A stretch of 64,000 nucleotides of DNA from an uncultured Gemmatimonadota bacterium (GTDB lineage Bacteria; Gemmatimonadota; Gemmatimonadetes; Gemmatimonadales; Gemmatimonadaceae), in assembly GCA_903882745.1 (NCBI GenBank), contig CAIRYG010000002.1:1-64000 (forward strand), given 5' to 3'. A model generated the notes under the pieces. That model ran no database searches, was not told the origin of the DNA, and saw only the letters and a list, made by a program, of their open reading frames with translations. Below are positions 1-64,000 of this stretch, piece after piece (within the stretch, counting starts at the first letter, position 1; the number at the start of each line of letters is the position of its first letter). The position numbers and the translations under genes were made by a program.

Positions 1-163
1 ACCTTCGCCTTAAAGGCGGGGGCATGATTCCGGCGTTGACGTTTCGACATCTGGAGCTCCTGGGTGAGAGGCGAACATGTCGCCGTGGAGCCCGCCTGTC
101 CACTCATCCGACCTGTTCAGATAACCGAGACCACTTCTCTACACGATCACGGCGCGCGGCGAC

Positions 164-226
164 ATGACGATTGTGTCGACCACGCTGACGAACCGTCCGT
201 TCCTGGACAACACCGCCAACCGGTAA
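164..226 (+). CDS. possible leader peptide ORF, 20 codons
   Basis: ATG to TAA, 20 residues, starting MTIVSTTLT; five of the twenty residues are Thr. It is followed by a strong perfect hairpin and then by a branched-chain-type ThDP enzyme gene, the arrangement of an attenuator leader. Against this, there is no clear Shine-Dalgarno site and the hairpin lacks a U-tract. Short ORFs of this size occur by chance in GC-rich DNA, so this is only a candidate. Confidence 0.2.
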   Translation: MTIVSTTLTNRPFLDNTANR

Positions 227-250
227 CGGTCGCGGGTTCCTGCTCGACGA

Positions 251-284
251 CGAAGCCCCCCAGGCAGCTGCCTGGGGGGCTTCG
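251..284. terminator. perfect 17-bp inverted repeat, terminator-like
   Basis: The arms CGAAGCCCCCCAGGCAG and its exact reverse complement abut with no spacer; in RNA the central bases would form the loop. The structure is very stable and symmetric, so it could act on either strand. No T-run follows on the plus strand, so intrinsic termination is not certain. It may terminate a gene left of the window or serve as an attenuator hairpin. Confidence 0.55.
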
Positions 285-377
285 TGTATGGAGTCTCGCC
301 CGTGGATAGCCGCGGGGGAGTCGAGGTGGGCGGTGTGGTGGGCCTTTTGGTGCTATTTTCATGGGTGAGAATTCCCC

Positions 378-2158
<1,781 letters not shown>

Positions 2159-2162
<4 letters not shown>

Positions 2163-4180
2163 TCCAGAATCGTGGGCGTTGGATGGCGACGGCGGTGTTG
2201 CTGCTGCTCGCGTGCAGCGGCGGCGGGAGCTCCAATACACCCACGAGTCCCACGGCCCCCGTGGTGCCGACGCTGGTGCCGGCCAAGTATCTGGTCACGA
2301 GTTCCAGCAGCGCGCCAACAACCGGGACGAGCGTCACGCTCACGGCACAACTCGCGACAAGCAGCGGCGTGAGTGTGCCCACGAGCGGGCGCACGGTGAA
2401 CTGGAGCGCGTCTGGCGCGGGCGGGAGCTTTGCGAGTTCCAGTTCAACCACTGACGCGACCGGAAAGGCCGCGGTGGTGTTCACCACCGGCACAACCGCG
2501 GGGACGAGCTACACCTTCACCGCGACCGATAACTCGGCGATTACGGGGCAGTCGGCGGCTGTGACGACCGTGGCCGGCATCCCCTCGACGACCGCGAGTT
2601 CGGTGACCGCTGGGGCGCAGAGCATTCCCGCGAACGGAACGAGTACGGTCGTGATCACGGTGCAGCTGCGGGACGCGGCAGGGACCGCGCTCCAGGCGTC
2701 TGGGGGCACCCTCACGATGTCGACCAGCAAGGGGACACTGTCGGCGGTCACTGACAGTGCGAATGGTCGATACATCGCCACGCTACGCTCGACCTTCGGG
2801 GGAGCGCAGACAGCAACGGTCACCGCGTCGCTCGGTGGGTCCGCACTCACACAGACCGCTGCGGTGAACTTCACGGTTGGTGCGGCCGCCCAGTACCTCG
2901 TGACGGCGGCGCCGATCGGGCCGGCCACCGCGCCGGTCGTTGGGCAACCGATGACCGTGAGCGCGCAGCTGCTCGACGCGTACGGCGCGCCTGTACCGAC
3001 GGCGGGGCGAGTGGTGACTTGGTCCAAGCTCCCTAACTACGGCAGCTTTGCGTCGGCAACGTCGAGCACTGATGCGTCGGGCATTGCGACGGTGTTGTTC
3101 ACCAGCGACTCCCTCGTGAACACGTATTCGTTTACCGCAACCGAGAGCGGTGGGGTGAAAGGCAGCACCCAGACCGCGATTCGAACAGTCGCGGGTCCCG
3201 GTGTGAGCTACACCGTTGCAACGACCGTGACCCAGTTGGTGGCCGGCGGTACGGCAGCGTTCACGGCGCAGTTGCGCGACGCGGCTGGGAACGCGGCACC
3301 GGGGATGGGGCTGAACAAGACGGTGACCTGGTCCACCACCAGTGCGGGTGGCAGCTTCTCGCCCGCGACATCACCGGTCGACAGTGGCGGCATTGCGCGC
3401 GTGACACTCACGGTGGGCGGAACGGTGGGCCAGAGCCTCACGGTTTCTGGGACCGACGCTCAGGGCATCACGGGACGCTCTCCGGCGTACACCGCGACGG
3501 CGGGGACCGTCACGACCGTGCGTCTCACGAGTCCACGCATCCTGCTCCTGCCTCTGGGCAACACGTCGTTTAGCGCCACCTTTCAAGCCCTCAACGAGTT
3601 TGGCCTCCAGCTCCCGGTGTCGTTCACGTATGCCGCGCACGGGGGTGCGGCGACGATCTCGCCGAGCGGCCTCGTGTCGGCCGTTGGAGTAGGCCAGGCC
3701 ATGCTGACGGCCTTTGACCCATCGGGCTTGGTTGGCGACTCCGCACTCGTGGCGGTGGTCGATCCCGCGGGCACCTACGTGCACACGGACCTCACCGCCT
3801 TTGATCTCAAGAAAGACACGGTACGCACGGTAACGGTTCTGGCGGACATGCGCGCCTCCGGTGAAAAACTGGGTGCGATCACGCTGCAGGTGCTGTGGGA
3901 TCCCACGGCGCTGACCTACGTGAGCGACGCGGAAGGGGCGAGCAGTGCTGGCGCCACCGTCAACGCCACGAACGCCGCAACGGGTTCGCTGACACTCACC
4001 GTGGCATCGGCCAGCGGCCTTGCCGGCGCGACGGAGTTGCGGCGCATCACCTTCCGTGTGGCGAACGCCGCGAAAAAGGGAACGTTACAACTGCTTGCCT
4101 CCGAGTTCGTGGGTGCTGGCACATTCAATTCGTTGCTCGCCAAGGCCTTGGTGTTGTCGAATCCTTTCTACACGCGATAG
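2159..4180 (+). CDS. lipoprotein with Ig-like repeats and a C-terminal cohesin-like domain
   Basis: 673 residues. The N-terminus has a lipoprotein signal with lipobox LLAC (Cys about residue 19), so the protein should be exported and lipid-anchored. Four invasin/Big-1-type Ig-like repeats follow, at about 38-137, 140-240, 241-345 and 346-445, each with the G-x-A-x-V strand pattern. A Big-2-like domain spans about 446-535. The last ~130 residues look cohesin-like: an extracellular beta-sandwich with LQVLWDPTALTYV (compare yDPxxLxfv) and a late ITFRV strand. It is Thr/Ser/Ala-rich with almost no Cys. GTG start overlaps the previous stop as GTGA. It is first of four secreted-protein genes spaced by overlaps or a few bases. 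Partner or ligand is unknown. Confidence 0.75.
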
Positions 4181-4190
4181 GAGCCCTGAG

Positions 4191-4715
4191 TTGATCCCGA
4201 TGCGCCATCGATTCCTCCGCACACGACTCGGCGTCGTACTCCTGCTCTCCACCGCATGCGCCGACCGAAGGACCGCCGTGATTACCGCCCCGCCCACCGT
4301 GCAAGCGGCGAGTATGATGGCCTTCCTCTCGGTCTCGAGCAGTGCGGTGCTCACGGGCGACGAACTCACGGTGAGCGGGAACGTGCGCCTCGGCACAGGC
4401 ACGCCACGCGTCGGGAGTTATCTCGCGCGAATGGCATACGATCCGGCACAGCTGGAGTTTATCGGCGAGCTCCCCGTTGACGCTGGCGCCCGTGCGGTGA
4501 ATCCGCAGCAGGGCCAGATCACGGTGGCTGGCGCGTCGGCCGACGGCATCACGAGTGAACGCCTCTTCGCCATGCGCTTCAAGGTGATTGGCGCACATCC
4601 ACTCACTGCGCTCCAGCTGGAGGTGCAGGAGCTGAACGATGTGGCATACGGGGCGCGCACGGCTTCGCTCCAGCGGAAGTCTTCGCTGTACCTCGACGCC
4701 CTGACCTCGCCGTGA
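4191..4715 (+). CDS. small cohesin-like lipoprotein
   Basis: About 174 residues. The signal sequence ends in lipobox STAC, so a lipid-anchored envelope protein is predicted. The mature part is essentially one cohesin-like beta-sandwich: SVSSSAVLTGDELTVSG, YLARMAYDPAQLEFIGE and a late FAMRFKVIG strand match the cohesin pattern of calcium-independent dockerin receptors. I chose TTG 4191 because AGGAG sits 7 nt upstream; ATG 4200 is the alternative and would be 16 nt from that site. It follows the Ig/cohesin lipoprotein by 10 nt, and its stop overlaps the next start, so coupling is likely. Binding partner is inferred, not shown; the dockerin-like protein two genes downstream is the obvious candidate. 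Confidence 0.7.
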   Translation: MIPMRHRFLRTRLGVVLLLSTACADRRTAVITAPPTVQAASMMAFLSVSSSAVLTGDELTVSGNVRLGTGTPRVGSYLARMAYDPAQLEFIGELPVDAGARAVNPQQGQITVAGASADGITSERLFAMRFKVIGAHPLTALQLEVQELNDVAYGARTASLQRKSSLYLDALTSP

Positions 4716-5560
4716 TGGCAGCGATGCCGTCGCTGCCGTCGGTGCCGATGGTGCCATTTCTGCGATCCGCCGTCGCGGGGCTCCTGCTGCTTAGCACGCG
4801 TGGCGCCGAAGTCCTGAGCGCGCAGGCGGGGTGCCCCACCACGGTACCGACCGGGCAACCGGCGCGCCTCTCGCTCGCCGCTGTTGCGGGTACAACCCGC
4901 GATACCGTCACCGTCGTCCGGTTGTGTTTGGCGCTCCCGCCAGGGATTAAGGTGGGCAGCTTTCACTTGGAGATTACCTACGATTCACTCCGTGCTCGGG
5001 CCACCGTTGCACGACCGGCACCAAGCGGCACACAGGCCGCCAACGTGCTGGTGCCGGGACTGGTGGCGATTGCGGGGGCGGCGCCCGCGGGGTTCGCGCG
5101 CGGCACATTGAGCACGATTGTGTTTCGGCGCCGAGGAGGTGCTGTGGGTGGCATGCGGGTGACGTTGCTCGAGTTGAATGCCGTGGATGGGAGCAGCCTG
5201 TTGTCCCGCGCGGTGGCCCAAGGACTCGGTGTGTTGACGCCCTCCCCCACGCTCACCGCGGCACCCGTGTTGGAACGGCTGGATCCTGCTACCACCGCAA
5301 TCGTGCCCGGCGGAGTCGCGCAGGTGATGATTCACGGGCGTGGGTTTACGAGCACCGGCAACGTCCTGATGTTCGGTTCGGCCGTACTCGGCGATCTTCC
5401 CTCGAGCGACGGGAGCACGCTGCGCCTGCTGGTGCCCAACGCCTGGCCCTCGAGCGGCGAGGCGCCGCCGCGGGTGATAGACGCTGGGGTGTACTCGATT
5501 CGCGTGCGGAATACGCGCGGACTGAGCAATTCGATCTCTCTGACGCTGACGAGTCCATAA
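4715..5560 (+). CDS. secreted cohesin-like plus IPT/TIG-domain protein
   Basis: 281 residues with an N-terminal signal peptide (FLRSAVAGLLLLS, cleavage after LSAQA). A cohesin-like beta-sandwich covers about 45-170 (IKVGSFHLEITYDSLRARA, then LSTIVFRRR). An IPT/TIG Ig-like fold covers about 188-281, with LDPATTAIVPGG, VMIHGRGFTSTGN and VRNTRGLSN typical of that family. ATG 4715 overlaps the previous stop; a GTG directly before it is equally open. The stop TAA shares a base with the next ATG. This is the third cohesin-like module in a row. I cannot assign a ligand or enzymatic activity. Confidence 0.65.
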   Translation: MAAMPSLPSVPMVPFLRSAVAGLLLLSTRGAEVLSAQAGCPTTVPTGQPARLSLAAVAGTTRDTVTVVRLCLALPPGIKVGSFHLEITYDSLRARATVARPAPSGTQAANVLVPGLVAIAGAAPAGFARGTLSTIVFRRRGGAVGGMRVTLLELNAVDGSSLLSRAVAQGLGVLTPSPTLTAAPVLERLDPATTAIVPGGVAQVMIHGRGFTSTGNVLMFGSAVLGDLPSSDGSTLRLLVPNAWPSSGEAPPRVIDAGVYSIRVRNTRGLSNSISLTLTSP

Positions 5561-8049
5561 TGCGTATACACTCACGGCATGGCCCGTTGCCGCAGATGGG
5601 GCGGCCGCGCTTCTGGTCGCGCGGGGTCCTGGTTTCGCTCTTGCTGCTGTCCGCCGTTCAGGTGCTGCCGGCGCAAGACGACGATCCGATTCGGCGCGAG
5701 GGATTTTTCTATCAACAGCGCGCCTTCCCTGGTGACCGGATTCCCGCGCAAGCGCTCAACGCTGCGCTGGCGCAGATGTACACGCGCTGGCCACAGACAC
5801 GTGCCGGACGTTCGTCGGGTGTGTTTTCGTCGCTGGTGAACTCCTTTTCGACCTGGACCTCGATCGGGCCGGCCCCGATTGGGCTCGGCGTTGGGAACGA
5901 GACCGTTGGACGGATTACGAGTATCGCGTTCGACCCGACGAATGCCCAAGTGCTGTATATCGGTGGTGCGACCGGCGGCGTGTGGAAGACGATCAATGGT
6001 GGTACGACCTGGACGCCGTTGACCGACAACGAGTGCGGGCTCGCGACTGGGAGCGTTGCCGTTGATCCCGTGAATCCGCAGATCGTGTATGTGGGCACTG
6101 GGGAGGAGAATTTCTCGTCAGACAGCTATCAAGGGTGCGGCGTGTTGCGCTCCACCAACGGAGGGGCCACCTGGACCCAGCTTGGCGCAGCGAGTTTCAT
6201 TACGGCGAGCGGCACGGCGAGCCGCATCGGAAAGCTCCTGATTGATGGAGCATCGGCCGGATCGACCTCGTCGACCACGCTGTTGGCGGGGAGTCAGACC
6301 GGGCTCTGGAAGTCGGTGAACAGCGGTTCGACCTGGAGCTTGTCGCTGGCGGGAATTATCACCGATCTCGTCGCCGACCCGAGTGTGGCTGGCACCTACA
6401 CCGCAGCAATCGGGTCCATTAGTGGGAGCACGAGCAACGGGGTGTACCGCACGACCGATTATGGCACCACGTGGAGACAACTCTCGGGCGGCCTTCCCAC
6501 GTCGAGTGCCGGCCGCATTGCGCTGGCCGTGTCGCCGAACTCTCCGAATGTGATGTATGCCGCTGTACAACAGACCTCGGCGAACACGCTCCTCGGGATT
6601 TGGAAGACGCTCGACAACGGCAACAGCTGGACGAAACTCACCGCCACGAACGCGTCGTGCGGATCGCAGTGCTGGTATAATCTCGTCCTGACAGTTGATC
6701 CAACGCAGCCGGATCGGGTGATCTTCGGCGGTGTGAGTTTGTACAGTTCAACCGACGGCGGCGCGACGTTCAGCGCAATCGGGTCGGCGGTGGTGCATTG
6801 GGATCATCACGCGTTCGTGTTTGATCCAACGACTCCGAATAAGATGTACTCGGGCAACGACGGCGGAATCTTTCGATCGTTGGATGGTGGCGCCACCTGG
6901 GTGAGCCTCAACACCAATCTCGCGCTCACCCAGTTCTATCCCGGAATTTCCGTGCATCCCACCGACGCGAGTATTGTCGTGGGGGGCGCGCAGGACAACG
7001 GAACGCTGCAGTGGAGCGGCACCGCGCGCTGGGCGTCGTTGCCCATTGGCGGCGACGGTGGCTTTACGGCGATCGATTATCGCACGGGGAATACCACATT
7101 CGGCAGTTGCCAGTGGCCCACGTGCACCCCGTATCGTCGTGATGCACCCTCAACCAGCTTCCGGACGAAGGGAACGGGACTCGTCTCCAGCGACCGAGGG
7201 GCGTTCATTCCGCCGATGGTTATGGACCCGGTGAATCCCACCGTGCTCTATTTCGGCACCTATCGGTTGTACCGCACTGCGAACTCTGGGGATCTCTGGG
7301 CGCCTATTTCCGGTGACGTCACCAACGGAACCGGCACCATTCGCACCATCGCCGTTGCGCCGTCGGACACCGCGACGATCTACGTTGGAGCCTCCGACGG
7401 TGCCGTACAGGTCTCGACCGATCTTGGGCTGACGTGGACGAATATTTCGGCGGGGCTCCCCCTCAAGAGCGTTACCTACATCGCGGTCGATCCCCGGGAT
7501 CCGCGCACGGCCGTCGTGACGCTCAGTGGCTTTGGAACGGGGCATGTCTGGAAGACCACCAACCGCGGGGCCAGCTGGACCGACATCTCCTATGACCTGC
7601 CGAATGTCCCTGTGAACGCCGTCGTGTTGCAGCGCGGCAGTCGCGAGCTGGATATCGGCACGGACATCGGCGTCTTCGCCCTTCCCGAGGGGCTCACCAC
7701 CTGGCAGCCACTTGCCGCGGGGCTTCCGAACACGGTGGTGCACGACTTGTTGTATGACGGGAAGCGGGGACGTTTGATTGCCGCGACGCATGGCCGCGGA
7801 ATGTTCACGCTGGCGGTCGCCGGTGCTGCGCTCCGCGGGAATGTGACCGCGACGGGAACGCTGAGTGCGCTCGATGCACAGGCGATCCTCTCATCCGTGG
7901 TTGGGCTGCCCCTCCCCACTGGAGCCAAGCGGTTTCCGAACGGGGATGCGAACTGCGATGGCGATGTGACCGCGGTCGACGCACTGATTGTGTTGTCAAA
8001 ATTGGTGGGACTCCCGACGGGGACCGCATGCGTGGGGACGGTTCGCTAG
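5560..8049 (+). CDS. secreted Asp-box (BNR/Vps10-type) beta-propeller protein with C-terminal dockerin-like domain
   Basis: 829 residues with a signal peptide ending near VLPAQ. The body contains ten Asp-box-like motifs (KTINGGTTW, RSTNGGATW, RTTDYGTTW, RSLDGGATW, KTTNRGASW and others), which form beta-propellers in sortilin/Vps10 and sialidase-like proteins. Such proteins are often labelled glycosyl hydrolase without proof, and I see no sialidase catalytic triad. The last ~70 residues resemble a type I dockerin: two repeats, the second with a full calcium loop DANCDGDVTAVD (796-807) followed by a hydrophobic helix, the first degenerate. Being last in an operon with three cohesin-like proteins, it may dock onto them at the cell surface. 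The start shares a base with the previous stop (TAATG). Confidence 0.8.
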   Translation: MRIHSRHGPLPQMGRPRFWSRGVLVSLLLLSAVQVLPAQDDDPIRREGFFYQQRAFPGDRIPAQALNAALAQMYTRWPQTRAGRSSGVFSSLVNSFSTWTSIGPAPIGLGVGNETVGRITSIAFDPTNAQVLYIGGATGGVWKTINGGTTWTPLTDNECGLATGSVAVDPVNPQIVYVGTGEENFSSDSYQGCGVLRSTNGGATWTQLGAASFITASGTASRIGKLLIDGASAGSTSSTTLLAGSQTGLWKSVNSGSTWSLSLAGIITDLVADPSVAGTYTAAIGSISGSTSNGVYRTTDYGTTWRQLSGGLPTSSAGRIALAVSPNSPNVMYAAVQQTSANTLLGIWKTLDNGNSWTKLTATNASCGSQCWYNLVLTVDPTQPDRVIFGGVSLYSSTDGGATFSAIGSAVVHWDHHAFVFDPTTPNKMYSGNDGGIFRSLDGGATWVSLNTNLALTQFYPGISVHPTDASIVVGGAQDNGTLQWSGTARWASLPIGGDGGFTAIDYRTGNTTFGSCQWPTCTPYRRDAPSTSFRTKGTGLVSSDRGAFIPPMVMDPVNPTVLYFGTYRLYRTANSGDLWAPISGDVTNGTGTIRTIAVAPSDTATIYVGASDGAVQVSTDLGLTWTNISAGLPLKSVTYIAVDPRDPRTAVVTLSGFGTGHVWKTTNRGASWTDISYDLPNVPVNAVVLQRGSRELDIGTDIGVFALPEGLTTWQPLAAGLPNTVVHDLLYDGKRGRLIAATHGRGMFTLAVAGAALRGNVTATGTLSALDAQAILSSVVGLPLPTGAKRFPNGDANCDGDVTAVDALIVLSKLVGLPTGTACVGTVR

Positions 8050-8154
8050 GCTCGCCTTGTCCCGGCGGGGAGCGACGGCTACGTTTCAAGGCTGAACGAT
8101 CGTTCCGGTGCCGCGCCACGCGGTCGCTTGTACCGGTCCGATACGCCCGATTGG

Positions 8155-8228
8155 GCGCGAGTAGCTCAGCTGGATAGAGCGTTGCCCTCCGAAGGCAAAG
8201 GTCGTGGGTTCGACTCCCTCCTCGCGCA
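8155..8228 (+). tRNA. tRNA-Arg (anticodon CCG)
   Basis: A 74-nt cloverleaf: acceptor stem GCGCGAG pairing with CTCGCGC, D-arm GCTC/GAGC, anticodon stem TTGCC/GGCAA with loop CTCCGAA giving anticodon CCG, and T-arm GTGGG-TTCGACT-CCCTC with one T-T mismatch. The discriminator is A and no CCA is encoded. It reads CGG codons. It stands alone between the dockerin gene and rho. Confidence 0.95.
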
Positions 8229-8322
8229 TGCAGTCCCCCCTCCCCTACGTTCGCAGCCGTCGCGGTCCTGACGCCGCTGCCCTACGTCCGCTGCCATACG
8301 CCCGCTGATATTCGCCAGCTTC

Positions 8323-9579
8323 GTGGACATCGCTGAACTCCGCCGCACACCGATCGCCGACCTGCAGACCATGGCCGAAGGGCTGCGGATTCCCGCGACC
8401 TCCGGCCTTCGCAAGCAGGAACTGATCTTCCGCATCCAGCAAACGCTGCTCGAACAGGATGTGGCGCTACGTGCGGAGGGCACCCTCGAGGTGACCTCGG
8501 AGGGGTTCGGATTTCTGCGCTCCGCCGATTTTAACTATCTCGCCGGCCCGGACGACGTCTACGTCTCGCAGACGCAGATCAAGCGCTTCAATATCCGCAC
8601 CGGGGACACGATCCGCGGACGCGTGCGGCCGGCCAAGACGTGGGAGAAATATCTCGCGCTGCTGCAGGTCGAATCGATCAACGGGCTTCCCCCGGAGGCG
8701 ATTCTCACGCGCGTCACGTTCGACAACCTGCGCCCGCGCTATCCGGACCAGCGGATCCGCCTGGAAGCGCCGACTGGCGACCTCTCGATGCGCGTGATGG
8801 ACCTGATTGCGCCCATCGGAAAGGGACAGCGCGGCCTGATCGTCGCACCGCCGCGCGCCGGCAAGACGATTCTCCTGCAAAAGATGGCCAACGCTATCGC
8901 CGAGAATCACCCCGAGGTCACGCTCATTGTGCTGCTGATCGATGAGCGGCCCGAAGAGGTCACCGACTTTATTGCGTCAGTGCCGAGCGCGGAGGTCGTG
9001 AGTTCGACCTTCGACGAGCATGCCTCGCGGCATGTGCAGGTGGCCGATATGGTCATCGAAAAAGCCAAGCGGCTCGTCGAAGCTGGCCAGGACGTGGTGA
9101 TTCTCCTCGATTCCATCACCCGACTCGCGCGCGCGCACAACACGGTCACGCCGATGTCCGGCAAGATCCTGTCGGGCGGTGTGGACGCCAAGGCGATGGA
9201 GAAGCCGAAACGCTTTTTCGGCGCGGCGCGACGCATCGATGGCGGTGGGTCACTCACGATCGTTGCGACCGCGCTGGTGAACACCGGTTCACGGATGGAC
9301 GAAGTGATCTTCGAAGAGTTCAAGGGCACGGGCAATATGGAGCTCGTCTTGGACCGCGAGATCGCAAACCGCCGCGTGTTCCCCGCGATCGACATGCTCA
9401 AGTCGGGAACCCGCAAAGAAGAGTTGCTCCTCTCTGAAACAGAGAAGAATCGCGCCTTCCTGATCCGCCACTTCCTGGGCGATATGGCCGCAGAAGATGC
9501 GATTGTCTTTCTGCTGCGCCGGATGGGCCGCACGAAGTCCAACGAAGAGTTCTTTGCTCGGATGGCGGAGGGCGAGTGA
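8323..9579 (+). CDS. rho: transcription termination factor Rho
   Basis: 418 residues, the standard Rho length. Rho is a hexameric RNA-dependent ATPase/helicase that releases RNA polymerase from untranslated transcripts. The N-terminal helical and cold-shock RNA-binding domains (about 1-125, with GFGFLRS and [10 protein letters not shown]) precede the RecA-like motor. Walker A is APPRAGKT (about residues 175-182), Walker B is VILLDSITR, and the Q/R loop region [19 protein letters not shown] is intact. GTG 8323 is the only sensible start; GATATT ten bases upstream is a possible -10 element. The stop overlaps the next gene's GTG. Confidence 0.97.
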
Positions 9580-10082
9580 CCGATTCCGCCGGCGCCCCCC
9601 GGACATTCGTACGTGGTCGCTGGATGGCGATCGACCTTGGCGATCGCCGAGTGGGGGTCGCGATCAGCGATCCCACGGGGACCATTGCCTCGCCGGCCGG
9701 GTTCATTGAGCGTCGGCCGGGCAAGCGTCCGCCATTGATGGCACTCCTCGCACGGGCGGAGGAACTCGAAGCGCTGGCATTCGTGGTTGGACTCGCGCTC
9801 GACGGCAACGGCGACGACACACCCCGTGCGCTCGAAGCACGCCGAATGGCCGAAGAGCTGCGGACCCGCACGGGACACCCGGCCTACCTGGTGGACGAGC
9901 GCTTTACAACCGCGCAAGCGCTCCGTGCGATTGCGGAGATGGAAGGCTCAACCCGCGGCCGAAAGGGCGACGTCGACGCGCTCGCGGCGACGATGCTCCT
10001 GCAGCACGCGCTTCGGTCGCACGAACTGCAGGAAGCAGCGCTCACGGCAACGCCGACTCCGGAGGCAGATCCCGGTGCATAA
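9576..10082 (+). CDS. ruvX: RuvX/YqgF-type nuclease (pre-16S rRNA or Holliday junction resolvase-like)
   Basis: 168 residues with the RNase H-like fold of Yqg[18 protein letters not shown] supplies the first catalytic Asp, [10 protein letters not shown] the second strand, [10 protein letters not shown] the Glu and [14 protein letters not shown] the final Asp. E. coli YqgF processes the 5' end of 16S rRNA; a Holliday junction role is by homology only. Its GTG overlaps the rho stop and its end overlaps the mltG start by 8 nt, indicating coupled expression. A ~15-residue N-terminal extension precedes the fold. Confidence 0.9.
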
Positions 10083-11166
10083 CGGCTCCGCACACACACG
10101 GCTCCTCTCACGCGCCCGCCTCGCCTGCCTGACGGTCGCGGCGGCATTCGTCGCCACCCTTGCCGCCTGCGGCAATGACAGTGGCCCCACGGTGCGCGTG
10201 ACCATCCGAAAAGGGTCGAGCTTCCGTGAAGCCGCCGAGTCGCTCTCCGCGCACGGCATTGTGAACTCGGCGCGGCTCTTTGGTTTGTACGCCCGCGTAC
10301 GCGGCGAGGACCGAAAGCTGCACTACGGGACGTATGTGCTGCGGAGGAGCCTCTCCTGGGGCCAAATCCTCGACGCGGTACGACTCGGCAAGGGGATCGT
10401 GCACCAGATCACGATTCCCGAAGGGTTCACGATCGCGCAGATCACGCCGTTGCTGGTCGACGAGCTCGAGCTCACCGCCGATTCGATTGATGCGGCCGTT
10501 CGCGACCCCGAGCTGCGTGCAAAGCTCGGGATTCCGACCAATACGCTTGAGGGATACCTCTTTCCTGACACCTACACCTTTCCCGACAACGCGACGGCTC
10601 GGGATGCCGTGCGCGTGATGGTGGAACGGTTCGAGAAGGTCTGGAAGCCGGAGTGGACGACGCGTGCGGCCGAGGTGAAGATGAGCCGGCACGAGGTGCT
10701 GACGCTGGCCAGCATCGTGGAGCGTGAAGTATTCCGGAATGACGAGCGCCCGGTGATTGCGGCCGTGTACCTGAACCGGCTCAAGGCGCATATCCCGTTG
10801 CAGGCTGACCCGACCGTGCAGTACGCGCTGGGCAAGAAGCCTGGGCGTGTGCTCTACAAGGATTTGCGGGTCGTGTCGCCGTATAACACGTATTTGAATG
10901 CGGGACTCCCGCCTGGCCCGATCGCATCGCCCGGTGCGGCGAGCATTAACGCGGCGTTGCACCCAGCGAAGGTCCCGTATCGGTTTTTTGTGGCGGCCCC
11001 AGATGGGCACCACGAGTTCCGGCGCACCTTTACGGAGCATGAAGCCGCGATCGCGATGGTGCGCGCGCAGAAGGCGGCGCTGAATGCGGCCACGACACGC
11101 GGCTCGAAGGCGACGCCAGACAGCGTGGCGAAGCCGGCCAAGGACAGCGTCGCCAAGCGGCCCTAG
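10075..11166 (+). CDS. mltG: endolytic murein transglycosylase MltG, predicted lipoprotein
   Basis: 363 residues. MltG (YceG) cleaves nascent glycan strands inside the chain and sets their length. Family blocks are clear: VRVTIRKGSSFREAA (LysM-like part), ITIPEGFTIAQI, LEGYLFPDTYTFP, the catalytic Glu in LASIVERE, LQADPTVQYALG and SPYNTYLNAGLPPGPI. Most MltG proteins have an N-terminal membrane helix, whereas this one has a signal sequence ending in lipobox LAAC, so a lipid anchor is predicted. I chose GTG 10075 because it begins the signal sequence and follows GGAGG. It overlaps ruvX by 8 nt. The C-terminus is a Lys/Ala/Ser-rich tail. Confidence 0.92.
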   Translation: MHNGSAHTRLLSRARLACLTVAAAFVATLAACGNDSGPTVRVTIRKGSSFREAAESLSAHGIVNSARLFGLYARVRGEDRKLHYGTYVLRRSLSWGQILDAVRLGKGIVHQITIPEGFTIAQITPLLVDELELTADSIDAAVRDPELRAKLGIPTNTLEGYLFPDTYTFPDNATARDAVRVMVERFEKVWKPEWTTRAAEVKMSRHEVLTLASIVEREVFRNDERPVIAAVYLNRLKAHIPLQADPTVQYALGKKPGRVLYKDLRVVSPYNTYLNAGLPPGPIASPGAASINAALHPAKVPYRFFVAAPDGHHEFRRTFTEHEAAIAMVRAQKAALNAATTRGSKATPDSVAKPAKDSVAKRP

Positions 11167-11225
11167 TCGCCCCGTAGAGGCTCGAACGGCCTCGATGACT
11201 GACCGGACGACCTACCCCGCGCGAG

Positions 11226-11600
11226 TCAGTCTGAAACGAGATCCTGGCGCAGCAGCACCGCGTCGTGCAGATACGCGTGCCGCATCTCGTGGCGTTCGCG
11301 ACGTGTTTCGACGTGCAGCAGCACGCGCAGGCAGCGCGGCAGCGATCCTGAGACATCGAGTTCCTGGGCGCAGAGGAGCGGAATGTCACTCCAGCCATAA
11401 GTGCGCGCGGCGTGTGCCGGAAACTCCGAGGTTAGATCAGGGGTCGCCGTGAACACCGCACTGATGATGTCCATGGACGTCAGGTCATTGAGTTCTAGGA
11501 GTTCGTCGAGCAACTCATGAACGGCCTGCCGAATGAGCAGGGGGGTATCTGAGGCCACGGTGGTAGCCCCTCGAACAGCGCGCACGTTGTAACGTCCCAT
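11226..11600 (-). CDS. aroH: monofunctional chorismate mutase, AroH class
   Basis: 124 residues, matching the Bacillus AroH trimeric class rather than the helical AroQ class. It would convert chorismate to prephenate for Phe and Tyr synthesis. Signature elements are VRAVRGATTV near the N-terminus, ISAVFTATPDLTSEFPA, CAQELDVSGSLPRCLRVL and a terminal RHAYLHDAVLLRQDL. Active-site Arg (in VRAVRG), Glu (AQELDV) and Arg (CLRVL) are present. ATG 11600 fits the family N-terminus. It is convergent with mltG, and no other aromatic genes lie nearby. Confidence 0.92.
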   Translation of the reverse strand: MGRYNVRAVRGATTVASDTPLLIRQAVHELLDELLELNDLTSMDIISAVFTATPDLTSEFPAHAARTYGWSDIPLLCAQELDVSGSLPRCLRVLLHVETRRERHEMRHAYLHDAVLLRQDLVSD

Positions 11601-11653
11601 CCCGAAATTGTGCAGCGTGACACACGGGCTGTCCACCCTCCGACGCCGTGCGG

Positions 11654-11659
11654 TAGATT
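11654..11659 (+). promoter_or_regulatory. -10-like TAGATT, 6 nt before rlmI ATG
   Basis: TAGATT is followed by exactly six bases and the ATG. If it is a -10 hexamer, transcription would begin at or next to the A of ATG, giving a leaderless mRNA. No good -35 is seen 16-18 bp upstream. The same arrangement recurs before seven other genes here. Confidence 0.5.
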
Positions 11660-11665
11660 CCTCGT

Positions 11666-12835
11666 ATGTCTCGTGATGCTGCAATCGTCTCGCTGCGTGG
11701 CGCCAAGCGCTGGCAGCAGGGACATCCGTGGATCTTCCGTAGCGATGTGTCGCAGCCACCTCTCGGTGCCGCCGGCGCGGTGCGCGTGCGCGACGTGCGC
11801 GGGCATGCGCTCGGGTGGGCTCTGTGGAGTCCTGGGTCGGAGATCTCGCTTCGGCTGATCGACGGTGATCCGGACGCGGTGATTGACGGGGCCTGGTGGC
11901 ATGCCCGGCTTGATCAGGCGCTGGCGCGTCGGGCGCCATTGGCGAGCCAGACGAACGCCTGTCGACTGGTGCACGGGGAGGGCGACGGGCTCCCCTCGTT
12001 AGTGGTTGACCGGTTTGACCGCTGGCTGGTGGTGCAGTTGCTGTCGGCGGGGCTTGAGACGTTCCGTGCGGAGATCGTCGACGCGCTCCGGTCGCTGACT
12101 GGCGCCGAGGGGGCGCTCGCCCGGAATGACGCGGCGGTGCGCGATCGCGAGGGACTCCCGCGCGGTGTCGAGCCGCTATGGGGAACGGTGCCCGACGAGA
12201 TCGAGGTGCTGGAGCACGGGGTGCGGTATCTGGCCGCACCGCGCACGGGGCAGAAAACCGGGGCGTTTCTCGACCAGCGAGAAGCCCGGGTGCTCGTGGG
12301 GGGCGTCGCGCACGGGCGGGCGCTCGACCTGTTCAGCTATCACGGGTCGTTCGCGTTGCACCTCGCGCGGCGTGCCGATGCGGTGACCGCTGTGGACAGT
12401 TCAGGCCCCGCGCTCGCGCGCGCGGCGCAGAATGCCACGCTCAATGGCTTCACGAACGTGACCTGTGCGGAGGCAGACGCTTTTGAGTTTCTGCGTGAGG
12501 CTCTGCGGAATGGAGAGCGCTACGACACGATCGTCGTAGATCCGCCGGCGTTTGCCAAGAATCGGCCGTCGCTGCCAGCTGCCGTGCGCGCGTACCGAGA
12601 TATCAACCTGCATGCGATGAAGCTGCTGACGCCCGGCGGGCTCCTGTATTCCGCCAGTTGCAGTTATCACCTGACCAAGCCGCTCTTTTGGGAGATGCTA
12701 CAGGATGCGGCCGCTGGTGCGGGGCGTCGGATGGTGCTGCGCTCGCTCACCGGGCAGCCGCTGGATCATCCGGAGGTCCTCACGATTCCCGAGACGGGTT
12801 ACCTGAAGGGCGCGCTCCTCGAAGCTGCGGACTGA
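11666..12835 (+). CDS. rlmI: class I rRNA large-subunit methyltransferase, RlmI-like
   Basis: 389 residues. An N-terminal PUA domain (about 1-80, with GHPWIFRSDV) is followed by a SAM-dependent methyltransferase domain, the architecture of RlmI, which makes m5C1962 in 23S rRNA. Visible motifs are QKTGAFLDQREAR, ALDLFSYHGSFALHLARRADAVTAVDSS (SAM-binding strand and loop), VVDPPAFAKNR and SASCSYHL with the candidate catalytic Cys. Position specificity is by family only. No Shine-Dalgarno is seen; TAGATT lies 6 nt upstream. It is convergent with mutM. Confidence 0.88.
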   Translation: MSRDAAIVSLRGAKRWQQGHPWIFRSDVSQPPLGAAGAVRVRDVRGHALGWALWSPGSEISLRLIDGDPDAVIDGAWWHARLDQALARRAPLASQTNACRLVHGEGDGLPSLVVDRFDRWLVVQLLSAGLETFRAEIVDALRSLTGAEGALARNDAAVRDREGLPRGVEPLWGTVPDEIEVLEHGVRYLAAPRTGQKTGAFLDQREARVLVGGVAHGRALDLFSYHGSFALHLARRADAVTAVDSSGPALARAAQNATLNGFTNVTCAEADAFEFLREALRNGERYDTIVVDPPAFAKNRPSLPAAVRAYRDINLHAMKLLTPGGLLYSASCSYHLTKPLFWEMLQDAAAGAGRRMVLRSLTGQPLDHPEVLTIPETGYLKGALLEAAD

Positions 12836-12859
12836 GCCCTTCCCGAGCTACCCGTGCTA

Positions 12860-13645
12860 TCAGTGTCGCTGGCAGCGCGGACAGTAGCAGGTCGAGCGCC
12901 CGCCTTGGGTCAGGCGCCGGAGGGTCGCACCGCACCGATCGCAGGGTTCGCCCTCGCGATCGTACACGTGAAATCGATCGGCGCGGTCACTGGTTCGATA
13001 CCGCTCCGCACGAGCGACGCCATCGGCGAGGGCGTCGCGCACACTCGCGAGCAATCGCGACACGCGTGCCGCGCTCAGTGAGTCGGCCGGCGCTTCGGGG
13101 CTGATCCGCGCGCGCCAGAGCGCCTCTGCCGCATAAATATTGCCGATTCCCGCCACGAGCTTCTGGTCGAGCAGCGCCCCCTTGATAGCCCCGCGCCGAC
13201 GCGCGAGCCTAGCCCTGAAGAACGCCGCCGTAACGCTTGGGTCATCCGCATCGGGGCCGATTGCGAGAACGGGCGGATGCGCCGCCGTGTGCACGCGCAC
13301 GAGGCACAACGCACGCGGATCGGTGATCGAGACACGCGTACCGTCGTCCAAGGCGATCGCCACGCGCGCGAACCGTGGCAGCGCTTCCCTGAGCGGCGTG
13401 AACGACCAGTCGCCGTCGAGCAGGAAGTGCACATGGATCGACGCCCCGTTCGCGAGCCAGACGAGCTGGTGCTTCCCGCGACGCTCTACCGCGACAACGC
13501 GCTGCCCCTCCGCATGGCGGCGCGACGCCGCGGGAAGCTGCCGACGTTGCGACGGATGGAGCCCCTCAAGCCGCGTGATCGTGCGTCCGACGACGCGCTC
13601 GCGCAGCCGCCGAGCGGCTTCGTCAACTTCTGGTAGTTCAGGCAA
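12860..13645 (-). CDS. mutM: formamidopyrimidine-DNA glycosylase (Fpg/Nei family)
   Basis: 261 residues. Bifunctional DNA glycosylase/AP lyase that removes 8-oxoguanine and formamidopyrimidines. It starts with the invariant PELPEV, where Pro2 is the Schiff-base nucleophile and Glu3 is catalytic, and ends with the zinc finger CDRCG...CYCPRCQ. The H2TH region contains LLDQKLVAGIGNIYA. The start is TTG (reads TTG CCT GAA), with a strong GGGAGGGG just upstream; this fixes the start at Pro2 as the chemistry requires. Fpg versus Nei specificity is not certain from sequence alone. It is divergent from the CDF gene with very little space between. Confidence 0.93.
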   Translation of the reverse strand: MPELPEVDEAARRLRERVVGRTITRLEGLHPSQRRQLPAASRRHAEGQRVVAVERRGKHQLVWLANGASIHVHFLLDGDWSFTPLREALPRFARVAIALDDGTRVSITDPRALCLVRVHTAAHPPVLAIGPDADDPSVTAAFFRARLARRRGAIKGALLDQKLVAGIGNIYAAEALWRARISPEAPADSLSAARVSRLLASVRDALADGVARAERYRTSDRADRFHVYDREGEPCDRCGATLRRLTQGGRSTCYCPRCQRH

Positions 13646-13695
13646 CTTCCCCTCCCTGATTGACAGACCACCAACCCGCTGGTGAACATCCGATC

Positions 13696-14586
13696 GTGAC
13701 CGCCCCCACCTCTCTGCCTTCCGCGACGCAACACCGCACCGCTTCTGTGCAGCGGACGCTTGCCGTCATCCTGGTCCTGAACGTGATCGTGGTCGGGGTC
13801 AAAGTCGTAGTGGCCGCACGAACGGGGGCGCTCTCGGTGGTGGGCGCGACGGTTGAGTCGGCGCTCGATGCGATGAACAATGTCATCGCGATCCTCCTGG
13901 TGGCACTGGCCGCGCGCGGGCCGGACGATGATCACCCCTACGGCCACGACAAGTTCGAGACACTCGGCGCGCTCGTGATTGTGGGATTTCTCTCGATTTC
14001 GTGCTTTGAGTTGGTGCGCAACGCGGTCACGACGCTCGTGCATCACGAGATTCCCGCGACGCCAACGGCGTTTGAGCTCATGCTCCTTGGCGCCACCGCG
14101 CTGATCAATATTTTGGTGGTGTGGTATGAGCAGAAGCGGGGCCGTGCCCTTGGGAGCGCGCTCCTGCTCGCTGATGCGGCCCATACCGGAGGTGACATTT
14201 TTGTCACCGCCGTCGCGTTTCTGTCGTTGTGGCTCGCCCGATTGGGGTATCCGAACGCTGATGCGTGGCTCACCCTGATTGTCGCGGCGGTGATTGCGTA
14301 CAGCGGCTATCAGATCTTGAAAGTCACCGTGCCGATCCTTGTCGATGAGCGCGGTGTCGACGCCGAGGAGATTCGGCGCGTGGTCGCGGCGATTCCCGGA
14401 ATTGCAGGCGTTCCCACTGTGAGATCACGCACTACGGCCTCGGGAATGCTCTTCGCGGAAGTGACGATTCGCTGCGACGGCGCACTGCCCGTGGCGGCCG
14501 CGCACGAACTTGCGGATGCGGCGGAAGCGGCCATTCGCACATCGATTGGCGCTGCCGATGTCACCGTGCATGTCGAGCCTGCGTAG
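13696..14586 (+). CDS. cation diffusion facilitator (CDF) metal transporter
   Basis: About 296 residues from GTG 13696. CDF proteins export Zn, Mn, Fe or Co in exchange for protons. Six membrane segments are apparent; the first is LAVILVLNVIVVGVKVVV and the second contains VESALDAMNNVIAILLV. The HxxxD site of TM2/TM5 appears as ESALD and LADAAHTGGD, and DDDHPYGHDKFETLG is the family's cytoplasmic-loop signature. A C-terminal ferredoxin-like domain ends in DVTVHVE. TTG 13660 is also open but lies 14 bp from the divergent mutM start and has no ribosome site, so I prefer the GTG. Metal is not predictable. Confidence 0.85.
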   Translation: MTAPTSLPSATQHRTASVQRTLAVILVLNVIVVGVKVVVAARTGALSVVGATVESALDAMNNVIAILLVALAARGPDDDHPYGHDKFETLGALVIVGFLSISCFELVRNAVTTLVHHEIPATPTAFELMLLGATALINILVVWYEQKRGRALGSALLLADAAHTGGDIFVTAVAFLSLWLARLGYPNADAWLTLIVAAVIAYSGYQILKVTVPILVDERGVDAEEIRRVVAAIPGIAGVPTVRSRTTASGMLFAEVTIRCDGALPVAAAHELADAAEAAIRTSIGAADVTVHVEPA

Positions 14587-14665
14587 CACCACCATCGTCG
14601 CGTCAGTGGCGTAGCACCGCAGTCGCCATACATGATGTCGGCAGGTATGACGCCGCAGCGGGTAC

Positions 14666-14691
14666 TTGAGACTCGGTGCGACTGCTATAGC
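14666..14691 (+). promoter_or_regulatory. weak promoter candidate upstream of the 14739 gene
   Basis: TTGAGA (14666-14671) and TATAGC (14686-14691) lie in the intergenic stretch before the ATG, but the spacer is only 14 bp, shorter than the 16-18 bp expected. This is a suggestion only. Confidence 0.25.
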
Positions 14692-14738
14692 TTGCGGACA
14701 CGGGAACGTCGTGCCTCTCCCCATTCGCCCTCCGCCTC

Positions 14739-15518
14739 ATGAATCTCCGCGTACAACGCTCGCTGCGACACGAGTACACGTTGTACGTGGACCGTGAAGT
14801 CGAGCAGTACAAGGAGACGGTCGGCTACGCCAAGATGATGGATTTGGCGGCGGCCGCGAGCGCGGTGCTCGAAGGGGAGCTGCAGATTGGCATTCGCGAG
14901 ATGCTCCTCGCGGATGAAGTGAACCGGATCATCATGGTGCGCCTCAAGCTTCCGAGCTTCGAAGTCTGGCGTCGGCGGTTGTTGCGCAACGCATCCGAGC
15001 CAAAGAATCCGGAACACTGGGGTCTGCGAGCCGACACACCACTCGCGTATGCGCTCACCACGGACTCTGTCAGCGCCCAAGTGGTGGTCACGGGCGCGCG
15101 CGTGCAGGGGTCGTCGCTGTATCTCGCCGCCAATGGCTGTCAGGTGACGGTGCTTGAGCCCGAACACGACATGGTGGAACGCGTCTTGAGTGCGGCCGCC
15201 GACGAAGGGCTGGACAATCGAGTGCGCGGCGTCACCACATCGCTTTGGCAGTGGGCTCCCGAAGGACAAATCGCGGCGGTGGTCTGCACGCCGGCGGCAT
15301 TTGCTGGTTTGTCGGGCATTGAGCGTTCGCAGGTCATTGCACTGTTGCAGTCGGCCACGACCGATGGCGGCGTGCACCTGGTGGAAACGATCATCGCCGG
15401 CCAGGAAGCGATTAGCGAGGACGAACTCCGCGCTTCATATAAGTTGGGGTGGGACGTGTCCTTCCATCGGGAAGCTGGCGAGGCCCGTACATTCCTCGCC
15501 AAAAAGCACAAATCGTAA
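14739..15518 (+). CDS. uncharacterised protein with a class I methyltransferase-like fold
   Basis: 259 residues, not recognised as a named family. Residues about 112-200 alternate beta and helix like a Rossmann methyltransferase: VVVTGARVQGSSLYLAANG, then VTVLEPEHDMVERVL (acidic residue at the end of strand 2, where SAM ribose binds), then IAAVVCTPAAFAG in the motif IV position. The classic GxGxG is replaced by GARVQGSS, so SAM binding is uncertain. The N-terminal third (RSLRHEYTLYVDREVEQYKETVGY) is charged and helical. It stands alone, with a strong terminator 45 nt downstream. Confidence 0.55.
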   Translation: MNLRVQRSLRHEYTLYVDREVEQYKETVGYAKMMDLAAAASAVLEGELQIGIREMLLADEVNRIIMVRLKLPSFEVWRRRLLRNASEPKNPEHWGLRADTPLAYALTTDSVSAQVVVTGARVQGSSLYLAANGCQVTVLEPEHDMVERVLSAAADEGLDNRVRGVTTSLWQWAPEGQIAAVVCTPAAFAGLSGIERSQVIALLQSATTDGGVHLVETIIAGQEAISEDELRASYKLGWDVSFHREAGEARTFLAKKHKS

Positions 15519-15563
15519 CGAATTGACACGCCCGACAGCACATCGAACGTGTCTCTCTGCAAC

Positions 15564-15597
15564 ACACCGGCCGATCAAGAGCCGGTGTTTTTCTTTT
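15564..15597 (+). terminator. rho-independent terminator
   Basis: An 8-bp stem ACACCGGC / GCCGGTGT with a 9-nt loop, followed by TTTTCTTTT. It is a textbook intrinsic terminator for the methyltransferase-like gene ending at 15518. Confidence 0.9.
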
Positions 15598-15685
15598 AAA
15601 TCCATACGCTGCAACACTTTACACATTTCCAGCGGATGGCACCGTCTATGCAATATCCCCCAGATAACAGCTGCGGCGTCCTTCT

Positions 15686-15691
15686 TATATA
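15686..15691 (+). promoter_or_regulatory. -10-like TATATA before the 52-residue gene
   Basis: TATATA sits 33 nt upstream of the ATG at 15725 in an unusually AT-rich pocket. No consensus -35 is present at 17 bp, where GATAAC is found. It leaves room for an ordinary leader with the GGAGGA ribosome site. Confidence 0.4.
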
Positions 15692-15724
15692 GGAGGCTAG
15701 GCGGCTCAGCCCTCGGAGGATCAC

Positions 15725-15883
15725 ATGGCACGGTCGCGCAAGATGGAGATGGACCTAGAGCCGGTGGGAATTATCCTGTCCTTTGGCACGCCGGTTGAGG
15801 AATCGCCGCGGGTGTTGTCCTACGAGTGGGCTCCGGTTCCGCTCAGCGAGCTGGATCCGGCCGAGGCGATTTTAGCCGCCTGA
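15725..15883 (+). CDS. small protein of 52 residues, unknown function
   Basis: ATG to TGA, beginning MARSRKMEMDLEPVG. The first seven residues are basic and the rest is acidic (many Glu and Asp), with a Trp-Pro segment YEWAPVPL in the middle. GGAGGA lies 4 nt upstream of the ATG, among the best ribosome sites in this window, and a terminator follows 18 nt after the stop. A further AGGAGG lies at 15691-15696. No membrane segment, signal peptide or Cys is present, and I do not recognise a family. The tight unit of -10, ribosome site, ORF and terminator argues that it is a real, probably well-expressed gene. Confidence 0.75.
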   Translation: MARSRKMEMDLEPVGIILSFGTPVEESPRVLSYEWAPVPLSELDPAEAILAA

Positions 15884-15901
15884 TTCGGCACGGTATGAAA
15901 T

Positions 15902-15937
15902 GAGGGCGCGCTCCCAGCCGGGGCGCGCCCTCTTTGC
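15902..15937 (+). terminator. intrinsic terminator after the 52-residue gene
   Basis: A perfect 10-bp stem GAGGGCGCGC / GCGCGCCCTC with an 11-nt loop, followed by TTTGCAATTCT. It ends the small-gene transcript. Confidence 0.85.
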
Positions 15938-15966
15938 AATTCTGACGTTCAACCCACCAAAAAGAA

Positions 15967-16000
15967 CAGAGGGGAGCCAGCTTGCGCTGGTTCCCCTCTG
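15967..16000 (-). terminator. terminator of the 22-residue basic peptide gene
   Basis: The arms CAGAGGGGAGCCAGC and GCTGGTTCCCCTCTG form a 15-bp stem with one G-T type pair and a 4-nt loop. It lies 17 nt after the stop codon of the minus-strand gene. With the hairpin at 15902-15937 it separates the two convergent small genes. Confidence 0.8.
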
Positions 16001-16016
16001 TGCTTTGAAGCAAAAA

Positions 16017-16085
16017 CTACTTCTTCTTCGCGGCCTTCTTCTTCGGCGCGGCCTTCTTCTTTGCAGCCTTCTTCTTGGCAGCCAT
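16017..16085 (-). CDS. 22-residue Lys/Ala-rich basic peptide (histone H1-like)
   Basis: ATG to TAG. After Met the sequence is four AA(P)KKK units: 12 Lys, 8 Ala and 1 Pro in 22 residues. Its composition is that of H1/Hc1-like or AlgP-like DNA-binding tails, so a nucleic-acid-binding role is the natural guess. AAGGAG lies 8 nt upstream of the ATG, and a strong hairpin follows 17 nt after the stop, which supports a real gene rather than a chance repeat. It resembles in composition the C-terminal tail of the NYN-LOTUS protein encoded 4 kb away. It could also be a truncated remnant of a longer H1-like protein, but its own ribosome site argues against that. Confidence 0.7.
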   Translation of the reverse strand: MAAKKKAAKKKAAPKKKAAKKK

Positions 16086-16867
16086 GGTGCAAGCTCCTTG
16101 AAAAGGATTGTGTTCCCCTGGCGATCCCCCGGTGGATCGCTGGGCTCGAAACCGCGATGCTTTGCGGCCCCGCTGGTGACACGGCCTCGATCAGGCGCGT
16201 GAAGTTCTTGTCCTTCGTTATCAGTATCGGCACAAACATCGCGCCGCAAAAATTCGTGTCGTGCGTCTTTCCAATACTACAATCGTTCGTGATTCCTGTA
16301 TAGACAATTGTACGAAGTTCGAGTTCGCGCAAGTACCACCGGCAGGTTATCGGAAATCTCCGGTCCCGCGCGGCGATCGATGGATCGACCGTTGGTGCGC
16401 ATACGAACCATGAAATCGAACGCGGGGAACGGACGAATTGATGATGCTCATTCTGTGCGGCGTCGCATCGTGCGGAAAAAATGTGCGCACATCGCACGCA
16501 TCGTAATTGTGTTTTTCAGAGGGAAAACACACGGGGGTTATTTTTCTCACCTCACATCACGCGTGATGTGCACCGCGGTCACCACCAACCGCGCGCCACC
16601 GATCACCAACAGTTGTCGCATGTTCCGTTTCACGGCCGTCAGGCGGACTTTGCGATGGCCAACCCTGGCTGGATGACGAAAAATTTATGTCGCGCAAAAG
16701 GTGCGTCGCGCGCGTTCCGGTTGCGTGCGGTTCCAAAAATGCGGTCGACAGACCACCTTCGATCATCGACGAATCAGCGCGCGGCCGCGCGCGGCCGGTT
16801 GAACATTCTGGCCTCGATGTCCGTTCTCACTTACGCCACGCCGCACCTCTTACCAGTTTTCATACCT
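16086..16867. other. 782-bp intergenic region with palindromes
   Basis: No plausible gene: ORFs here are short and lack ribosome sites. It is less GC-rich than its surroundings, mainly 16240-16560. It contains perfect palindromes at 16481-16492 (ATGTGCGCACAT), 16553-16570 and 16777-16792. The region separates the divergent basic-peptide gene and tdh, so promoters and operators for both must lie here; an untranslated regulatory RNA is possible but no known class was recognised. Confidence 0.6.
16553..16570. promoter_or_regulatory. 18-bp perfect palindrome, possible operator
   Basis: CACATCACGCGTGATGTG is a perfect dyad of two 9-nt halves, the form of a dimeric regulator site. A related ATGTGCGCACAT dyad lies 75 bp away centre to centre at 16481-16492. 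Both share ATGTG/CACAT arms. They lie about 300 bp upstream of tdh. The regulator is unknown. Confidence 0.4.
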
Positions 16868-17896
16868 ATGAAAGCGCTCGTAAAAGAATCCCGCGCGCCG
16901 GGATTCGTCCTCAAGGAAGTGCCCGTGCCGACTATCCGGGCTGACGAAGTTCTCATCAAGGTCCGTCGTGCCGGTGTGTGCGGTACCGACGTCCACATTC
17001 ACGACTGGGACGCGTGGGCCAGCGGGCGATGCAAGCCATCGTTCACCGTCGGCCATGAGTTCGCGGGCGAGGTGGCCGAGGTCGGCTCGCTCGTCACGGA
17101 CGTCACGATTGGCGACCGCGTGACCGCCGAGGGGCATATCGTCTGCGGGCGATGCCACCTCTGCCGAACGGGAAATGGCCATGTCTGCCCGAACACCAAG
17201 ATCATTGGCGTGGACCGCGATGGGTGCTTCGCGGAGTTCATTGCGATGCCGGCCAGCAATGTCTGGCACCTGGACGACAACATCCCCTTTGAGATCGGCG
17301 GCATCCACGATCCCATGGGCAACGCCTTCCATACGGCGCTCCACGACACGAATCTCCCGGGAAAGACGGTGCTGGTCACCGGCTGCGGCCCGATCGGGAT
17401 TTTTGCCGTCGGGATCGCGAAGGCCGCCGGTGCCTCGCACATCGTCGCCAGTGATGTAAACCCCAAGCGACTGGAACTGGCGCGCGCGATGGGCGCCAAG
17501 TCAGCCGTGCACCCGTCAGAGGCGGAAGCGGCCGTCCGCGCCGCCACCGACGGACTCGGCGTCGATGTTGTGCTCGAGATGAGCGGTGTTCCCGCGGCGA
17601 TCCACCAGGCGTTCAAGCTGGTGCGCGTCGGTGGCCGCGTGCAGATGCTTGGCATTCCGTCGAATCCGATGGATGTGGACTTTGCCACCGAAGTGATCTT
17701 CAAGGGCATCACCGTATACGGCGTGGTCGGGCGTCGGATGTATGACACCTGGATCCAGATCACGCAGTTCCTGCGCTCGGGGCAGTTCGACCCGACCCCG
17801 GTAATCACGCATCGGTTCCCACTTGAGCAGCATGCCGAGGCGATTGCGGCCATCAAGTCGGGCGAGGCGGGCAAAGTCATCTTTGAGGTCGCATAA
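16868..17896 (+). CDS. tdh: L-threonine 3-dehydrogenase
   Basis: 342 residues, zinc-dependent medium-chain dehydrogenase. It oxidises L-threonine with NAD+ to 2-amino-3-oxobutyrate, which the next enzyme cleaves. Catalytic zinc ligands begin with Cys in GVCGTDVHIHDWDAW (typical of Tdh rather than sorbitol dehydrogenase) and GHEFAGEV. The structural zinc Cys cluster is CGRCHLCRTGNGHVC. The NAD-binding turn is VLVTGCGPIGIFAVGI with the Asp in ASDVNPKR. A much longer open frame runs upstream but has no family similarity, so I start at ATG 16868 (MKALVKES). It is followed 2 nt later by kbl. Confidence 0.96.
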   Translation: MKALVKESRAPGFVLKEVPVPTIRADEVLIKVRRAGVCGTDVHIHDWDAWASGRCKPSFTVGHEFAGEVAEVGSLVTDVTIGDRVTAEGHIVCGRCHLCRTGNGHVCPNTKIIGVDRDGCFAEFIAMPASNVWHLDDNIPFEIGGIHDPMGNAFHTALHDTNLPGKTVLVTGCGPIGIFAVGIAKAAGASHIVASDVNPKRLELARAMGAKSAVHPSEAEAAVRAATDGLGVDVVLEMSGVPAAIHQAFKLVRVGGRVQMLGIPSNPMDVDFATEVIFKGITVYGVVGRRMYDTWIQITQFLRSGQFDPTPVITHRFPLEQHAEAIAAIKSGEAGKVIFEVA

Positions 17897-17898
17897 CT

Positions 17899-19107
17899 AT
17901 GGCGCTCAATGCCGAATTTGCGGCGGATCTTGAGGGACGGATCGCGCAGCTTAAGGCCGACAAGGTCTACAAGACGCTGAACTATCTGGACTCGCCGCAG
18001 TCGGCACGGGTCCAGATGGAAGGACGCGGCGAAGTCCTGATCATGTCGTCCAACAACTACCTCGGCCTGTGCAACGAGCCCAGTGTGGTGCAGGCGGGGC
18101 TTGATGCCCTGCACAAGTACGGGGCCGGCACGGGGAGCGTCCGCTTTATCTGCGGGACCTTTACGGTGCATCGTGAGCTCGAGACGGCGCTCGCGCGGTT
18201 CGTGGGCACGCCGGCGGCGATGTCGTTTGTGTCGGCGTGGAATGCCAACGAGGGGCTCACGGCGACGGTGGTGGAGGAAGGGGACTTTGTTGTCTCCGAC
18301 GCGCTGAACCATGCCTCGATCATTGATTCCATTCGCTTGGCCAAGTCGATCACCAAGTGCACGACCGCCGTGTACAAGCATGGCGACCTCGACGAACTGG
18401 TGGAGAAGCTCAAGGCCAATGCGTCGGCCAAGCGTCGACTGATTTGGACGGATGGCGTGTTCTCCATGGAAGGGAGCGTGGCCAAGCTGCCACAACTCCT
18501 GCAGATCGCGCGCGACCACAACGCCGTGCTGATCATGGACGACTCGCACGCGACGGGTGTGCTGGGCGCTACGGGGCGCGGCACCGCGGAGCATTTCGGG
18601 GTGGTGGGTGAGGTGGATATCATCACCTCGACGCTTGGGAAGGCCTTGGGTGGGGCGGCGGGTGGCTTTGTGGCTGGGCCCGCCGCGTTGTGCGACATGC
18701 TGACGCAGCGGTCGCGTCCGCAGCTGTTCTCCAACGCGCTGGCTCCGACGATCGCCGCGAGTGCGCTGGCGTCCGTGGAGTTCATTGAGGCACATCCGGA
18801 GCGCGTGACCCGACTGCACGAGAACGCGAAGCACTTTCGAGCGTCGCTGATCGAAGCGGGGCTCAAGCCGTTGGACGGCGAGACGCCGATTGTGCCGATC
18901 ATTGTGGGAGAGACCGCCGCGGCGATCCAGATGAGCGAGATGCTGCTCAATGAAGGGATCTTCATCACGGGCTTTGGCTTCCCGGTGGTGCCGCACGGCA
19001 CGGCGCGCCTGCGCTGTCAGGTGTCGGCGGCGCACACGCGCGACGACCTCGATCACGCGGTTCGGGTGATTCGAAAGGTCGCGGCGCAGGTGGGGATCCT
19101 GAAGTAA
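17899..19107 (+). CDS. kbl: glycine C-acetyltransferase (2-amino-3-ketobutyrate CoA ligase)
   Basis: 402 residues, PLP enzyme of the alpha-oxoamine synthase family. It converts 2-amino-3-oxobutyrate and CoA to glycine and acetyl-CoA, completing threonine catabolism begun by Tdh. Key elements are NNYLGLCNEP, GAGTGSVRFICGT, DDSHATGVLG (PLP-contacting Asp and His) and the Schiff-base Lys in TSTLGKALGGAAGG. It starts 2 nt after the tdh stop. Tdh and Kbl form a complex in some bacteria, which protects the unstable intermediate. A strong hairpin follows. Confidence 0.96.
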   Translation: MALNAEFAADLEGRIAQLKADKVYKTLNYLDSPQSARVQMEGRGEVLIMSSNNYLGLCNEPSVVQAGLDALHKYGAGTGSVRFICGTFTVHRELETALARFVGTPAAMSFVSAWNANEGLTATVVEEGDFVVSDALNHASIIDSIRLAKSITKCTTAVYKHGDLDELVEKLKANASAKRRLIWTDGVFSMEGSVAKLPQLLQIARDHNAVLIMDDSHATGVLGATGRGTAEHFGVVGEVDIITSTLGKALGGAAGGFVAGPAALCDMLTQRSRPQLFSNALAPTIAASALASVEFIEAHPERVTRLHENAKHFRASLIEAGLKPLDGETPIVPIIVGETAAAIQMSEMLLNEGIFITGFGFPVVPHGTARLRCQVSAAHTRDDLDHAVRVIRKVAAQVGILK

Positions 19108-19145
19108 CGACCGTGACCCTCGCGCCGTACACATCGTCCAACTAA

Positions 19146-19184
19146 TGAACCGCTGGGAGGCCCGCAGGGCCGCCCGGCGGTTCA
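19146..19184 (+). terminator. hairpin terminator after tdh-kbl
   Basis: An 18-bp stem (TGAACCGCTGGGAGGCCC with GGGCCGCCCGGCGGTTCA, one wobble and one mismatch) around a GCA loop. There is no T-tract. It lies 38 nt after the kbl stop. Confidence 0.7.
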
Positions 19185-19223
19185 CGTGCCCGTGTTGCTG
19201 ACGCCATTCACGCGAGGTTGGAC

Positions 19224-19913
19224 ATGCTTTCGATCCGCCGTAGCCTGCTGTCCCTGACTATGGTCGCTGGCGTGCTGACCCCTAGCATCGCGCGCGCGCA
19301 GCAGATGCCGCAGATGGCGCAGGTGGCGCCGCAGCCCTGGCAAGACTCCTGGTTCTGGGGAGCGTACGGCGGCGGCACATCGATCCGCACGAATACCGGA
19401 CGAGTGACGGCGCCGACCGCAGGCGCCGAGTGGTTTATTACCCGATCGGCCGTGGCGCTGCATGTGTTCGCGGAACAGGCGATTTTCGCCGGCTCCTCGC
19501 AGTTGTCGATTGCAGGGATGGCCTCACCTCGCCTTGTCTCGATTGCCGATTTGCGGCGCGTGGGATTCGGCGTGGCGATGCTCTCGCCCGCGGCAGGGAG
19601 TTTCAAGCCGTATTTTGAGCTCGGGTATTCGTTGAACCTGGTGGGCTCGGCCATCGACAGTCTGCGGTCCTACGCCACCGCGGCGCAGCGCGATTCCGTG
19701 GACAGCGCCATCAACACGGCCAGGTCAACCGGCAGACTCTTTGGCTCGGTCGGCGCCATGGTGCTGATGGGCCAATGGGCGCCCTACCTTCAGGCGACCA
19801 TCATGCCGACGAAGGGCGCTGGGACGTCACTGATCAACGGCGACGGCATGGGATACACGGTGTCGTTTGGGCTGCGCTACAACTTTGGCCGGTCGAGCGA
19901 CAAGATCTTTTAG
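19224..19913 (+). CDS. outer-membrane beta-barrel-like protein, unknown
   Basis: 229 residues. A signal peptide (LLSLTMVAGVLTPSIARAQQ) is followed by a short linker and alternating amphipathic strands (SWFWGAYGGGTSIRT, FKPYFELGYSLNLVG, MGYTVSFGLRYNFG). The terminal FGLRYNFG strand with an aromatic residue near the end, followed by a short tail, resembles barrel assembly signals. I start at ATG 19224, which follows GAGG by 6 nt. A helical insert (DSLRSYATAAQRDSVDSA) interrupts the strands. No family was recognised. The gene is bounded on both sides by hairpins, so it is monocistronic. Confidence 0.6.
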   Translation: MLSIRRSLLSLTMVAGVLTPSIARAQQMPQMAQVAPQPWQDSWFWGAYGGGTSIRTNTGRVTAPTAGAEWFITRSAVALHVFAEQAIFAGSSQLSIAGMASPRLVSIADLRRVGFGVAMLSPAAGSFKPYFELGYSLNLVGSAIDSLRSYATAAQRDSVDSAINTARSTGRLFGSVGAMVLMGQWAPYLQATIMPTKGAGTSLINGDGMGYTVSFGLRYNFGRSSDKIF

Positions 19914-19943
19914 CGCGCGCTCACGGCTGCATTCCGCTTAAAC

Positions 19944-19979
19944 AACACCGAGCAGGTCGCTAGCGACCTGCTCGGTGTT
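19944..19979. terminator. bidirectional terminator between convergent genes
   Basis: A perfect 17-bp stem AACACCGAGCAGGTCGC with its reverse complement around a TA loop. The arms end in AA/TT on both strands, so it can stop transcription from the barrel gene (+) and the NYN-LOTUS gene (-). Confidence 0.85.
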
Positions 19980-20011
19980 TCGTTCATAGCAACGCACGGG
20001 AATGCCGCGCG

Positions 20012-20047
20012 TGCTTTAGCGATTGCTTCAGCGCGTGCTTCAGCGCA
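20012..20047. repeat. three 12-bp tandem copies of TGCTTYAGCG
   Basis: TGCTTTAGCG and two TGCTTCAGCG copies start every 12 bases just downstream of the NYN-LOTUS gene stop. Probably replication-slippage DNA; it could also be a short protein-binding array. Confidence 0.6.
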
Positions 20048-20052
20048 CGGCG

Positions 20053-21975
20053 TTATCCCTTCTTGCCCTTTGGCGCAGCCTTCGCCGCCGTCTTGGCCTT
20101 CGCTGCAGGCTTCGCTGCGGGCTTCGCTGCCGACTTCGCCTTGGCGGCTGGCTTTGCAACCGACTTGGCCGCAGGCTTTGCGGGCTTTGCGGGCTTTGCA
20201 GCCTTGGTTTCCTTGGCTGGACGTGTCGTCGCGACAGGTGCGGCTTCGACAGCGGGAGCGGCCTTGGGGGCCGGAGCCGGCGAATCGTCGACGACACCAA
20301 TCAGGAGGAAGTCGGGGGGCAACACGGCCTTGGTGGGACTGCCACGACCCGGACGGCCCGGCGCGCTGCGCGGACCCATGCCACGCGGTACGACCGGGGT
20401 GTTTGCGGCCTTCTCGCGATCGGCAACCGCCTTGAGCGCAGCCTCCTTCTCGTTGAGCTGGTCGGAGACACTCGGCACGTTGGCGGCGAGCGCCACTTCA
20501 AACGCATCGCCACGCTTGCGAAGATCCACGACGTTGCCGTCATGGGCATCGCGCAGAATACGCGCGAAGTTCCGCTCGCTCAACGACTCGCTGTCGCGCG
20601 CGAGAATCGCAAACGCCTTTTCGCGCACGCGCTCGCTCGGCACTGCATCGTCGCCGGTGACGAGCGCCGTCACGGCGTCCTTCACCAAGGCAAACGCTTC
20701 GTCGCGAGTGAGACGGATGCCTGTTGTCCCGATGGTCGCATCGGCTGCATGATGCGCATGGGTGACGCGCGGAGCCGCCGCGGCCTGCGGCTGGCGGTCC
20801 GGACGCGGCTGACGCTCGTGACGCGGTTCGCGACCACGCTGCGGTGCCGCCGGAGCGGCAATCGGAGCGGCAATCGGAGCGGCCGCTGGAGCGGCTGACG
20901 TAACCGCTCCTCCCGTCACGGCCTCGGACTGCGCCGCCGTGCCGTCCTGCCCCGCGATCTCAGACGCCGTAGCCGCTGCGCGTTCGGCGGTGGTGCCCAT
21001 CGGCGCGTCGTCACGATCCCGACGATTGCGCCCACGACCACCACGACGACCGCGACGACCACCACGCCCTTCGCGTCCTTCACGTCCTTCGCCCGCCTCG
21101 GCGCCTTCGCCCGCGGGGGCTGCATCACGCGACGCAGCCGCGGGGACGACCTTGGCTCCCTTGGCGGGGGCAACCTCGAGCTGACCATTGTCGAGCTTGT
21201 TCACGATCAGCAGCCCCTTCTGGGCGGCCTCGAGGCAGAACTTGGAGAACTTGGAGAAGTTCAGGTCCTTCTCGTCAAAGGTGCTGTCGATCTCCTGCAT
21301 CACCTGCTTGAGGCGGTCGCTGCGCATGACGTCGCCGTTGCGCACCATGCGGTCGATCGACTCAATGACGAGTTCCCACGGATCGCGCTTCTGGCCGTTG
21401 CTCTCTTCGCCCGCCTTCACCAGACCGGCGAGCGCATTGTACGAGTAGTACTCGTCGCAGTTCTGCACGAGCAGGTCGCTCGACGACTCACGGATGCCGA
21501 CGCCGATCACGTACTTGCCGTATTCCTTGATCTTCATCACGAGGCTCGAGAAATCCGAGTCGCCCGAAAGGAGGATGAAGGTGCCGATCTCGGGACGCGT
21601 GAAGACGAGCTCCATGGCATCAATCGCGAGGCGGATGTCGGTGGCGTTCTTCTTGGCCGAACCGTAGGCCGGGGCCATGATCATGTCGATCGAGGACTCG
21701 GCGAGCGGTACGATGTACTGCGGATAGCGGCGCCAATCGGCGTACGCACGCTGGACGGCGACCTTTCCCTTGATGATGTCGGATCCGAGGAGGTTCCGGA
21801 GCTCCTGACCGAGGTCGGAGCGGATCCCCATCGTGACGTTGTCAAAATCGATCAGGAGGGCTGCGTTCGGGGCGTGGACGATCCCGCCGATTCCGCTGTG
21901 TGCGACCGCCTGTGGGCCGCGATGCATTGGTGCGATGGGCGCCCGCACCTGGGCGATGTGTGAATGTCGTGCCAT
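20053..21975 (-). CDS. NYN-domain ribonuclease-like protein with two OST-HTH/LOTUS domains, RGG and H1-like tail
   Basis: 640 residues from ATG 21975. Domains in order: NYN (PIN-like nuclease fold) at about 37-185 with acidic residues in LLIDFDN (39-45), ATDIRLAID (111-119) and LSGDSDF (136-142); a first OST-HTH/LOTUS domain at about 198-268; an Arg/Gly-rich stretch at 297-323; a second OST-HTH at about 422-498; and a Lys/Ala/Pro-rich tail at 586-640. NYN-LOTUS proteins in bacteria and animals (MARF1) are RNA-binding nucleases or regulators, so RNA cleavage or surveillance is inferred. RGG and basic tails would add nucleic-acid affinity. The frame is open to 22143, but residues upstream look non-coding. 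GGAG lies 13 nt before the ATG. Confidence 0.82.
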   Translation of the reverse strand: MARHSHIAQVRAPIAPMHRGPQAVAHSGIGGIVHAPNAALLIDFDNVTMGIRSDLGQELRNLLGSDIIKGKVAVQRAYADWRRYPQYIVPLAESSIDMIMAPAYGSAKKNATDIRLAIDAMELVFTRPEIGTFILLSGDSDFSSLVMKIKEYGKYVIGVGIRESSSDLLVQNCDEYYSYNALAGLVKAGEESNGQKRDPWELVIESIDRMVRNGDVMRSDRLKQVMQEIDSTFDEKDLNFSKFSKFCLEAAQKGLLIVNKLDNGQLEVAPAKGAKVVPAAASRDAAPAGEGAEAGEGREGREGRGGRRGRRGGRGRNRRDRDDAPMGTTAERAAATASEIAGQDGTAAQSEAVTGGAVTSAAPAAAPIAAPIAAPAAPQRGREPRHERQPRPDRQPQAAAAPRVTHAHHAADATIGTTGIRLTRDEAFALVKDAVTALVTGDDAVPSERVREKAFAILARDSESLSERNFARILRDAHDGNVVDLRKRGDAFEVALAANVPSVSDQLNEKEAALKAVADREKAANTPVVPRGMGPRSAPGRPGRGSPTKAVLPPDFLLIGVVDDSPAPAPKAAPAVEAAPVATTRPAKETKAAKPAKPAKPAAKSVAKPAAKAKSAAKPAAKPAAKAKTAAKAAPKGKKG

Positions 21976-22384
21976 GTCGGTCAACTTGTCTCCGGCTGTT
22001 CGCCGATGCGGAAGCATGCGATGCGCCCCTAGGCGTCTAGCCCAACGGTCTGCGCGATGCGGCAGCTTCCATATGTGTGTGAGGGGGCGAGCGCGCCCAT
22101 CCGGTGGTCCGACATGCTTCTCATGGGCCCGGTGTTGATGCACCTGAGCTGCCCACGAGGGCCGGACAACGCTTGGTGGCGCGGACGCCGTATCCCTCGC
22201 GGTGTCCCCGAGGCGCCGGACGTACCGATGGTCGGGGCCCTAGGCCCAGCACGATCATCGATGCGCTCGGCGCTTCGTACTATAGAACCTAATGGACCTC
22301 CGGGGGTTTGTCACCTCGACGGGGGTCCGGCCCCTCCATATGTTCCTAATCGAAACCCTCCCAGCCCCAGGGCCGTAGATACCT
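21976..22384. other. 409-bp divergent intergenic region
   Basis: It lies between the NYN-LOTUS gene (-) and the histidine kinase gene (+). I see no gene and no known RNA class. TACTAT near 22279 could be a -10 element for the kinase operon, about 105 nt upstream of its GTG. CCTAGG and GGGGCCCTAGGCCC-like dyads occur, but nothing that I can assign. Confidence 0.5.
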
Positions 22385-23632
22385 GTGTTGAAACGACTCG
22401 GCTTCCGTTCCCGACTCTTTGCCATTTTGGCGCTTTTCGCCTTTGTACCGGCGATTGTGCTGACTTTGGCGTGGGGGGCAACGGTTGTGGGATTCCTCGG
22501 CCAGATGGACGGAACGGCAGCCTGGGAGCATGCCGCCTCGACTGGGGCGGCGACGATCGCTATCGCCCGCCGTGGGGCACGATCGGCGGCGGACTCGGCG
22601 GCGATCGCGGCGCACGAAGGGGAGCTCGCGCGCTCGCTGACCAATGCCGAACGCTTTGGATTCCTGTCGCGCCAGGGGATCCCGGCGCTGTTGGTCTTGG
22701 GCACGCTGTTGCTCGCGCTGCTGACCTTTCTCGCCTCGCGCGCCGCGGGGCACTTGAGTCGCCAGCTGAGTCGGCCGCTCACGGAGTTGGTCCGATGGAC
22801 CGCGCTGGTGCGACGGGGGGAGCCACTCCCGGCGAGCCGAGGGCGCGGCGCTCCGGAGTTTGAGGTGCTCAGGTCGGAGATGCGGCAGATGGAGCTCGGA
22901 CTTGCCGCCGGTCGACGAGCGGCCGTTGAGGCAGAGCGGCTGGAAGCCTTTCGAGAATCGGCACGTCAGGTCGCACACGAACTGAAGAATCCGCTGACGC
23001 CCATTCGTTTTGCTGTTGCGCAGCTGAAACGGAACGTCGGGCCGGAGCTGTCGGAGGTGGTGGAGGTGTTGGATTCAGAGTCGGCGCGACTGGACGCGAT
23101 GGCTACGAGTTTCGCGCAGTTCGGTCGACTCCCCGAGGGTCCGGTGTCGGAAGTGGACATGGGGGAACTCGTCCGTGCGGTGACGCGTACAACGGTGCCA
23201 CCTCATGTGCAGTGCGCAGTGGATGTGGCGGACGCACTCCCACACGTGACGGGGCAGTACGACGCCTTGAGTCGGGCGTTGACGAATATTCTCCTGAACG
23301 CGGTGCAGGCGACCCACGATGATCCGCGTCTCGCGGTGAGCGTGTGCTTGCGGCAGGCGACGGCTGGAACAGCCGTGGTGGTTGCCGTGCGCGATCACGG
23401 TGTGGGGATTGCGCCAGAGCGGCTGGATCGGATTTGGGACCCGTACGTCACAGACAAAACCGGTGGAACAGGGCTCGGGCTGGCGATCGTGAAGCAAACG
23501 ATGGTTGCGCACCACGGGACCGTGGAAACGGAGAGCACCATGGGGAAAGGGACCGAAATTCGTCTCGTGTTGCCAGCAGCGGGTGATTCGACGCATGGGC
23601 GAAGGCTGCTCGCTGAGCCGCAGGAGCGCTGA
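22385..23632 (+). CDS. NtrY-like sensor histidine kinase
   Basis: 415 residues, inner membrane. TM1 is at about 9-33, then a periplasmic loop of about 65 residues, TM2 at about 98-117 and a HAMP-like linker. The phosphoacceptor box is RQVAHELKNPLTPI with His at about residue 198; the following PLTPIRFAVAQL is the NtrY-type variant. ATPase boxes are NILLNAVQAT (N), DHGVGIAPERLDRIWDPY (G1/F) and GTGLGLAIVKQ (G2). GTG start 22385 has no strong ribosome site. The next gene, 3 nt later, is its likely response regulator. The stimulus is unknown; envelope genes downstream suggest an envelope signal. Confidence 0.9.
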   Translation: MLKRLGFRSRLFAILALFAFVPAIVLTLAWGATVVGFLGQMDGTAAWEHAASTGAATIAIARRGARSAADSAAIAAHEGELARSLTNAERFGFLSRQGIPALLVLGTLLLALLTFLASRAAGHLSRQLSRPLTELVRWTALVRRGEPLPASRGRGAPEFEVLRSEMRQMELGLAAGRRAAVEAERLEAFRESARQVAHELKNPLTPIRFAVAQLKRNVGPELSEVVEVLDSESARLDAMATSFAQFGRLPEGPVSEVDMGELVRAVTRTTVPPHVQCAVDVADALPHVTGQYDALSRALTNILLNAVQATHDDPRLAVSVCLRQATAGTAVVVAVRDHGVGIAPERLDRIWDPYVTDKTGGTGLGLAIVKQTMVAHHGTVETESTMGKGTEIRLVLPAAGDSTHGRRLLAEPQER

Positions 23633-23635
23633 CCC

Positions 23636-25018
23636 GTGGCCTCTGTCCTGATCATTGACGACGAGCCGAACATCCGCCGCATGGTGGGGGCGCTCCTCGG
23701 TTCTGAAGGGTTCGAGGTTCGTGAAGCACCCGACGGCGCGACGGGGGTGACGCGTGCGACCGAGTCGGAGCCCGACCTGGTGCTGCTCGACTTGATGATT
23801 CCCGGCCTGCTCGATGGAATGGCGGTGCTGGAACGCCTGCGTGCCGCGTATCCGGATCTGCCGGTGGTGATGATGAGCGGCCGAGCCGGACTTGCCGACG
23901 CGGTGAAGGCCACGCGGTTGGGGGCAGTGAATTTTCTCGAGAAGCCGCTGAGCCCTGAGGGCGTGCTGCTCGCGATCAACAGTGCGCTCGAACTGCGCTT
24001 GGCCCGCCGCGAGCGTACCGCGTTGCGCGCCGACCTCGGCTTAGCCGGGGAGTTGGTTGGTGAGAGCCCCGCGATGCATGCCTTACGTGCCATGATTGCG
24101 CGCGTGGCTCCTAGCGACGCACGTGTGCTGATCACCGGCGAGAGCGGCACGGGCAAAGAATTGGTGGCATCAGCGATCCATGCCGGAAGCCCGCGCCGAG
24201 AGCGCCCGTTTGTTCGCGTGAACTGTGCGGCGATTCCGCGTGACTTGGTGGAGAGTGAGATGTTTGGGCACGAGCGTGGCGCCTTCACCGGGGCGACGGA
24301 CCGCCGACTCGGCCGCTTTGAGCTGGCCCACACCGGGACACTCTTGCTCGACGAAGTCGGGGACCTTGGGGCAGAAGCACAGGCCAAACTGCTGCGCGCG
24401 ATTGAGGCCAAGGAGATTGAACGTGTCGGCGGTGGAACGCCGATTCGGGTGGACGTGCGCATTGTGGCGGCGACGAATCGCGATCTCGAACGTTCGGTCC
24501 GCGATGGACAGTTCCGCGAGGATCTCTATTTCCGCTTGAATGTGATTCCCGTCTCGGTACCGCCACTCCGTGAGCGCCCGTCGGATATCCCAGCGCTCGT
24601 GCGTCACTTTGCCGCCCTGCAGCGCCAGCGCTCTGGCCAAGCCGCACCGGTATGGACCGACGAGGCCATTCAGTACTTCATGCGCCATCGTTGGCCCGGC
24701 AATGTGCGCGAACTGGCGAACATCGTGGAGCGGTTATCGATCCTGCACGCGGGGGCGCCAATTGGCCTACCAGAGGTGCGGGCGGTGCTTCCGCTCAGCG
24801 AGAATGGACAGGTCGGGCTCAGCCCTGCGCTCCCTGATTTCGTTCAGCCGGAGCTCACCCTGAGCGACGCGCTGGACGAGCACGAGAAGTTGCTCATCAG
24901 TCGCGCACTTTCGGCGGCCAACGGCGTGGTGGCCGAAGCCGCGCGCCGACTCAACACCGATCGACCGAACCTGTATCGACGTATGAAGCGGCTTGGACTC
25001 ACCTCGCTTGGAGAGTGA
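23636..25018 (+). CDS. sigma-54-dependent response regulator, NtrC/NtrX family
   Basis: 460 residues: receiver domain (1-120, phospho-Asp in VLLDLMIPG near 53), AAA+ domain (about 140-375) and a Fis-type HTH (EAARRLNTDRPNLYRRMKRLGL). The AAA+ part has Walker A GESGTGKE, an intact sigma-54 contact loop GAFTGA (215-220) and Walker B LLLDEVGDL. It should therefore activate promoters read by RpoN; rpoN itself is not in the window. It is encoded directly after the kinase and overlaps nothing, with GTG start after ACCC. The downstream barrel and DUF4390 genes are probably in the same operon. Confidence 0.93.
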   Translation: MASVLIIDDEPNIRRMVGALLGSEGFEVREAPDGATGVTRATESEPDLVLLDLMIPGLLDGMAVLERLRAAYPDLPVVMMSGRAGLADAVKATRLGAVNFLEKPLSPEGVLLAINSALELRLARRERTALRADLGLAGELVGESPAMHALRAMIARVAPSDARVLITGESGTGKELVASAIHAGSPRRERPFVRVNCAAIPRDLVESEMFGHERGAFTGATDRRLGRFELAHTGTLLLDEVGDLGAEAQAKLLRAIEAKEIERVGGGTPIRVDVRIVAATNRDLERSVRDGQFREDLYFRLNVIPVSVPPLRERPSDIPALVRHFAALQRQRSGQAAPVWTDEAIQYFMRHRWPGNVRELANIVERLSILHAGAPIGLPEVRAVLPLSENGQVGLSPALPDFVQPELTLSDALDEHEKLLISRALSAANGVVAEAARRLNTDRPNLYRRMKRLGLTSLGE

Positions 25019-25022
25019 CCAG

Positions 25023-26783
25023 ATGCTGGCAATCGTTGCGAACGCGACTCGTGTGGTCGCTTTGGCGTTGCTCGTTCTTGCACACCCGGTAGCGCACGCA
25101 CTCGCTGCGCAGAATCGTGCCGATGAGAACGGAGCACGGCTGACAAGCGTGGCACGTACCGCAACCGAGCTCTACAATGCCGCGCCCACGACGCGTGCCA
25201 ACGGCGCCTTCGAACTTGCGCGCGGCACGAGCTCGACCGGCGATGTGGCGGTGCTCAATGGTCCGGTGACCATTGCCGGCACTGTGAACGGCACGCTCGT
25301 GGCGATCAACGCGGATGTGCGGTTTGCCCCCGGTGCACGAATCGCTCAGCACCTGATTGTGATTGGCGGAACGATCACCGGACAGGACAGCGCGACGATC
25401 GGCGGGGAGATCCGCGTGCAGGCGGAGCTCCTGCGGTACCATCTCGAGGGAGAGAAACTCGTCGCCGAACGTGATGCGGCGTACGACGACGGCTGGTGGT
25501 CGCGTCGGAGCATCCGCCACGAGTTTCGGCGCGGCGAGGCGTACACGGATTTCTTTTACGTCGCCTCCCGCGCCTACAATCGTGTGGAGGGATGGTCGTT
25601 TGTCGCCGGGCCCCGGTTTCGGCGCATCACCGACTGGGGAAAGATCAACGTCGAGACCTTTGGCGTCGTACGCACCGCGAGCCCCGTCCGATGGGACAAC
25701 CGCACCCTCGGGCACGACGCGCGTATCGATGTGCAGCTTGGTAAACCGTGGGGCCTGGTGCTTGGGGCACACGTGTTTGACGTGGTGCAGTCCACGGAGT
25801 CGTGGCAGCTGAGCGATGGCGAAGTCGGACTGTCGTCCGCTTTGCTGCACCGAGACTATCGTGACTACTACGCCAGACATGGCGGAGAAGGGGTCGTGCG
25901 ACTCCAAGCCACGGACGAGGCTGACCTCACGATGACCGTGAGTGCCGAAACGTGGGACAATGTCGCCGCACGGAATCCCTGGTCGCTACTGCGCGGCAAT
26001 GAAGCGTGGAGAGAAAATCCGCTGGAGGCCGTTGGGGCGATGCACCTGCTCTCGGTGCGTGCCCGTGTCGACACGCGCGAGAAGCAACGATCGGCATGGT
26101 CCGGCTGGTACGCCACCTTTGACTGGGAGAATGGCACGGGCACGCTCACGTCGCCAGCGGCACCGTGTGCAAAGGAGACGCTCGCGCTCTGCATCGCAGG
26201 CCTCACCAAACCGGTGAACTACACCCGCGGCATGGTAGACCTGCGCCGCTACAACCGTATTTCGCCGCATGCGTTCCTGAACCTGCGAATTGCGGCTGGC
26301 GGATGGTTGAGCGGTGACGCGCTCCCGCTGCAGAAACGGATGGCGCTCGGTGGTCCAGGCACGTTGCCTGGCTTTGGGTTTCGCGAAACCTCTCTCGCCC
26401 CGGACATCCTGAACTGTTCGACGGGCAACGCGATATCTGGCACCCCGGGGTTCTGCGACCGAATGGCGTTGGCGCAGGTGGAGCTCCGCTCGCGGTTGTT
26501 CTCGGGGATCTTCCGCGACGACGCCGGGGACGAGTGGTGGCGCCCCGGGCTCAACCATGAAGCGCAGTGGGTGCTCTTTGCAGACGCCGGACGCGGCTGG
26601 AATGTGGGCGCCAGCAATGGGGGTGTGAATATCGACAAGGATCGCCTCCCCGATATGAACTCCTTCAAACGGGACATCGGCATCGGTCTCGACTTCGGCG
26701 GCCTGGGCTTCTATTGGGCCAAGGCGGTCAGCGATGCGGCCGAACCCGGACGCTTCTTTATGCGATTGGAGCGTCGGTTCTAG
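25023..26783 (+). CDS. Omp85/BamA-superfamily outer-membrane protein with N-terminal beta-helix-like segment
   Basis: 586 residues. A signal peptide (VALALLVLAHPVAHALAAQ) is followed by a repetitive segment at about 70-130 (VLNGPVTIAGTVNGTLVAIN, GGTITGQDSATIGGEIRV) that resembles a bactofilin or short beta-helix rather than POTRA domains. The rest is a barrel with LQKRMALGGPGTLPGFGFRE, the Omp85/ShlB-type loop-6-like motif, and a final strand ending RFFMRLERRF with C-terminal Phe. I start at ATG 25023, which follows GGAGAG by 8 nt. It sits after a two-component pair and before a DUF4390 gene. Function is unknown; insertion or secretion by analogy only. Confidence 0.72.
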   Translation: MLAIVANATRVVALALLVLAHPVAHALAAQNRADENGARLTSVARTATELYNAAPTTRANGAFELARGTSSTGDVAVLNGPVTIAGTVNGTLVAINADVRFAPGARIAQHLIVIGGTITGQDSATIGGEIRVQAELLRYHLEGEKLVAERDAAYDDGWWSRRSIRHEFRRGEAYTDFFYVASRAYNRVEGWSFVAGPRFRRITDWGKINVETFGVVRTASPVRWDNRTLGHDARIDVQLGKPWGLVLGAHVFDVVQSTESWQLSDGEVGLSSALLHRDYRDYYARHGGEGVVRLQATDEADLTMTVSAETWDNVAARNPWSLLRGNEAWRENPLEAVGAMHLLSVRARVDTREKQRSAWSGWYATFDWENGTGTLTSPAAPCAKETLALCIAGLTKPVNYTRGMVDLRRYNRISPHAFLNLRIAAGGWLSGDALPLQKRMALGGPGTLPGFGFRETSLAPDILNCSTGNAISGTPGFCDRMALAQVELRSRLFSGIFRDDAGDEWWRPGLNHEAQWVLFADAGRGWNVGASNGGVNIDKDRLPDMNSFKRDIGIGLDFGGLGFYWAKAVSDAAEPGRFFMRLERRF

Positions 26784-26786
26784 CAC

Positions 26787-27446
26787 GTGCGAAACCCCTT
26801 CCCTCCCCTGTTCGCGCTCGTCCTCGCACTCACACTCGGGTATGGGACGGTGCTGCACGCGCAGCAGCGTCCCGTGCTGGAGATCACGCTGCCGGAGGCC
26901 GCCCAGGTCGCCAACACGGGGCCGGTCGTACAAGCGCGCAACATGTTGTCGTTGAGCAAGGTGCGCGAGCTGCTCGCGGCAAGCTTCCCGCTTCGGCTGC
27001 ACTTCCGCGTGGAGCTCTGGTCGGAAGGGTCGCTGCTCAATCAGATCGAGCGCACTGCGGAATACGACGTCGTGGTGCGCTACACCGCAATGGATAAACA
27101 GTACGAAGTCGTACAGATCGTGAACGACCGTCCACTCCCACTCGGCAAGTACGCGCGGATTGAGGACGCCGAGGCTGCGGTCGCACGTCGTACCCGCGTG
27201 GCGATCACGGCGCTCCCGGTGGGCCGTCGGCAATATTATTTGGCCACGCTCGAGACCACGATGTTGAGTCTCACCGACCTCGACGAAGTGGAGCGCTGGT
27301 TACGCGGCGATCTTCAACCTGGGCTCACCGGCAAGGCAAACCCTGGCACGATCATCACGCGGGGGCTTCGCACCGTCGCGGCAAAGCTGCTCGGTAGCGA
27401 GTCGCGCGAGTACGAGGCTAGTACCCCGATGTTCCGCGTGCCATAG
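26787..27446 (+). CDS. DUF4390-type exported protein
   Basis: 219 residues. Signal peptide (FALVLALTLGYGTVLHAQQ), then an all-beta-like domain with LHFRVELWSEG, YDVVVRYTAMDKQYEV and YLATLETTMLSLTDLDEVERWLRGDLQPG. This pattern matches the DUF4390 family which, as I recall, is found next to NtrY/NtrX-type systems in other Gram-negatives; here too it is in that operon. GTG start 3 nt after the barrel gene stop. Its last 29 bases overlap the convergent HNH gene tail to tail. Function is unknown. Confidence 0.72.
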   Translation: MRNPFPPLFALVLALTLGYGTVLHAQQRPVLEITLPEAAQVANTGPVVQARNMLSLSKVRELLAASFPLRLHFRVELWSEGSLLNQIERTAEYDVVVRYTAMDKQYEVVQIVNDRPLPLGKYARIEDAEAAVARRTRVAITALPVGRRQYYLATLETTMLSLTDLDEVERWLRGDLQPGLTGKANPGTIITRGLRTVAAKLLGSESREYEASTPMFRVP

Positions 27447-28020
27447 CACGAGCGGGCAGTTGCTCCAGCGCTTCGAGTTGCTCGAGCATTCCCGCACCGT
27501 AAAACATCCGAATGTACTTGGCCTGCGCCGGCGTGAGCCGACGCACCGCCCACGAGAGGTGCACGAAGTGCGGCTCAACGGGCGCGTGCTTGGGATGCAT
27601 GCCGATTTCCTCCGGCAGGCGGTCCGCCTTGCGGGTATTGCAGCCAGAGCAGGCGGTGACCACGTTGGTCCACACATTCAGACCACCGCGCGACAGCGGC
27701 ACCACATGATCGCGCGTGAGCGATTCTCGCTGGCGGAGCGCGCTATTTGCGCGTCCGCAGTACTGGCAGGTGTAGTCGTCGCGGGCGAAGAGAAAGGTAT
27801 TGGTCACCTGTCGCCGGAATCGCCGCGGCACATGAATGAACTTCGTGAGTCGGATCACGAGCGGGCGCGGATAGGCCAATCGTTCGGAGCGCACGAGCGC
27901 ATCCAGATCAGCTTCTACGACCTCGGCCTTGCCATCAATCACCAAGCGCAGTGCACGACGCAACGGCACCATGGTGAGTGGCTCGAACGACGAGTTGAGC
28001 GCGAGACAGCCAGCGATCAC
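27418..28020 (-). CDS. HNH endonuclease family protein
   Basis: 200 residues. The zinc-binding HNH core is CQYCGR, then LTRDHVVPLSRGG, NVVTACSGCN, with two CxxC pairs and the catalytic His in DHVVP. This McrA-like single-domain type is common in Gram-negatives as a stand-alone gene of unknown role; nicking or repair is possible. The N-terminal part (FEPLTMVPLRRALRLVIDGKAEVV) is the usual extension of this family. GTG 28020 follows GGAGG by 6 nt. It overlaps the DUF4390 gene 3' end by 29 bp. Confidence 0.88.
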   Translation of the reverse strand: MIAGCLALNSSFEPLTMVPLRRALRLVIDGKAEVVEADLDALVRSERLAYPRPLVIRLTKFIHVPRRFRRQVTNTFLFARDDYTCQYCGRANSALRQRESLTRDHVVPLSRGGLNVWTNVVTACSGCNTRKADRLPEEIGMHPKHAPVEPHFVHLSWAVRRLTPAQAKYIRMFYGAGMLEQLEALEQLPARAMARGTSGY

Positions 28021-28066
28021 GTGATCCTCCGATAGGAGACACGACAGCGCCGCTTCTCGCGGGCTG

Positions 28067-29023
28067 TCACCTACTAGTCGACGCCGTGGGTGGGAGCGGC
28101 ACTGCGGTGAGCCAACCGTACGGGTCGGGGAGCACCCCCTTCACAATCCCCATGAAGCGGTCGCGAACAGCCTTGTAGACAGGCCCCGGCGCTCCCGTAC
28201 CGACCGGGAGCTGGTCGATGGACCGAATGGGCGTGATCTCGGCGGCCGTACCGCAGAAGAACGCTTCGTCCACGATGTACAGGAACTCACGCGGCATGAC
28301 CATCTCGCGCACAGTGTAGCCGAGGTCGGCCGCAATACGCATGATGGAGTCGCGGGTGATACCGTGCAGAATGCCGGAGCTGAGGGGCGCGGTGTAAATG
28401 ACCCCGTCGCGCACGACGAACAGATTCTCACCGCTTCCTTCCGCCACGAATCCTGCCGAGTCGAGCATAATCCCCTCGGCATAATCGTCGGCCTTGGCCT
28501 CGATCTTGGTGAGCTGCGAGTTCAGGTAGTTGCCACCAGCCTTCGCCAGCGCGGGGAAGGTGTTGGGGGCCGCACGACGCCAGCTCGCCACTCGGACATC
28601 TGTTCCGGTGAGCAGCGCTTCGTCGCCGAAGTACGAACCCATGTTCCAGCAGATGATCATGGTTTCGATCGGCGCATTCTTTGGCCAGATCCCCATGTTC
28701 TCGCCGGTGCGCATGATAATCGGCCGGATATAGCAGTGGCGCAGGCCGTTGGAGGCGATGGTCTGAATGGTCGCATCGCAGAGTTCGTCGATGCTCCACT
28801 TGGTCTCAAGGCGGTAGATCTTGGCCGAGTCCTTGAGGCGGCGCATATGGTCGCGCAGCCGGAAAACGGCGCCCGCCTCTGGGGTCTCGTAGCAGCGCAT
28901 CCCTTCGAAGACGCTCGAGCCGTAATGGAGCGCATGCGCCATGACGTGCACGGTGGCATCAGCCCACTCCACGAGTGAGCCGTCGCGCCAGATTCGTGCG
29001 GTTGGTCCTTTCATATCCGTCAC
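28067..29023 (-). CDS. ilvE: branched-chain amino acid aminotransferase
   Basis: 318 residues, fold-type IV PLP enzyme, the usual IlvE length. It interconverts Leu, Ile and Val with their 2-oxo acids using glutamate/2-oxoglutarate. Visible are HYGSSVFEGMRCY, the PLP Lys region ALAKAGGNYLNSQL, EGIMLDSAGFVAEGSGENLFVV and LYIVDEAFFCGTAAEITPI. GTG 29023 is preceded by AAAGG; ATG 29014 (MKGPTAR) is an alternative. A TAGCTT hexamer on the minus strand at 29052-29057 may be the -10 element. It is not clustered with other ilv genes. Confidence 0.95.
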   Translation of the reverse strand: MTDMKGPTARIWRDGSLVEWADATVHVMAHALHYGSSVFEGMRCYETPEAGAVFRLRDHMRRLKDSAKIYRLETKWSIDELCDATIQTIASNGLRHCYIRPIIMRTGENMGIWPKNAPIETMIICWNMGSYFGDEALLTGTDVRVASWRRAAPNTFPALAKAGGNYLNSQLTKIEAKADDYAEGIMLDSAGFVAEGSGENLFVVRDGVIYTAPLSSGILHGITRDSIMRIAADLGYTVREMVMPREFLYIVDEAFFCGTAAEITPIRSIDQLPVGTGAPGPVYKAVRDRFMGIVKGVLPDPYGWLTAVPLPPTASTSR

Positions 29024-29137
29024 AGCATCGCCTTTCGAAGGGTACCGTAGAAAGCTACATGCCGGGCCTCGACGGGCGCTAGCGTGGCAATGGTCACAGC
29101 CCTGTTACCTCCTGCCAGCGCGCGCCGTGCGCTCGCG

Positions 29138-30517
29138 TTAGCCGCGCTGCGCTTTCCACGAGGCGAGCCGTGCAGCGGTCTCCGTGACGCGGGACACGAG
29201 TGCCTCAGTGTCGCAGCCAACCACCTGCCCGTCGCGGAGGCGCTCGCGTCCGGCCACCACGACGCGGCACGCGGGTGCACCGGCCATCGACCAAATGAAC
29301 GTGTCGTATGGGTTGTAGACGGGGTTCGCTCCAACGGGAATCGTGAAGGCCGCGAGATCGGCGGCCTTCCCAGGCTCAAGCGAACCGATGGTGCCGGCCA
29401 GCCCGAGCGCTTTGGCTCCGCCGAGGGTGGCAATCTCGACCATTGTTCGGGCATCAAGCACGTCATCGCGCTGCGCGGAGGCGCGTTGCGCGAGCATCGC
29501 GAGCCGACCCTCGGCGATCAAATCCATCTGGTTATTGCTGGCCATGGAGTCGGACCCCAAACCCACGTGGATTCCTGCCTGGAGCATTGCCGCGAGCGGG
29601 GCGATGCCGTGGCCGAGCTTGGCGTTGGACGCAGGACAGTGGGCCACGCCGCAGCCATGCGCTGCAATGGTGGCGCGGTCGGTGGCGTCGGCCCGCACGG
29701 CGTGAATCAGCAATGTGCGCGACGACAGGACGCCACACCGCTCAAGCATCGCAATAGGCGAGCGCCCGCGTGGGCGCACGGGGATGTTGCGCCCGTTGAG
29801 GAAGGCCGCGAAGGCGCCATCGCCGTCGACCACGAGGGACTGCTCTTCTTCGCTCTCGGCAATGTGCGTGGCAAGCGGGAGCTTGAGTTCGACGGCGAGC
29901 TTGGCGACCGCGGTGAAGAGTTCGTCGCTGACCGAGTATGGCGCGTGGGGCGAGACACCGAGCCCAACGAGCGGCGTGGCCTTGGGATCCAAGGCCCGCA
30001 TGGTGCGGTGCAGATTATCGACCGCGCGATCGCACTGCTCGGGGTCGGGGCCGAACGTTTCGAGATAAAAGATTCCACGGACGCCGAGCTCGCGCATCGC
30101 GTCGAAGCCCGCGGGATCAGGGGCGGTGTCGGCGTAGGTTGTGATGCCGTGCTGCAGCCCTTCGACGACGCCGAGCTGCGCGCTTTCGAACAGCGCGTTG
30201 GAATTGAGCACGTCCGTTCGCGCGGCCGTGAGCGTGCGAATCCACGGAAAGAACGACAGCCCTTCCAGCAGCCCACGCATGACGGTGAGATCGAGATGCG
30301 TGTGGGTGTTGACGAGCCCCGGGAGGAGGATGGCATTGCCGAGTTCGTCGTGGCGCACGTCGCCCTGCGCGGCGGGTGCCCGATCGCGCGGGCCGACCCA
30401 GACGATCGTCTCGCCTTCGACGATCACCGTGCCGTTCTCGATGGCGGGCGCCGTAATCGGCAGGACCCACTTGGCGTGGTAGCGCACCTGTTCGGGCAAC
30501 GCCACGCGGTGACTCAT
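29138..30517 (-). CDS. amidohydrolase, 5-methylthioadenosine/S-adenosylhomocysteine deaminase type
   Basis: 459 residues. Metal-dependent amidohydrolase of the TrzN/SsnA/MtaD group: VNTHTHLDLT gives the HxH ligands, SPHAPYSVSD and THIAESEEEQ the further His and Glu, and GLGSDSMASNNQMD the catalytic Asp. MTA/SAH or guanine deamination are the usual activities and I favour MTA/SAH. Substrate is not settled by sequence. ATG 30517 overlaps the stop of the upstream PBP gene (ATGA), so both are transcribed together, although a functional link is not obvious. Confidence 0.85.
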   Translation of the reverse strand: MSHRVALPEQVRYHAKWVLPITAPAIENGTVIVEGETIVWVGPRDRAPAAQGDVRHDELGNAILLPGLVNTHTHLDLTVMRGLLEGLSFFPWIRTLTAARTDVLNSNALFESAQLGVVEGLQHGITTYADTAPDPAGFDAMRELGVRGIFYLETFGPDPEQCDRAVDNLHRTMRALDPKATPLVGLGVSPHAPYSVSDELFTAVAKLAVELKLPLATHIAESEEEQSLVVDGDGAFAAFLNGRNIPVRPRGRSPIAMLERCGVLSSRTLLIHAVRADATDRATIAAHGCGVAHCPASNAKLGHGIAPLAAMLQAGIHVGLGSDSMASNNQMDLIAEGRLAMLAQRASAQRDDVLDARTMVEIATLGGAKALGLAGTIGSLEPGKAADLAAFTIPVGANPVYNPYDTFIWSMAGAPACRVVVAGRERLRDGQVVGCDTEALVSRVTETAARLASWKAQRG

Positions 30518-32601
30518 GGGTTCTTTTTACTCACGACGGTCGTGCGCGGCGGGCAGTAGCGCGTCGGTTCGGTGCCCGGAATGAAGTAGTCCGTGTACGC
30601 GTCTTCGTTGGGGCACGCGGGACCGTGCAAGAGACCCGTGCCCGCGTCGATGGTCCGCGACGTAATGGCCGCGGGGCGGGGCCAGTCGGGCGGTGTCGGC
30701 TTCCGCTCATAGACTTCGCGCATGAAGGCTGTCCAGGCTGGGGCGGCGAGCCGCCCGCCCTGCGCATTCTTCATGATGGTCTGCGGCTTATCGAGACCCA
30801 TCCAGACGCCGGCGACGAGATCGGCGGTGTACCCCACGAACCAGACGTTCGTCCCGTCGTTGGTGGTGCCCGTTTTCCCGCCGGCGGGGATGCGGAAGTA
30901 CTGCCCCACACTGCCGTATGCGGTGCCTTTTCGAATGACGTCCTTCATCATGTCCACCATGAGCCACGCTTCTTCGCGCGACAGCACTTCTTCGCGCTCG
31001 GGCTCCGGCTTGTACAGGACGGTCCCCTTCTCGTCTTCGACGCGCACGATCGGTGTCGGAGGGACGCGCCACCCGAGATTGGAGAACACCGAGTAGGAGG
31101 CAATCATCTCGAGCGGATAGACGTCGGCCGAGCCGATGTGGACTGACGGATACGGGGGAACCGGCGTGGTGATGCCAAATTTCTTGGCCATCTGCACCAC
31201 ATTCTGCTCGCCGACTTCCATGCCCACGCGAATGGCAATCATGTTGCGCGACTCGTAGAGTCCGTGCCGCATGGTCATGGGGCCCCAGAACTTGAGATCG
31301 AAGTTCTGCGGTGTCCACGGCTTGTTGGGATCGAGCTGCGCCATCTCCAGCGGCGAATCATCCACCATGTAACTCGGCGGCCGACCAGCCTGAATCGCGG
31401 TGCTGTAGACGATGGGCTTGAAGGTCGAACCCGGCTGACGGAGGCCCTGGGTGGCGCGATCGAACTTCGAGTCTTCGTAATCACGCCCGCCAACTAACGC
31501 ACGCACCGCGCCCGTGCGAGGGTCGAGCGCAACGAAGGCGCCCTGCAGGTACGGCGAGGCGACGGTGTCGTCGGGAGCGTTCGAGCCGCCGCGCGCGAGC
31601 CACTGCTCATACGTGCGATGCGGGAAGGGGCCCCACTGCCCCGCCTCGACTGCGCGAAGCTGACGGTCGAGCGCGCGTTCGGCGGAGCCCTGAAGGTCGA
31701 GGTCGAGGGTGGTGAAGACCTTGAGCGGTTTCTGATACAGATCTTTGCCGAACCGTTCATCGAGTGCACGACGCACCCAGTCCACAAAGTACGGGGCCAC
31801 TTCGCTGGTGCCACCGCGCTTGCGCGACAGGCGCAGTGGGAACGCACTGGCCAATGACGCGTCCGCATCACCAACGGCGCTCGCACGCCGCATGAGTTCG
31901 ACCACCGTGTTGCGTCGCTGCACCGCGCGGTCTGGAAAGCGGCGCGGGTTATAGCGCTCGGGTGCCTTGGGAAGCGAGGCAAGGGTTGCGGCTTCGGCGA
32001 TGTTCAGATCTTTGACCGACTTGCCGAAATAGCGATGCGCGGCTGACTCCACGCCATAGGCGCCGTTGCCGAGATAGATCTGATTGAGATAGAGCTCGAG
32101 GATCCGATCTTTGGAGTACTTGGCCTCGATGGCGCGTGCGACCTTGGCCTCGCGCAGCTTGCGCGTGAGCGTCTTCTCCCGCGCCTTGAGGTTCTCGGGG
32201 AACAGGTTGCGCGCCAGCTGCATCGTGATGGTGGAGAATCCCTGCGAAATGCCGCGATTCCGGACGTTGGCGAGCACCGCGCCAAAGATGCGCGAGAAAT
32301 CGATCCCGCCGTGGCTGTAAAAGCGCTTGTCCTCGGTGATCACGAACGCTTGCTGCACGTGCTTCGGGATCTGGTCGAGCTTGACGAGGGTTCGGCGCTC
32401 CAGGCCGATTTCGGCGATAAAGCGACCGTCGGCTGCGTAGAGGCGGGAGGTCTGGCGGGGCTGGTACTTCTCCAGCTGCTCGAGCGATGGGCACTTGTTG
32501 CCACTGCAGACCATCGCCCAGCCGATGCCGAGGCCGGTGACGCCAAGGGCGCCCAGCACCGCCACAACGGCGAGGAAGATGAAAAGAGGGCGACGTTTCA
32601 T
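30514..32601 (-). CDS. class A penicillin-binding protein (PBP1a type)
   Basis: 695 residues, bifunctional peptidoglycan synthase at the inner membrane. A TM anchor spans about 6-28. The GT51 glycosyltransferase domain has ITEDKRFYSHGGIDFSRI (catalytic Glu), GFSTITMQLARNLF and KILELYLN-like RILELYLNQIYLGNGAYG. The transpeptidase domain has GSTFKPIVY (SxxK), SRN and GGKTGTTND. It polymerises glycan and cross-links stem peptides. There is no OB-domain insert as in E. coli MrcA, hence the shorter length. TAGACT lies 12 nt upstream of the ATG. It is followed by the amidohydrolase with an ATGA overlap. Confidence 0.95.
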   Translation of the reverse strand: MKRRPLFIFLAVVAVLGALGVTGLGIGWAMVCSGNKCPSLEQLEKYQPRQTSRLYAADGRFIAEIGLERRTLVKLDQIPKHVQQAFVITEDKRFYSHGGIDFSRIFGAVLANVRNRGISQGFSTITMQLARNLFPENLKAREKTLTRKLREAKVARAIEAKYSKDRILELYLNQIYLGNGAYGVESAAHRYFGKSVKDLNIAEAATLASLPKAPERYNPRRFPDRAVQRRNTVVELMRRASAVGDADASLASAFPLRLSRKRGGTSEVAPYFVDWVRRALDERFGKDLYQKPLKVFTTLDLDLQGSAERALDRQLRAVEAGQWGPFPHRTYEQWLARGGSNAPDDTVASPYLQGAFVALDPRTGAVRALVGGRDYEDSKFDRATQGLRQPGSTFKPIVYSTAIQAGRPPSYMVDDSPLEMAQLDPNKPWTPQNFDLKFWGPMTMRHGLYESRNMIAIRVGMEVGEQNVVQMAKKFGITTPVPPYPSVHIGSADVYPLEMIASYSVFSNLGWRVPPTPIVRVEDEKGTVLYKPEPEREEVLSREEAWLMVDMMKDVIRKGTAYGSVGQYFRIPAGGKTGTTNDGTNVWFVGYTADLVAGVWMGLDKPQTIMKNAQGGRLAAPAWTAFMREVYERKPTPPDWPRPAAITSRTIDAGTGLLHGPACPNEDAYTDYFIPGTEPTRYCPPRTTVVSKKNP

Positions 32602-32676
32602 GGCAGAGAGGGAAGTCTAGAGCCGTTGCAGGGGTGGGGCAACGCGCGGCCTGGTCAAATCGGACGGTCGGGGCGA

Positions 32677-32705
32677 GTGACAGCGCGCCCTGCCCTGCCT
32701 AGCTT
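32677..32705 (+). promoter_or_regulatory. promoter of tyrS
   Basis: -35 GTGACA (32677-32682), a 17-bp spacer and -10 TAGCTT (32700-32705). The -10 ends 6 nt before the ATG at 32712, so the predicted start site is at the initiation codon and the mRNA would be leaderless. Five of six bases match TTGACA. Confidence 0.7.
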
Positions 32706-32711
32706 TGGAGT

Positions 32712-33986
32712 ATGTCTCAGCCCATTTCGTTGCTCGAAGAACTCGCCTGGCGCGGCCTGCTGTACCAACAGACCGAAGGCCTCGCCGCGCATCTCGCCAC
32801 GGGCCCGGTCCGCGGCTACTGCGGGTTCGACCCGACCGCAGCGAGCCTGCACGTGGGGAACCTCGTTCCGGTCATGGGGCTCGTCCACCTCGCACGCGCC
32901 GGGCACACACCGGTGGCGCTCGTTGGTGGCGGCACCGCAATGATCGGCGACCCCTCCGGTAAGGCCAACGAGCGGACGCTGATGACGGTCGAGAAGATCG
33001 ACGCAAATGCCGCGGCGATTCACGCGCAGCTCGAGGGGATCTGCCAGCGCGCATTGGGCCAGTCGTCGGCTCCGGTGGTGCTGATGCGCAACAACGCCGC
33101 CTGGCTGCGCTCGCTGGACCTCGTGAGCTTTCTGCGCGACACCGGCAAGCATTTCTCGATCAACTACATGCTGGCTAAGGACTCGGTGGCCTCGCGCCTC
33201 GAGAATGGCATCTCGTTTACCGAGTTCGCGTACATGCTCATGCAGGCGTACGACTTCCTGCATCTGAGCCAGCACGACGGCGTGTCGCTGCAGATTGGCG
33301 GGAGCGATCAGTGGGGGAACATGACGGCCGGCACAGAGCTGATCCGTCGCGCATCGTCGGCCGAGGCCTTTGCGGTGACGCTTCCGCTCGTCACAACCTC
33401 GAGCGGACAGAAATTCGGCAAGACCGAAGCGGGCGCCGTGTGGCTCGACGCGTCGCTGACCTCGCCCTACCAGTTCTACCAGTTTTGGATCAACGCTGAG
33501 GACGCCGACGTCGGGAAGTATCTCCGCATGTTCACGCTACTCGATCAGTCCACGATCGAAGCGCTTGAAGCGTCGCACGCCGAGGCACCGCATGAGCGTC
33601 GGGCGCAACGGACGCTCGCGCGTGAGGTGACGACGCTCCTGCACAGTGCGGAGCTTGCCGACGCCGCCGAGCGTGCCAGTCGCATCATCTTCGACAAGAA
33701 GCTCGATCCGCGGACGATTGCGGCCGAGGTCTTTGAGATGCTCTCGCGCGAGATTCCGCTAGTGGCGCTCCCGGATGCGGATGTCGATGTGCTGACGGTG
33801 CTTGAGCAGGCATTCGCGCAATCGCGCGGCGCTGGGAAAAAGCTCCTGCAGCAGGGCGCGGTGATGGTCAACGGCGAGAAGATTGCCGCAGATGCGCCGA
33901 TGGTTGCCGCGTCGACTGCCGTGCACGGCCGCTGGTTCTTGGTACGGAAGGGCGCGCGCGATATCGCGCTGGTGAAACTGGGCTGA
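32712..33986 (+). CDS. tyrS: tyrosyl-tRNA synthetase
   Basis: 424 residues, class I synthetase that charges tRNA-Tyr. The HIGH-type motif is SLHVGNLVPV (about 46-55), the Tyr/ATP pocket includes YCGFDPTA and GGSDQWGNM, and the KMSKS loop is the KFGKT form. A C-terminal S4 RNA-binding domain is present (KKLLQQGAVMVNGEKI). The length is standard. No true leader exists: the -10 ends 6 nt before ATG, though GGAG also lies in that gap. It is convergent with the class V aminotransferase gene. Confidence 0.97.
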   Translation: MSQPISLLEELAWRGLLYQQTEGLAAHLATGPVRGYCGFDPTAASLHVGNLVPVMGLVHLARAGHTPVALVGGGTAMIGDPSGKANERTLMTVEKIDANAAAIHAQLEGICQRALGQSSAPVVLMRNNAAWLRSLDLVSFLRDTGKHFSINYMLAKDSVASRLENGISFTEFAYMLMQAYDFLHLSQHDGVSLQIGGSDQWGNMTAGTELIRRASSAEAFAVTLPLVTTSSGQKFGKTEAGAVWLDASLTSPYQFYQFWINAEDADVGKYLRMFTLLDQSTIEALEASHAEAPHERRAQRTLAREVTTLLHSAELADAAERASRIIFDKKLDPRTIAAEVFEMLSREIPLVALPDADVDVLTVLEQAFAQSRGAGKKLLQQGAVMVNGEKIAADAPMVAASTAVHGRWFLVRKGARDIALVKLG

Positions 33987-34004
33987 CCGCTCGGCTGGTC
34001 GACG

Positions 34005-34043
34005 CGGCGCTGGCGCGCTTAGATCGGCGCTGGCGCGCTTAGA
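34005..34043. repeat. 20-bp tandem duplication containing the aminotransferase stop codon
   Basis: CGGCGCTGGCGCGCTTAGA occurs twice with a 20-bp period (34005-34023, 34025-34043). The copy on the right includes the TAA of the minus-strand aminotransferase gene; the left copy repeats it outside the gene. It looks like a recent slippage duplication. Confidence 0.8.
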
Positions 34044-35187
34044 GCAGTGCGAGCGCCGCGTCGAGTTCGTCAGCCGTGTTGTAGAAGTGCGGGGCGATGC
34101 GCACGCACCCTTCGCGCACCGCGTGCGCAACCTTCGCTGCCGCGAGACGAGCGCTCGAGGCGTGCGCGTCGGCGGTGCGGAAGGCCAGCAGGCCCGCGCG
34201 GCGTGCCGCGTCGCGAGGGGTCACGAGTGAGACCGTCGGATGGCCATCGACGAATGCCACCGCCCGATCCGCCAGGGAGCTCACGTGCGTCTCGACCGCT
34301 GCTGGTCCGAGCTCGAGAAAGAGTCCGATCGACTCGGCCATCGATGCAAAGCTCACGAAGTCCAGGGTGATCACTTCAAAGCGACGCGCATCGCTCGCCC
34401 AGGTGGGATCGTAGTCCAAGAACTTGGAGAAATCACCAGCGGTCGCCTGCGACATCCAGCCGACCTCGACCGGCTCCAACTCTTGGACGAGCCCGGGACG
34501 CACGTACGCGAACCCGGTACCCCACGGCGACATCAACCACTTCTGGCAGCCCGCCGACAAGATGTCGACATGCACGGCCGACAGATCGAGCGCACGCGGA
34601 CCGATGCCCTGGATGCCGTCGACGACGAAATAGACGCCTCGCGCCTTGCACGCCGCACCGATGCGCGCGAGATCAATAGCATAGCCACTCCAAAAGCTCA
34701 CCCACGAGAGCGCCACGACCTTCACTCGGGGGTCGGTTTCGATCGTATGAATGATCGCGTCCTCGTCCGGGTAATCGCCCGCCATCGGCATCAGCCGATA
34801 CTCGGCGCCCTTCGCCTTCGCCACCGCGAACCAGGGATACACATTCGCGGGAAACTCGCCGTGTGAGCCAAGGATGACATCGCCGTTCCCAAAGGGCAGG
34901 GTACGGGCGGCGAGATTCAGACCGTGCGACGTGTTCGTCATCAGCGCAATCGACGACGCGGGGGCGTTGATCAACTGCCCGATCCGCTCGCGTGCGGTGG
35001 CGAACACCGGGAACAACATCTCCGGCGACAACCGATGCGGCTCGGCGCGCGTGAGAATCCACTCCTGCTGCGTGTCGCGCGCGCGCTGGGGAATCGGGCC
35101 GGTGGATGCATGATCGAGATAGATCGCCTCCCCGCGTACCGCCCAAGGAAATTCATTCGCGCGCAGCTTCAGGACGTCGTACGTCAT
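34039..35187 (-). CDS. aminotransferase class V family protein
   Basis: 382 residues, fold-type I PLP protein of the cysteine-desulfurase/isopenicillin-epimerase-like group. Features are YLDHASTGPIPQRA, NTSHGLNLAARTLPFG (phosphate/ring pocket), VVDGIQGIG (PLP Asp and Gln) and the Schiff-base Lys in SAGCQKWLMSPWGTGF. No cysteine-desulfurase active-site Cys loop is evident, so SufS/NifS activity is unlikely; substrate unknown. Its ATG overlaps the stop of the lpxL-like gene by 4 nt, making it third in the msbA operon. Confidence 0.82.
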   Translation of the reverse strand: MTYDVLKLRANEFPWAVRGEAIYLDHASTGPIPQRARDTQQEWILTRAEPHRLSPEMLFPVFATARERIGQLINAPASSIALMTNTSHGLNLAARTLPFGNGDVILGSHGEFPANVYPWFAVAKAKGAEYRLMPMAGDYPDEDAIIHTIETDPRVKVVALSWVSFWSGYAIDLARIGAACKARGVYFVVDGIQGIGPRALDLSAVHVDILSAGCQKWLMSPWGTGFAYVRPGLVQELEPVEVGWMSQATAGDFSKFLDYDPTWASDARRFEVITLDFVSFASMAESIGLFLELGPAAVETHVSSLADRAVAFVDGHPTVSLVTPRDAARRAGLLAFRTADAHASSARLAAAKVAHAVREGCVRIAPHFYNTADELDAALALL

Positions 35188-36161
35188 GGTTGACGGAGTT
35201 CAGGAGGAGTATCCGGCGGCTGATGTTTCCAGCGCCGGTGCTGCCAGAAATACTGCTCTGGATACGCCCGCACGAGACGTTCGAGCATGGCCGTAAAGCG
35301 GATCATAATGTCATCGACATCACGCTCGCGGTCCCCGGTGTGGGTGACCGGTACGTCCTCCACGACGAGTCGATACTGCCCGTCGGGCTGACGCATGGCT
35401 GCGACGAACACCACAGGGATGTCGCCTCGGAGCGCGAACACCGCGCCGCCGCGCGGTGTTTTTGCGGGACGGCCGAAAAAGTTCACGTACGTCGACGCGA
35501 GCCCGACAGCAGCTTGGTCGGACAAGAAACCCACGACCTGTCCGTCCCGCAGCAGACGCGGTACGCGTCGCACCGCCTCGCTGTCGTGCACCACGGTTAC
35601 CCCTAACCGTTCGCGTGTGCGCTTGAAGTACGCTTCCGCGAGCGGATTCGACGCACCGCGCACAATGCCCGCGATCGGCAATCCCCGTGCGCACATATAG
35701 GCAGCCGCGAGCTCCCAACTTCCGACGTGGCCGGCCACCAGCACCACCCCTTTCCCCTGCCCGTGGGCCGCGACAAGTCGCCCCCAATCCTCGGGGCAAT
35801 CGTGGAAGAGCGGGATCGCGTGCTCGGGGCCAATGCTCGCGAGGACGGTCGCTTCCACCGTCACGCGCCCCAGGTTGCGATACGACTCGCGGGCGACTTC
35901 GTGCACGCGCGCCTGGTCGAAGTCCGGAAAGGCGGCCGCGATTTGCCGCTCCACGACGCCGCGCCGAATCCCGAACGGGGAATAGCCCCAGGTGCCAATC
36001 ACACCGGCGACCTGCGCCGCCCGCCGCACGCCGAGTGGAGCGAGCAATCCGGTGAACACCCGCAATGCGGCGTACTCGATGCGGTGCAGGACGGTGGGCC
36101 TTCGGAGCGCACGCGCTCTTGGCGTCACCGAGGACGGCCCCGAGGGGACGGGAGCGGTCAC
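35184..36161 (-). CDS. lysophospholipid/lipid A acyltransferase, LpxL/HtrB family
   Basis: 325 residues from GTG 36161. LPLAT-type acyltransferase that would add a secondary acyl chain to lipid A at the inner membrane. The HxxxxE catalytic motif is GHVGSWE, followed by RGASNPLAE, FLSDQAAV and FFGRPAKTPRGG in the family order. The terminal YFWQHRRWK matches LpxL-type ends. The frame is open far upstream inside msbA, but GTG 36161 overlaps the msbA stop as GTGA and gives the family length. It is translated after msbA and before the class V aminotransferase. Which acyl position is used cannot be read. Confidence 0.88.
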   Translation of the reverse strand: MTAPVPSGPSSVTPRARALRRPTVLHRIEYAALRVFTGLLAPLGVRRAAQVAGVIGTWGYSPFGIRRGVVERQIAAAFPDFDQARVHEVARESYRNLGRVTVEATVLASIGPEHAIPLFHDCPEDWGRLVAAHGQGKGVVLVAGHVGSWELAAAYMCARGLPIAGIVRGASNPLAEAYFKRTRERLGVTVVHDSEAVRRVPRLLRDGQVVGFLSDQAAVGLASTYVNFFGRPAKTPRGGAVFALRGDIPVVFVAAMRQPDGQYRLVVEDVPVTHTGDRERDVDDIMIRFTAMLERLVRAYPEQYFWQHRRWKHQPPDTPPELRQP

Positions 36162-37960
36162 GGCTCCGCGCGCTGCAACCCGGCGAGGCGCGCGTAGGAG
36201 CCGCCGAGCGCCAGTAGTTCGGGGTGGGTGCCGCGCTCGATCACGCGCCCCTTGTGGAGCACTAAAATCTGCGAGGCATTGGCGATGGTGCTCAACCGGT
36301 GCGCAATCACGAACACGGTGCGCCCGGCCAGCAGCCGATCGATCGCTTCTTGAACCAACCGCTCGCTCTCGGTATCGAGGGCCGAGGTCGCTTCGTCGAG
36401 AATGAGGATTGGAGGATCGGTGAGCAAGGCGCGCGCGATCGCGATGCGCTGGCGTTGCCCACCCGACAACCGGGTGCCGCGTTCTCCGAGCACAGTGTTG
36501 TAGCCGTCTGGGAGCGCGGCAATAAATGCGTGCGCATTCGCCGCACGGGCGGCGGCCTCGACCTGCGCGTCCGTATACCGCTCGGCGGCTCCATAGGCGA
36601 TGTTCGCACGTACGGTGTCGTTGAAGAGCACCGTATCTTGGCTCACAATGCCGGTGAGCGCGCGGAGCGAGGGGAGCTTGAGATCGCGCGTGTCGATGCC
36701 GTCGAGTGTGATGCGACCGCTCGTCGGTTCGATGAAGCGCGGAATCAAATCCACCATGGTGCTCTTCCCCGCTCCGCTCGATCCCACTAATGCCACCACC
36801 TCGCCACGGCGTGCGGAGAGCGAGATGTCCTGCAGTACCGGCTCGTCGCCGTACGAGAAGGAGACGTGCTCGAAGGCGAGCGCGCCGGTGAATCCCGCGA
36901 CGTCGCGCGTGCCGTGATCCGTCTGCGCCTCGGTGGGCTGGTCGAGCACCTCGAACAACCGTTCGGCCGCGGCGAGCGACTGTTGCGCCGTCGTCGGCGC
37001 CTGCGACAGTTGCTTGAGCGGTGGCAACAGGCGCATGACCAGCGTCATGAAAGTCAGCAGTGTGCCGCCCTCCATGTGCTTTGAGAACACCAACTCGGCG
37101 CCGAACCAAAGCACCATCATGGCGACGACGGTGCCGAGGATTTCGGTGAGGGGGCCAGACAGCAACGAGAGCCGAGTGATCCGGATCATGCCGCGCGTGT
37201 AGTTCCCGCTCGCGGCGCTGAACCGCTTGTCTTCGTAGGGTTCGCCCTGAAAGCTCTTCACGAGGCGCACCCCGCTGATCACTTCCTGGAGCACGCTTGT
37301 GATTTCGCCGTACTCGTTACGCAGCGTGCGGTGTCCCTTGCGCAACTTGCGAAGGATCGGCTGGATCACCGCGGTGATGAGCGGCGCGATGACCAACGAG
37401 ATGAGCGCGAGGCGTGGCGAGATGCGCACCAAAATCACGATCGTCACAATGATTTGCGACAGATTCATCACCGACCGGGCAAAGACTTCGGCGAGAATCG
37501 CCTTGGCCTGCTCGGTGTCGGTGAGGATTCGGGCCATGATCTGCCCCGTCTTCGTGCGAGAGAACCACCCAAGCGGGAGGCGCTGCATGTGGTGAAAGAC
37601 GGTGTCGCGCAGATCGCGGGTGAGCCGCTCCTGCAGCGAGGCGCCGATCTGCCCACCCATCCAGAGGAAGAGATTCTTGATGATGACCAGCACCAGCATG
37701 ACACCGATCACGCCGAGCAGGGAACTGCGCTTGTCGCCGGCGACCAGGAACGGCAACACTAAGGCATTCATCAGGCGCGACAGCCACCCCATCCCGCCCG
37801 GGACGACTTGATCAGCGCCGAGCAGCGTGTTCAGGAACGGGATGAGCAGAATGAACGCCGCCCCGTCGAGCGCGGTGCCGATGACATTGCACCCCACGTT
37901 GCCGACCAGCCGCCACCAATGGGGGCGGAGGAAGGCGAGCAGGCGGCGGTAAAGGGGCAT
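36158..37960 (-). CDS. msbA: ABC transporter, MsbA-like lipid flippase
   Basis: 600 residues, half-transporter with an N-terminal six-helix domain (first helix near 16-45, LVGNVGCNVIGTALDGAAFILLIPF) and a C-terminal ATPase. Walker A is GSSGAGKST, the Q-loop GIVSQDTVLF, signature LSGGQRQR, Walker B ILILDEATSALD and His switch IAHRLST. Genetic linkage to an LpxL-type acyltransferase supports lipid A-core flipping, although drug or other lipid export cannot be excluded from the sequence. The only start in range is ATG 37960, with TAGATT 6 nt upstream. Confidence 0.88.
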   Translation of the reverse strand: MPLYRRLLAFLRPHWWRLVGNVGCNVIGTALDGAAFILLIPFLNTLLGADQVVPGGMGWLSRLMNALVLPFLVAGDKRSSLLGVIGVMLVLVIIKNLFLWMGGQIGASLQERLTRDLRDTVFHHMQRLPLGWFSRTKTGQIMARILTDTEQAKAILAEVFARSVMNLSQIIVTIVILVRISPRLALISLVIAPLITAVIQPILRKLRKGHRTLRNEYGEITSVLQEVISGVRLVKSFQGEPYEDKRFSAASGNYTRGMIRITRLSLLSGPLTEILGTVVAMMVLWFGAELVFSKHMEGGTLLTFMTLVMRLLPPLKQLSQAPTTAQQSLAAAERLFEVLDQPTEAQTDHGTRDVAGFTGALAFEHVSFSYGDEPVLQDISLSARRGEVVALVGSSGAGKSTMVDLIPRFIEPTSGRITLDGIDTRDLKLPSLRALTGIVSQDTVLFNDTVRANIAYGAAERYTDAQVEAAARAANAHAFIAALPDGYNTVLGERGTRLSGGQRQRIAIARALLTDPPILILDEATSALDTESERLVQEAIDRLLAGRTVFVIAHRLSTIANASQILVLHKGRVIERGTHPELLALGGSYARLAGLQRAEP

Positions 37961-37966
37961 GGTTCG

Positions 37967-37972
37967 AATCTA
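37967..37972 (-). promoter_or_regulatory. -10-like TAGATT, 6 nt before msbA ATG
   Basis: On the minus strand TAGATT is followed by GAACC-type six bases and ATG, predicting a leaderless transcript for the msbA operon. A -35 match is weak (TGGGAA at 17 bp). Confidence 0.5.
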
Positions 37973-38020
37973 ACGGTTCGGGACGGGGGTTCCCACCTTC
38001 TGCCCAAGGCAAGTTTGGGG

Positions 38021-38026
38021 TATCAT
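38021..38026 (+). promoter_or_regulatory. -10-like TATCAT, 7 nt before GTG 38034
   Basis: TATCAT is followed by seven bases and the GTG start. The predicted transcript would start at or next to the initiation codon. No clear -35. Confidence 0.45.
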
Positions 38027-38033
38027 TGGCCCT

Positions 38034-38447
38034 GTGCTCACGCCGCCTCCGTATACCCTGCCAGGAACTGAGTTTCCGTTTCGAGCCCTTGCGGCGCTCG
38101 CGGGGCGTGCTCCGCTGGGGGGAACTCGCGAGGCCGCGATGGCCACGCTGCTCGCGGCGCGGCTTGCCGATGCCATGGTGCCCCCTGTCGCGCTGCCCGT
38201 GACCCTCCGGCGCACCCGGGCGGACGGCGCTCGCCACTGGCTCTCGAGCATTGCCCTGAGCCCCCCCATGCGTGCGGCGATTGCCCGTCTGGTGGAGGTG
38301 ACCGCGGTCGACGACCCGCATCAGGCGGCGATGGCGCTCACAAAGGTGACCGAGGTCACGGCGCCGCACCTTGACCGAGGGACACGTTTGGAGCTGGAGC
38401 GGCTTATCGCTCGCCTGAAGGGGGCTGAAGGAGGCAAGGTCTTGTGA
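38034..38447 (+). CDS. hypothetical protein, 137 residues
   Basis: Not recognised. It is Ala/Leu/Arg/Pro-rich, largely helical, with no signal peptide or membrane segment. Two helices, AAMATLLAARLADAM and DPHQAAMALTKVTEVT, bracket a charged centre. GTG 38034 is the start that leaves the TATCAT element upstream. It is divergent from msbA with 73 bp between starts and lies 75 bp before the DnaB-core gene, with a separate promoter candidate between, so the two need not be linked. Codon use looks normal for the window. Confidence 0.6.
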   Translation: MLTPPPYTLPGTEFPFRALAALAGRAPLGGTREAAMATLLAARLADAMVPPVALPVTLRRTRADGARHWLSSIALSPPMRAAIARLVEVTAVDDPHQAAMALTKVTEVTAPHLDRGTRLELERLIARLKGAEGGKVL

Positions 38448-38456
38448 ATGCTAGAC

Positions 38457-38485
38457 TTGCCCCCCGTTGCCTCTGCTCGTAATTA
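38457..38485 (+). promoter_or_regulatory. promoter candidate for the DnaB-like gene
   Basis: TTGCCC (38457-38462), a 17-bp spacer and TAATTA (38480-38485), overlapped by TATAGG. The leader to GTG 38523 would be about 30 nt. Moderate match only. Confidence 0.4.
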
Positions 38486-38522
38486 TAGGTTGCCTTAGCC
38501 CCCGTTCGGGAGATTTCTGCAC

Positions 38523-39383
38523 GTGACACGCCCGACCGACCGTTCGCCCTTGGACCTCGCGGTGCATCGTGTGGACGCCATCGCCGATGGGAACCCCGCC
38601 GACGATGCGTTCGCGACGGGGTTTCCCAGCATCGACCGATGTGTGGGTGGCGGGATTCGTCGTGGCGATATGGTCTGCCTCGGCGGCGATATTGGGAGCG
38701 GAAAATCCAGCCTCGCGCTGGCGATTGCGTTACGAATGGCAGAGGCGGGGCACGGGGTGCTGTTCATCACGAGTGAGATGCACACGGATCGCGTCATTGA
38801 GCGTGCGCTGGCGATTGAGGGGCGGATTCGGATTGATGCCCTGTGGAGCGGCGCCTTGGATGAGCAGTCCCGGACCGCCGTAGGTGCTGCCGCGGTTCGA
38901 CTGCGGCAGCGGATGCCGGCCATCGCGGTGCTCGCGCGCGGTACGACGTCCGACGTGGCGACGTTGCTCTCGGAGCACCCGGGCACGGACGTGGTCGTGC
39001 TCGATGCGGTACAGGCGCTCACCACCGGCGTGAGCGGACTTGATGATGCGCTGGCTGGGGCGGTGCGGGATCTCAAGGCACTGGCGCTCGCGGAACGCGT
39101 GGCGCTGTTGGTGACCTCGCATGTGCCGGCCTTGCGTGGAGATGGCGGACGGACCGACCGGCGGCCAACGCTTGACGATTTCGATGCGCGTGGCGCGGTC
39201 AAGCAATATGCGGACGTCGTGCTCGGGCTGTACCGTGAAGAGATGTACGCGCCGAGCACCGGCGTCGAGGGAGCGACGGAACTGTTGGTTCGAAAAAATC
39301 GGAACGGCAGTCTTGGCTATGTGGATCTGTATTTCTACAAGCAGTGGCTGCGGTTTGAAGACATGCTGGATCCTGACCGGTAG
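38523..39383 (+). CDS. DnaB-type (SF4) RecA-fold ATPase lacking the helicase N-terminal domain
   Basis: 286 residues, equal to the C-terminal half of replicative helicase DnaB. Walker A is GGDIGSGKSS (about 58-67) after GFPSIDRCVGGGIRRGDM, a typical DnaB/RadA entry; ITSEMHTDRVIERAL matches the SEM helix; Walker B is VVVLDAVQAL. DLDDFDARGAVKQYADVVLGLYREEMY and VRKNRNGSLG match the DnaB C-terminal end. The primase-contact N-terminal domain is absent, so it is unlikely to be the replicative helicase; a KaiC/RadA-like or accessory role is possible. GTG start. The next gene begins 10 nt after the stop. Confidence 0.8.
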   Translation: MTRPTDRSPLDLAVHRVDAIADGNPADDAFATGFPSIDRCVGGGIRRGDMVCLGGDIGSGKSSLALAIALRMAEAGHGVLFITSEMHTDRVIERALAIEGRIRIDALWSGALDEQSRTAVGAAAVRLRQRMPAIAVLARGTTSDVATLLSEHPGTDVVVLDAVQALTTGVSGLDDALAGAVRDLKALALAERVALLVTSHVPALRGDGGRTDRRPTLDDFDARGAVKQYADVVLGLYREEMYAPSTGVEGATELLVRKNRNGSLGYVDLYFYKQWLRFEDMLDPDR

Positions 39384-39392
39384 GAGAGAGAA

Positions 39393-41627
39393 ATGATGCG
39401 CTGGAGAGCACTCGGACTGTTCACCGCCCTCGCGATCGGGGGCGGCACGCGTGTGTCCGCTCAGGTTGTGGCGAAGACTCCTCCGGCGAAGCCGGGCACC
39501 ACGTCAGACACCACCCAAGCGCCGGCCCCCGCCAAGGCGCCGGCCGCGTCCAAGGCGCCGGCGAGCGGCGTCGGGCAGTCGACCCCGCAGGGGCGTCCTG
39601 GGCAGAGCACTCCACAGGGACGCGCGGTGCCACCAGGCCCTGGGCAGAGCACGCCACAGGGACGTGTGGTGCCCAACGGGCCCGGCACGAGCACCCCGCT
39701 CGGTCGCGCCGCCGCTGCGTCGTCGGCTGCCGTCACGAGAGCCGGGCTTTCGTCGGCCGTATTGGCGCTCGCAAAGGAACGCGACGCGAGTCCGGAAAAC
39801 GCGGGAGCGAACCGCGCCCTCGGTATCGCGCTGTACAAACTCAGCAAGTACGACGAAGCGCAGCCGCTGTTGGACAAAGCGCGCCAGCTTGATCCCACCG
39901 ACGGCGTGGCGGCACTGTACGCCGGCCTGACCGCCGAACAGCTCAAGGACTATCCCGCTGCACGCGCCGCCTACAACGACTACATCCGGAACGGTAAGAC
40001 CGACAAGGTGCGCTCGGACATTCAATCGCGCCTTGTGTTGATTGCGAAAATGGAGCTCAAGGCGTTAGCGAAGGACGCTGTCTCCAACGAAAAGCGCATC
40101 GGGCAGGTGCTGAGTGATCCCAACACCGTCGCGGTGTTGCCGCTCCGCTTTACGGGCCCTGATGCCTCGCTCGCTCCGCTCGAACGCGGACTCGCGGATC
40201 TGATTATTACGGATTTAGCGCGCTCGGGGAAACTCAAGGTCGTCGAGCGTGATCAGATGCAAGCAATCGCCGAGGAGATGTCACTTGGCAAGAGTGGTCG
40301 CGTGGATCGAGCGACCGCGGTGCGCACCGGCCGTATCATCCAGGCGGGGCGCATCATTCAAGGTGCGCTGACGCAGATTGGCCCAAAGTCGCTCTCGCTC
40401 AGCGCCAATATTGTGAGTACAGCCACCTCGGAATCGGAAGGGCAGCCCGCACAGGACGGTACCCTCGACCGCCTGTTTTCCGTGGAAAAAGAGTTTGTCC
40501 TAGCGGTCTTCGCGTCCATGAAGGTTTCACTGACTCCCGCCGAACGGCAGGCGATTGACACGCGGCCAACCGCTTCGATTCAGGCGTTCTTGTCCTACAG
40601 CCGTGGCCTACAGGCGGAAGACGCCGGCAGGTTCGACGAGGCCGCCAAGCTGTTCGAGAACGCACGCACGATTGACCCGAGTTTCAAGGCCGCCGAAACG
40701 CGCCAGCAGTCATCAGTGACCTCGTCACAAGCCTCACAGGTCTCGCTTGTGAAGGTGGAATCGTCGGTCCGTGCCTCGGCAAGCGAAGGCACCGTGGTGC
40801 AGGCGGCAGAGAAAGGCCAGGTGGTAAATACCGCGCCTGCAGCAGCTGCTCCCGCGGCGGCACCAGCGGCCAACGCGGACGGGGCCAGCACGAGTAGCAC
40901 GACCACCGGATCTACGACGAGTGGGACGACCACCGGGACGACCACCGGGACGACCACCGGCACGACCACCGGCACGACTACCGGAACGACCACCGGGACG
41001 ACTACCGGGACGACTACCGGAACAACCACCGGGACGACGACTGGAACGACGACTGGCACTACCACCGGCAGCTCGGACGGGTCGACCACCACAACCACCG
41101 GCGGAACGACCGGCACAACCACTGGCACGACGACCGGCACGACGACCAGCACGACGACCAGCACGACCACCGGCGGCACGACGACTGGAACCACCACGTC
41201 GAGTTCCACGACGGGAACCACGACCACAGCTCCGGTGACCACAGCACCGGCCACCACAGCACCGGCCACCACAACAGCGTCCGCACCAACCGTCACGGCG
41301 CCAACGGTCACAGCACCCACCGTCACAGCACCGACGGTCACCGCACCGACGGTGACTGCGCCCACCGTGACCGCACCAACCTTTGGCACGTCGCTCGGAA
41401 CCACCTTGAACCAAGCGGCCGGCGGTGTCGTCCCCACCATCACGAACACGGTGGCGACCACAACCACGACGAATACCAGCACAACCTCCACCGCGACAAC
41501 GACCACAACAACAACGACAACCACCACGGCGCCAACCACCACGCGGTCGGCCACGGGTGAGAAAACGGGCACCGACAAACCGGCCGCGCGGACTGGAAAC
41601 ATCACCGTGGTCATCCGGAAGCCGTAA
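39393..41627 (+). CDS. exported CsgG/FlgO-like TPR protein with long Thr-Gly repeat tail
   Basis: 744 residues. Signal peptide (ALGLFTALAIGGGTRVSAQ), then GQSTPQGR-type repeats (about 60-108), a TPR-like helical region (about 120-185), a CsgG/FlgO-like domain (about 228-345: VAVLPLRFTG, LERGLADLIITDLARSGKLKVVERDQM, AGRIIQGALTQIG) and a second TPR-like segment (about 390-425). The last 290 residues are low complexity: GTTT units, TVTAP units and poly-Thr, ending in a short TGNITVVIRKP strand. CsgG-like folds sense or build outer-membrane complexes; here a cell-surface assembly role is only inferred. RIIQAGRIIQG is a small internal duplication. ATG follows GGAGAGA. The stop shares a base with the next ATG. 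Confidence 0.75.
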   Translation: MMRWRALGLFTALAIGGGTRVSAQVVAKTPPAKPGTTSDTTQAPAPAKAPAASKAPASGVGQSTPQGRPGQSTPQGRAVPPGPGQSTPQGRVVPNGPGTSTPLGRAAAASSAAVTRAGLSSAVLALAKERDASPENAGANRALGIALYKLSKYDEAQPLLDKARQLDPTDGVAALYAGLTAEQLKDYPAARAAYNDYIRNGKTDKVRSDIQSRLVLIAKMELKALAKDAVSNEKRIGQVLSDPNTVAVLPLRFTGPDASLAPLERGLADLIITDLARSGKLKVVERDQMQAIAEEMSLGKSGRVDRATAVRTGRIIQAGRIIQGALTQIGPKSLSLSANIVSTATSESEGQPAQDGTLDRLFSVEKEFVLAVFASMKVSLTPAERQAIDTRPTASIQAFLSYSRGLQAEDAGRFDEAAKLFENARTIDPSFKAAETRQQSSVTSSQASQVSLVKVESSVRASASEGTVVQAAEKGQVVNTAPAAAAPAAAPAANADGASTSSTTTGSTTSGTTTGTTTGTTTGTTTGTTTGTTTGTTTGTTTGTTTGTTTGTTTGTTTGSSDGSTTTTTGGTTGTTTGTTTGTTTSTTTSTTTGGTTTGTTTSSSTTGTTTTAPVTTAPATTAPATTTASAPTVTAPTVTAPTVTAPTVTAPTVTAPTVTAPTFGTSLGTTLNQAAGGVVPTITNTVATTTTTNTSTTSTATTTTTTTTTTTAPTTTRSATGEKTGTDKPAARTGNITVVIRKP
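39574..39705 (+). repeat. degenerate repeats encoding GQSTPQGR
   Basis: Four direct repeats of GGGCAGTCGACCCCGCAGGG-like sequence encode GQSTPQGR three times and a diverged GTSTPLGR. The spacing varies. The repeats expand the Pro/Gln-rich linker after the signal peptide. Confidence 0.7.
40923..41066 (+). repeat. 12 tandem copies of a 12-bp unit (GTTT)
   Basis: GGNACGACNACC and close variants occur 12 times without interruption, each encoding Gly-Thr-Thr-Thr. The third bases vary, so the protein repeat is better kept than the DNA repeat. Copy number is likely to vary between strains. Confidence 0.9.
41286..41375 (+). repeat. six tandem copies of a 15-bp unit (PTVTA)
   Basis: CCNACNGTNACNGCN is repeated six times, each encoding Pro-Thr-Val-Thr-Ala. 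It lies in the same protein as the GTTT array and is followed by a short unique stretch and a poly-Thr run. Confidence 0.9.
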
Positions 41628-42751
41628 TGCGTCGCTCCTTCACGATTCTTGCCGCACGCGCGTCGATCGCGCTCGCGTTCGCACTCACGTTCGCGCTCAC
41701 GTTCGCGCCGACGTTGCGGGCACAGGAGACTGGATTGGCCGCCAGCGCGGTCATTATCGCGCCGACCTACGCGGCCTACTCGATTGGCGGCGGAAAAACT
41801 GAAAAACGGGTGGACCAGTATTCGTCTCCCTTTGCGTTCATCATCCCCGTCACCAAGACGTTCACGATCGACTTCTCCACGTCATACGCCGCGAGTACGG
41901 TCACCTCAAATGGTGCCGTCACCAGCTCGATTGCGGGGATGACCGACACGCAAGTCCGCGGCAGCCTCATCGTCTTTGACCAGCACGTGGCCCTCACCCT
42001 CGGCCTCAACCTGCCGACGGGCCGCTATACGGTCACGGCCGACCAGCAGGAGGCCGCAGGGCAGATTGGCAACTCCTTTCTCATGATGCCCGTCGGAGGC
42101 ATGGGAGTTGGGCCTGGTGGCACCATGGGGCTCGCCTTTGCCGAGCGGTACGGGGCGTGGAACCTCGGCCTCTCCGGAAGCGTGCGAAAGACGGGGCGGT
42201 TTGATGCCTTCCAGCTCACCACCGGCGTGCTGCGGTTTGAGCCCGGTGACGAATATCGCCTGCGCGTGGGTGTCGATCGACCGCTCGGCAACGGGAGTTT
42301 CAGCGGGTCGTTGAACTACTCAAAGTTTGGACCCGATATCATCGACTCGTCCGCGTTTCCCACGGGCGACCGCATCATGCTGCAGTCGAGCCTCGCGCTC
42401 CCCATCGGCGACAATACCCTGTCCATTGGCTTCTGGGACATGTACCGCCTGTCGGGCGAAATGATCGGCACCGCCGCGCCGTGGGAGAACGTCGCGGACC
42501 TCAGCATTGGCTGGTCAATTCGAGGCAAACTTCTCTCACTGCAGACGTCTGTCGAACAGCGCATCTGGCAGATCGAGGGAGCGCGGGCTGGCGACCTCAC
42601 CAACTTTGGCATCGGCGCCCAGTTCAACATCGGGTCGTTTACGATTGTGCCGAGTAGCACGGTGGCCATCGGCAAACTGCACTCGGCCGAGGGTGGCCCC
42701 ACCGCAGACCTCCAAGGCATCCGAGGCCAGCTGCTGATCCGCTGGCACTAG
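41627..42751 (+). CDS. outer-membrane beta-barrel protein, unknown
   Basis: 374 residues. Signal peptide with a repeated LAFALTFALTFAPTLRAQE, then regular amphipathic strands of 9-12 residues with turns, the pattern of a 12-16-strand barrel or a transporter-like porin. Examples are FTIDFSTSYAAST, YGAWNLGLSGSVRKTG and LSIGWSIRGKLLSLQTSV. It ends LQGIRGQLLIRWH rather than in Phe. ATG shares a base with the stop of the CsgG-like gene (TAATG), so the two are co-translated and may work together, for example as an export channel and its periplasmic or surface partner. Not recognised as a named family. Confidence 0.68.
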   Translation: MRRSFTILAARASIALAFALTFALTFAPTLRAQETGLAASAVIIAPTYAAYSIGGGKTEKRVDQYSSPFAFIIPVTKTFTIDFSTSYAASTVTSNGAVTSSIAGMTDTQVRGSLIVFDQHVALTLGLNLPTGRYTVTADQQEAAGQIGNSFLMMPVGGMGVGPGGTMGLAFAERYGAWNLGLSGSVRKTGRFDAFQLTTGVLRFEPGDEYRLRVGVDRPLGNGSFSGSLNYSKFGPDIIDSSAFPTGDRIMLQSSLALPIGDNTLSIGFWDMYRLSGEMIGTAAPWENVADLSIGWSIRGKLLSLQTSVEQRIWQIEGARAGDLTNFGIGAQFNIGSFTIVPSSTVAIGKLHSAEGGPTADLQGIRGQLLIRWH

Positions 42752-42770
42752 ACGAGGCTCCCTGGCGTCT

Positions 42771-42790
42771 GCCCGCGACGGCCGGCGGGC
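42771..42790 (+). terminator. short GC hairpin after the barrel gene
   Basis: GCCCGC and GCGGGC arms around an 8-nt loop, 19 nt after the stop. No T-run. It lies directly upstream of the yebC -10 candidate. Confidence 0.45.
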
Positions 42791-42792
42791 CT

Positions 42793-42798
42793 TATCTT
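42793..42798 (+). promoter_or_regulatory. -10-like TATCTT upstream of yebC
   Basis: TATCTT lies 29 nt before the yebC ATG, so this operon would have an ordinary short leader. No convincing -35. Confidence 0.35.
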
Positions 42799-42827
42799 TA
42801 GGACTTCAACCGCAACCAGGCACGAGC

Positions 42828-43571
42828 ATGGCTGGCCACAGCAAATGGAAGACGACGAAGCACGCGAAAGCCGCGACCGACAAAAAGCGCGGCGTGCTTT
42901 TCACGAAGCTGATCCGCGAAATCACGGTTGCCGCGAAGACTGGCGGCGGTGATCCCGACGGGAACCCGCGCTTGCGCACCGCGATCGACAACGCGAAGTC
43001 GGTGTCGATGCCCAAGGACAACATCGAGCGCGCCGTCGCCAAGGGCACGGGCGATCTCGAGGGTGCGGACTACGTCGAGGTCCTGTACGAAGCCTACGGG
43101 CCGGGCGGCGTGGCCATCATGATCGCGGCGCTCACCGACAACCCAACCCGCACCGTGGCCGAAGTGCGCGCCAAGCTGTCCCGCCTCGGCGGAAGCTTCG
43201 GCGCCACGAACTCGGTGGCGTTCATGTTTGACCGGAAGGGGCAGATCATTGTCCCCGTGGGGAAGTGGGAAGAAGACCCCGCTATGGAGAAGGCGCTCGA
43301 GGCCGGCGCTGAAGACTTCGTGAAGGAAGACGAGAGCTTCATCGTCACAACAGCGCCGTCTGACCTCCATGCCGTGAGCCAAGCGCTCGAAGCGGTCGGA
43401 CTCAAGCCGGAGTCGGCGGCGTTCGCCTGGATTCCGAAGAACACCGTCGCCGTTGCGGGTGCCGTCGCCCAGAGTGTACTCAAGCTCATCGAGGCCATCG
43501 AAGACCTCGACGACGTGCAAAAGGTTGACGCGAACTTCGACATGGACGAATCGGAGATGTCAGAGGCGTGA
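42828..43571 (+). CDS. yebC: YebC/PmpR family transcriptional or translational regulator
   Basis: 247 residues, typical length. It begins with the signature AGHSKWKTTKHAKAATDKKRG and continues with GGGDPDGNPRLRTAIDNAKSVSMPKDNIERA, the family core. YebC proteins were described as DNA-binding regulators; TACO1/YebC homologues also help ribosomes through polyproline stretches. Its place upstream of ruvC is the common bacterial arrangement. Stop and the ruvC start are 19 nt apart. Confidence 0.95.
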   Translation: MAGHSKWKTTKHAKAATDKKRGVLFTKLIREITVAAKTGGGDPDGNPRLRTAIDNAKSVSMPKDNIERAVAKGTGDLEGADYVEVLYEAYGPGGVAIMIAALTDNPTRTVAEVRAKLSRLGGSFGATNSVAFMFDRKGQIIVPVGKWEEDPAMEKALEAGAEDFVKEDESFIVTTAPSDLHAVSQALEAVGLKPESAAFAWIPKNTVAVAGAVAQSVLKLIEAIEDLDDVQKVDANFDMDESEMSEA

Positions 43572-43590
43572 TGCACACCGGGCGGCGCGC

Positions 43591-44091
43591 GTGATCGTCA
43601 TCGGAATCGATCCGGGCACCGCTGCAACGGGCTACGGCGTTGTCGCCTCGTCCGCGGGAACGCCGCGGCTCCTGGAATGCGGCGTCATTCGTACCACGGC
43701 CGCCGCGCCACTCGCCGAACGCCTCGCCGATATCTTCGAGGGGGTGAGCGAGGTGATCGCTCGGCACAAACCCGATGCAATGGCGGTGGAGTCGGTGTTC
43801 TACGCCCGCAATGTGCGGACGACCGTGGTCCTCGGCCATGCGCGCGGCGTGATTCTCCTCGCCGGACAGCGCGCGGGACTCCCGGTGCATGAGTACGCCC
43901 CAGCGGTCATCAAAAAGACCGTGGTTGGGCGTGGCGCGGCAACCAAGGAACAGGTGCAATTCATGGTCGCGCGACTGCTGCGACTGAAGACGGCACCGCA
44001 ACCCTCGGACGCCGCCGACGGCGTGGCCTGCGCCCTGACCTGTCTCCTCGCCGCCAAGCTCGACGCGATGAAGGCCACGGTGTTCGCATGA
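43591..44091 (+). CDS. ruvC: crossover junction endodeoxyribonuclease RuvC
   Basis: 166 residues from GTG 43591. The RNase H-like Holliday junction resolvase cuts junctions processed by RuvAB. Catalytic acids are Asp in VIGIDPGTAATGYG, Glu in AVESVFYARN and the Asp pair in SDAADGVACAL. The open frame extends upstream into yebC but the family begins at IVIGIDPG. The stop overlaps ruvA's ATG by 4 nt. Confidence 0.96.
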   Translation: MIVIGIDPGTAATGYGVVASSAGTPRLLECGVIRTTAAAPLAERLADIFEGVSEVIARHKPDAMAVESVFYARNVRTTVVLGHARGVILLAGQRAGLPVHEYAPAVIKKTVVGRGAATKEQVQFMVARLLRLKTAPQPSDAADGVACALTCLLAAKLDAMKATVFA

Positions 44092-44690
44092 TTGCGCGCA
44101 TCACGGGGAAGCTGGCCGACAAAGGGATTGACCGGATTGAGATCATGACGCCAGGTGGCGTTGGCTACGAGCTACTGATCCCTCTGGGCGTGCTCGAGTC
44201 GCTCCCGCGCGTTGGCGACGACGTATCGCTGCACACGGCGATGGTCGTGAAGGAAGACGGCTGGCAGCTGTTCGGCTTTGCGTCGCAAGAAGATCGCGCG
44301 CTGTTCTATACCCTGCTCGGGGCGAGCGGTGTCGGGCCGTCACTGGCACTCGGGTTGATCTCGGCGCTCGGCATCGGCCGCCTCGCCCGTGCCATCGTCG
44401 ACCGCGACATCACGACGCTCCAAGGGGTGCCGCGCGTCGGCAAGAAGACGGCCGAGCGGCTCTGCGTGGAGCTTGGCGACAAGATGAAGGATTTCGCGAA
44501 GATTGGCGGCGCGAGTACCGTGGTGCGCGCCGACGCCGGGAGCGCCGATGCGGTGCGCGCCTTGATGGCGCTCGGATACACGCTCGTGGACGCCGAGAAG
44601 GCGGTGCGCGAGGCTGTGGGAGCCGGGATGCATGGCAAGGCGACGTCCGATGTTATCCGGATGGCACTCGCGCTGCTGCAAAAGCGTTAA
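44088..44690 (+). CDS. ruvA: Holliday junction DNA helicase subunit RuvA
   Basis: 200 residues. It binds four-way junctions as a tetramer and loads RuvB. The OB-fold starts MIARITGKLADKG and has GGVGYELLIP; the HhH domain has LLGASGVGPSLALGL and LQGVPRVGKKTAERL; the C-terminal RuvB-contact domain begins at ALMALGYTLVDAEKAV. ATG overlaps the ruvC stop (ATGA). The stop TAA doubles as part of a TAAGCT hexamer before ruvB. Confidence 0.96.
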   Translation: MIARITGKLADKGIDRIEIMTPGGVGYELLIPLGVLESLPRVGDDVSLHTAMVVKEDGWQLFGFASQEDRALFYTLLGASGVGPSLALGLISALGIGRLARAIVDRDITTLQGVPRVGKKTAERLCVELGDKMKDFAKIGGASTVVRADAGSADAVRALMALGYTLVDAEKAVREAVGAGMHGKATSDVIRMALALLQKR

Positions 44691-44693
44691 GCT
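44688..44693 (+). promoter_or_regulatory. -10-like TAAGCT, 6 nt before ruvB ATG
   Basis: The hexamer overlaps the ruvA stop codon and is followed by six bases and ATG. It could give an internal, leaderless ruvB transcript. There is no Shine-Dalgarno site for ruvB, which fits that idea. No -35 at 17 bp. Confidence 0.4.
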
Positions 44694-44699
44694 TTCTCT

Positions 44700-45718
44700 A
44701 TGTCCCGCGCCGAAATCACCACCCCAGAGGTCCTGAGCGACGAGAGCGTGGTTGAGCTTTCGTTGCGACCGCAGCGACTGGTCGAGTTTATTGGCCAGCC
44801 GAAAGTAAAAGACGCGCTCGACATCGCCATCCAGGCCGCACTGGGACGTCGCGAGACGCTCGACCACACGCTCTTCCACGGTCCACCAGGCTTGGGGAAG
44901 ACGACGCTCGCCGAGCTCATGGCGCGCGAACTGGGCGTGAACATTCACACGACGTCTGGCCCGGCGCTCGAGAAGCCGGGCGATCTCGTGGGAACGCTCA
45001 CCAATCTGCGCGCCGGCGACATTCTGTTTATTGACGAAATTCATCGCCTGCGTCCGATCATCGAGGAGTTTTTGTATCCGGCGATGGAGGACTACAAGAT
45101 CGACATCCGCCTCTCCGACGGGCCGAACGCCCAGACGGTGACGATGGCGATTGAGAAGTTCACGCTCGTCGGCGCGACGACGCGCTACGGGCTGCTGACG
45201 TCCCCGCTCCGCGCACGCTTTGGCCTGACCATGCGCCTCGACTTCTACCCTGCCGCGGAGATCGAGACGATTGTGCGTCGCACGGCCGAGGTGCTGGCGG
45301 TGGAGTTGCACGACGCGGGCGCGAAGGAAATCGCGCGACGGTCGCGTGGGACACCGCGTATTGCGAATCGGCTGCTTCGCCGCGTGCGCGATTACGCGCA
45401 GGTGCGCGCGGGCGGTGTCATTACGCTGGACGTGGCGCGCGAGGCGCTCAAGCTGCTCGACGTCGACGATTTTGGACTCGACGACATGGACGGCCGGATT
45501 CTGCGGACCATTATCGAAAAGTTTGATGGAGGCCCGGTGGGGGTCTCGACGATTGCCGCCGCCATCGGCGAGGACTCTGATACGATCGAAGAAGTCTACG
45601 AGCCCTTCCTCGTGATGAACGGCTTTCTCCAACGTACCGCGCGCGGGCGCGTGGCGAGCGCACAGGCGTATCGCCACTTGGGCTTCACGCCTCCGCAGCG
45701 CGACCAGGCATCGCTGTT

Positions 45719-45722
<4 letters not shown>
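44700..45722 (+). CDS. ruvB: Holliday junction branch migration ATPase RuvB
   Basis: 340 residues. AAA+ motor of the RuvAB complex: [11 protein letters not shown], Walker [12 protein letters not shown], Walker [10 protein letters not shown], sensor 1 [13 protein letters not shown] and the arginine-finger region [10 protein letters not shown] winged-helix C-terminal domain ends near YRHLGFTPP. The start is 9 nt after ruvA without a ribosome site. Its stop lies inside a CTGA overlap with queA. Confidence 0.97.
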
Positions 45723-48253
<2,531 letters not shown>

Positions 48254-48254
<1 letters not shown>

Positions 48255-48805
48255 TGGCAGTGCTTGGCATTCGGGTCCTCGGCGACCCAGTCCTGCGTCA
48301 AATGACCACGCCCGTCACCGATTTCGGTCCCGGGCTGCAGCAGCTTATTGACGATATGTTCGAGACCATGCATGCCGCGCACGGCGTGGGCCTCGCCGCG
48401 CCACAGGTTGGCCGGACGGAGCGCTTGGCAGTGGCCGAGGTCAAGGATGTGCCGTACGTGTTCATCAACCCCGAGATCATTGAGCGCGAGGGGAAGCTGA
48501 AGTGGGAGGAGGGGTGTCTCTCCATCCCCGAGCTCTACGGCGATGTGATGCGCAGCAAGCGCGTCGTGGTACAGGCACTCGACCGAGACGGGAAGACGTT
48601 CGAGGTCGAGGGCACCGAGCTCCTCGGCGTCTGCATGCAGCACGAGATCGACCATCTCGACGGCAAGCTGTTTATTGACCACCTCAGTTTCCTGAAGCGC
48701 CAACGTGCGCTCGCCAACTGGGAGCAGGAGAAGGTGAAGTACCCCAACCTCATTCGCACGATTGTGCCGAACGAAGCGCTCGACCACGACGACGAGCGGA
48801 TCTGA
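48254..48805 (+). CDS. def: peptide deformylase
   Basis: 183 residues. Removes the formyl group from nascent peptides. The three metal-site motifs are GVGLAAPQVG, EGCLSIPE (Cys ligand) and HEIDHLDG (two His ligands and catalytic Glu). The start shares a base with the yajC stop (TAATG). It pairs with fmt, which makes the formyl-Met-tRNA. Confidence 0.97.
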
Positions 48806-48808
48806 TCG

Positions 48809-49738
48809 ATGCGGATCGCGTTCTTCGGGACACCTGAGTTCGCGACCGCCCCACTGCGCGCGCTGATTGGCGAAGGGCACGAGGTCGTGCTGGTCGTCAC
48901 GCAGCCTGACCGCCCGCGCGGCCGGTCGCGGTCGCAGCTCGATCCGTCGCCCGTGAAGCTCGTGGCGTTGGAGGAGAATATTCCGGTGCTGCAGCCGGAG
49001 CGCCCGCGCGGCGATGCGGCGTTCCTAGAGGCGTTGCGCGCAGCGGCGCCGGATATCTCCGTGGTCGTCGCGTATGGGCATATCCTCCCGCGCGACGTGA
49101 TAGACCTGCCAACGCATGGCACGCTGAACATTCACGCATCACTGCTGCCCGCGTATCGTGGGGCGGCGCCGATTCAGGCCGCCGTGCGGGACGGGTGCGT
49201 GGAGACGGGCGTGACAATCATGCGCATGGTTTCCGCGCTCGACGCGGGCCCCGCGATCCTCACGATTGCGACGCCAATCGCCCCCGATGAGACCGCGGGG
49301 GAGCTACAGCTCCGGCTCTCCGAGCTCGGCGCGGCCGCGATTATTGAGGCACTCGCGTTGATTGGTGTCGGTGCGGCAACCGAGATTCCGCAGGACGACG
49401 CGCGCGCCACCTACGCGAAAAAAATCGAACGCACAGACGCGCGACTCGATTTTTCACAGCCTGCAGAGATTGTCGCGCGTGCCATTCGCGCCTATGACCC
49501 GAAGCCCGGGGCCTGGGCGGTGCACCGTGATGGTGAGGTGCGACTATTCGGCGCGTTGCTAAGCGACGCCACAGGGGCGCCTGGCACGGTTCTGAGCGCC
49601 ACCCCTGAGGGGATGGTGGTGGCGTGCGGCACTGGGGCGGTGCGGATTACCGAAGTGCATCCGGCCGGGAAGCGCCGTCAGCAGCTGGCGGAATGGCTCC
49701 GCGGACGCGGTGTACTCGAGGGTGAGCGACTCAGCTAA
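48809..49738 (+). CDS. fmt: methionyl-tRNA formyltransferase
   Basis: 309 residues. Transfers a formyl group from 10-formyl-THF to Met-tRNA for initiation. N-terminal Rossmann domain starts RIAFFGTPEFA, with the catalytic block GTLNIHASLLPAYRGAAPIQ (Asn, His) and TIMRMVSALDAGPAI (Asp). The C-terminal beta-barrel domain starts near DARLDFSQPAEIV and ends HPAGKRRQQLAEWLRG. It lies 3 nt after def and ends the long recombination/tRNA/export operon, closed by the hairpin at 49772. Confidence 0.97.
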   Translation: MRIAFFGTPEFATAPLRALIGEGHEVVLVVTQPDRPRGRSRSQLDPSPVKLVALEENIPVLQPERPRGDAAFLEALRAAAPDISVVVAYGHILPRDVIDLPTHGTLNIHASLLPAYRGAAPIQAAVRDGCVETGVTIMRMVSALDAGPAILTIATPIAPDETAGELQLRLSELGAAAIIEALALIGVGAATEIPQDDARATYAKKIERTDARLDFSQPAEIVARAIRAYDPKPGAWAVHRDGEVRLFGALLSDATGAPGTVLSATPEGMVVACGTGAVRITEVHPAGKRRQQLAEWLRGRGVLEGERLS

Positions 49739-49771
49739 GCGCGACGCGGTGTTCCGTACGCCCGCAACGCA

Positions 49772-49800
49772 CGAGGGCGGTCCGAATCGGACCGCCCTCG
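49772..49800. terminator. bidirectional hairpin between fmt and Ig-repeat gene
   Basis: A 13-bp perfect stem CGAGGGCGGTCCG / CGGACCGCCCTCG with an AAT loop lies 33 nt after the fmt stop and 26 nt after the minus-strand gene stop. Lacks a T-run. Confidence 0.75.
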
Positions 49801-49826
49801 CGACGTTTGTGCCGAATCAATCTCGA

Positions 49827-52199
49827 CTATGGTGTTCCCGTCGCGGTGAAGATCACTGTTCCGCCACCGGCTGTTGCCACAACGGTGTTGGTGCCCGCGG
49901 TTCCCCCGAGAATCAGCGTTACACTCGCGGAGCCGTCGGCACCTGTTGTCACAGTCGCGGTGGCCGCTGGCGCAGCGCCTGCGCTCAGGAGACCGCCGCC
50001 GCCAACCACCGCGAACGCCACCGCCTGTCCGGGCACGAGGTTCCCGAACGAATCCTTGACCAGCACCTTCAAGGGCGTCGGAAGTATGCTGGAGCGCGCT
50101 CCAGTTTGTGCATCGCCCGCGGTCTTGGTCATGACGGCCGCGCCAGCAGGACTCACCACCACCGTGCCCGACGCGACGGTCGTCACTGCACTGGTCTGCG
50201 CGTAGGGACGGACCTGCGCCGTGCCACTCACCGTAAAGCCCCAGCTCCCCGCTGTCGTAATGGTTGATGAGAGACACGTCGCGGCGTTATACGTGCTCAG
50301 CACCGACGAGCTGACGGTTGCACCGCCACCACTCCCAGCAAAGGTCAAGGTCACGCTGTCGATGACATTTCCCGTCACGTCCTTGCCTGTGGCGCACCAT
50401 GTCACGGCATTACCCGCGGTGATCGCCGCCGACGAGCTCACGTTCGTCGTAATCGTTCGGAGCGCGCCCGGATACACATGCGCCTTGAACTCAACCTGAC
50501 CGATGCCCGCAACGGTCGCCACCATCCGCTTGGCCACGGAGCTTGACGGAATCGCGGCACCATCGATACCGCGCAGCACCCAGCGGTTCTTGGCCAATCC
50601 TGTATTGTCGGTAGTGTCGACCGAGTTGATCGCAAAACCGTCGACAGCACTCGACGCCTGCGTCGCCCAGCCGATCGAAACACCCTGCACACCGAGGTTC
50701 GTCACCGGGTCAAACACCTGGACCACGAGCGTGTCTCTGAGCGTCGCGCCGGTCGTATCGGTCTGCAAGGTGTCGACAATATTCACCAGGCGAATACGGA
50801 AGGCGGGACGCACCGACGAGTGGAACACCACACCGGCGATCGCCGGGAATCCGGTCAGCGAGGCGGTGACACTATCTGTTTGCGCGGTCGTGCCGGTATT
50901 GGAGCCAAGGCGCCAGGTCACCGACGCGCGGCCATCCACCCCCGTGACAGCGGGTGACGGCGAGGTCAGGGCATCAGCGTTCGTGGCGGCTTGCGTGAAG
51001 CCAACGGTCACGCCCGAGAGCACGTTGCCTCCAGCATCACGCACTTCGACCACCAAAGGAAGTGAGAGAGTCTGCGCCGACTGCCCGGCCTGTCCTTCGC
51101 CACTAATAATCCGGAGCGTCGATGGCGTGCCCGACACCGTGGTGGCCGCAGCCGTGTATGTCACGCTGCCAACGCCCGAGACCGTCGCCGTGACGGTCTG
51201 CGTACCAATGGTCGGCCCAAGGGTCCATTTTGCGGAATCGAGCCCGGCCGTGTTCGTGGTGCCGGAGCTCTTGGAGATCGCGCCGCCGCCGGTGGCCACG
51301 GCCCAGCTCACGCGGGCGCCGAGTGCGGGATTCCCCGCCTGATCCACCACGAGCACCCGGAGGAAGGTGGGGAGGACCGCGCCACTTCCCGCGACCTGAT
51401 TATTTCCATTATCGACGATTGCCGCGCCGCTCGCACTCATGGTGCCGGTGGCCTGAACGGTTACCGCGGTGAGCCCAGCGACGGTCGCCGTCAGCGTCTG
51501 CTGCCCCACCTTGCTGCCCAAGGTCCACTGTGTGGTCGCGAGACCAGCGGCATCGCTCTTGATGCTCGTGGGTGAGGCGCTGCCGCCCGTCCCATTGCCC
51601 GCCCCCTGGGCGAACGTAACCGTTGCGCCGGGTACTGGACCGCCGAGGGAGTCGAGAACCTTCACAACGACATTCGCGCCCAACGGCTGCCCGATAGCTC
51701 CCGATTGGCCATTCCCGGCATTGAGCACGACTTGCGCGGCCGGCAACCCGCCAGACGTCGTACCGCCGGTACCACCGGTACCGCCAGAGGCGATGCCCGT
51801 CGCGGTCAGCGTAATCACCTTTGCGCCAGCGGTCGCGGTCAGCGTTTGGAGCCCGGTGTTCGCGCCGAGTGTCCACGAGGCCTGCGCGCGCCCCATCGCA
51901 TCAGTGGCAACAACTGCGGGGGAGACCGATCCACCGCCGCTGATCACACTAAATGCGACGGACGTCCCAGCAACCGCAGCACCCGTCGCCGTACGAACCT
52001 GCACGGTCAGCGGTGTGCTCAGCGCCGTACTCACGACGCCGCTCTGATTATTGCCAGAGGATACCTGCAGCGAGTCGGCGGTGCCGATCAGGGTAGGTCC
52101 GGTCATCGACCGGTCCATACAGCCGAGGATGACTACCGCGCCAAGCGTCGCCGCTAGGCCGATTACGCGCCTCATGCCACCACCATGTCGCGACATCAT
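49827..52199 (-). CDS. large lipoprotein with tandem Ig-like (Big-1/invasin-type) repeats
   Basis: 790 residues. Lipobox ILGC (Cys about 23) follows a short hydrophobic signal, so it is lipid-anchored and probably surface-exposed. At least seven Ig-like repeats of 85-105 residues follow, many with the linker NGNGQSG or DNGNNQVAGSG and the strand pair GLATTQWTLGSKVGQQTLTA. Adhesion or surface structure is typical for such repeats; no catalytic domain is seen. ATG 52199 follows GAGG by 4 nt, and a second ATG three bases later is equally possible. It resembles the Ig protein at 2159 but lacks a cohesin-like end. It is monocistronic, divergent from rsmB. Confidence 0.78.
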   Translation of the reverse strand: MMSRHGGGMRRVIGLAATLGAVVILGCMDRSMTGPTLIGTADSLQVSSGNNQSGVVSTALSTPLTVQVRTATGAAVAGTSVAFSVISGGGSVSPAVVATDAMGRAQASWTLGANTGLQTLTATAGAKVITLTATGIASGGTGGTGGTTSGGLPAAQVVLNAGNGQSGAIGQPLGANVVVKVLDSLGGPVPGATVTFAQGAGNGTGGSASPTSIKSDAAGLATTQWTLGSKVGQQTLTATVAGLTAVTVQATGTMSASGAAIVDNGNNQVAGSGAVLPTFLRVLVVDQAGNPALGARVSWAVATGGGAISKSSGTTNTAGLDSAKWTLGPTIGTQTVTATVSGVGSVTYTAAATTVSGTPSTLRIISGEGQAGQSAQTLSLPLVVEVRDAGGNVLSGVTVGFTQAATNADALTSPSPAVTGVDGRASVTWRLGSNTGTTAQTDSVTASLTGFPAIAGVVFHSSVRPAFRIRLVNIVDTLQTDTTGATLRDTLVVQVFDPVTNLGVQGVSIGWATQASSAVDGFAINSVDTTDNTGLAKNRWVLRGIDGAAIPSSSVAKRMVATVAGIGQVEFKAHVYPGALRTITTNVSSSAAITAGNAVTWCATGKDVTGNVIDSVTLTFAGSGGGATVSSSVLSTYNAATCLSSTITTAGSWGFTVSGTAQVRPYAQTSAVTTVASGTVVVSPAGAAVMTKTAGDAQTGARSSILPTPLKVLVKDSFGNLVPGQAVAFAVVGGGGLLSAGAAPAATATVTTGADGSASVTLILGGTAGTNTVVATAGGGTVIFTATGTP

Positions 52200-52366
52200 T
52201 CGACCTCGGCCGAATAGGGAAGAACAACCACACGTACGAACGCCCCAAGCGCGGGCGGATAGCCCGGAGCCGAGGGTTGCTACAGGTGTTGACGGCTGGG
52301 CTGGGCGGGAGGTCACACCGCCGGGTGCCCACCGCCCGGTTCAGGCGCACCCCCACTCGGCCCCCT

Positions 52367-52372
52367 TATATT
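52367..52372 (+). promoter_or_regulatory. -10-like TATATT upstream of rsmB
   Basis: TATATT in a GC-rich surround, 30 nt before the rsmB ATG. The -35 is not recognisable. GTGGAG in the leader could be a distant ribosome site. Confidence 0.4.
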
Positions 52373-52402
52373 CCGTGGAGACATCTTCCCCAGCCCCCAC
52401 GC

Positions 52403-53749
52403 ATGGCCCAGCCCCACTCCAGCTCCGGCACCGCGACCCGCGGCGGTATCACGGACGCGCGCTTCGCTTCGGCCGATATCCTTGCCGACATCCGGACCGG
52501 ACTTCTGCTTGATGCCGCCTTTGACCGCCGCGTTGGGCTGCTCGACCCGCGCGACCGACGGTGGACGCAGGAGCTGGTGTACGGGATGCTGCGCCGACGC
52601 GGCCGGCTCGACGCGTTGCTCAGCGACCGCGTGCGCGGCGGGCTGGCTCGCTTGGACCCCGACCTGACCGACCTGCTGCGCCTCGGTTCGTACCAACTCC
52701 TCTATATGGGGAGTGTCCCGCCCTACGCCGCGATCGCGCAGACCGTGGAACTCGCCAAACGGCGCCACGGGATTGGCGCGAGCAAGCTCGCAAATGCCGT
52801 CCTGCGGCGCCTTGATCGCGAGCGCGACGCGCTGGTTCTGCCGGCGCCCAACGACCCGATCGAGGGCATCGCCACCGAATACTCGCACCCGCGCTGGCTG
52901 GTGGCGCGCTGGGTGGCGCGCTGGGGCGAGGACGACACGCGCGCGCTGCTCGAGGCCAACAACCACGAAGCACCGCTGGTGATTCGCCCGTGGGGCGTCG
53001 TGCGCGAGCAGCTCGAAGCGATGCTTGAAGCGGCCGGCGTGCAGGTTGGTGACGCACCGCTCGTGCGCGACTCAATGACCATTAGCGGCGCCGCGCTCAC
53101 CGAACTTGGTGCGTTTCAACAAGGGCTCTTCTTCGTGCAGGATCCGGCCGCGACACTCGTCACGCAGTACGCGGCAATCCCCGCGGGAGCGCTCGTCGCG
53201 GACCTGTGCTCGGCACCGGGCGGCAAAACCGTCGAACTCTCGCGCGTCGCCAAGACGGTCATCGCCGCCGACGCATCCGCGGCTCGACTCGCCCGCGTCC
53301 TCGAGACCATGACCCGCCTGGAACTTGGCAATGTGATCCCGATGGTCACGGACGCGCGCTTCCCTGCCCTAGCACCGGTTGATGCGGTGTTGGTCGATGC
53401 TCCCTGCACGGGCACGGGGACCTTCCGCCGCCACCCCGATGCGCGCTGGCGCCTGCGCACCAGCGATCTCGCGGTGCTCGGCGCCGCTCAACGGTCGATT
53501 CTGCGCGCGGCCGCAGCTGTCGTGAAGCCTGGCGGACTGCTGATTTACAGCACCTGCTCGCTGGAAACCGAAGAGAACGACGCCCAGATTGAAACATTCC
53601 TGTCGGAGCATCCGGATTTCGTACTCGAACCGCCGCCGGCCGACGCTGTGCCCGCCGCGGTGCTTGATGCCGGCCGCCTCCGCGTCCTTCCGCAGCGCCA
53701 TGGTTCCGATGGCGCATTCGCGGCGCGCATGCGCCGCAGGAGCTCCTAA
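52403..53749 (+). CDS. rsmB: 16S rRNA (cytosine-967-C5)-methyltransferase
   Basis: 448 residues. N-terminal NusB-like RNA-binding domain (about 20-160, RRVGLLDPRDRRWTQELVYG and LLRLGSYQLLYM), then a Rossmann methyltransferase. SAM site is ADLCSAPGGKTVELSR; catalytic Cys residues lie in VDAPCTGTGTFRRHPD and IYSTCSLETEEND, the pair typical of m5C RNA methyltransferases. ATG 52403 fits the family start although the frame is open further upstream. It heads an operon with rpe, a TlpA-like gene and tsaD. Confidence 0.94.
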   Translation: MAQPHSSSGTATRGGITDARFASADILADIRTGLLLDAAFDRRVGLLDPRDRRWTQELVYGMLRRRGRLDALLSDRVRGGLARLDPDLTDLLRLGSYQLLYMGSVPPYAAIAQTVELAKRRHGIGASKLANAVLRRLDRERDALVLPAPNDPIEGIATEYSHPRWLVARWVARWGEDDTRALLEANNHEAPLVIRPWGVVREQLEAMLEAAGVQVGDAPLVRDSMTISGAALTELGAFQQGLFFVQDPAATLVTQYAAIPAGALVADLCSAPGGKTVELSRVAKTVIAADASAARLARVLETMTRLELGNVIPMVTDARFPALAPVDAVLVDAPCTGTGTFRRHPDARWRLRTSDLAVLGAAQRSILRAAAAVVKPGGLLIYSTCSLETEENDAQIETFLSEHPDFVLEPPPADAVPAAVLDAGRLRVLPQRHGSDGAFAARMRRRSS

Positions 53750-54426
53750 TGTCTCGCGCTGCGACCGTGCGGATTGCCCCGTCGCTCCTCTCAGCAGACT
53801 TCGGCCGGCTCAAGGACGACCTCGCCATGCTCGAAGCCGGTGGCGCCGACTGGCTCCACTTTGACGTGATGGACGGAAGCTTTGTGCCGCCGATCACCTT
53901 TGGCACCAAGGTGCTCGAAACGTGCCGCAAGCTCTCGTCGCTGCCGATCGATGTGCACCTGATGGTGAATCATCCCGACACGCAGCTCGAGGATTTCGCC
54001 AAAGCCGGGGCGAGCGTGATCACGATTCATTCCGAAGCCGCGTCGCACCTCCATCGCCAGGTCTCGCGGATTCGCGAGCTGGGATGCAAGGCCGGGGTCA
54101 CGATGAATCCCGGGACGCCACTGGATGACATCCGTGAAGTCATCGCGGATATCGACCTGCTGCTCATCATGAGCGTGAATCCGGGCTACGGCGGGCAGAA
54201 GTTCATTCCCGCGTCGCTCAACAAAATTGCGCGAGCGCGCACCATGCTCGACGCGGTGCACAGCTCGGCCGCCCTCGAAGTCGACGGCGGTGTGAGCCGC
54301 GAGACGATCACGGCCTGCTGGCAGGCCGGCGCCGACACCTTTGTCGCTGGCAACGCGGTCTTCTCGGCCAAGGATCCGGCCGCTGAGATTCGCGCCCTCC
54401 GCGCGCTCTGCAGCGAGACCGTATGA
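53749..54426 (+). CDS. rpe: ribulose-phosphate 3-epimerase
   Basis: 225 residues, TIM barrel. Interconverts ribulose 5-phosphate and xylulose 5-phosphate. Catalytic Asp and metal ligands: RIAPSLLSADFGRL, HFDVMDGSFVPPITFG (Asp and His), DVHLMV, MSVNPGYGGQKF and VDGGVSRET with the second catalytic Asp. ATG shares a base with the rsmB stop (TAATG). Confidence 0.97.
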   Translation: MSRAATVRIAPSLLSADFGRLKDDLAMLEAGGADWLHFDVMDGSFVPPITFGTKVLETCRKLSSLPIDVHLMVNHPDTQLEDFAKAGASVITIHSEAASHLHRQVSRIRELGCKAGVTMNPGTPLDDIREVIADIDLLLIMSVNPGYGGQKFIPASLNKIARARTMLDAVHSSAALEVDGGVSRETITACWQAGADTFVAGNAVFSAKDPAAEIRALRALCSETV

Positions 54427-54980
54427 CGAATCGCACGCAGTGGATACTCGTCGGCGCAATTGTCGTAGTGGTTGGCGCGGTGCTCACCTTCGGTGCGCGT
54501 GCGATGGGAGATTCTGTGCCGACCGTCGAAGCTGGCGCCAAAGCTCCGGCCTTCACTGCGGTGCCGGTCGCCAATGTCGTGGGCACCAAGCCGCGCAGCA
54601 TCGCCGACTACAAGGGGCAGGTTGTCCTCCTGAATATCTGGGCCACCTGGTGTGATCCGTGCCGCGCCGAGATGCCGAGCATGCAGCGCTTGCACAGCGA
54701 TCTCGGGCCCCAGGGCCTCAAGATTGTCGCCGTCAGTGTCGATCAGCCCGGCATGGAACAGGCGATTCGTGACTTCACCAAGGAGTTCGGACTCACGTTC
54801 GATGTGTTGTACGACGCGACGCAGAACATTCAGCTGCAGTACGTGACGTCCGGCGTCCCCGAGACGTTCGTCATTGGCCGCGATGGCGTGATTCGCAAGC
54901 GTATCAGCGGCGGCACCGACTGGAACGCCGAGAGCCAGAAGGCGCTCATCCGGCAACTGCTCGCCGAACCCGCGTCATGA
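54423..54980 (+). CDS. TlpA/ResA-type membrane-anchored thioredoxin-like protein
   Basis: 185 residues. An uncleaved N-terminal anchor (WILVGAIVVVVGAVLTF) puts the thioredoxin domain in the periplasm. The active site is WATWCDPCRAEMPSMQ with CDPC; VTSGVPETFVIGRDG carries the cis-Pro. Such proteins reduce cytochrome c apoproteins or other periplasmic thiols; no ccm genes are nearby, so the substrate is open. The ATG overlaps the rpe stop (ATGA). Confidence 0.9.
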   Translation: MTNRTQWILVGAIVVVVGAVLTFGARAMGDSVPTVEAGAKAPAFTAVPVANVVGTKPRSIADYKGQVVLLNIWATWCDPCRAEMPSMQRLHSDLGPQGLKIVAVSVDQPGMEQAIRDFTKEFGLTFDVLYDATQNIQLQYVTSGVPETFVIGRDGVIRKRISGGTDWNAESQKALIRQLLAEPAS

Positions 54981-54996
54981 GCTTTCAGCAGTAGCC

Positions 54997-56067
54997 GTGC
55001 GCGTCCTCGGCATTGAGAGCTCCTGCGACGAAACCTCCGCCGCCATCGTCGATGGCGACGGCGCATCGGCTACGCTCCGCTCGCTGGCGATCCTGTCACA
55101 GGATGTGCACGCGATCTTTGGTGGCGTCGTTCCTGAAATCGCGTCGCGGGCGCATCTCACGGCGATCGGCCCTGTGGTGTCGCACGCGCTGCGCGAAGCA
55201 CAACTCGAACTGAGCGACATCGACGCGATTGCCGTGACGAACGCGCCCGGTCTCGTGGGGGCACTCTTGGTGGGCGTCAGCTACGCCAAGGGCCTCGCCG
55301 CGACATTGGGTGTGCCACTTGTGGGCGTGCACCATATGGAAGGGCACCTGTTCGCAACATCGCTCGACGACGCGCACGCGGAGCCGCCCTTCACCGCGCT
55401 GCTCGTGAGCGGCGGTCACACACTCCTGCTCGATGCGGCCGCGTGGGGTGAATATCGACTCCTGGGCGCCACGCGCGACGACGCCGCCGGCGAAGCCTTT
55501 GACAAGGTCGCCAAACTCCTTGGCCTCCCCTACCCCGGCGGACGGCACATCGAGCGACTCGCCATCGAGGGCGATCCCAAGCGCCATCGCTTCTCGCGCC
55601 CCATGCTCCACGGCGGACAGCGACTTGGCGACGACGATTTCTTTGACGTGTCGTTCTCAGGCCTGAAGACGGCGGTGCTGCTGGCCGTGCGCGCGGCAGA
55701 GGCGGCCGGGACGCTCGAGGCAGAACGGGCGCACATCGCGCGCGGATTCCAAGACGCGCTGATCGACACGCTGGCCGCGAAAACGGTCCGCGCCGCGCAG
55801 GCCTTCGGCCGAAACAAGATTGTGCTGGGCGGTGGCGTGGCCTGTAACCGGGCGCTGGTCGCCGAAATGCAACGTCAGCTCACGCGTGCCCGCGGCAAGA
55901 CCGCAACTGTATTTGCGCCCAGTCTGCGGCTCGCCACCGACAATGCCGCCATGATTGCCCGCGCGGGCCTCTTCCGCCTTGAGCGTGGCGAGCGCGCCAC
56001 CGCCGGACTCAATGCCTTTGCGTCACAGCCACTTCCCGGCCTCGTCACAGCCGCGACGAACCCTTAG
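54997..56067 (+). CDS. tsaD: tRNA N6-adenosine threonylcarbamoyltransferase TsaD
   Basis: 356 residues. Catalyses the last step of t6A37 synthesis on ANN-reading tRNAs with TsaB and TsaE, which are not in this window. Family marks: VLGIESSCDETSAAIVD at the start, the metal-binding HHMEGH, LLVSGGHTLLL, the ASKH-fold GEAFDKVAKLLGLPYPGG and GGGVACNRALVAEM. GTG start 54997 is the family start and lies 16 nt after the TlpA-like gene. Confidence 0.96.
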   Translation: MRVLGIESSCDETSAAIVDGDGASATLRSLAILSQDVHAIFGGVVPEIASRAHLTAIGPVVSHALREAQLELSDIDAIAVTNAPGLVGALLVGVSYAKGLAATLGVPLVGVHHMEGHLFATSLDDAHAEPPFTALLVSGGHTLLLDAAAWGEYRLLGATRDDAAGEAFDKVAKLLGLPYPGGRHIERLAIEGDPKRHRFSRPMLHGGQRLGDDDFFDVSFSGLKTAVLLAVRAAEAAGTLEAERAHIARGFQDALIDTLAAKTVRAAQAFGRNKIVLGGGVACNRALVAEMQRQLTRARGKTATVFAPSLRLATDNAAMIARAGLFRLERGERATAGLNAFASQPLPGLVTAATNP

Positions 56068-56070
56068 GTT
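56065..56070 (+). promoter_or_regulatory. -10-like TAGGTT, 6 nt before lgt ATG
   Basis: The hexamer overlaps the tsaD stop codon and is followed by CAGCAG and ATG. TCGTCA at 17 bp is a weak -35 (four of six bases). It suggests an internal leaderless transcript for lgt. Confidence 0.45.
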
Positions 56071-56076
56071 CAGCAG

Positions 56077-56931
56077 ATGCCCCCGACTACGACTGACTTC
56101 CTCGGCACCACGATCCATAAGTTTGAGATCGTCCTTGGCCCCCTCCCGATTACTGGGTTCGGGATTTCGATGCTCATGGCCTTCCTCATTGGCCAGTTCG
56201 TCGCGACGAGCGAACTCACCCGCCGCGGGCAACACGACTCCGCCGAAGCGATGGGTGACATTGTCGTTGGCGCCGTCATCGGCGGCCTCCTCGGCGCCAA
56301 GATCTACTACATGATTCTCTTTCACGAGTCGTTCTTCAGTCGCGGCGGGTTCGTGTTCTGGGGCGGACTCATTGGGGGAATCACGGCCACCGCGATTGTG
56401 ATTCGCATGAAGAAGCTCCCCTTCACGCGTATCAGCGATGCCACCGCGATTGGGCTCGCGGCCGCATACTCCGTGGGGCGTAGCGGCTGCTGGGCCGTGG
56501 GTGATGATTACGGCCGCCCCTGGAACTCTGCGCTCGCCGTAAAGTTTCCCGATGGTGCGCCCCCGTCGACCGTGGGAAACATGGTCTCGCAGTTCGGGGT
56601 CGCGGGCGTTCAGGGACACCCCTTCACCGACGTGATGGGCGTGTACCCGACGCAGCTGTTCGAAGTCACGATGGGCTTGGTGATGTTTGCCATCCTCTGG
56701 CGGATGCGCGACCATAAGCATGCCGAGGGGTGGCTGTTCGGCGTCTATTGCGTGTTGGCCGGCGTTGAGCGCTTCATTGTGGAGTTCTTCCGCGCCAAGG
56801 ACGATCGCTTCTTTGCCGGCTTCACGCTCGCGCAGACCATCGCTATTGGCTTTGTGGCGCTCGGCGTGGTGTGGATGCAGATGCGTCGCACACCGCGCGA
56901 TGGCGCGCCTGGGATCTACGCCCGGACCTAA
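56077..56931 (+). CDS. lgt: prolipoprotein diacylglyceryl transferase, Lgt family
   Basis: 284 residues, polytopic inner-membrane protein. Transfers diacylglyceryl from phosphatidylglycerol to the lipobox Cys, the first step of lipoprotein maturation; several lipoproteins in this window need it. Signature regions: GGLLGAKIYYMILF, FVFWGGLIGG (GG-loop), the R-x-G segment SVGRSGCWAVGDDYGRPW, GVYPTQLFE and GVERFIVEFFRAKDDRF. The N-x-E of the usual GRxGNFxNxE is replaced by WAVGDD, so it belongs to a variant subgroup. Start ATG 56077. Confidence 0.88.
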   Translation: MPPTTTDFLGTTIHKFEIVLGPLPITGFGISMLMAFLIGQFVATSELTRRGQHDSAEAMGDIVVGAVIGGLLGAKIYYMILFHESFFSRGGFVFWGGLIGGITATAIVIRMKKLPFTRISDATAIGLAAAYSVGRSGCWAVGDDYGRPWNSALAVKFPDGAPPSTVGNMVSQFGVAGVQGHPFTDVMGVYPTQLFEVTMGLVMFAILWRMRDHKHAEGWLFGVYCVLAGVERFIVEFFRAKDDRFFAGFTLAQTIAIGFVALGVVWMQMRRTPRDGAPGIYART

Positions 56932-56949
56932 TCGGCCTGTGGAGCGTGG

Positions 56950-57333
56950 CTAGGCCCGCTCGAGGATGACAACGGCCGCAGCCGTGAGATCGGTGTGTGT
57001 GAGCGTGACCCACACCTGACGCACCTCGAGCTCCCGGATGCGTGCCTCCGCGCGGCCGGTGAACCGGAGCGTCGGAGAATTGCCGGGACGCGGGATAACC
57101 TCCACCTCGCGCCAGCCGATGAGCCGCGCTTCGTCACTGCCAGCGAGTGCCTTGAACGCCGCTTCTTTCGCCGCGAGGCGTGCGGCGAGGTGCAGCGCAG
57201 GCCGCGCGCGTTCGGTGGCGTAGGCGGCTTCAGCCTCTGTGAAGAGGCGGGCGAGCAAGCGCTCGCCTTGGTTCGCGAGCATCTGCTCCACGCGCGCGAC
57301 GTCCACGACGTCGATTCCGATTCCCGTGATCAT
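56950..57333 (-). CDS. acpS: holo-[acyl-carrier-protein] synthase
   Basis: 127 residues, the normal AcpS length. Transfers 4'-phosphopantetheine from CoA to ACP. GIGIDVVDVARVE supplies the metal Asp, and ARLAAKEAAFKAL the catalytic Glu and Lys. VWVTLTHTDLTAAAVVI is the family's C-terminal strand. ATG 57333 overlaps the upstream stop (ATGA); longer frames upstream have no family similarity. It is last in a five-gene minus-strand operon. Confidence 0.95.
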   Translation of the reverse strand: MITGIGIDVVDVARVEQMLANQGERLLARLFTEAEAAYATERARPALHLAARLAAKEAAFKALAGSDEARLIGWREVEVIPRPGNSPTLRFTGRAEARIRELEVRQVWVTLTHTDLTAAAVVILERA

Positions 57334-57845
57334 CGCTGCACCATGTTCGGCGTGTTGTTGATCGGCGCGCGCAGCCGCTCCGGGAGCGGCGCCACTGTGG
57401 GCTGTATGGCAGTCCAGAACGCATCGAGCGCACGATAGAGCACCGCGAGCGCGTCCACCCACCCCTGCCAGCAGCCGTCGCGGTCTGCCTCGCCTGCCCC
57501 TGAGAGCCAACGTGCGGCGCGGTCACATCGCTGGAGCGCGTCGAACACGGGCAATGCTGCATCGGTGAGCAAGGCGACCATGGCACGGCGGTCCGGCGCC
57601 GACCGGGGCCAGTGCTCGCTCGCGATTTTTTCGATGGCGCTTTCAAAGACCAACTTGAGCGTGGCCGCGTCGAGGGCGCGCAGCTGAGCGCTCAGGGTGC
57701 TCGCCACGTGGGCGCTGCGCCGGGCTTCCACGAAGGGAACGAACACGAGATCATGACTGCGCTCACCGAGCGCGTGCACCGCTGCGAATCCACGCAATGA
57801 GCGTGTGAACTCCGGCAGGGGGCGCGCCGCAGGCAGTTCAGGCAT
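57330..57845 (-). CDS. hypothetical protein, 171 residues
   Basis: No family recognised. Mostly helical and Ala/Leu/Arg-rich, with a Pro-rich start (PELPAARPLPEF) and a Trp-rich centre (ARWLSGAGEADRDGCWQGW). No signal peptide or membrane helix. ATG 57845 overlaps the CYTH gene stop by 8 nt and the gene's TGA overlaps the acpS ATG, so coupled translation is clear and argues that it is a real gene. An upstream start at 57932 in the same frame would lie inside the CYTH gene and is less likely. Confidence 0.65.
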   Translation of the reverse strand: MPELPAARPLPEFTRSLRGFAAVHALGERSHDLVFVPFVEARRSAHVASTLSAQLRALDAATLKLVFESAIEKIASEHWPRSAPDRRAMVALLTDAALPVFDALQRCDRAARWLSGAGEADRDGCWQGWVDALAVLYRALDAFWTAIQPTVAPLPERLRAPINNTPNMVQR

Positions 57846-58434
57846 CGGTGATGCTGTAGCGATAGATCCCGCGAAGTTCGTCGTTACACACGGCTGCACG
57901 TTCGCCAGTGCGTAACTCAAATGCTCGGGCAAAGTCGGGGAGGCGTCCCGTGGTGAACTCGGCGCGGGGAATCCCCGTCACGGCAATGGCGGCCTCGATC
58001 GCGTCGGGATCACCCTCAACTTCGACCAGCACGTCCATGCGCGGATAGTGCTCCACACGGACCACCGCGCCACGGCATCGGAACTGCACAATGCGGCGGT
58101 CGATCTCGCGCGTGACGACGTAGCCGAGATCCTCGAGCATCCGCTTGAGCGCAGCTGGCTCGGTCACGCCAGTGGTGAGCTCCTGCCGGACCTTATAGCC
58201 ATCCTCGTAGCCTGTTGGGCCTTTCCAGTCGAGTCCGGCGGTCACGCCATCGGCGTTTTCATACACGCGCAGGCGCAGGACACAGTCGCGGAGGGCGAGC
58301 GCGCGATCAGCGGTGTCGTAGCGAAGATCATAGAGCCGGCCCTCGAACATCAGGTCGGCGCTGTCCGCGCGAAGTGCTGCCACGACGGCGCCCGGGTCGG
58401 CGGCGATCCCCTTCAGTTCCACTTCACGCGACAC
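57838..58434 (-). CDS. CYTH-domain phosphohydrolase or adenylate cyclase-like protein
   Basis: 198 residues from GTG 58434. The CYTH ExExK motif is REVELKG at the N-terminus, as in class IV adenylate cyclase, thiamine triphosphatase and inorganic triphosphatases. Later tunnel residues are present: YDLRYDTADRALALRDCVLRLRVYEN (RxR), WKGP, KVRQELTTG, RIVQFRCRG, VEHYPRMDVLVEVEG. The metal acidic pair VEVEGD is intact. Triphosphatase activity is the commoner prediction for bacterial CYTH proteins, but cyclase activity is not excluded. GTG overlaps the HAD gene end by 11 nt; this start places the ExExK motif at residues 4-8, where it belongs. Confidence 0.88.
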   Translation of the reverse strand: MSREVELKGIAADPGAVVAALRADSADLMFEGRLYDLRYDTADRALALRDCVLRLRVYENADGVTAGLDWKGPTGYEDGYKVRQELTTGVTEPAALKRMLEDLGYVVTREIDRRIVQFRCRGAVVRVEHYPRMDVLVEVEGDPDAIEAAIAVTGIPRAEFTTGRLPDFARAFELRTGERAAVCNDELRGIYRYSITDA

Positions 58435-59116
58435 GGATGGCCTCGAGCACGGCGGCGGTGTCGGAGAGGTCGGCGAACACGGCATCGGGGGCACAGGCCG
58501 TGAGTGCGGCCACATCGTAGTGCCCAGTGGCGACGGCAATGGCGCGGGCACCCATGGGGCGTCCACAGGCCACGTCCATCGGAGTGTCGCCGATGATCAC
58601 GCAGTCGCTGCCCTGAACGGGGCGACCCAGCACGGCTTCGGCGCGAGCGCGAGCGATTGGCGGAAGCTCCGGACGCGCCTCGTGATCGCTGCCATACGCA
58701 CCCACCACGAACCGATCGGCGTTGATGCCCGCCGCCCGAAGTTTCCGCTCGGCACCGGACACCACATTGCCCGTGAGTAGACCGAGCATGATGTCGTCCT
58801 GCTCGTGAACAGCATCGAGGATCGCATGGACTCCCGGAAGCACGAACGCGCCGGTATTCGCACCCTCGAGCTCCGGCTCGAGCTCCACCAAATACCGTGC
58901 GATAATCTCGTCCATGTGCACATCGACGCGCGACGCATCGTGTCCCGTTCCAAGCAGCGCCTCCCGCACGATCTGCCGGTCGGTTTTGCCGTCGTATCGA
59001 TGTCCTTCGGGGCCCGTGTTGCCGATGACCGCCATCAGGGCGCGCTCCATGGCGCGCTTCCCTGCGCCCTGTGTCCAGAGCAGGGTGCCGTCGATATCGA
59101 ACAGTGCGATCTTCAT
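58424..59116 (-). CDS. HAD-superfamily phosphatase (phosphoglycolate phosphatase-like)
   Basis: 230 residues. Motif I is ALFDIDGTLLWT (nucleophile and acid Asp), motif II LLTGN, motif III Lys region and motif IV IIGDTPMDVAC. A helical cap lies between about 15 and 95, giving the subclass I, Gph-like form. Phosphoglycolate or other small phospho-metabolites are possible substrates. ATG 59116 overlaps the EamA stop (ATGA). Confidence 0.88.
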   Translation of the reverse strand: MKIALFDIDGTLLWTQGAGKRAMERALMAVIGNTGPEGHRYDGKTDRQIVREALLGTGHDASRVDVHMDEIIARYLVELEPELEGANTGAFVLPGVHAILDAVHEQDDIMLGLLTGNVVSGAERKLRAAGINADRFVVGAYGSDHEARPELPPIARARAEAVLGRPVQGSDCVIIGDTPMDVACGRPMGARAIAVATGHYDVAALTACAPDAVFADLSDTAAVLEAIRVA

Positions 59117-60033
59117 TCGCCGTGCGCCGGTTCGGCCGTTGAGATTTGACGGGTGAGCCAGAGGCCGGCCATCACGGCGAGGGCACCGGCCCCTTGCCAC
59201 AGCGTCGGCTGCTCGCCCAGCAATGGCCAGGACACAAGCACGGCGACAATCGGCTGGAGGTTGGTGAACATCGCGGTGCGTGTCGGTCCGATGACGCGCA
59301 CGCCGCGGTACCAGAAGAGGTACGCCACCCCCAAGGACAGCAACCCGCTGTAGGCGAGCGCCGCCCAGGTGAGCGGGACGATCGCGTGAAAATTGGCCTG
59401 CATCACGGTTGGGGCCGCAATCAGCACAATCGGTATGGTTCCGCCCACCAGGGTCCAGGCGGCGAGTTCGGGCCCGTCAATGTGCGTGAGCAGCTTGAGC
59501 CACATCGAATAGAAGCCCCAGCACACCACCGCCGCGAGGATCAGCAGGTCGCCGACCACCGACGACACACCGTGTGCTTCATGCGCCGAACCCGCCATCA
59601 CCACCGCGATGCCGAGGATCGACATGACGACGCCGATGAGGGCGCGCGGCGCGAGCCGTTCGTTGTGAAAAATGCGCATGATGATCGCCATGAATGCCGG
59701 GCTAGAGGCAATCACCAGCGACGCGGTCCCCGCTCGGGTCCGCGAGAGCCCGTAGATGAAAAACAGTTGGTAGGCCCCGTGCCCAATGAGGCCGAGTTTC
59801 ACCAGCTGGAACTTCTCGGAGGTGGTGGTCTTCCCTTGGCCTCGGGCCATCACAAACGCCATCATCGCGATCGTGCCGGACACCATCCGAATGGTCGTGT
59901 AGACCAGCGGGTCGAGCACCTGCGTGCCGTACTTGTTGACCGTAAAGTTGCATCCCCAAATCACCGCCGAAGCGATGAGGAGCAACTCGGTCACAACGAC
60001 TTCGCGGTGGGCTCGGGTCTTGGCGTCGGGCAT
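59113..60033 (-). CDS. EamA/DMT-superfamily transporter
   Basis: 306 residues with ten predicted TM helices in two EamA repeats (about 15-145 and 162-295). First helix is TELLLIASAVIWGCNFTVNKYG, last ALAVMAGLWLT. The family's WGxNF and the proline in the second half (LGVAYLFWYRGVRVIGP) are present. DMT carriers export metabolites such as amino acids or drugs; substrate unknown. ATG 60033 with TAGATT 6 nt upstream. First gene of the operon ending in acpS. Confidence 0.9.
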   Translation of the reverse strand: MPDAKTRAHREVVVTELLLIASAVIWGCNFTVNKYGTQVLDPLVYTTIRMVSGTIAMMAFVMARGQGKTTTSEKFQLVKLGLIGHGAYQLFFIYGLSRTRAGTASLVIASSPAFMAIIMRIFHNERLAPRALIGVVMSILGIAVVMAGSAHEAHGVSSVVGDLLILAAVVCWGFYSMWLKLLTHIDGPELAAWTLVGGTIPIVLIAAPTVMQANFHAIVPLTWAALAYSGLLSLGVAYLFWYRGVRVIGPTRTAMFTNLQPIVAVLVSWPLLGEQPTLWQGAGALAVMAGLWLTRQISTAEPAHGE

Positions 60034-60039
60034 ACTGCA

Positions 60040-60045
60040 AATCTA
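60040..60045 (-). promoter_or_regulatory. -10-like TAGATT, 6 nt before the EamA-gene ATG
   Basis: On the minus strand the hexamer is followed by TGCAGT and ATG. No good -35. It mirrors the msbA and rlmI sites exactly. Confidence 0.5.
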
Positions 60046-60083
60046 ACGGGAGGGGGCCTTTCACGGTCGTTGGCGCGTGCCCT

Positions 60084-60113
60084 TTGACGCCCCTACGTGC
60101 GGGGCGCTAGCTT
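60084..60113 (+). promoter_or_regulatory. promoter of the DUF6941-like gene
   Basis: -35 TTGACG (60084-60089), an 18-bp spacer and -10 TAGCTT (60108-60113), then five bases and ATG 60119. Five of six -35 bases match consensus. With this geometry transcription starts at or within the start codon. Confidence 0.7.
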
Positions 60114-60118
60114 GGCGG

Positions 60119-60541
60119 ATGCATGTTTCCTTCGCGCTTTTCGCCGACGCCGCCAATATCTCGCAGGAAGGCAAGCTGAACGTCCTCGGGGTGTTCGACG
60201 CCCTGCAGATTGGCAGCCTTCCCGCCGTCCATCCACGTGCCACCCTGGTGGTGCGCCTGAAGGCCGACGTGACCGACGTCGGGCTTCACACCCTCGCGTT
60301 CGGCTGGATGACGCCGCGCGGCGAGGAAATCTGGTCGAGCTCCGGGGAACTTGAGGTGGGGAATCCCCCGCCGGGCGCGACCGACATCGACATTCCGGTC
60401 ATCGCGTCGATCGACCTGCCCATCAAAGAGGCAGGGGCCCACACGATGCGCGTGGACCTCGACGGCAAGCTACGCGCCGAGCTCACCCTGCACGTCCGGA
60501 TCGGCGCTCCCTCCATGCCGATGCACGGGATGGTCAGCTAG
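60119..60541 (+). CDS. DUF6941-like protein, 140 residues
   Basis: Starts MHVSFALFADAANISQEGKLNVLGVFD, a sequence I associate with the DUF6941 family of small cytosolic all-beta proteins of unknown role. Strands alternate regularly (ATLVVRLKADV, LHTLAFGWMTP, GAHTMRVDLDG, LRAELTLHVRIG). No signal peptide. An upstream GTG-type start at 60077 is open but would place the -10 inside the gene, so I prefer ATG 60119. Divergent from the EamA operon; monocistronic. Confidence 0.75.
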   Translation: MHVSFALFADAANISQEGKLNVLGVFDALQIGSLPAVHPRATLVVRLKADVTDVGLHTLAFGWMTPRGEEIWSSSGELEVGNPPPGATDIDIPVIASIDLPIKEAGAHTMRVDLDGKLRAELTLHVRIGAPSMPMHGMVS

Positions 60542-60594
60542 CGCTGGACCACATCGCGCTGAACATCAGCTCGTGTGTGTTGCGTCACCCGCAA

Positions 60595-61947
60595 CTAGCG
60601 CCGTTTGTCCGAGAATCCGTATTCGCGAATCTTCTTGATCAGGGTCGCGCGGGAAATGCCGAGTTCCCGTGCCGCGTGCGTGCGATTGCCGTCGTTGGCG
60701 CGCAGGGTGCGATCAATATGCGCCTTCTCGACATCGGACAACGAGCGCGGCTCGTGATGCGCCACGTCGGCACCGCTCGCGCTGTGCACTTCGCGCGGGA
60801 GATGCAACAACTCGATCCGCGGCTGACCACGGGCGATCAACATGGCGCGCTCGAGCACATTGCGGAGCTCGCGCACGTTCCCGGGCCACGGATAGCGGAG
60901 AATCGCGTCGAGTGACTCGTCGGAGAGCTCGGTCGGGGCGCCGGCCAACGTGGCGCCCAGATCGTCGAGCAGATTGGCCACGAGCTCAAGCAGATCCTCG
61001 CGCGACCGCGTGCGCAGGGGCGGGAGATTGATGGGCATCACCGACAGGCGATAGTACAGGTCCTCGCGGAACCGCCCCGCCGTGACTTCGCTCGCCAGGT
61101 CGCGCCCAGTGGCAGCGACGACACGAACGTTCGGCGTGATTTCCAAGGTGCCGCCCAGTCGCCGGAAGCCCTTCCCCTCGAGCACCCGCAGCAACTTGGG
61201 CTGAAGCGCCGGGGCCAAATCGCCAATCTCGTCGAGGAACACGGTGCCCCCGTCCGCGATCTCAAAGAGACCGCGTTTGGTCGGGCCCTGTCGCCCCTCC
61301 GCATCCGACTCGACGCCAAACAGCTCAGACTCGAGCGAGGTCGCCGTCAGCGCCGCACAATTCACTTCGACGAACGGCTTGGAGGCGCGCGGACTCTGCG
61401 AGTGCAGCAGTTCGGCCACGCGCCCCTTCCCGGCGCCGCTGTCGCCCACGATCAGCGCCGTGGTCCGATCGCTGGCGGCGAGCAGCGCGACCTGCGCGGC
61501 GAGCTCACGCATTGCCGCGGAGGGACCAAAGACGATCGACTTGCCGGCGCCGCGCCGCTCGGTGAGGAACCGATTCAGGCGCCGCAGTGATGCCTTCTCG
61601 AGCGCGCGCTCGGCGGCGGCGGCGAGATGGTTGAGATCTACCGGCTTGGTGAGGAAATTCTCGGCCCCTTTGTGCAGGGCCTCGACGGCCATCGGCACGT
61701 CGCCGAAGGCCGTCACCATAATGACGACGGGGTGATCTGGGCCAATCTTGGAGAGCACGTCGAATCCCGTCATGTCGGGGAGTCGCACGTCGAGCAGGAC
61801 GAGATCCGGGCGGAGCCGCTGATACGCCTCGATTCCCTCTGCACCCGAATGCGCTTCGGTCACGACATTCGATCCGTCGTGGCGGAAGAACAGTGCAAAG
61901 GCCGACGCAATCGCGACTTCGTCGTCAATAATGAGGATGCTCGCCAT
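60595..61947 (-). CDS. NtrC-type response regulator lacking the GAFTGA sigma-54 loop
   Basis: 450 residues: receiver (1-120, phospho-Asp in VLLDVRLPD), AAA+ domain (about 145-370) and Fis-type HTH (THAARELGISRATLIKKIREYG). Walker A is GDSGAGKG and Walker B is VFLDEIGDL, but between ESELFG and GLFEIADGG, where GAFTGA belongs, it reads VESDAEGRQGPTKR. Loss of GAFTGA usually means no activation of sigma-54 polymerase (compare TyrR and Rhodobacter capsulatus NtrC), so it may act on sigma-70 promoters or as a repressor. No kinase gene is adjacent. Its start is ATG 61947. Confidence 0.9.
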   Translation of the reverse strand: MASILIIDDEVAIASAFALFFRHDGSNVVTEAHSGAEGIEAYQRLRPDLVLLDVRLPDMTGFDVLSKIGPDHPVVIMVTAFGDVPMAVEALHKGAENFLTKPVDLNHLAAAAERALEKASLRRLNRFLTERRGAGKSIVFGPSAAMRELAAQVALLAASDRTTALIVGDSGAGKGRVAELLHSQSPRASKPFVEVNCAALTATSLESELFGVESDAEGRQGPTKRGLFEIADGGTVFLDEIGDLAPALQPKLLRVLEGKGFRRLGGTLEITPNVRVVAATGRDLASEVTAGRFREDLYYRLSVMPINLPPLRTRSREDLLELVANLLDDLGATLAGAPTELSDESLDAILRYPWPGNVRELRNVLERAMLIARGQPRIELLHLPREVHSASGADVAHHEPRSLSDVEKAHIDRTLRANDGNRTHAARELGISRATLIKKIREYGFSDKRR

Positions 61948-62034
61948 GGTTACTCTGCTCGTCAGTGGTGGGCCGCGAGACCATACCCGCTGTCTCGTCT
62001 TGGAACATAAGTCGCATGAACCAGTGAATCAATG

Positions 62035-62922
62035 CTAGACATATCGAAGTAACACACCGGCCAAAGGCGCGGCAGTTGCGTGGAGCCCAACGGAGCCTAT
62101 AACCTCGCCGTCAGCTTGGGCATGGGCGCCGTTAACTGCCACGAGCGAAATGGTCCGTCCACGGGCAAAGTGCATCGCCGGATGCGGGGTGAAGTCATTG
62201 CGAATACAACGGACCAGCAACGACGCGGCATCCGCCACTGACCGAGGAAAGAACAGGCACAAATCGAGCTGCCCATCATCGGTGCGAATATTCGGCCCAG
62301 TGGAAATAAAACCGTCAAGCAACGAGCCGACGTTGGCGATCATCGCCATGCCGCAGCGACGCTCAACCGTGACACCATCGACAGTGGCCCTAATAAGAAC
62401 CTGATCGTTTCGAAGCAGCGCACGAAACCCGGACCAGAGGTACGCCCCCACGCCGAACCGCCGTTTGAGGGCTGGAGAGGCGTCGCGCATCATGGCGACA
62501 TCCATACCAAAGCCCGCCGTGAGCGCAAAGTGACGGCCATCGGACAGACGGCCCAGGTCAATCCGCACCTCGGTCCCCGCGAGCAGCCGGTGAACCGCAC
62601 GACCGATGTGCAGGGGCGTCCCGAGATGGCGCGCGAGCTGATTACCGGTCCCGCCTGGCAGCACCCCAACAGGAGGCCCGGACACGGCGAGTTCGCCCAC
62701 GACCTCCATTGCCGTACCGTCGCCACCGAGGGTGAACACCGCGTCGTACCGCGAGCCGTGCGCCGCGGCAAAGCGCGCCGCATCCCCAGCAGCGGTCGTA
62801 CGCATCAGTTCCACGCGCACGCCAGCCTTGGCGAAGGCGCGGAGTGCCTCGCCTTCTCCGGTCCGACCCCGCCGAGCGGCGGGGTTGACCACGAGTAACA
62901 CGGATCGGATTAGAATCGCCAT
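62035..62922 (-). CDS. diacylglycerol kinase-like lipid kinase (DagK/YegS family)
   Basis: 295 residues. The catalytic-domain signature FTLGGDGTAMEVV (GGDGT) and GVLPGGTGNQLARHLG follow VLLVVNPAARRG at the N-terminus. A C-terminal beta domain includes GMDVAMMRDASPALKRR and FARGRTISLVAVNG. It would phosphorylate diacylglycerol or another lipid. ATG 62922 overlaps the TamB-like gene stop by 13 nt, so they are coupled; internal GTG codons near 62901 would shorten it only slightly. Confidence 0.9.
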   Translation of the reverse strand: MAILIRSVLLVVNPAARRGRTGEGEALRAFAKAGVRVELMRTTAAGDAARFAAAHGSRYDAVFTLGGDGTAMEVVGELAVSGPPVGVLPGGTGNQLARHLGTPLHIGRAVHRLLAGTEVRIDLGRLSDGRHFALTAGFGMDVAMMRDASPALKRRFGVGAYLWSGFRALLRNDQVLIRATVDGVTVERRCGMAMIANVGSLLDGFISTGPNIRTDDGQLDLCLFFPRSVADAASLLVRCIRNDFTPHPAMHFARGRTISLVAVNGAHAQADGEVIGSVGLHATAAPLAGVLLRYV

Positions 62923-64000
62923 AACCTGAAGAGGTCGAGGCCGAACTGCCGCGGCGTTGGCGCAAACCCGCGGGCGTTCGCGTCGCGGGAACAGAGTACG
63001 GCGCTCGTCGGCGGTTCGATACCGAACGAGAATGTCAGATTGGACCGGACCCGATAGTCCACCTTGACGCCGAGCGCATCGGCAAAGGTCGGGGCTTCAG
63101 CGGACGAACTGCCCGGTGCGAGCAACTGTCCAACTTGGCAGAGGCCCGCATCGAGGCGCACAAAGGTGTTCACCCCCACCTGTTTGGCGCAGTTGAATCG
63201 GGTGCCGCTCAGGAGACCGGCGCCGACATCCGCAATCTTCCCCTGATAGGCATCGAGCCCCGCGGTGCTGATTTGCGCATCGTCACACAGCGTGCCGGTG
63301 GCCTTGCCGCCGAGGAATGTCCCGAACGACGAGACGAAAACTCGCGCCGCGGTCGAGCCGATGTCGCCGTTGCGACCACCGATTTCGTCGCTGGGACCGC
63401 CGGTCACGAGATAGCTGATCAGATCGCCATTCGTGACCCGCAGCGAGTCGGGGCTCGAGAGTTCGGCGGTCGGCGAGGAGAGCGTACCGCCGATATGTAC
63501 ACGGACCCGGACATCGGGACGCGCCGACTGCGTGCTATACTGCCGCACGGTATGCATCGCGTTGATGCTAAGGGTTGGGTTGAGATCGACATCCCCGAAG
63601 AACCGCACATCGCCGGTCTCCACGTCGAACGCCCGCTGCACACCGGGGCCGACGCTGAGCCGATACGAACCGCGGACCGTTTGCAGCGTGCCGACGAGCG
63701 CGAGCTGTGACCCAACATTGGCATTGACGGTCCCGCGCTGCAGGCGGCTACGGGTGATGTTGAGCTGACCCCCGAGGTTGATATTGGCTTCCTCGGACCG
63801 CAGCCACACATCGCGGCCCATGGTGACCTGAAGGCCGTTCATCGTCAAGTTGTCGACGAATCGCCCAGAGCTCTGCGCAAACAATCGGCGGTCGGCGAAG
63901 GCAGACGTATCAATGATGCCAGCGATCTCATTGTCATCCAGCGCAATCAGCTTCTTCTGAAAGAGATTGCTCACATTGAGCACGCCGCGATCCACGGTGA
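62910..64000 (-). CDS. TamB-like translocation and assembly protein, C-terminal part (truncated by window)
   Basis: At least 363 residues; the gene continues past the right edge and its true start is outside. The visible part is the DUF490/TamB C-terminal domain: LFAQSSGRFVDNLTMNGLQVTMGRDVWLR, RGTVNANVGSQLALVGTLQTVRGSY, VRVRVHIGGTLSSPTAELSS and ISYLVTGGP are typical. TamB bridges inner and outer membrane and carries lipids or helps barrel assembly. The end GLDLFRLWRF resembles a barrel-like C-terminus with Phe. The downstream lipid kinase overlaps its stop by 13 nt. Confidence 0.85.
   Translation of the reverse strand, partial: TVDRGVLNVSNLFQKKLIALDDNEIAGIIDTSAFADRRLFAQSSGRFVDNLTMNGLQVTMGRDVWLRSEEANINLGGQLNITRSRLQRGTVNANVGSQLALVGTLQTVRGSYRLSVGPGVQRAFDVETGDVRFFGDVDLNPTLSINAMHTVRQYSTQSARPDVRVRVHIGGTLSSPTAELSSPDSLRVTNGDLISYLVTGGPSDEIGGRNGDIGSTAARVFVSSFGTFLGGKATGTLCDDAQISTAGLDAYQGKIADVGAGLLSGTRFNCAKQVGVNTFVRLDAGLCQVGQLLAPGSSSAEAPTFADALGVKVDYRVRSNLTFSFGIEPPTSAVLCSRDANARGFAPTPRQFGLDLFRLWRF

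What the first reader, a model, noticed from the sequence alone, without database searches (positions are those of the whole stretch)
20053..21975. NYN-LOTUS protein with RGG box and histone H1-like tail
One protein combines a NYN nuclease fold, two OST-HTH/LOTUS domains, an Arg/Gly-rich region and a Lys/Ala/Pro tail. NYN plus LOTUS is known in bacteria and in animal MARF1, but the two basic low-complexity additions would suit an RNA- or nucleoid-associated condensate-type protein. It is conspicuous beside an envelope-stress-like two-component operon.
Basis: partly seen in the sequence, partly recalled or inferred. Interest (0 to 1): 0.6.

Follow-up and report, generated by a model that had tools for sequence, protein, structure and literature searches.

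The report
Core NYN-LOTUS nuclease with basic tails
A whole class of soil and water bacteria carries one highly conserved RNA-cutting enzyme (predicted) that joins a nuclease to two RNA-binding LOTUS domains and to conserved arginine-glycine and lysine-alanine-rich floppy segments; the core architecture is known in bacteria, while the conserved basic segments, and a DNA-repair gene that usually sits next door, are the new clues to its job.

Summary
The 640-aa gene at 21975-20053 (-) encodes a NYN domain (Pfam E 7e-26), two OST-HTH/LOTUS domains, an R/G-rich box and a K/A/P tail. The OST-HTH calls fall below Pfam's cut-off in this protein, but orthologues pass it, and a profile of the orthologues' second LOTUS domain hits residues 193-273 (7e-15) and 424-498 (3e-5). 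The tails are not strain-specific: the RG box is in all 64 complete close orthologues, and a basic tail in nearly all. Both are rare in this genome (3 and 2 of about 304 sampled ORFs). NYN plus one or two OST-HTH is the stereotyped bacterial architecture described in 2010, and some Burkholderiales proteins carry similar basic tails, so this is a variant of a known kind. Best reading: an RNase recruited to G-rich or structured RNA. Condensates and a DNA-damage role are unproven.

The parts
20053..21975 (-). whole gene: NYN - OST-HTH - RG box - OST-HTH - basic tail, 640 aa
   Evidence: orthologues start at the same place
21907..21924 (-). N-terminal HRGPQA motif (residues 18-23), conserved in the window's family
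   Evidence: R19, G20, P21, A23 at least 90% conserved
21442..21864 (-). NYN nuclease domain (residues 38-178); acidic residues D43, D45, D113, D119, D139, D141 and N46 invariant in 54 sequences
21157..21399 (-). OST-HTH/LOTUS 1 (residues 193-273)
21013..21087 (-). RG box GREGREGRGGRRGRRGGRGRNRRDR (residues 297-321)
   Evidence: R308, R311, G312, G315 invariant
20482..20706 (-). OST-HTH/LOTUS 2, diverged (residues 424-498)
   Evidence: missing from orthologues L070, L076, L079
20341..20385 (-). second RG segment RGMGPRSAPGRPGRG (residues 531-545)
20290..20319 (-). short linear motif PPDFLLIGVV (residues 553-562); related PP-hydrophobic-G motif in sister families
   Evidence: G560 invariant
20056..20232 (-). 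K/A/P-rich C-terminal tail (about residues 582-640)
19944..19979 (.). perfect inverted repeat between the convergent genes, probably a bidirectional terminator
   Evidence: (z -6.1 for the region)

Best explanation
A core (chromosomal, single-copy) ribonuclease of the class Gemmatimonadetes. The NYN domain cuts single-stranded RNA with its aspartate cluster (inferred from MARF1 and the PIN/NYN superfamily). The two LOTUS domains choose the substrate, probably G-rich or G-quadruplex RNA (inferred from published work on other LOTUS domains, bacterial ones included). The arginine-glycine box between them and the lysine-rich tail add multivalent, non-specific binding to RNA, and perhaps to the nucleoid, which raises local substrate concentration; this might extend to granule formation. 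Shown here: the domains, the invariant acidic residues, the conservation of both basic segments, and near-universality in the class. Inferred: activity, substrate, granules.
For: NYN at 7e-26 with invariant acidic residues; two LOTUS domains bridged by profile and AF2 winged helices; RG core RRGRRG.RGR kept in all 64 complete close orthologues while the linker around it varies freely; near-universal and single-copy; MARF1 NYN degrades single-stranded RNA and needs its aspartates (PMC6294520); LOTUS domains including bacterial ones bind G4 RNA (Ding 2020 as cited in PMC12247748; the original was not held). The genome's RNase E/G is a 545-aa short form with little beyond the catalytic body, so it lacks the C-terminal scaffold on which Caulobacter builds its RNA granules (PMC9312465).
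Against: No activity or binding datum exists for this family. The most constant neighbour is a DNA glycosylase, not an RNA gene. Three close orthologues lack LOTUS 2. In sister families the basic tail is exchanged for an HhH domain, more often a DNA-binding module.
Confidence: 0.55

Rival explanations
1. It acts at the chromosome in nucleic-acid damage repair: the nuclease and the glycosylase made from one transcript deal with alkylated DNA or RNA, and the basic tail or HhH domain holds the protein on DNA.
For: Methylpurine-DNA glycosylase (PF02245, E 1e-59 to 1e-67) lies directly downstream on the same strand in 123 loci over families f1-f7 and f9; a 4-base stop/start overlap is possible in 40 of them. 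All 31 proteins of families f4-f9 end in a helix-hairpin-helix-like module (Pfam HHH_5 sub-threshold, best E 1e-4).
Against: 17 loci with enough flank lack the glycosylase, and the window's own genome has no PF02245 match at all although the nuclease is intact, so the partner is dispensable. Operon neighbours further out (aroB, AMP-dependent ligase) suggest mere housekeeping linkage. LOTUS domains are known as RNA binders.
Confidence: 0.2
2. The low-complexity segments have no selected function: they are G+C-driven filler on an ordinary NYN-LOTUS nuclease.
For: The linker and tail vary greatly in length and sequence; compact homologues in Vibrio, Ensifer and Aquabacterium work without them; a second K/A-rich protein exists in the sample.
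Against: RG box in 64 of 64 close orthologues with invariant columns R308, R311, G312, G315; comparable boxes in only 3 and tails in 2 of 304 sampled ORFs of the same genome; similar tails recur in Burkholderiales.
Confidence: 0.15
3. An anti-phage or stress-triggered suicide nuclease.
For: PIN/NYN folds are common in toxins and defence.
Against: Near-universal, single-copy, vertically kept with conserved gene order; no PADLOC model matches; no antitoxin-like partner.
Confidence: 0.05

Closest known systems
Bacterial LK-nuclease (DUF88/NYN) + OST-HTH family (Anantharaman, Zhang and Aravind 2010, PMC2848206)
   Same: N-terminal NYN/DUF88 nuclease followed by one or two OST-HTH domains; predicted stand-alone RNA-degrading enzyme
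   Different: Here the two OST-HTH domains are split by an R/G box and followed by a conserved PP-x-L-x-x-G motif and a basic tail or HhH; the second OST-HTH is strongly diverged in the window's family
MARF1 (animals)
   Same: NYN endoribonuclease plus LOTUS domains on one chain
   Different: MARF1 has eight LOTUS domains and two RRMs and recruits decapping factors; the window protein has two LOTUS domains and no RRM
Burkholderiales NYN-OST-HTH proteins (Caballeronia WP_244798044.1, Eleftheria WP_301260509.1)
   Same: NYN, OST-HTH and an R/G- and K/A/P-rich disordered C terminus; 32-34% identity over NYN and LOTUS 1
   Different: A single recognisable OST-HTH; no glycosylase gene next to it in the two loci read
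Caulobacter RNase E (BR bodies)
   Same: An RNase with a charged disordered region that could assemble RNA granules (works-like comparison only)
   Different: Unrelated catalytic domain; no granule evidence here

Membership tests
NYN domain ribonucleases | PF01936 match above curated cut-off | tested here: met
   91.9 bits against cut-off 24.2, residues 38-178; 54 of 54 orthologues match
NYN domain ribonucleases | conserved acidic cluster of the active site | tested here: met
   D43, D45, D113, D119, D139, D141 invariant in 54 sequences; the SGDSDF stretch aligns with SGDGDF of 2qip
NYN domain ribonucleases | ribonuclease activity | not testable with these tools
   needs a biochemical assay
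OST-HTH/LOTUS, first domain | PF12872 profile match | tested here: met
   below cut-off in the window protein (12.6 of 23.8 bits), but the same aligned domain passes in sister families with two stretches and is hit at 7.4e-15 by their second-domain profile
OST-HTH/LOTUS, second domain | PF12872 profile match | tested here: inconclusive
   no direct Pfam match in 28 sequences; match through sister-family profile at 2.6e-5 and winged-helix model
OST-HTH/LOTUS | winged helix with the LOTUS topology | tested here: inconclusive
   winged helix predicted with high confidence; LOTUS of TDRD7 (3rco) among top rows but tied with generic winged helices
Bacterial NYN + OST-HTH family of PMC2848206 | N-terminal NYN followed by single or duplicated OST-HTH | tested here: met
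   domain order
RGG-box RNA-binding proteins | clustered RG/RGG repeats in a disordered region | tested here: met
   RRGRRGGRGR core, pLDDT below 50; binding untested
Histone H1 / HC2-like proteins | profile match to a histone-like family | tested here: not met
   no PF07382 or other histone match in this protein; resemblance is compositional only
Condensate-forming RNases (BR bodies) | forms RNA-dependent granules | not testable with these tools
   needs microscopy and in vitro droplets
Anti-phage defence proteins in PADLOC | match to a defence model | tested here: not met
   no match at E 0.01

The most novel reading that the evidence does not exclude
The NYN-LOTUS protein is the organising nuclease of a Gemmatimonadetes RNP body (a bacterial analogue of LOTUS-based germ granules): LOTUS and RGG capture G-rich RNA, the basic tail or HhH ties the body to the nucleoid, and the co-transcribed methylpurine glycosylase links it to clearance of alkylated nucleic acid.
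Probability: 0.08. Interest if true: 0.85.

Novelty: new variant of a known kind. Interest (0 to 1): 0.42.

Why it matters
Bacterial NYN-LOTUS proteins have been predicted RNases without an assigned job since 2010. This family is near-universal and single-copy across a whole class, with a strictly conserved catalytic and LOTUS core, so a knockout or CLIP experiment in one cultured Gemmatimonadetes strain could give that job. Natural variants (LOTUS 2 lost, tail exchanged for HhH, glycosylase neighbour lost) offer ready-made tests of what each part does.

Tried and rejected
Pfam and NCBIfam on the window protein alone do not give OST-HTH above cut-off; resolved with orthologues. The profile-profile comparison of LOTUS 1 and LOTUS 2 from the window's family alone was inconclusive (4% probability); resolved with sister families. 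The PF12872 genome search found nothing in the genome or in 14 controls, so it is uninformative. AF2 on the whole protein modelled NYN badly (alignment too uniform), so the NYN fold rests on Pfam. Foldseek/VIA rows are mostly generic winged helices (ORC, linker-histone globular domain, Fur); the linker-histone row was not taken as kinship, since Z under about 10 is common for winged helices. I first took 'two matches per genome' in families f4-f9 as a paralogue; the sister proteins read carry two canonical LOTUS domains, so the second match is more likely LOTUS 2 hit by LOTUS 1 of the query; the second places were not inspected one by one. Gain or loss of HhH: families f4-f9 form one clade (support 0.955) and the outgroup proteins lack HhH, so a single gain is the simpler reading, but the root rests on a distant outgroup and f1-f3 do not come out as a clade. 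Metagenome and viral scans were not used.

Full report
Observation. The ORF at 21975-20053 (-) is 640 aa. Pfam gives NYN at residues 38-178 with E 7.3e-26 and only a sub-threshold OST-HTH match. A named-genome scan gave 80 Gemmatimonadota loci; 64 hold complete ORFs. In an alignment of 54, the NYN and first LOTUS domains are nearly invariant, including D43, D45, N46, D113, D119, D139 and D141.

Are there two LOTUS domains? OST-HTH matches 50 of 54 orthologues at E <= 1 and 26 of 28 isolated first domains, best 3.8e-5. The second domain gives no Pfam hit in the window's family. Proteins from sister families (f4-f9), read from other genomes, pass the OST-HTH cut-off (up to 45.7 bits, two stretches in most). 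A profile built from their second LOTUS domain hits the window protein at 193-273 (i-E 7.4e-15) and 424-498 (2.6e-5), and a second domain at i-E < 0.01 in 60 of 64 close orthologues (E-values are for a set of 113 proteins). AF2 models both as winged helices. So two LOTUS domains are present, the second diverged; three close orthologues (L070, L076, L079) have lost it.

Are the basic segments real? The RG box (at least 14 R+G in 25 residues) is in 64 of 64 close orthologues, around an RRGRRG.RGR core, with invariant columns in a linker that otherwise drifts. The C-terminal 60 residues are on average 69% K/R/A/P in these orthologues, from strong to moderate. In 353 kb sampled from the same genome, 3 of 304 ORFs have a comparable RG box and 2 of 304 a comparable KAP tail, this gene counted in both. 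Between box and tail lies a further RG segment and a PP-x-L-x-x-G-V-V motif; sister families have PPPLLEGQ at the same place.

Distribution. All 18 genomes of the genus and 186 of 200 of the phylum sample have the gene; the 14 without are 8 of 194 within the class and 6 of 6 outside it. The window's genome holds one NYN gene. Outside the phylum the nearest relatives found on plasmids are Burkholderiales proteins at 32-34% identity; Caballeronia and Eleftheria proteins also bear basic or RGG-like C-terminal regions, whereas Aquabacterium, Vibrio and Ensifer homologues are compact, 247-268 aa.

C-terminal census. All 31 proteins of families f4-f9 carry a helix-hairpin-helix-like module (profile E < 1e-3); none of 87 from f1-f3 does (Pfam HHH_5 is sub-threshold, best 1e-4). 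The HhH-bearing families form a clade (support 0.955).

Neighbourhood. In the order Gemmatimonadales the divergent two-component pair and Kbl-Tdh are usual neighbours (HK in 79 of 100 loci searched); they were not found beside the f4-f9 genes. Directly downstream, a methylpurine-DNA glycosylase gene (PF02245) lies on the same strand in 123 loci of families f1-f7 and f9, with a possible 4-base overlap in 40; 17 loci with more than 700 bases of flank lack it. Some loci come from the same or related species, so these are not 123 independent events. The window's own genome has no PF02245 match, while three control genomes ring. The neighbour is thus conserved but dispensable.

Mechanism. Animal MARF1 shows that a NYN domain linked to LOTUS domains degrades RNA and needs its aspartates (PMC6294520). 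LOTUS domains, bacterial ones included, bind G4 RNA (Ding 2020 as cited in PMC12247748). RG boxes commonly bind RNA, G4 among it (general knowledge). The simplest reading is an RNase aimed at G-rich or structured RNA with extra multivalent contacts. The genome also has RNase Y and a 545-aa RNase E/G without a long C-terminal scaffold, which leaves room for another scaffold, but nothing tests this. The glycosylase pair and HhH keep a chromosome or damage role open.

Known or new. NYN with one or two OST-HTH is the stereotyped bacterial form (PMC2848206). The new points are the conserved basic segments and linear motif, the class-wide near-universality, the glycosylase pair and the tail-to-HhH exchange. 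No paper on this family was found in the searches made; only open-licence papers are held, so this is not proof of absence.

Noticed in passing
window 16017-16085 (-): Tiny ORF MAAKKKAAKKKAAPKKKAAKKK (22 aa), a stand-alone lysine-alanine-rich peptide; coding status unknown.
   Followed up: partly
L184:13904-15280 (+), own genome: A PSP1-domain protein (PF04468, E 4e-23; the family of RicT/YaaT, an RNase Y partner in Bacillus by general knowledge) ends in an arginine/glycine-rich tail, RRRRRRRGRRGGRRGG.
   Followed up: partly
L186:9891-10643 (-), own genome: 250-aa protein with acidic N half and long K/A/P-repeat C half, no Pfam match.
   Followed up: partly
C termini of some f2 and f5 orthologues (e.g. 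L126, L130, L116, L121): Short C-terminal stretches such as ESFWSKVKRGLTGG or SGLFGLFRQGRRSR look like amphipathic helices that might bind membrane.
   Followed up: no
window 22385-26783 (+): Histidine kinase, NtrC-type sigma-54 response regulator and an Omp85-like ORF in a row, conserved in order Gemmatimonadales.
   Followed up: partly
window 19944-19979: Perfect inverted repeat between convergent genes, probable bidirectional terminator.
   Followed up: partly
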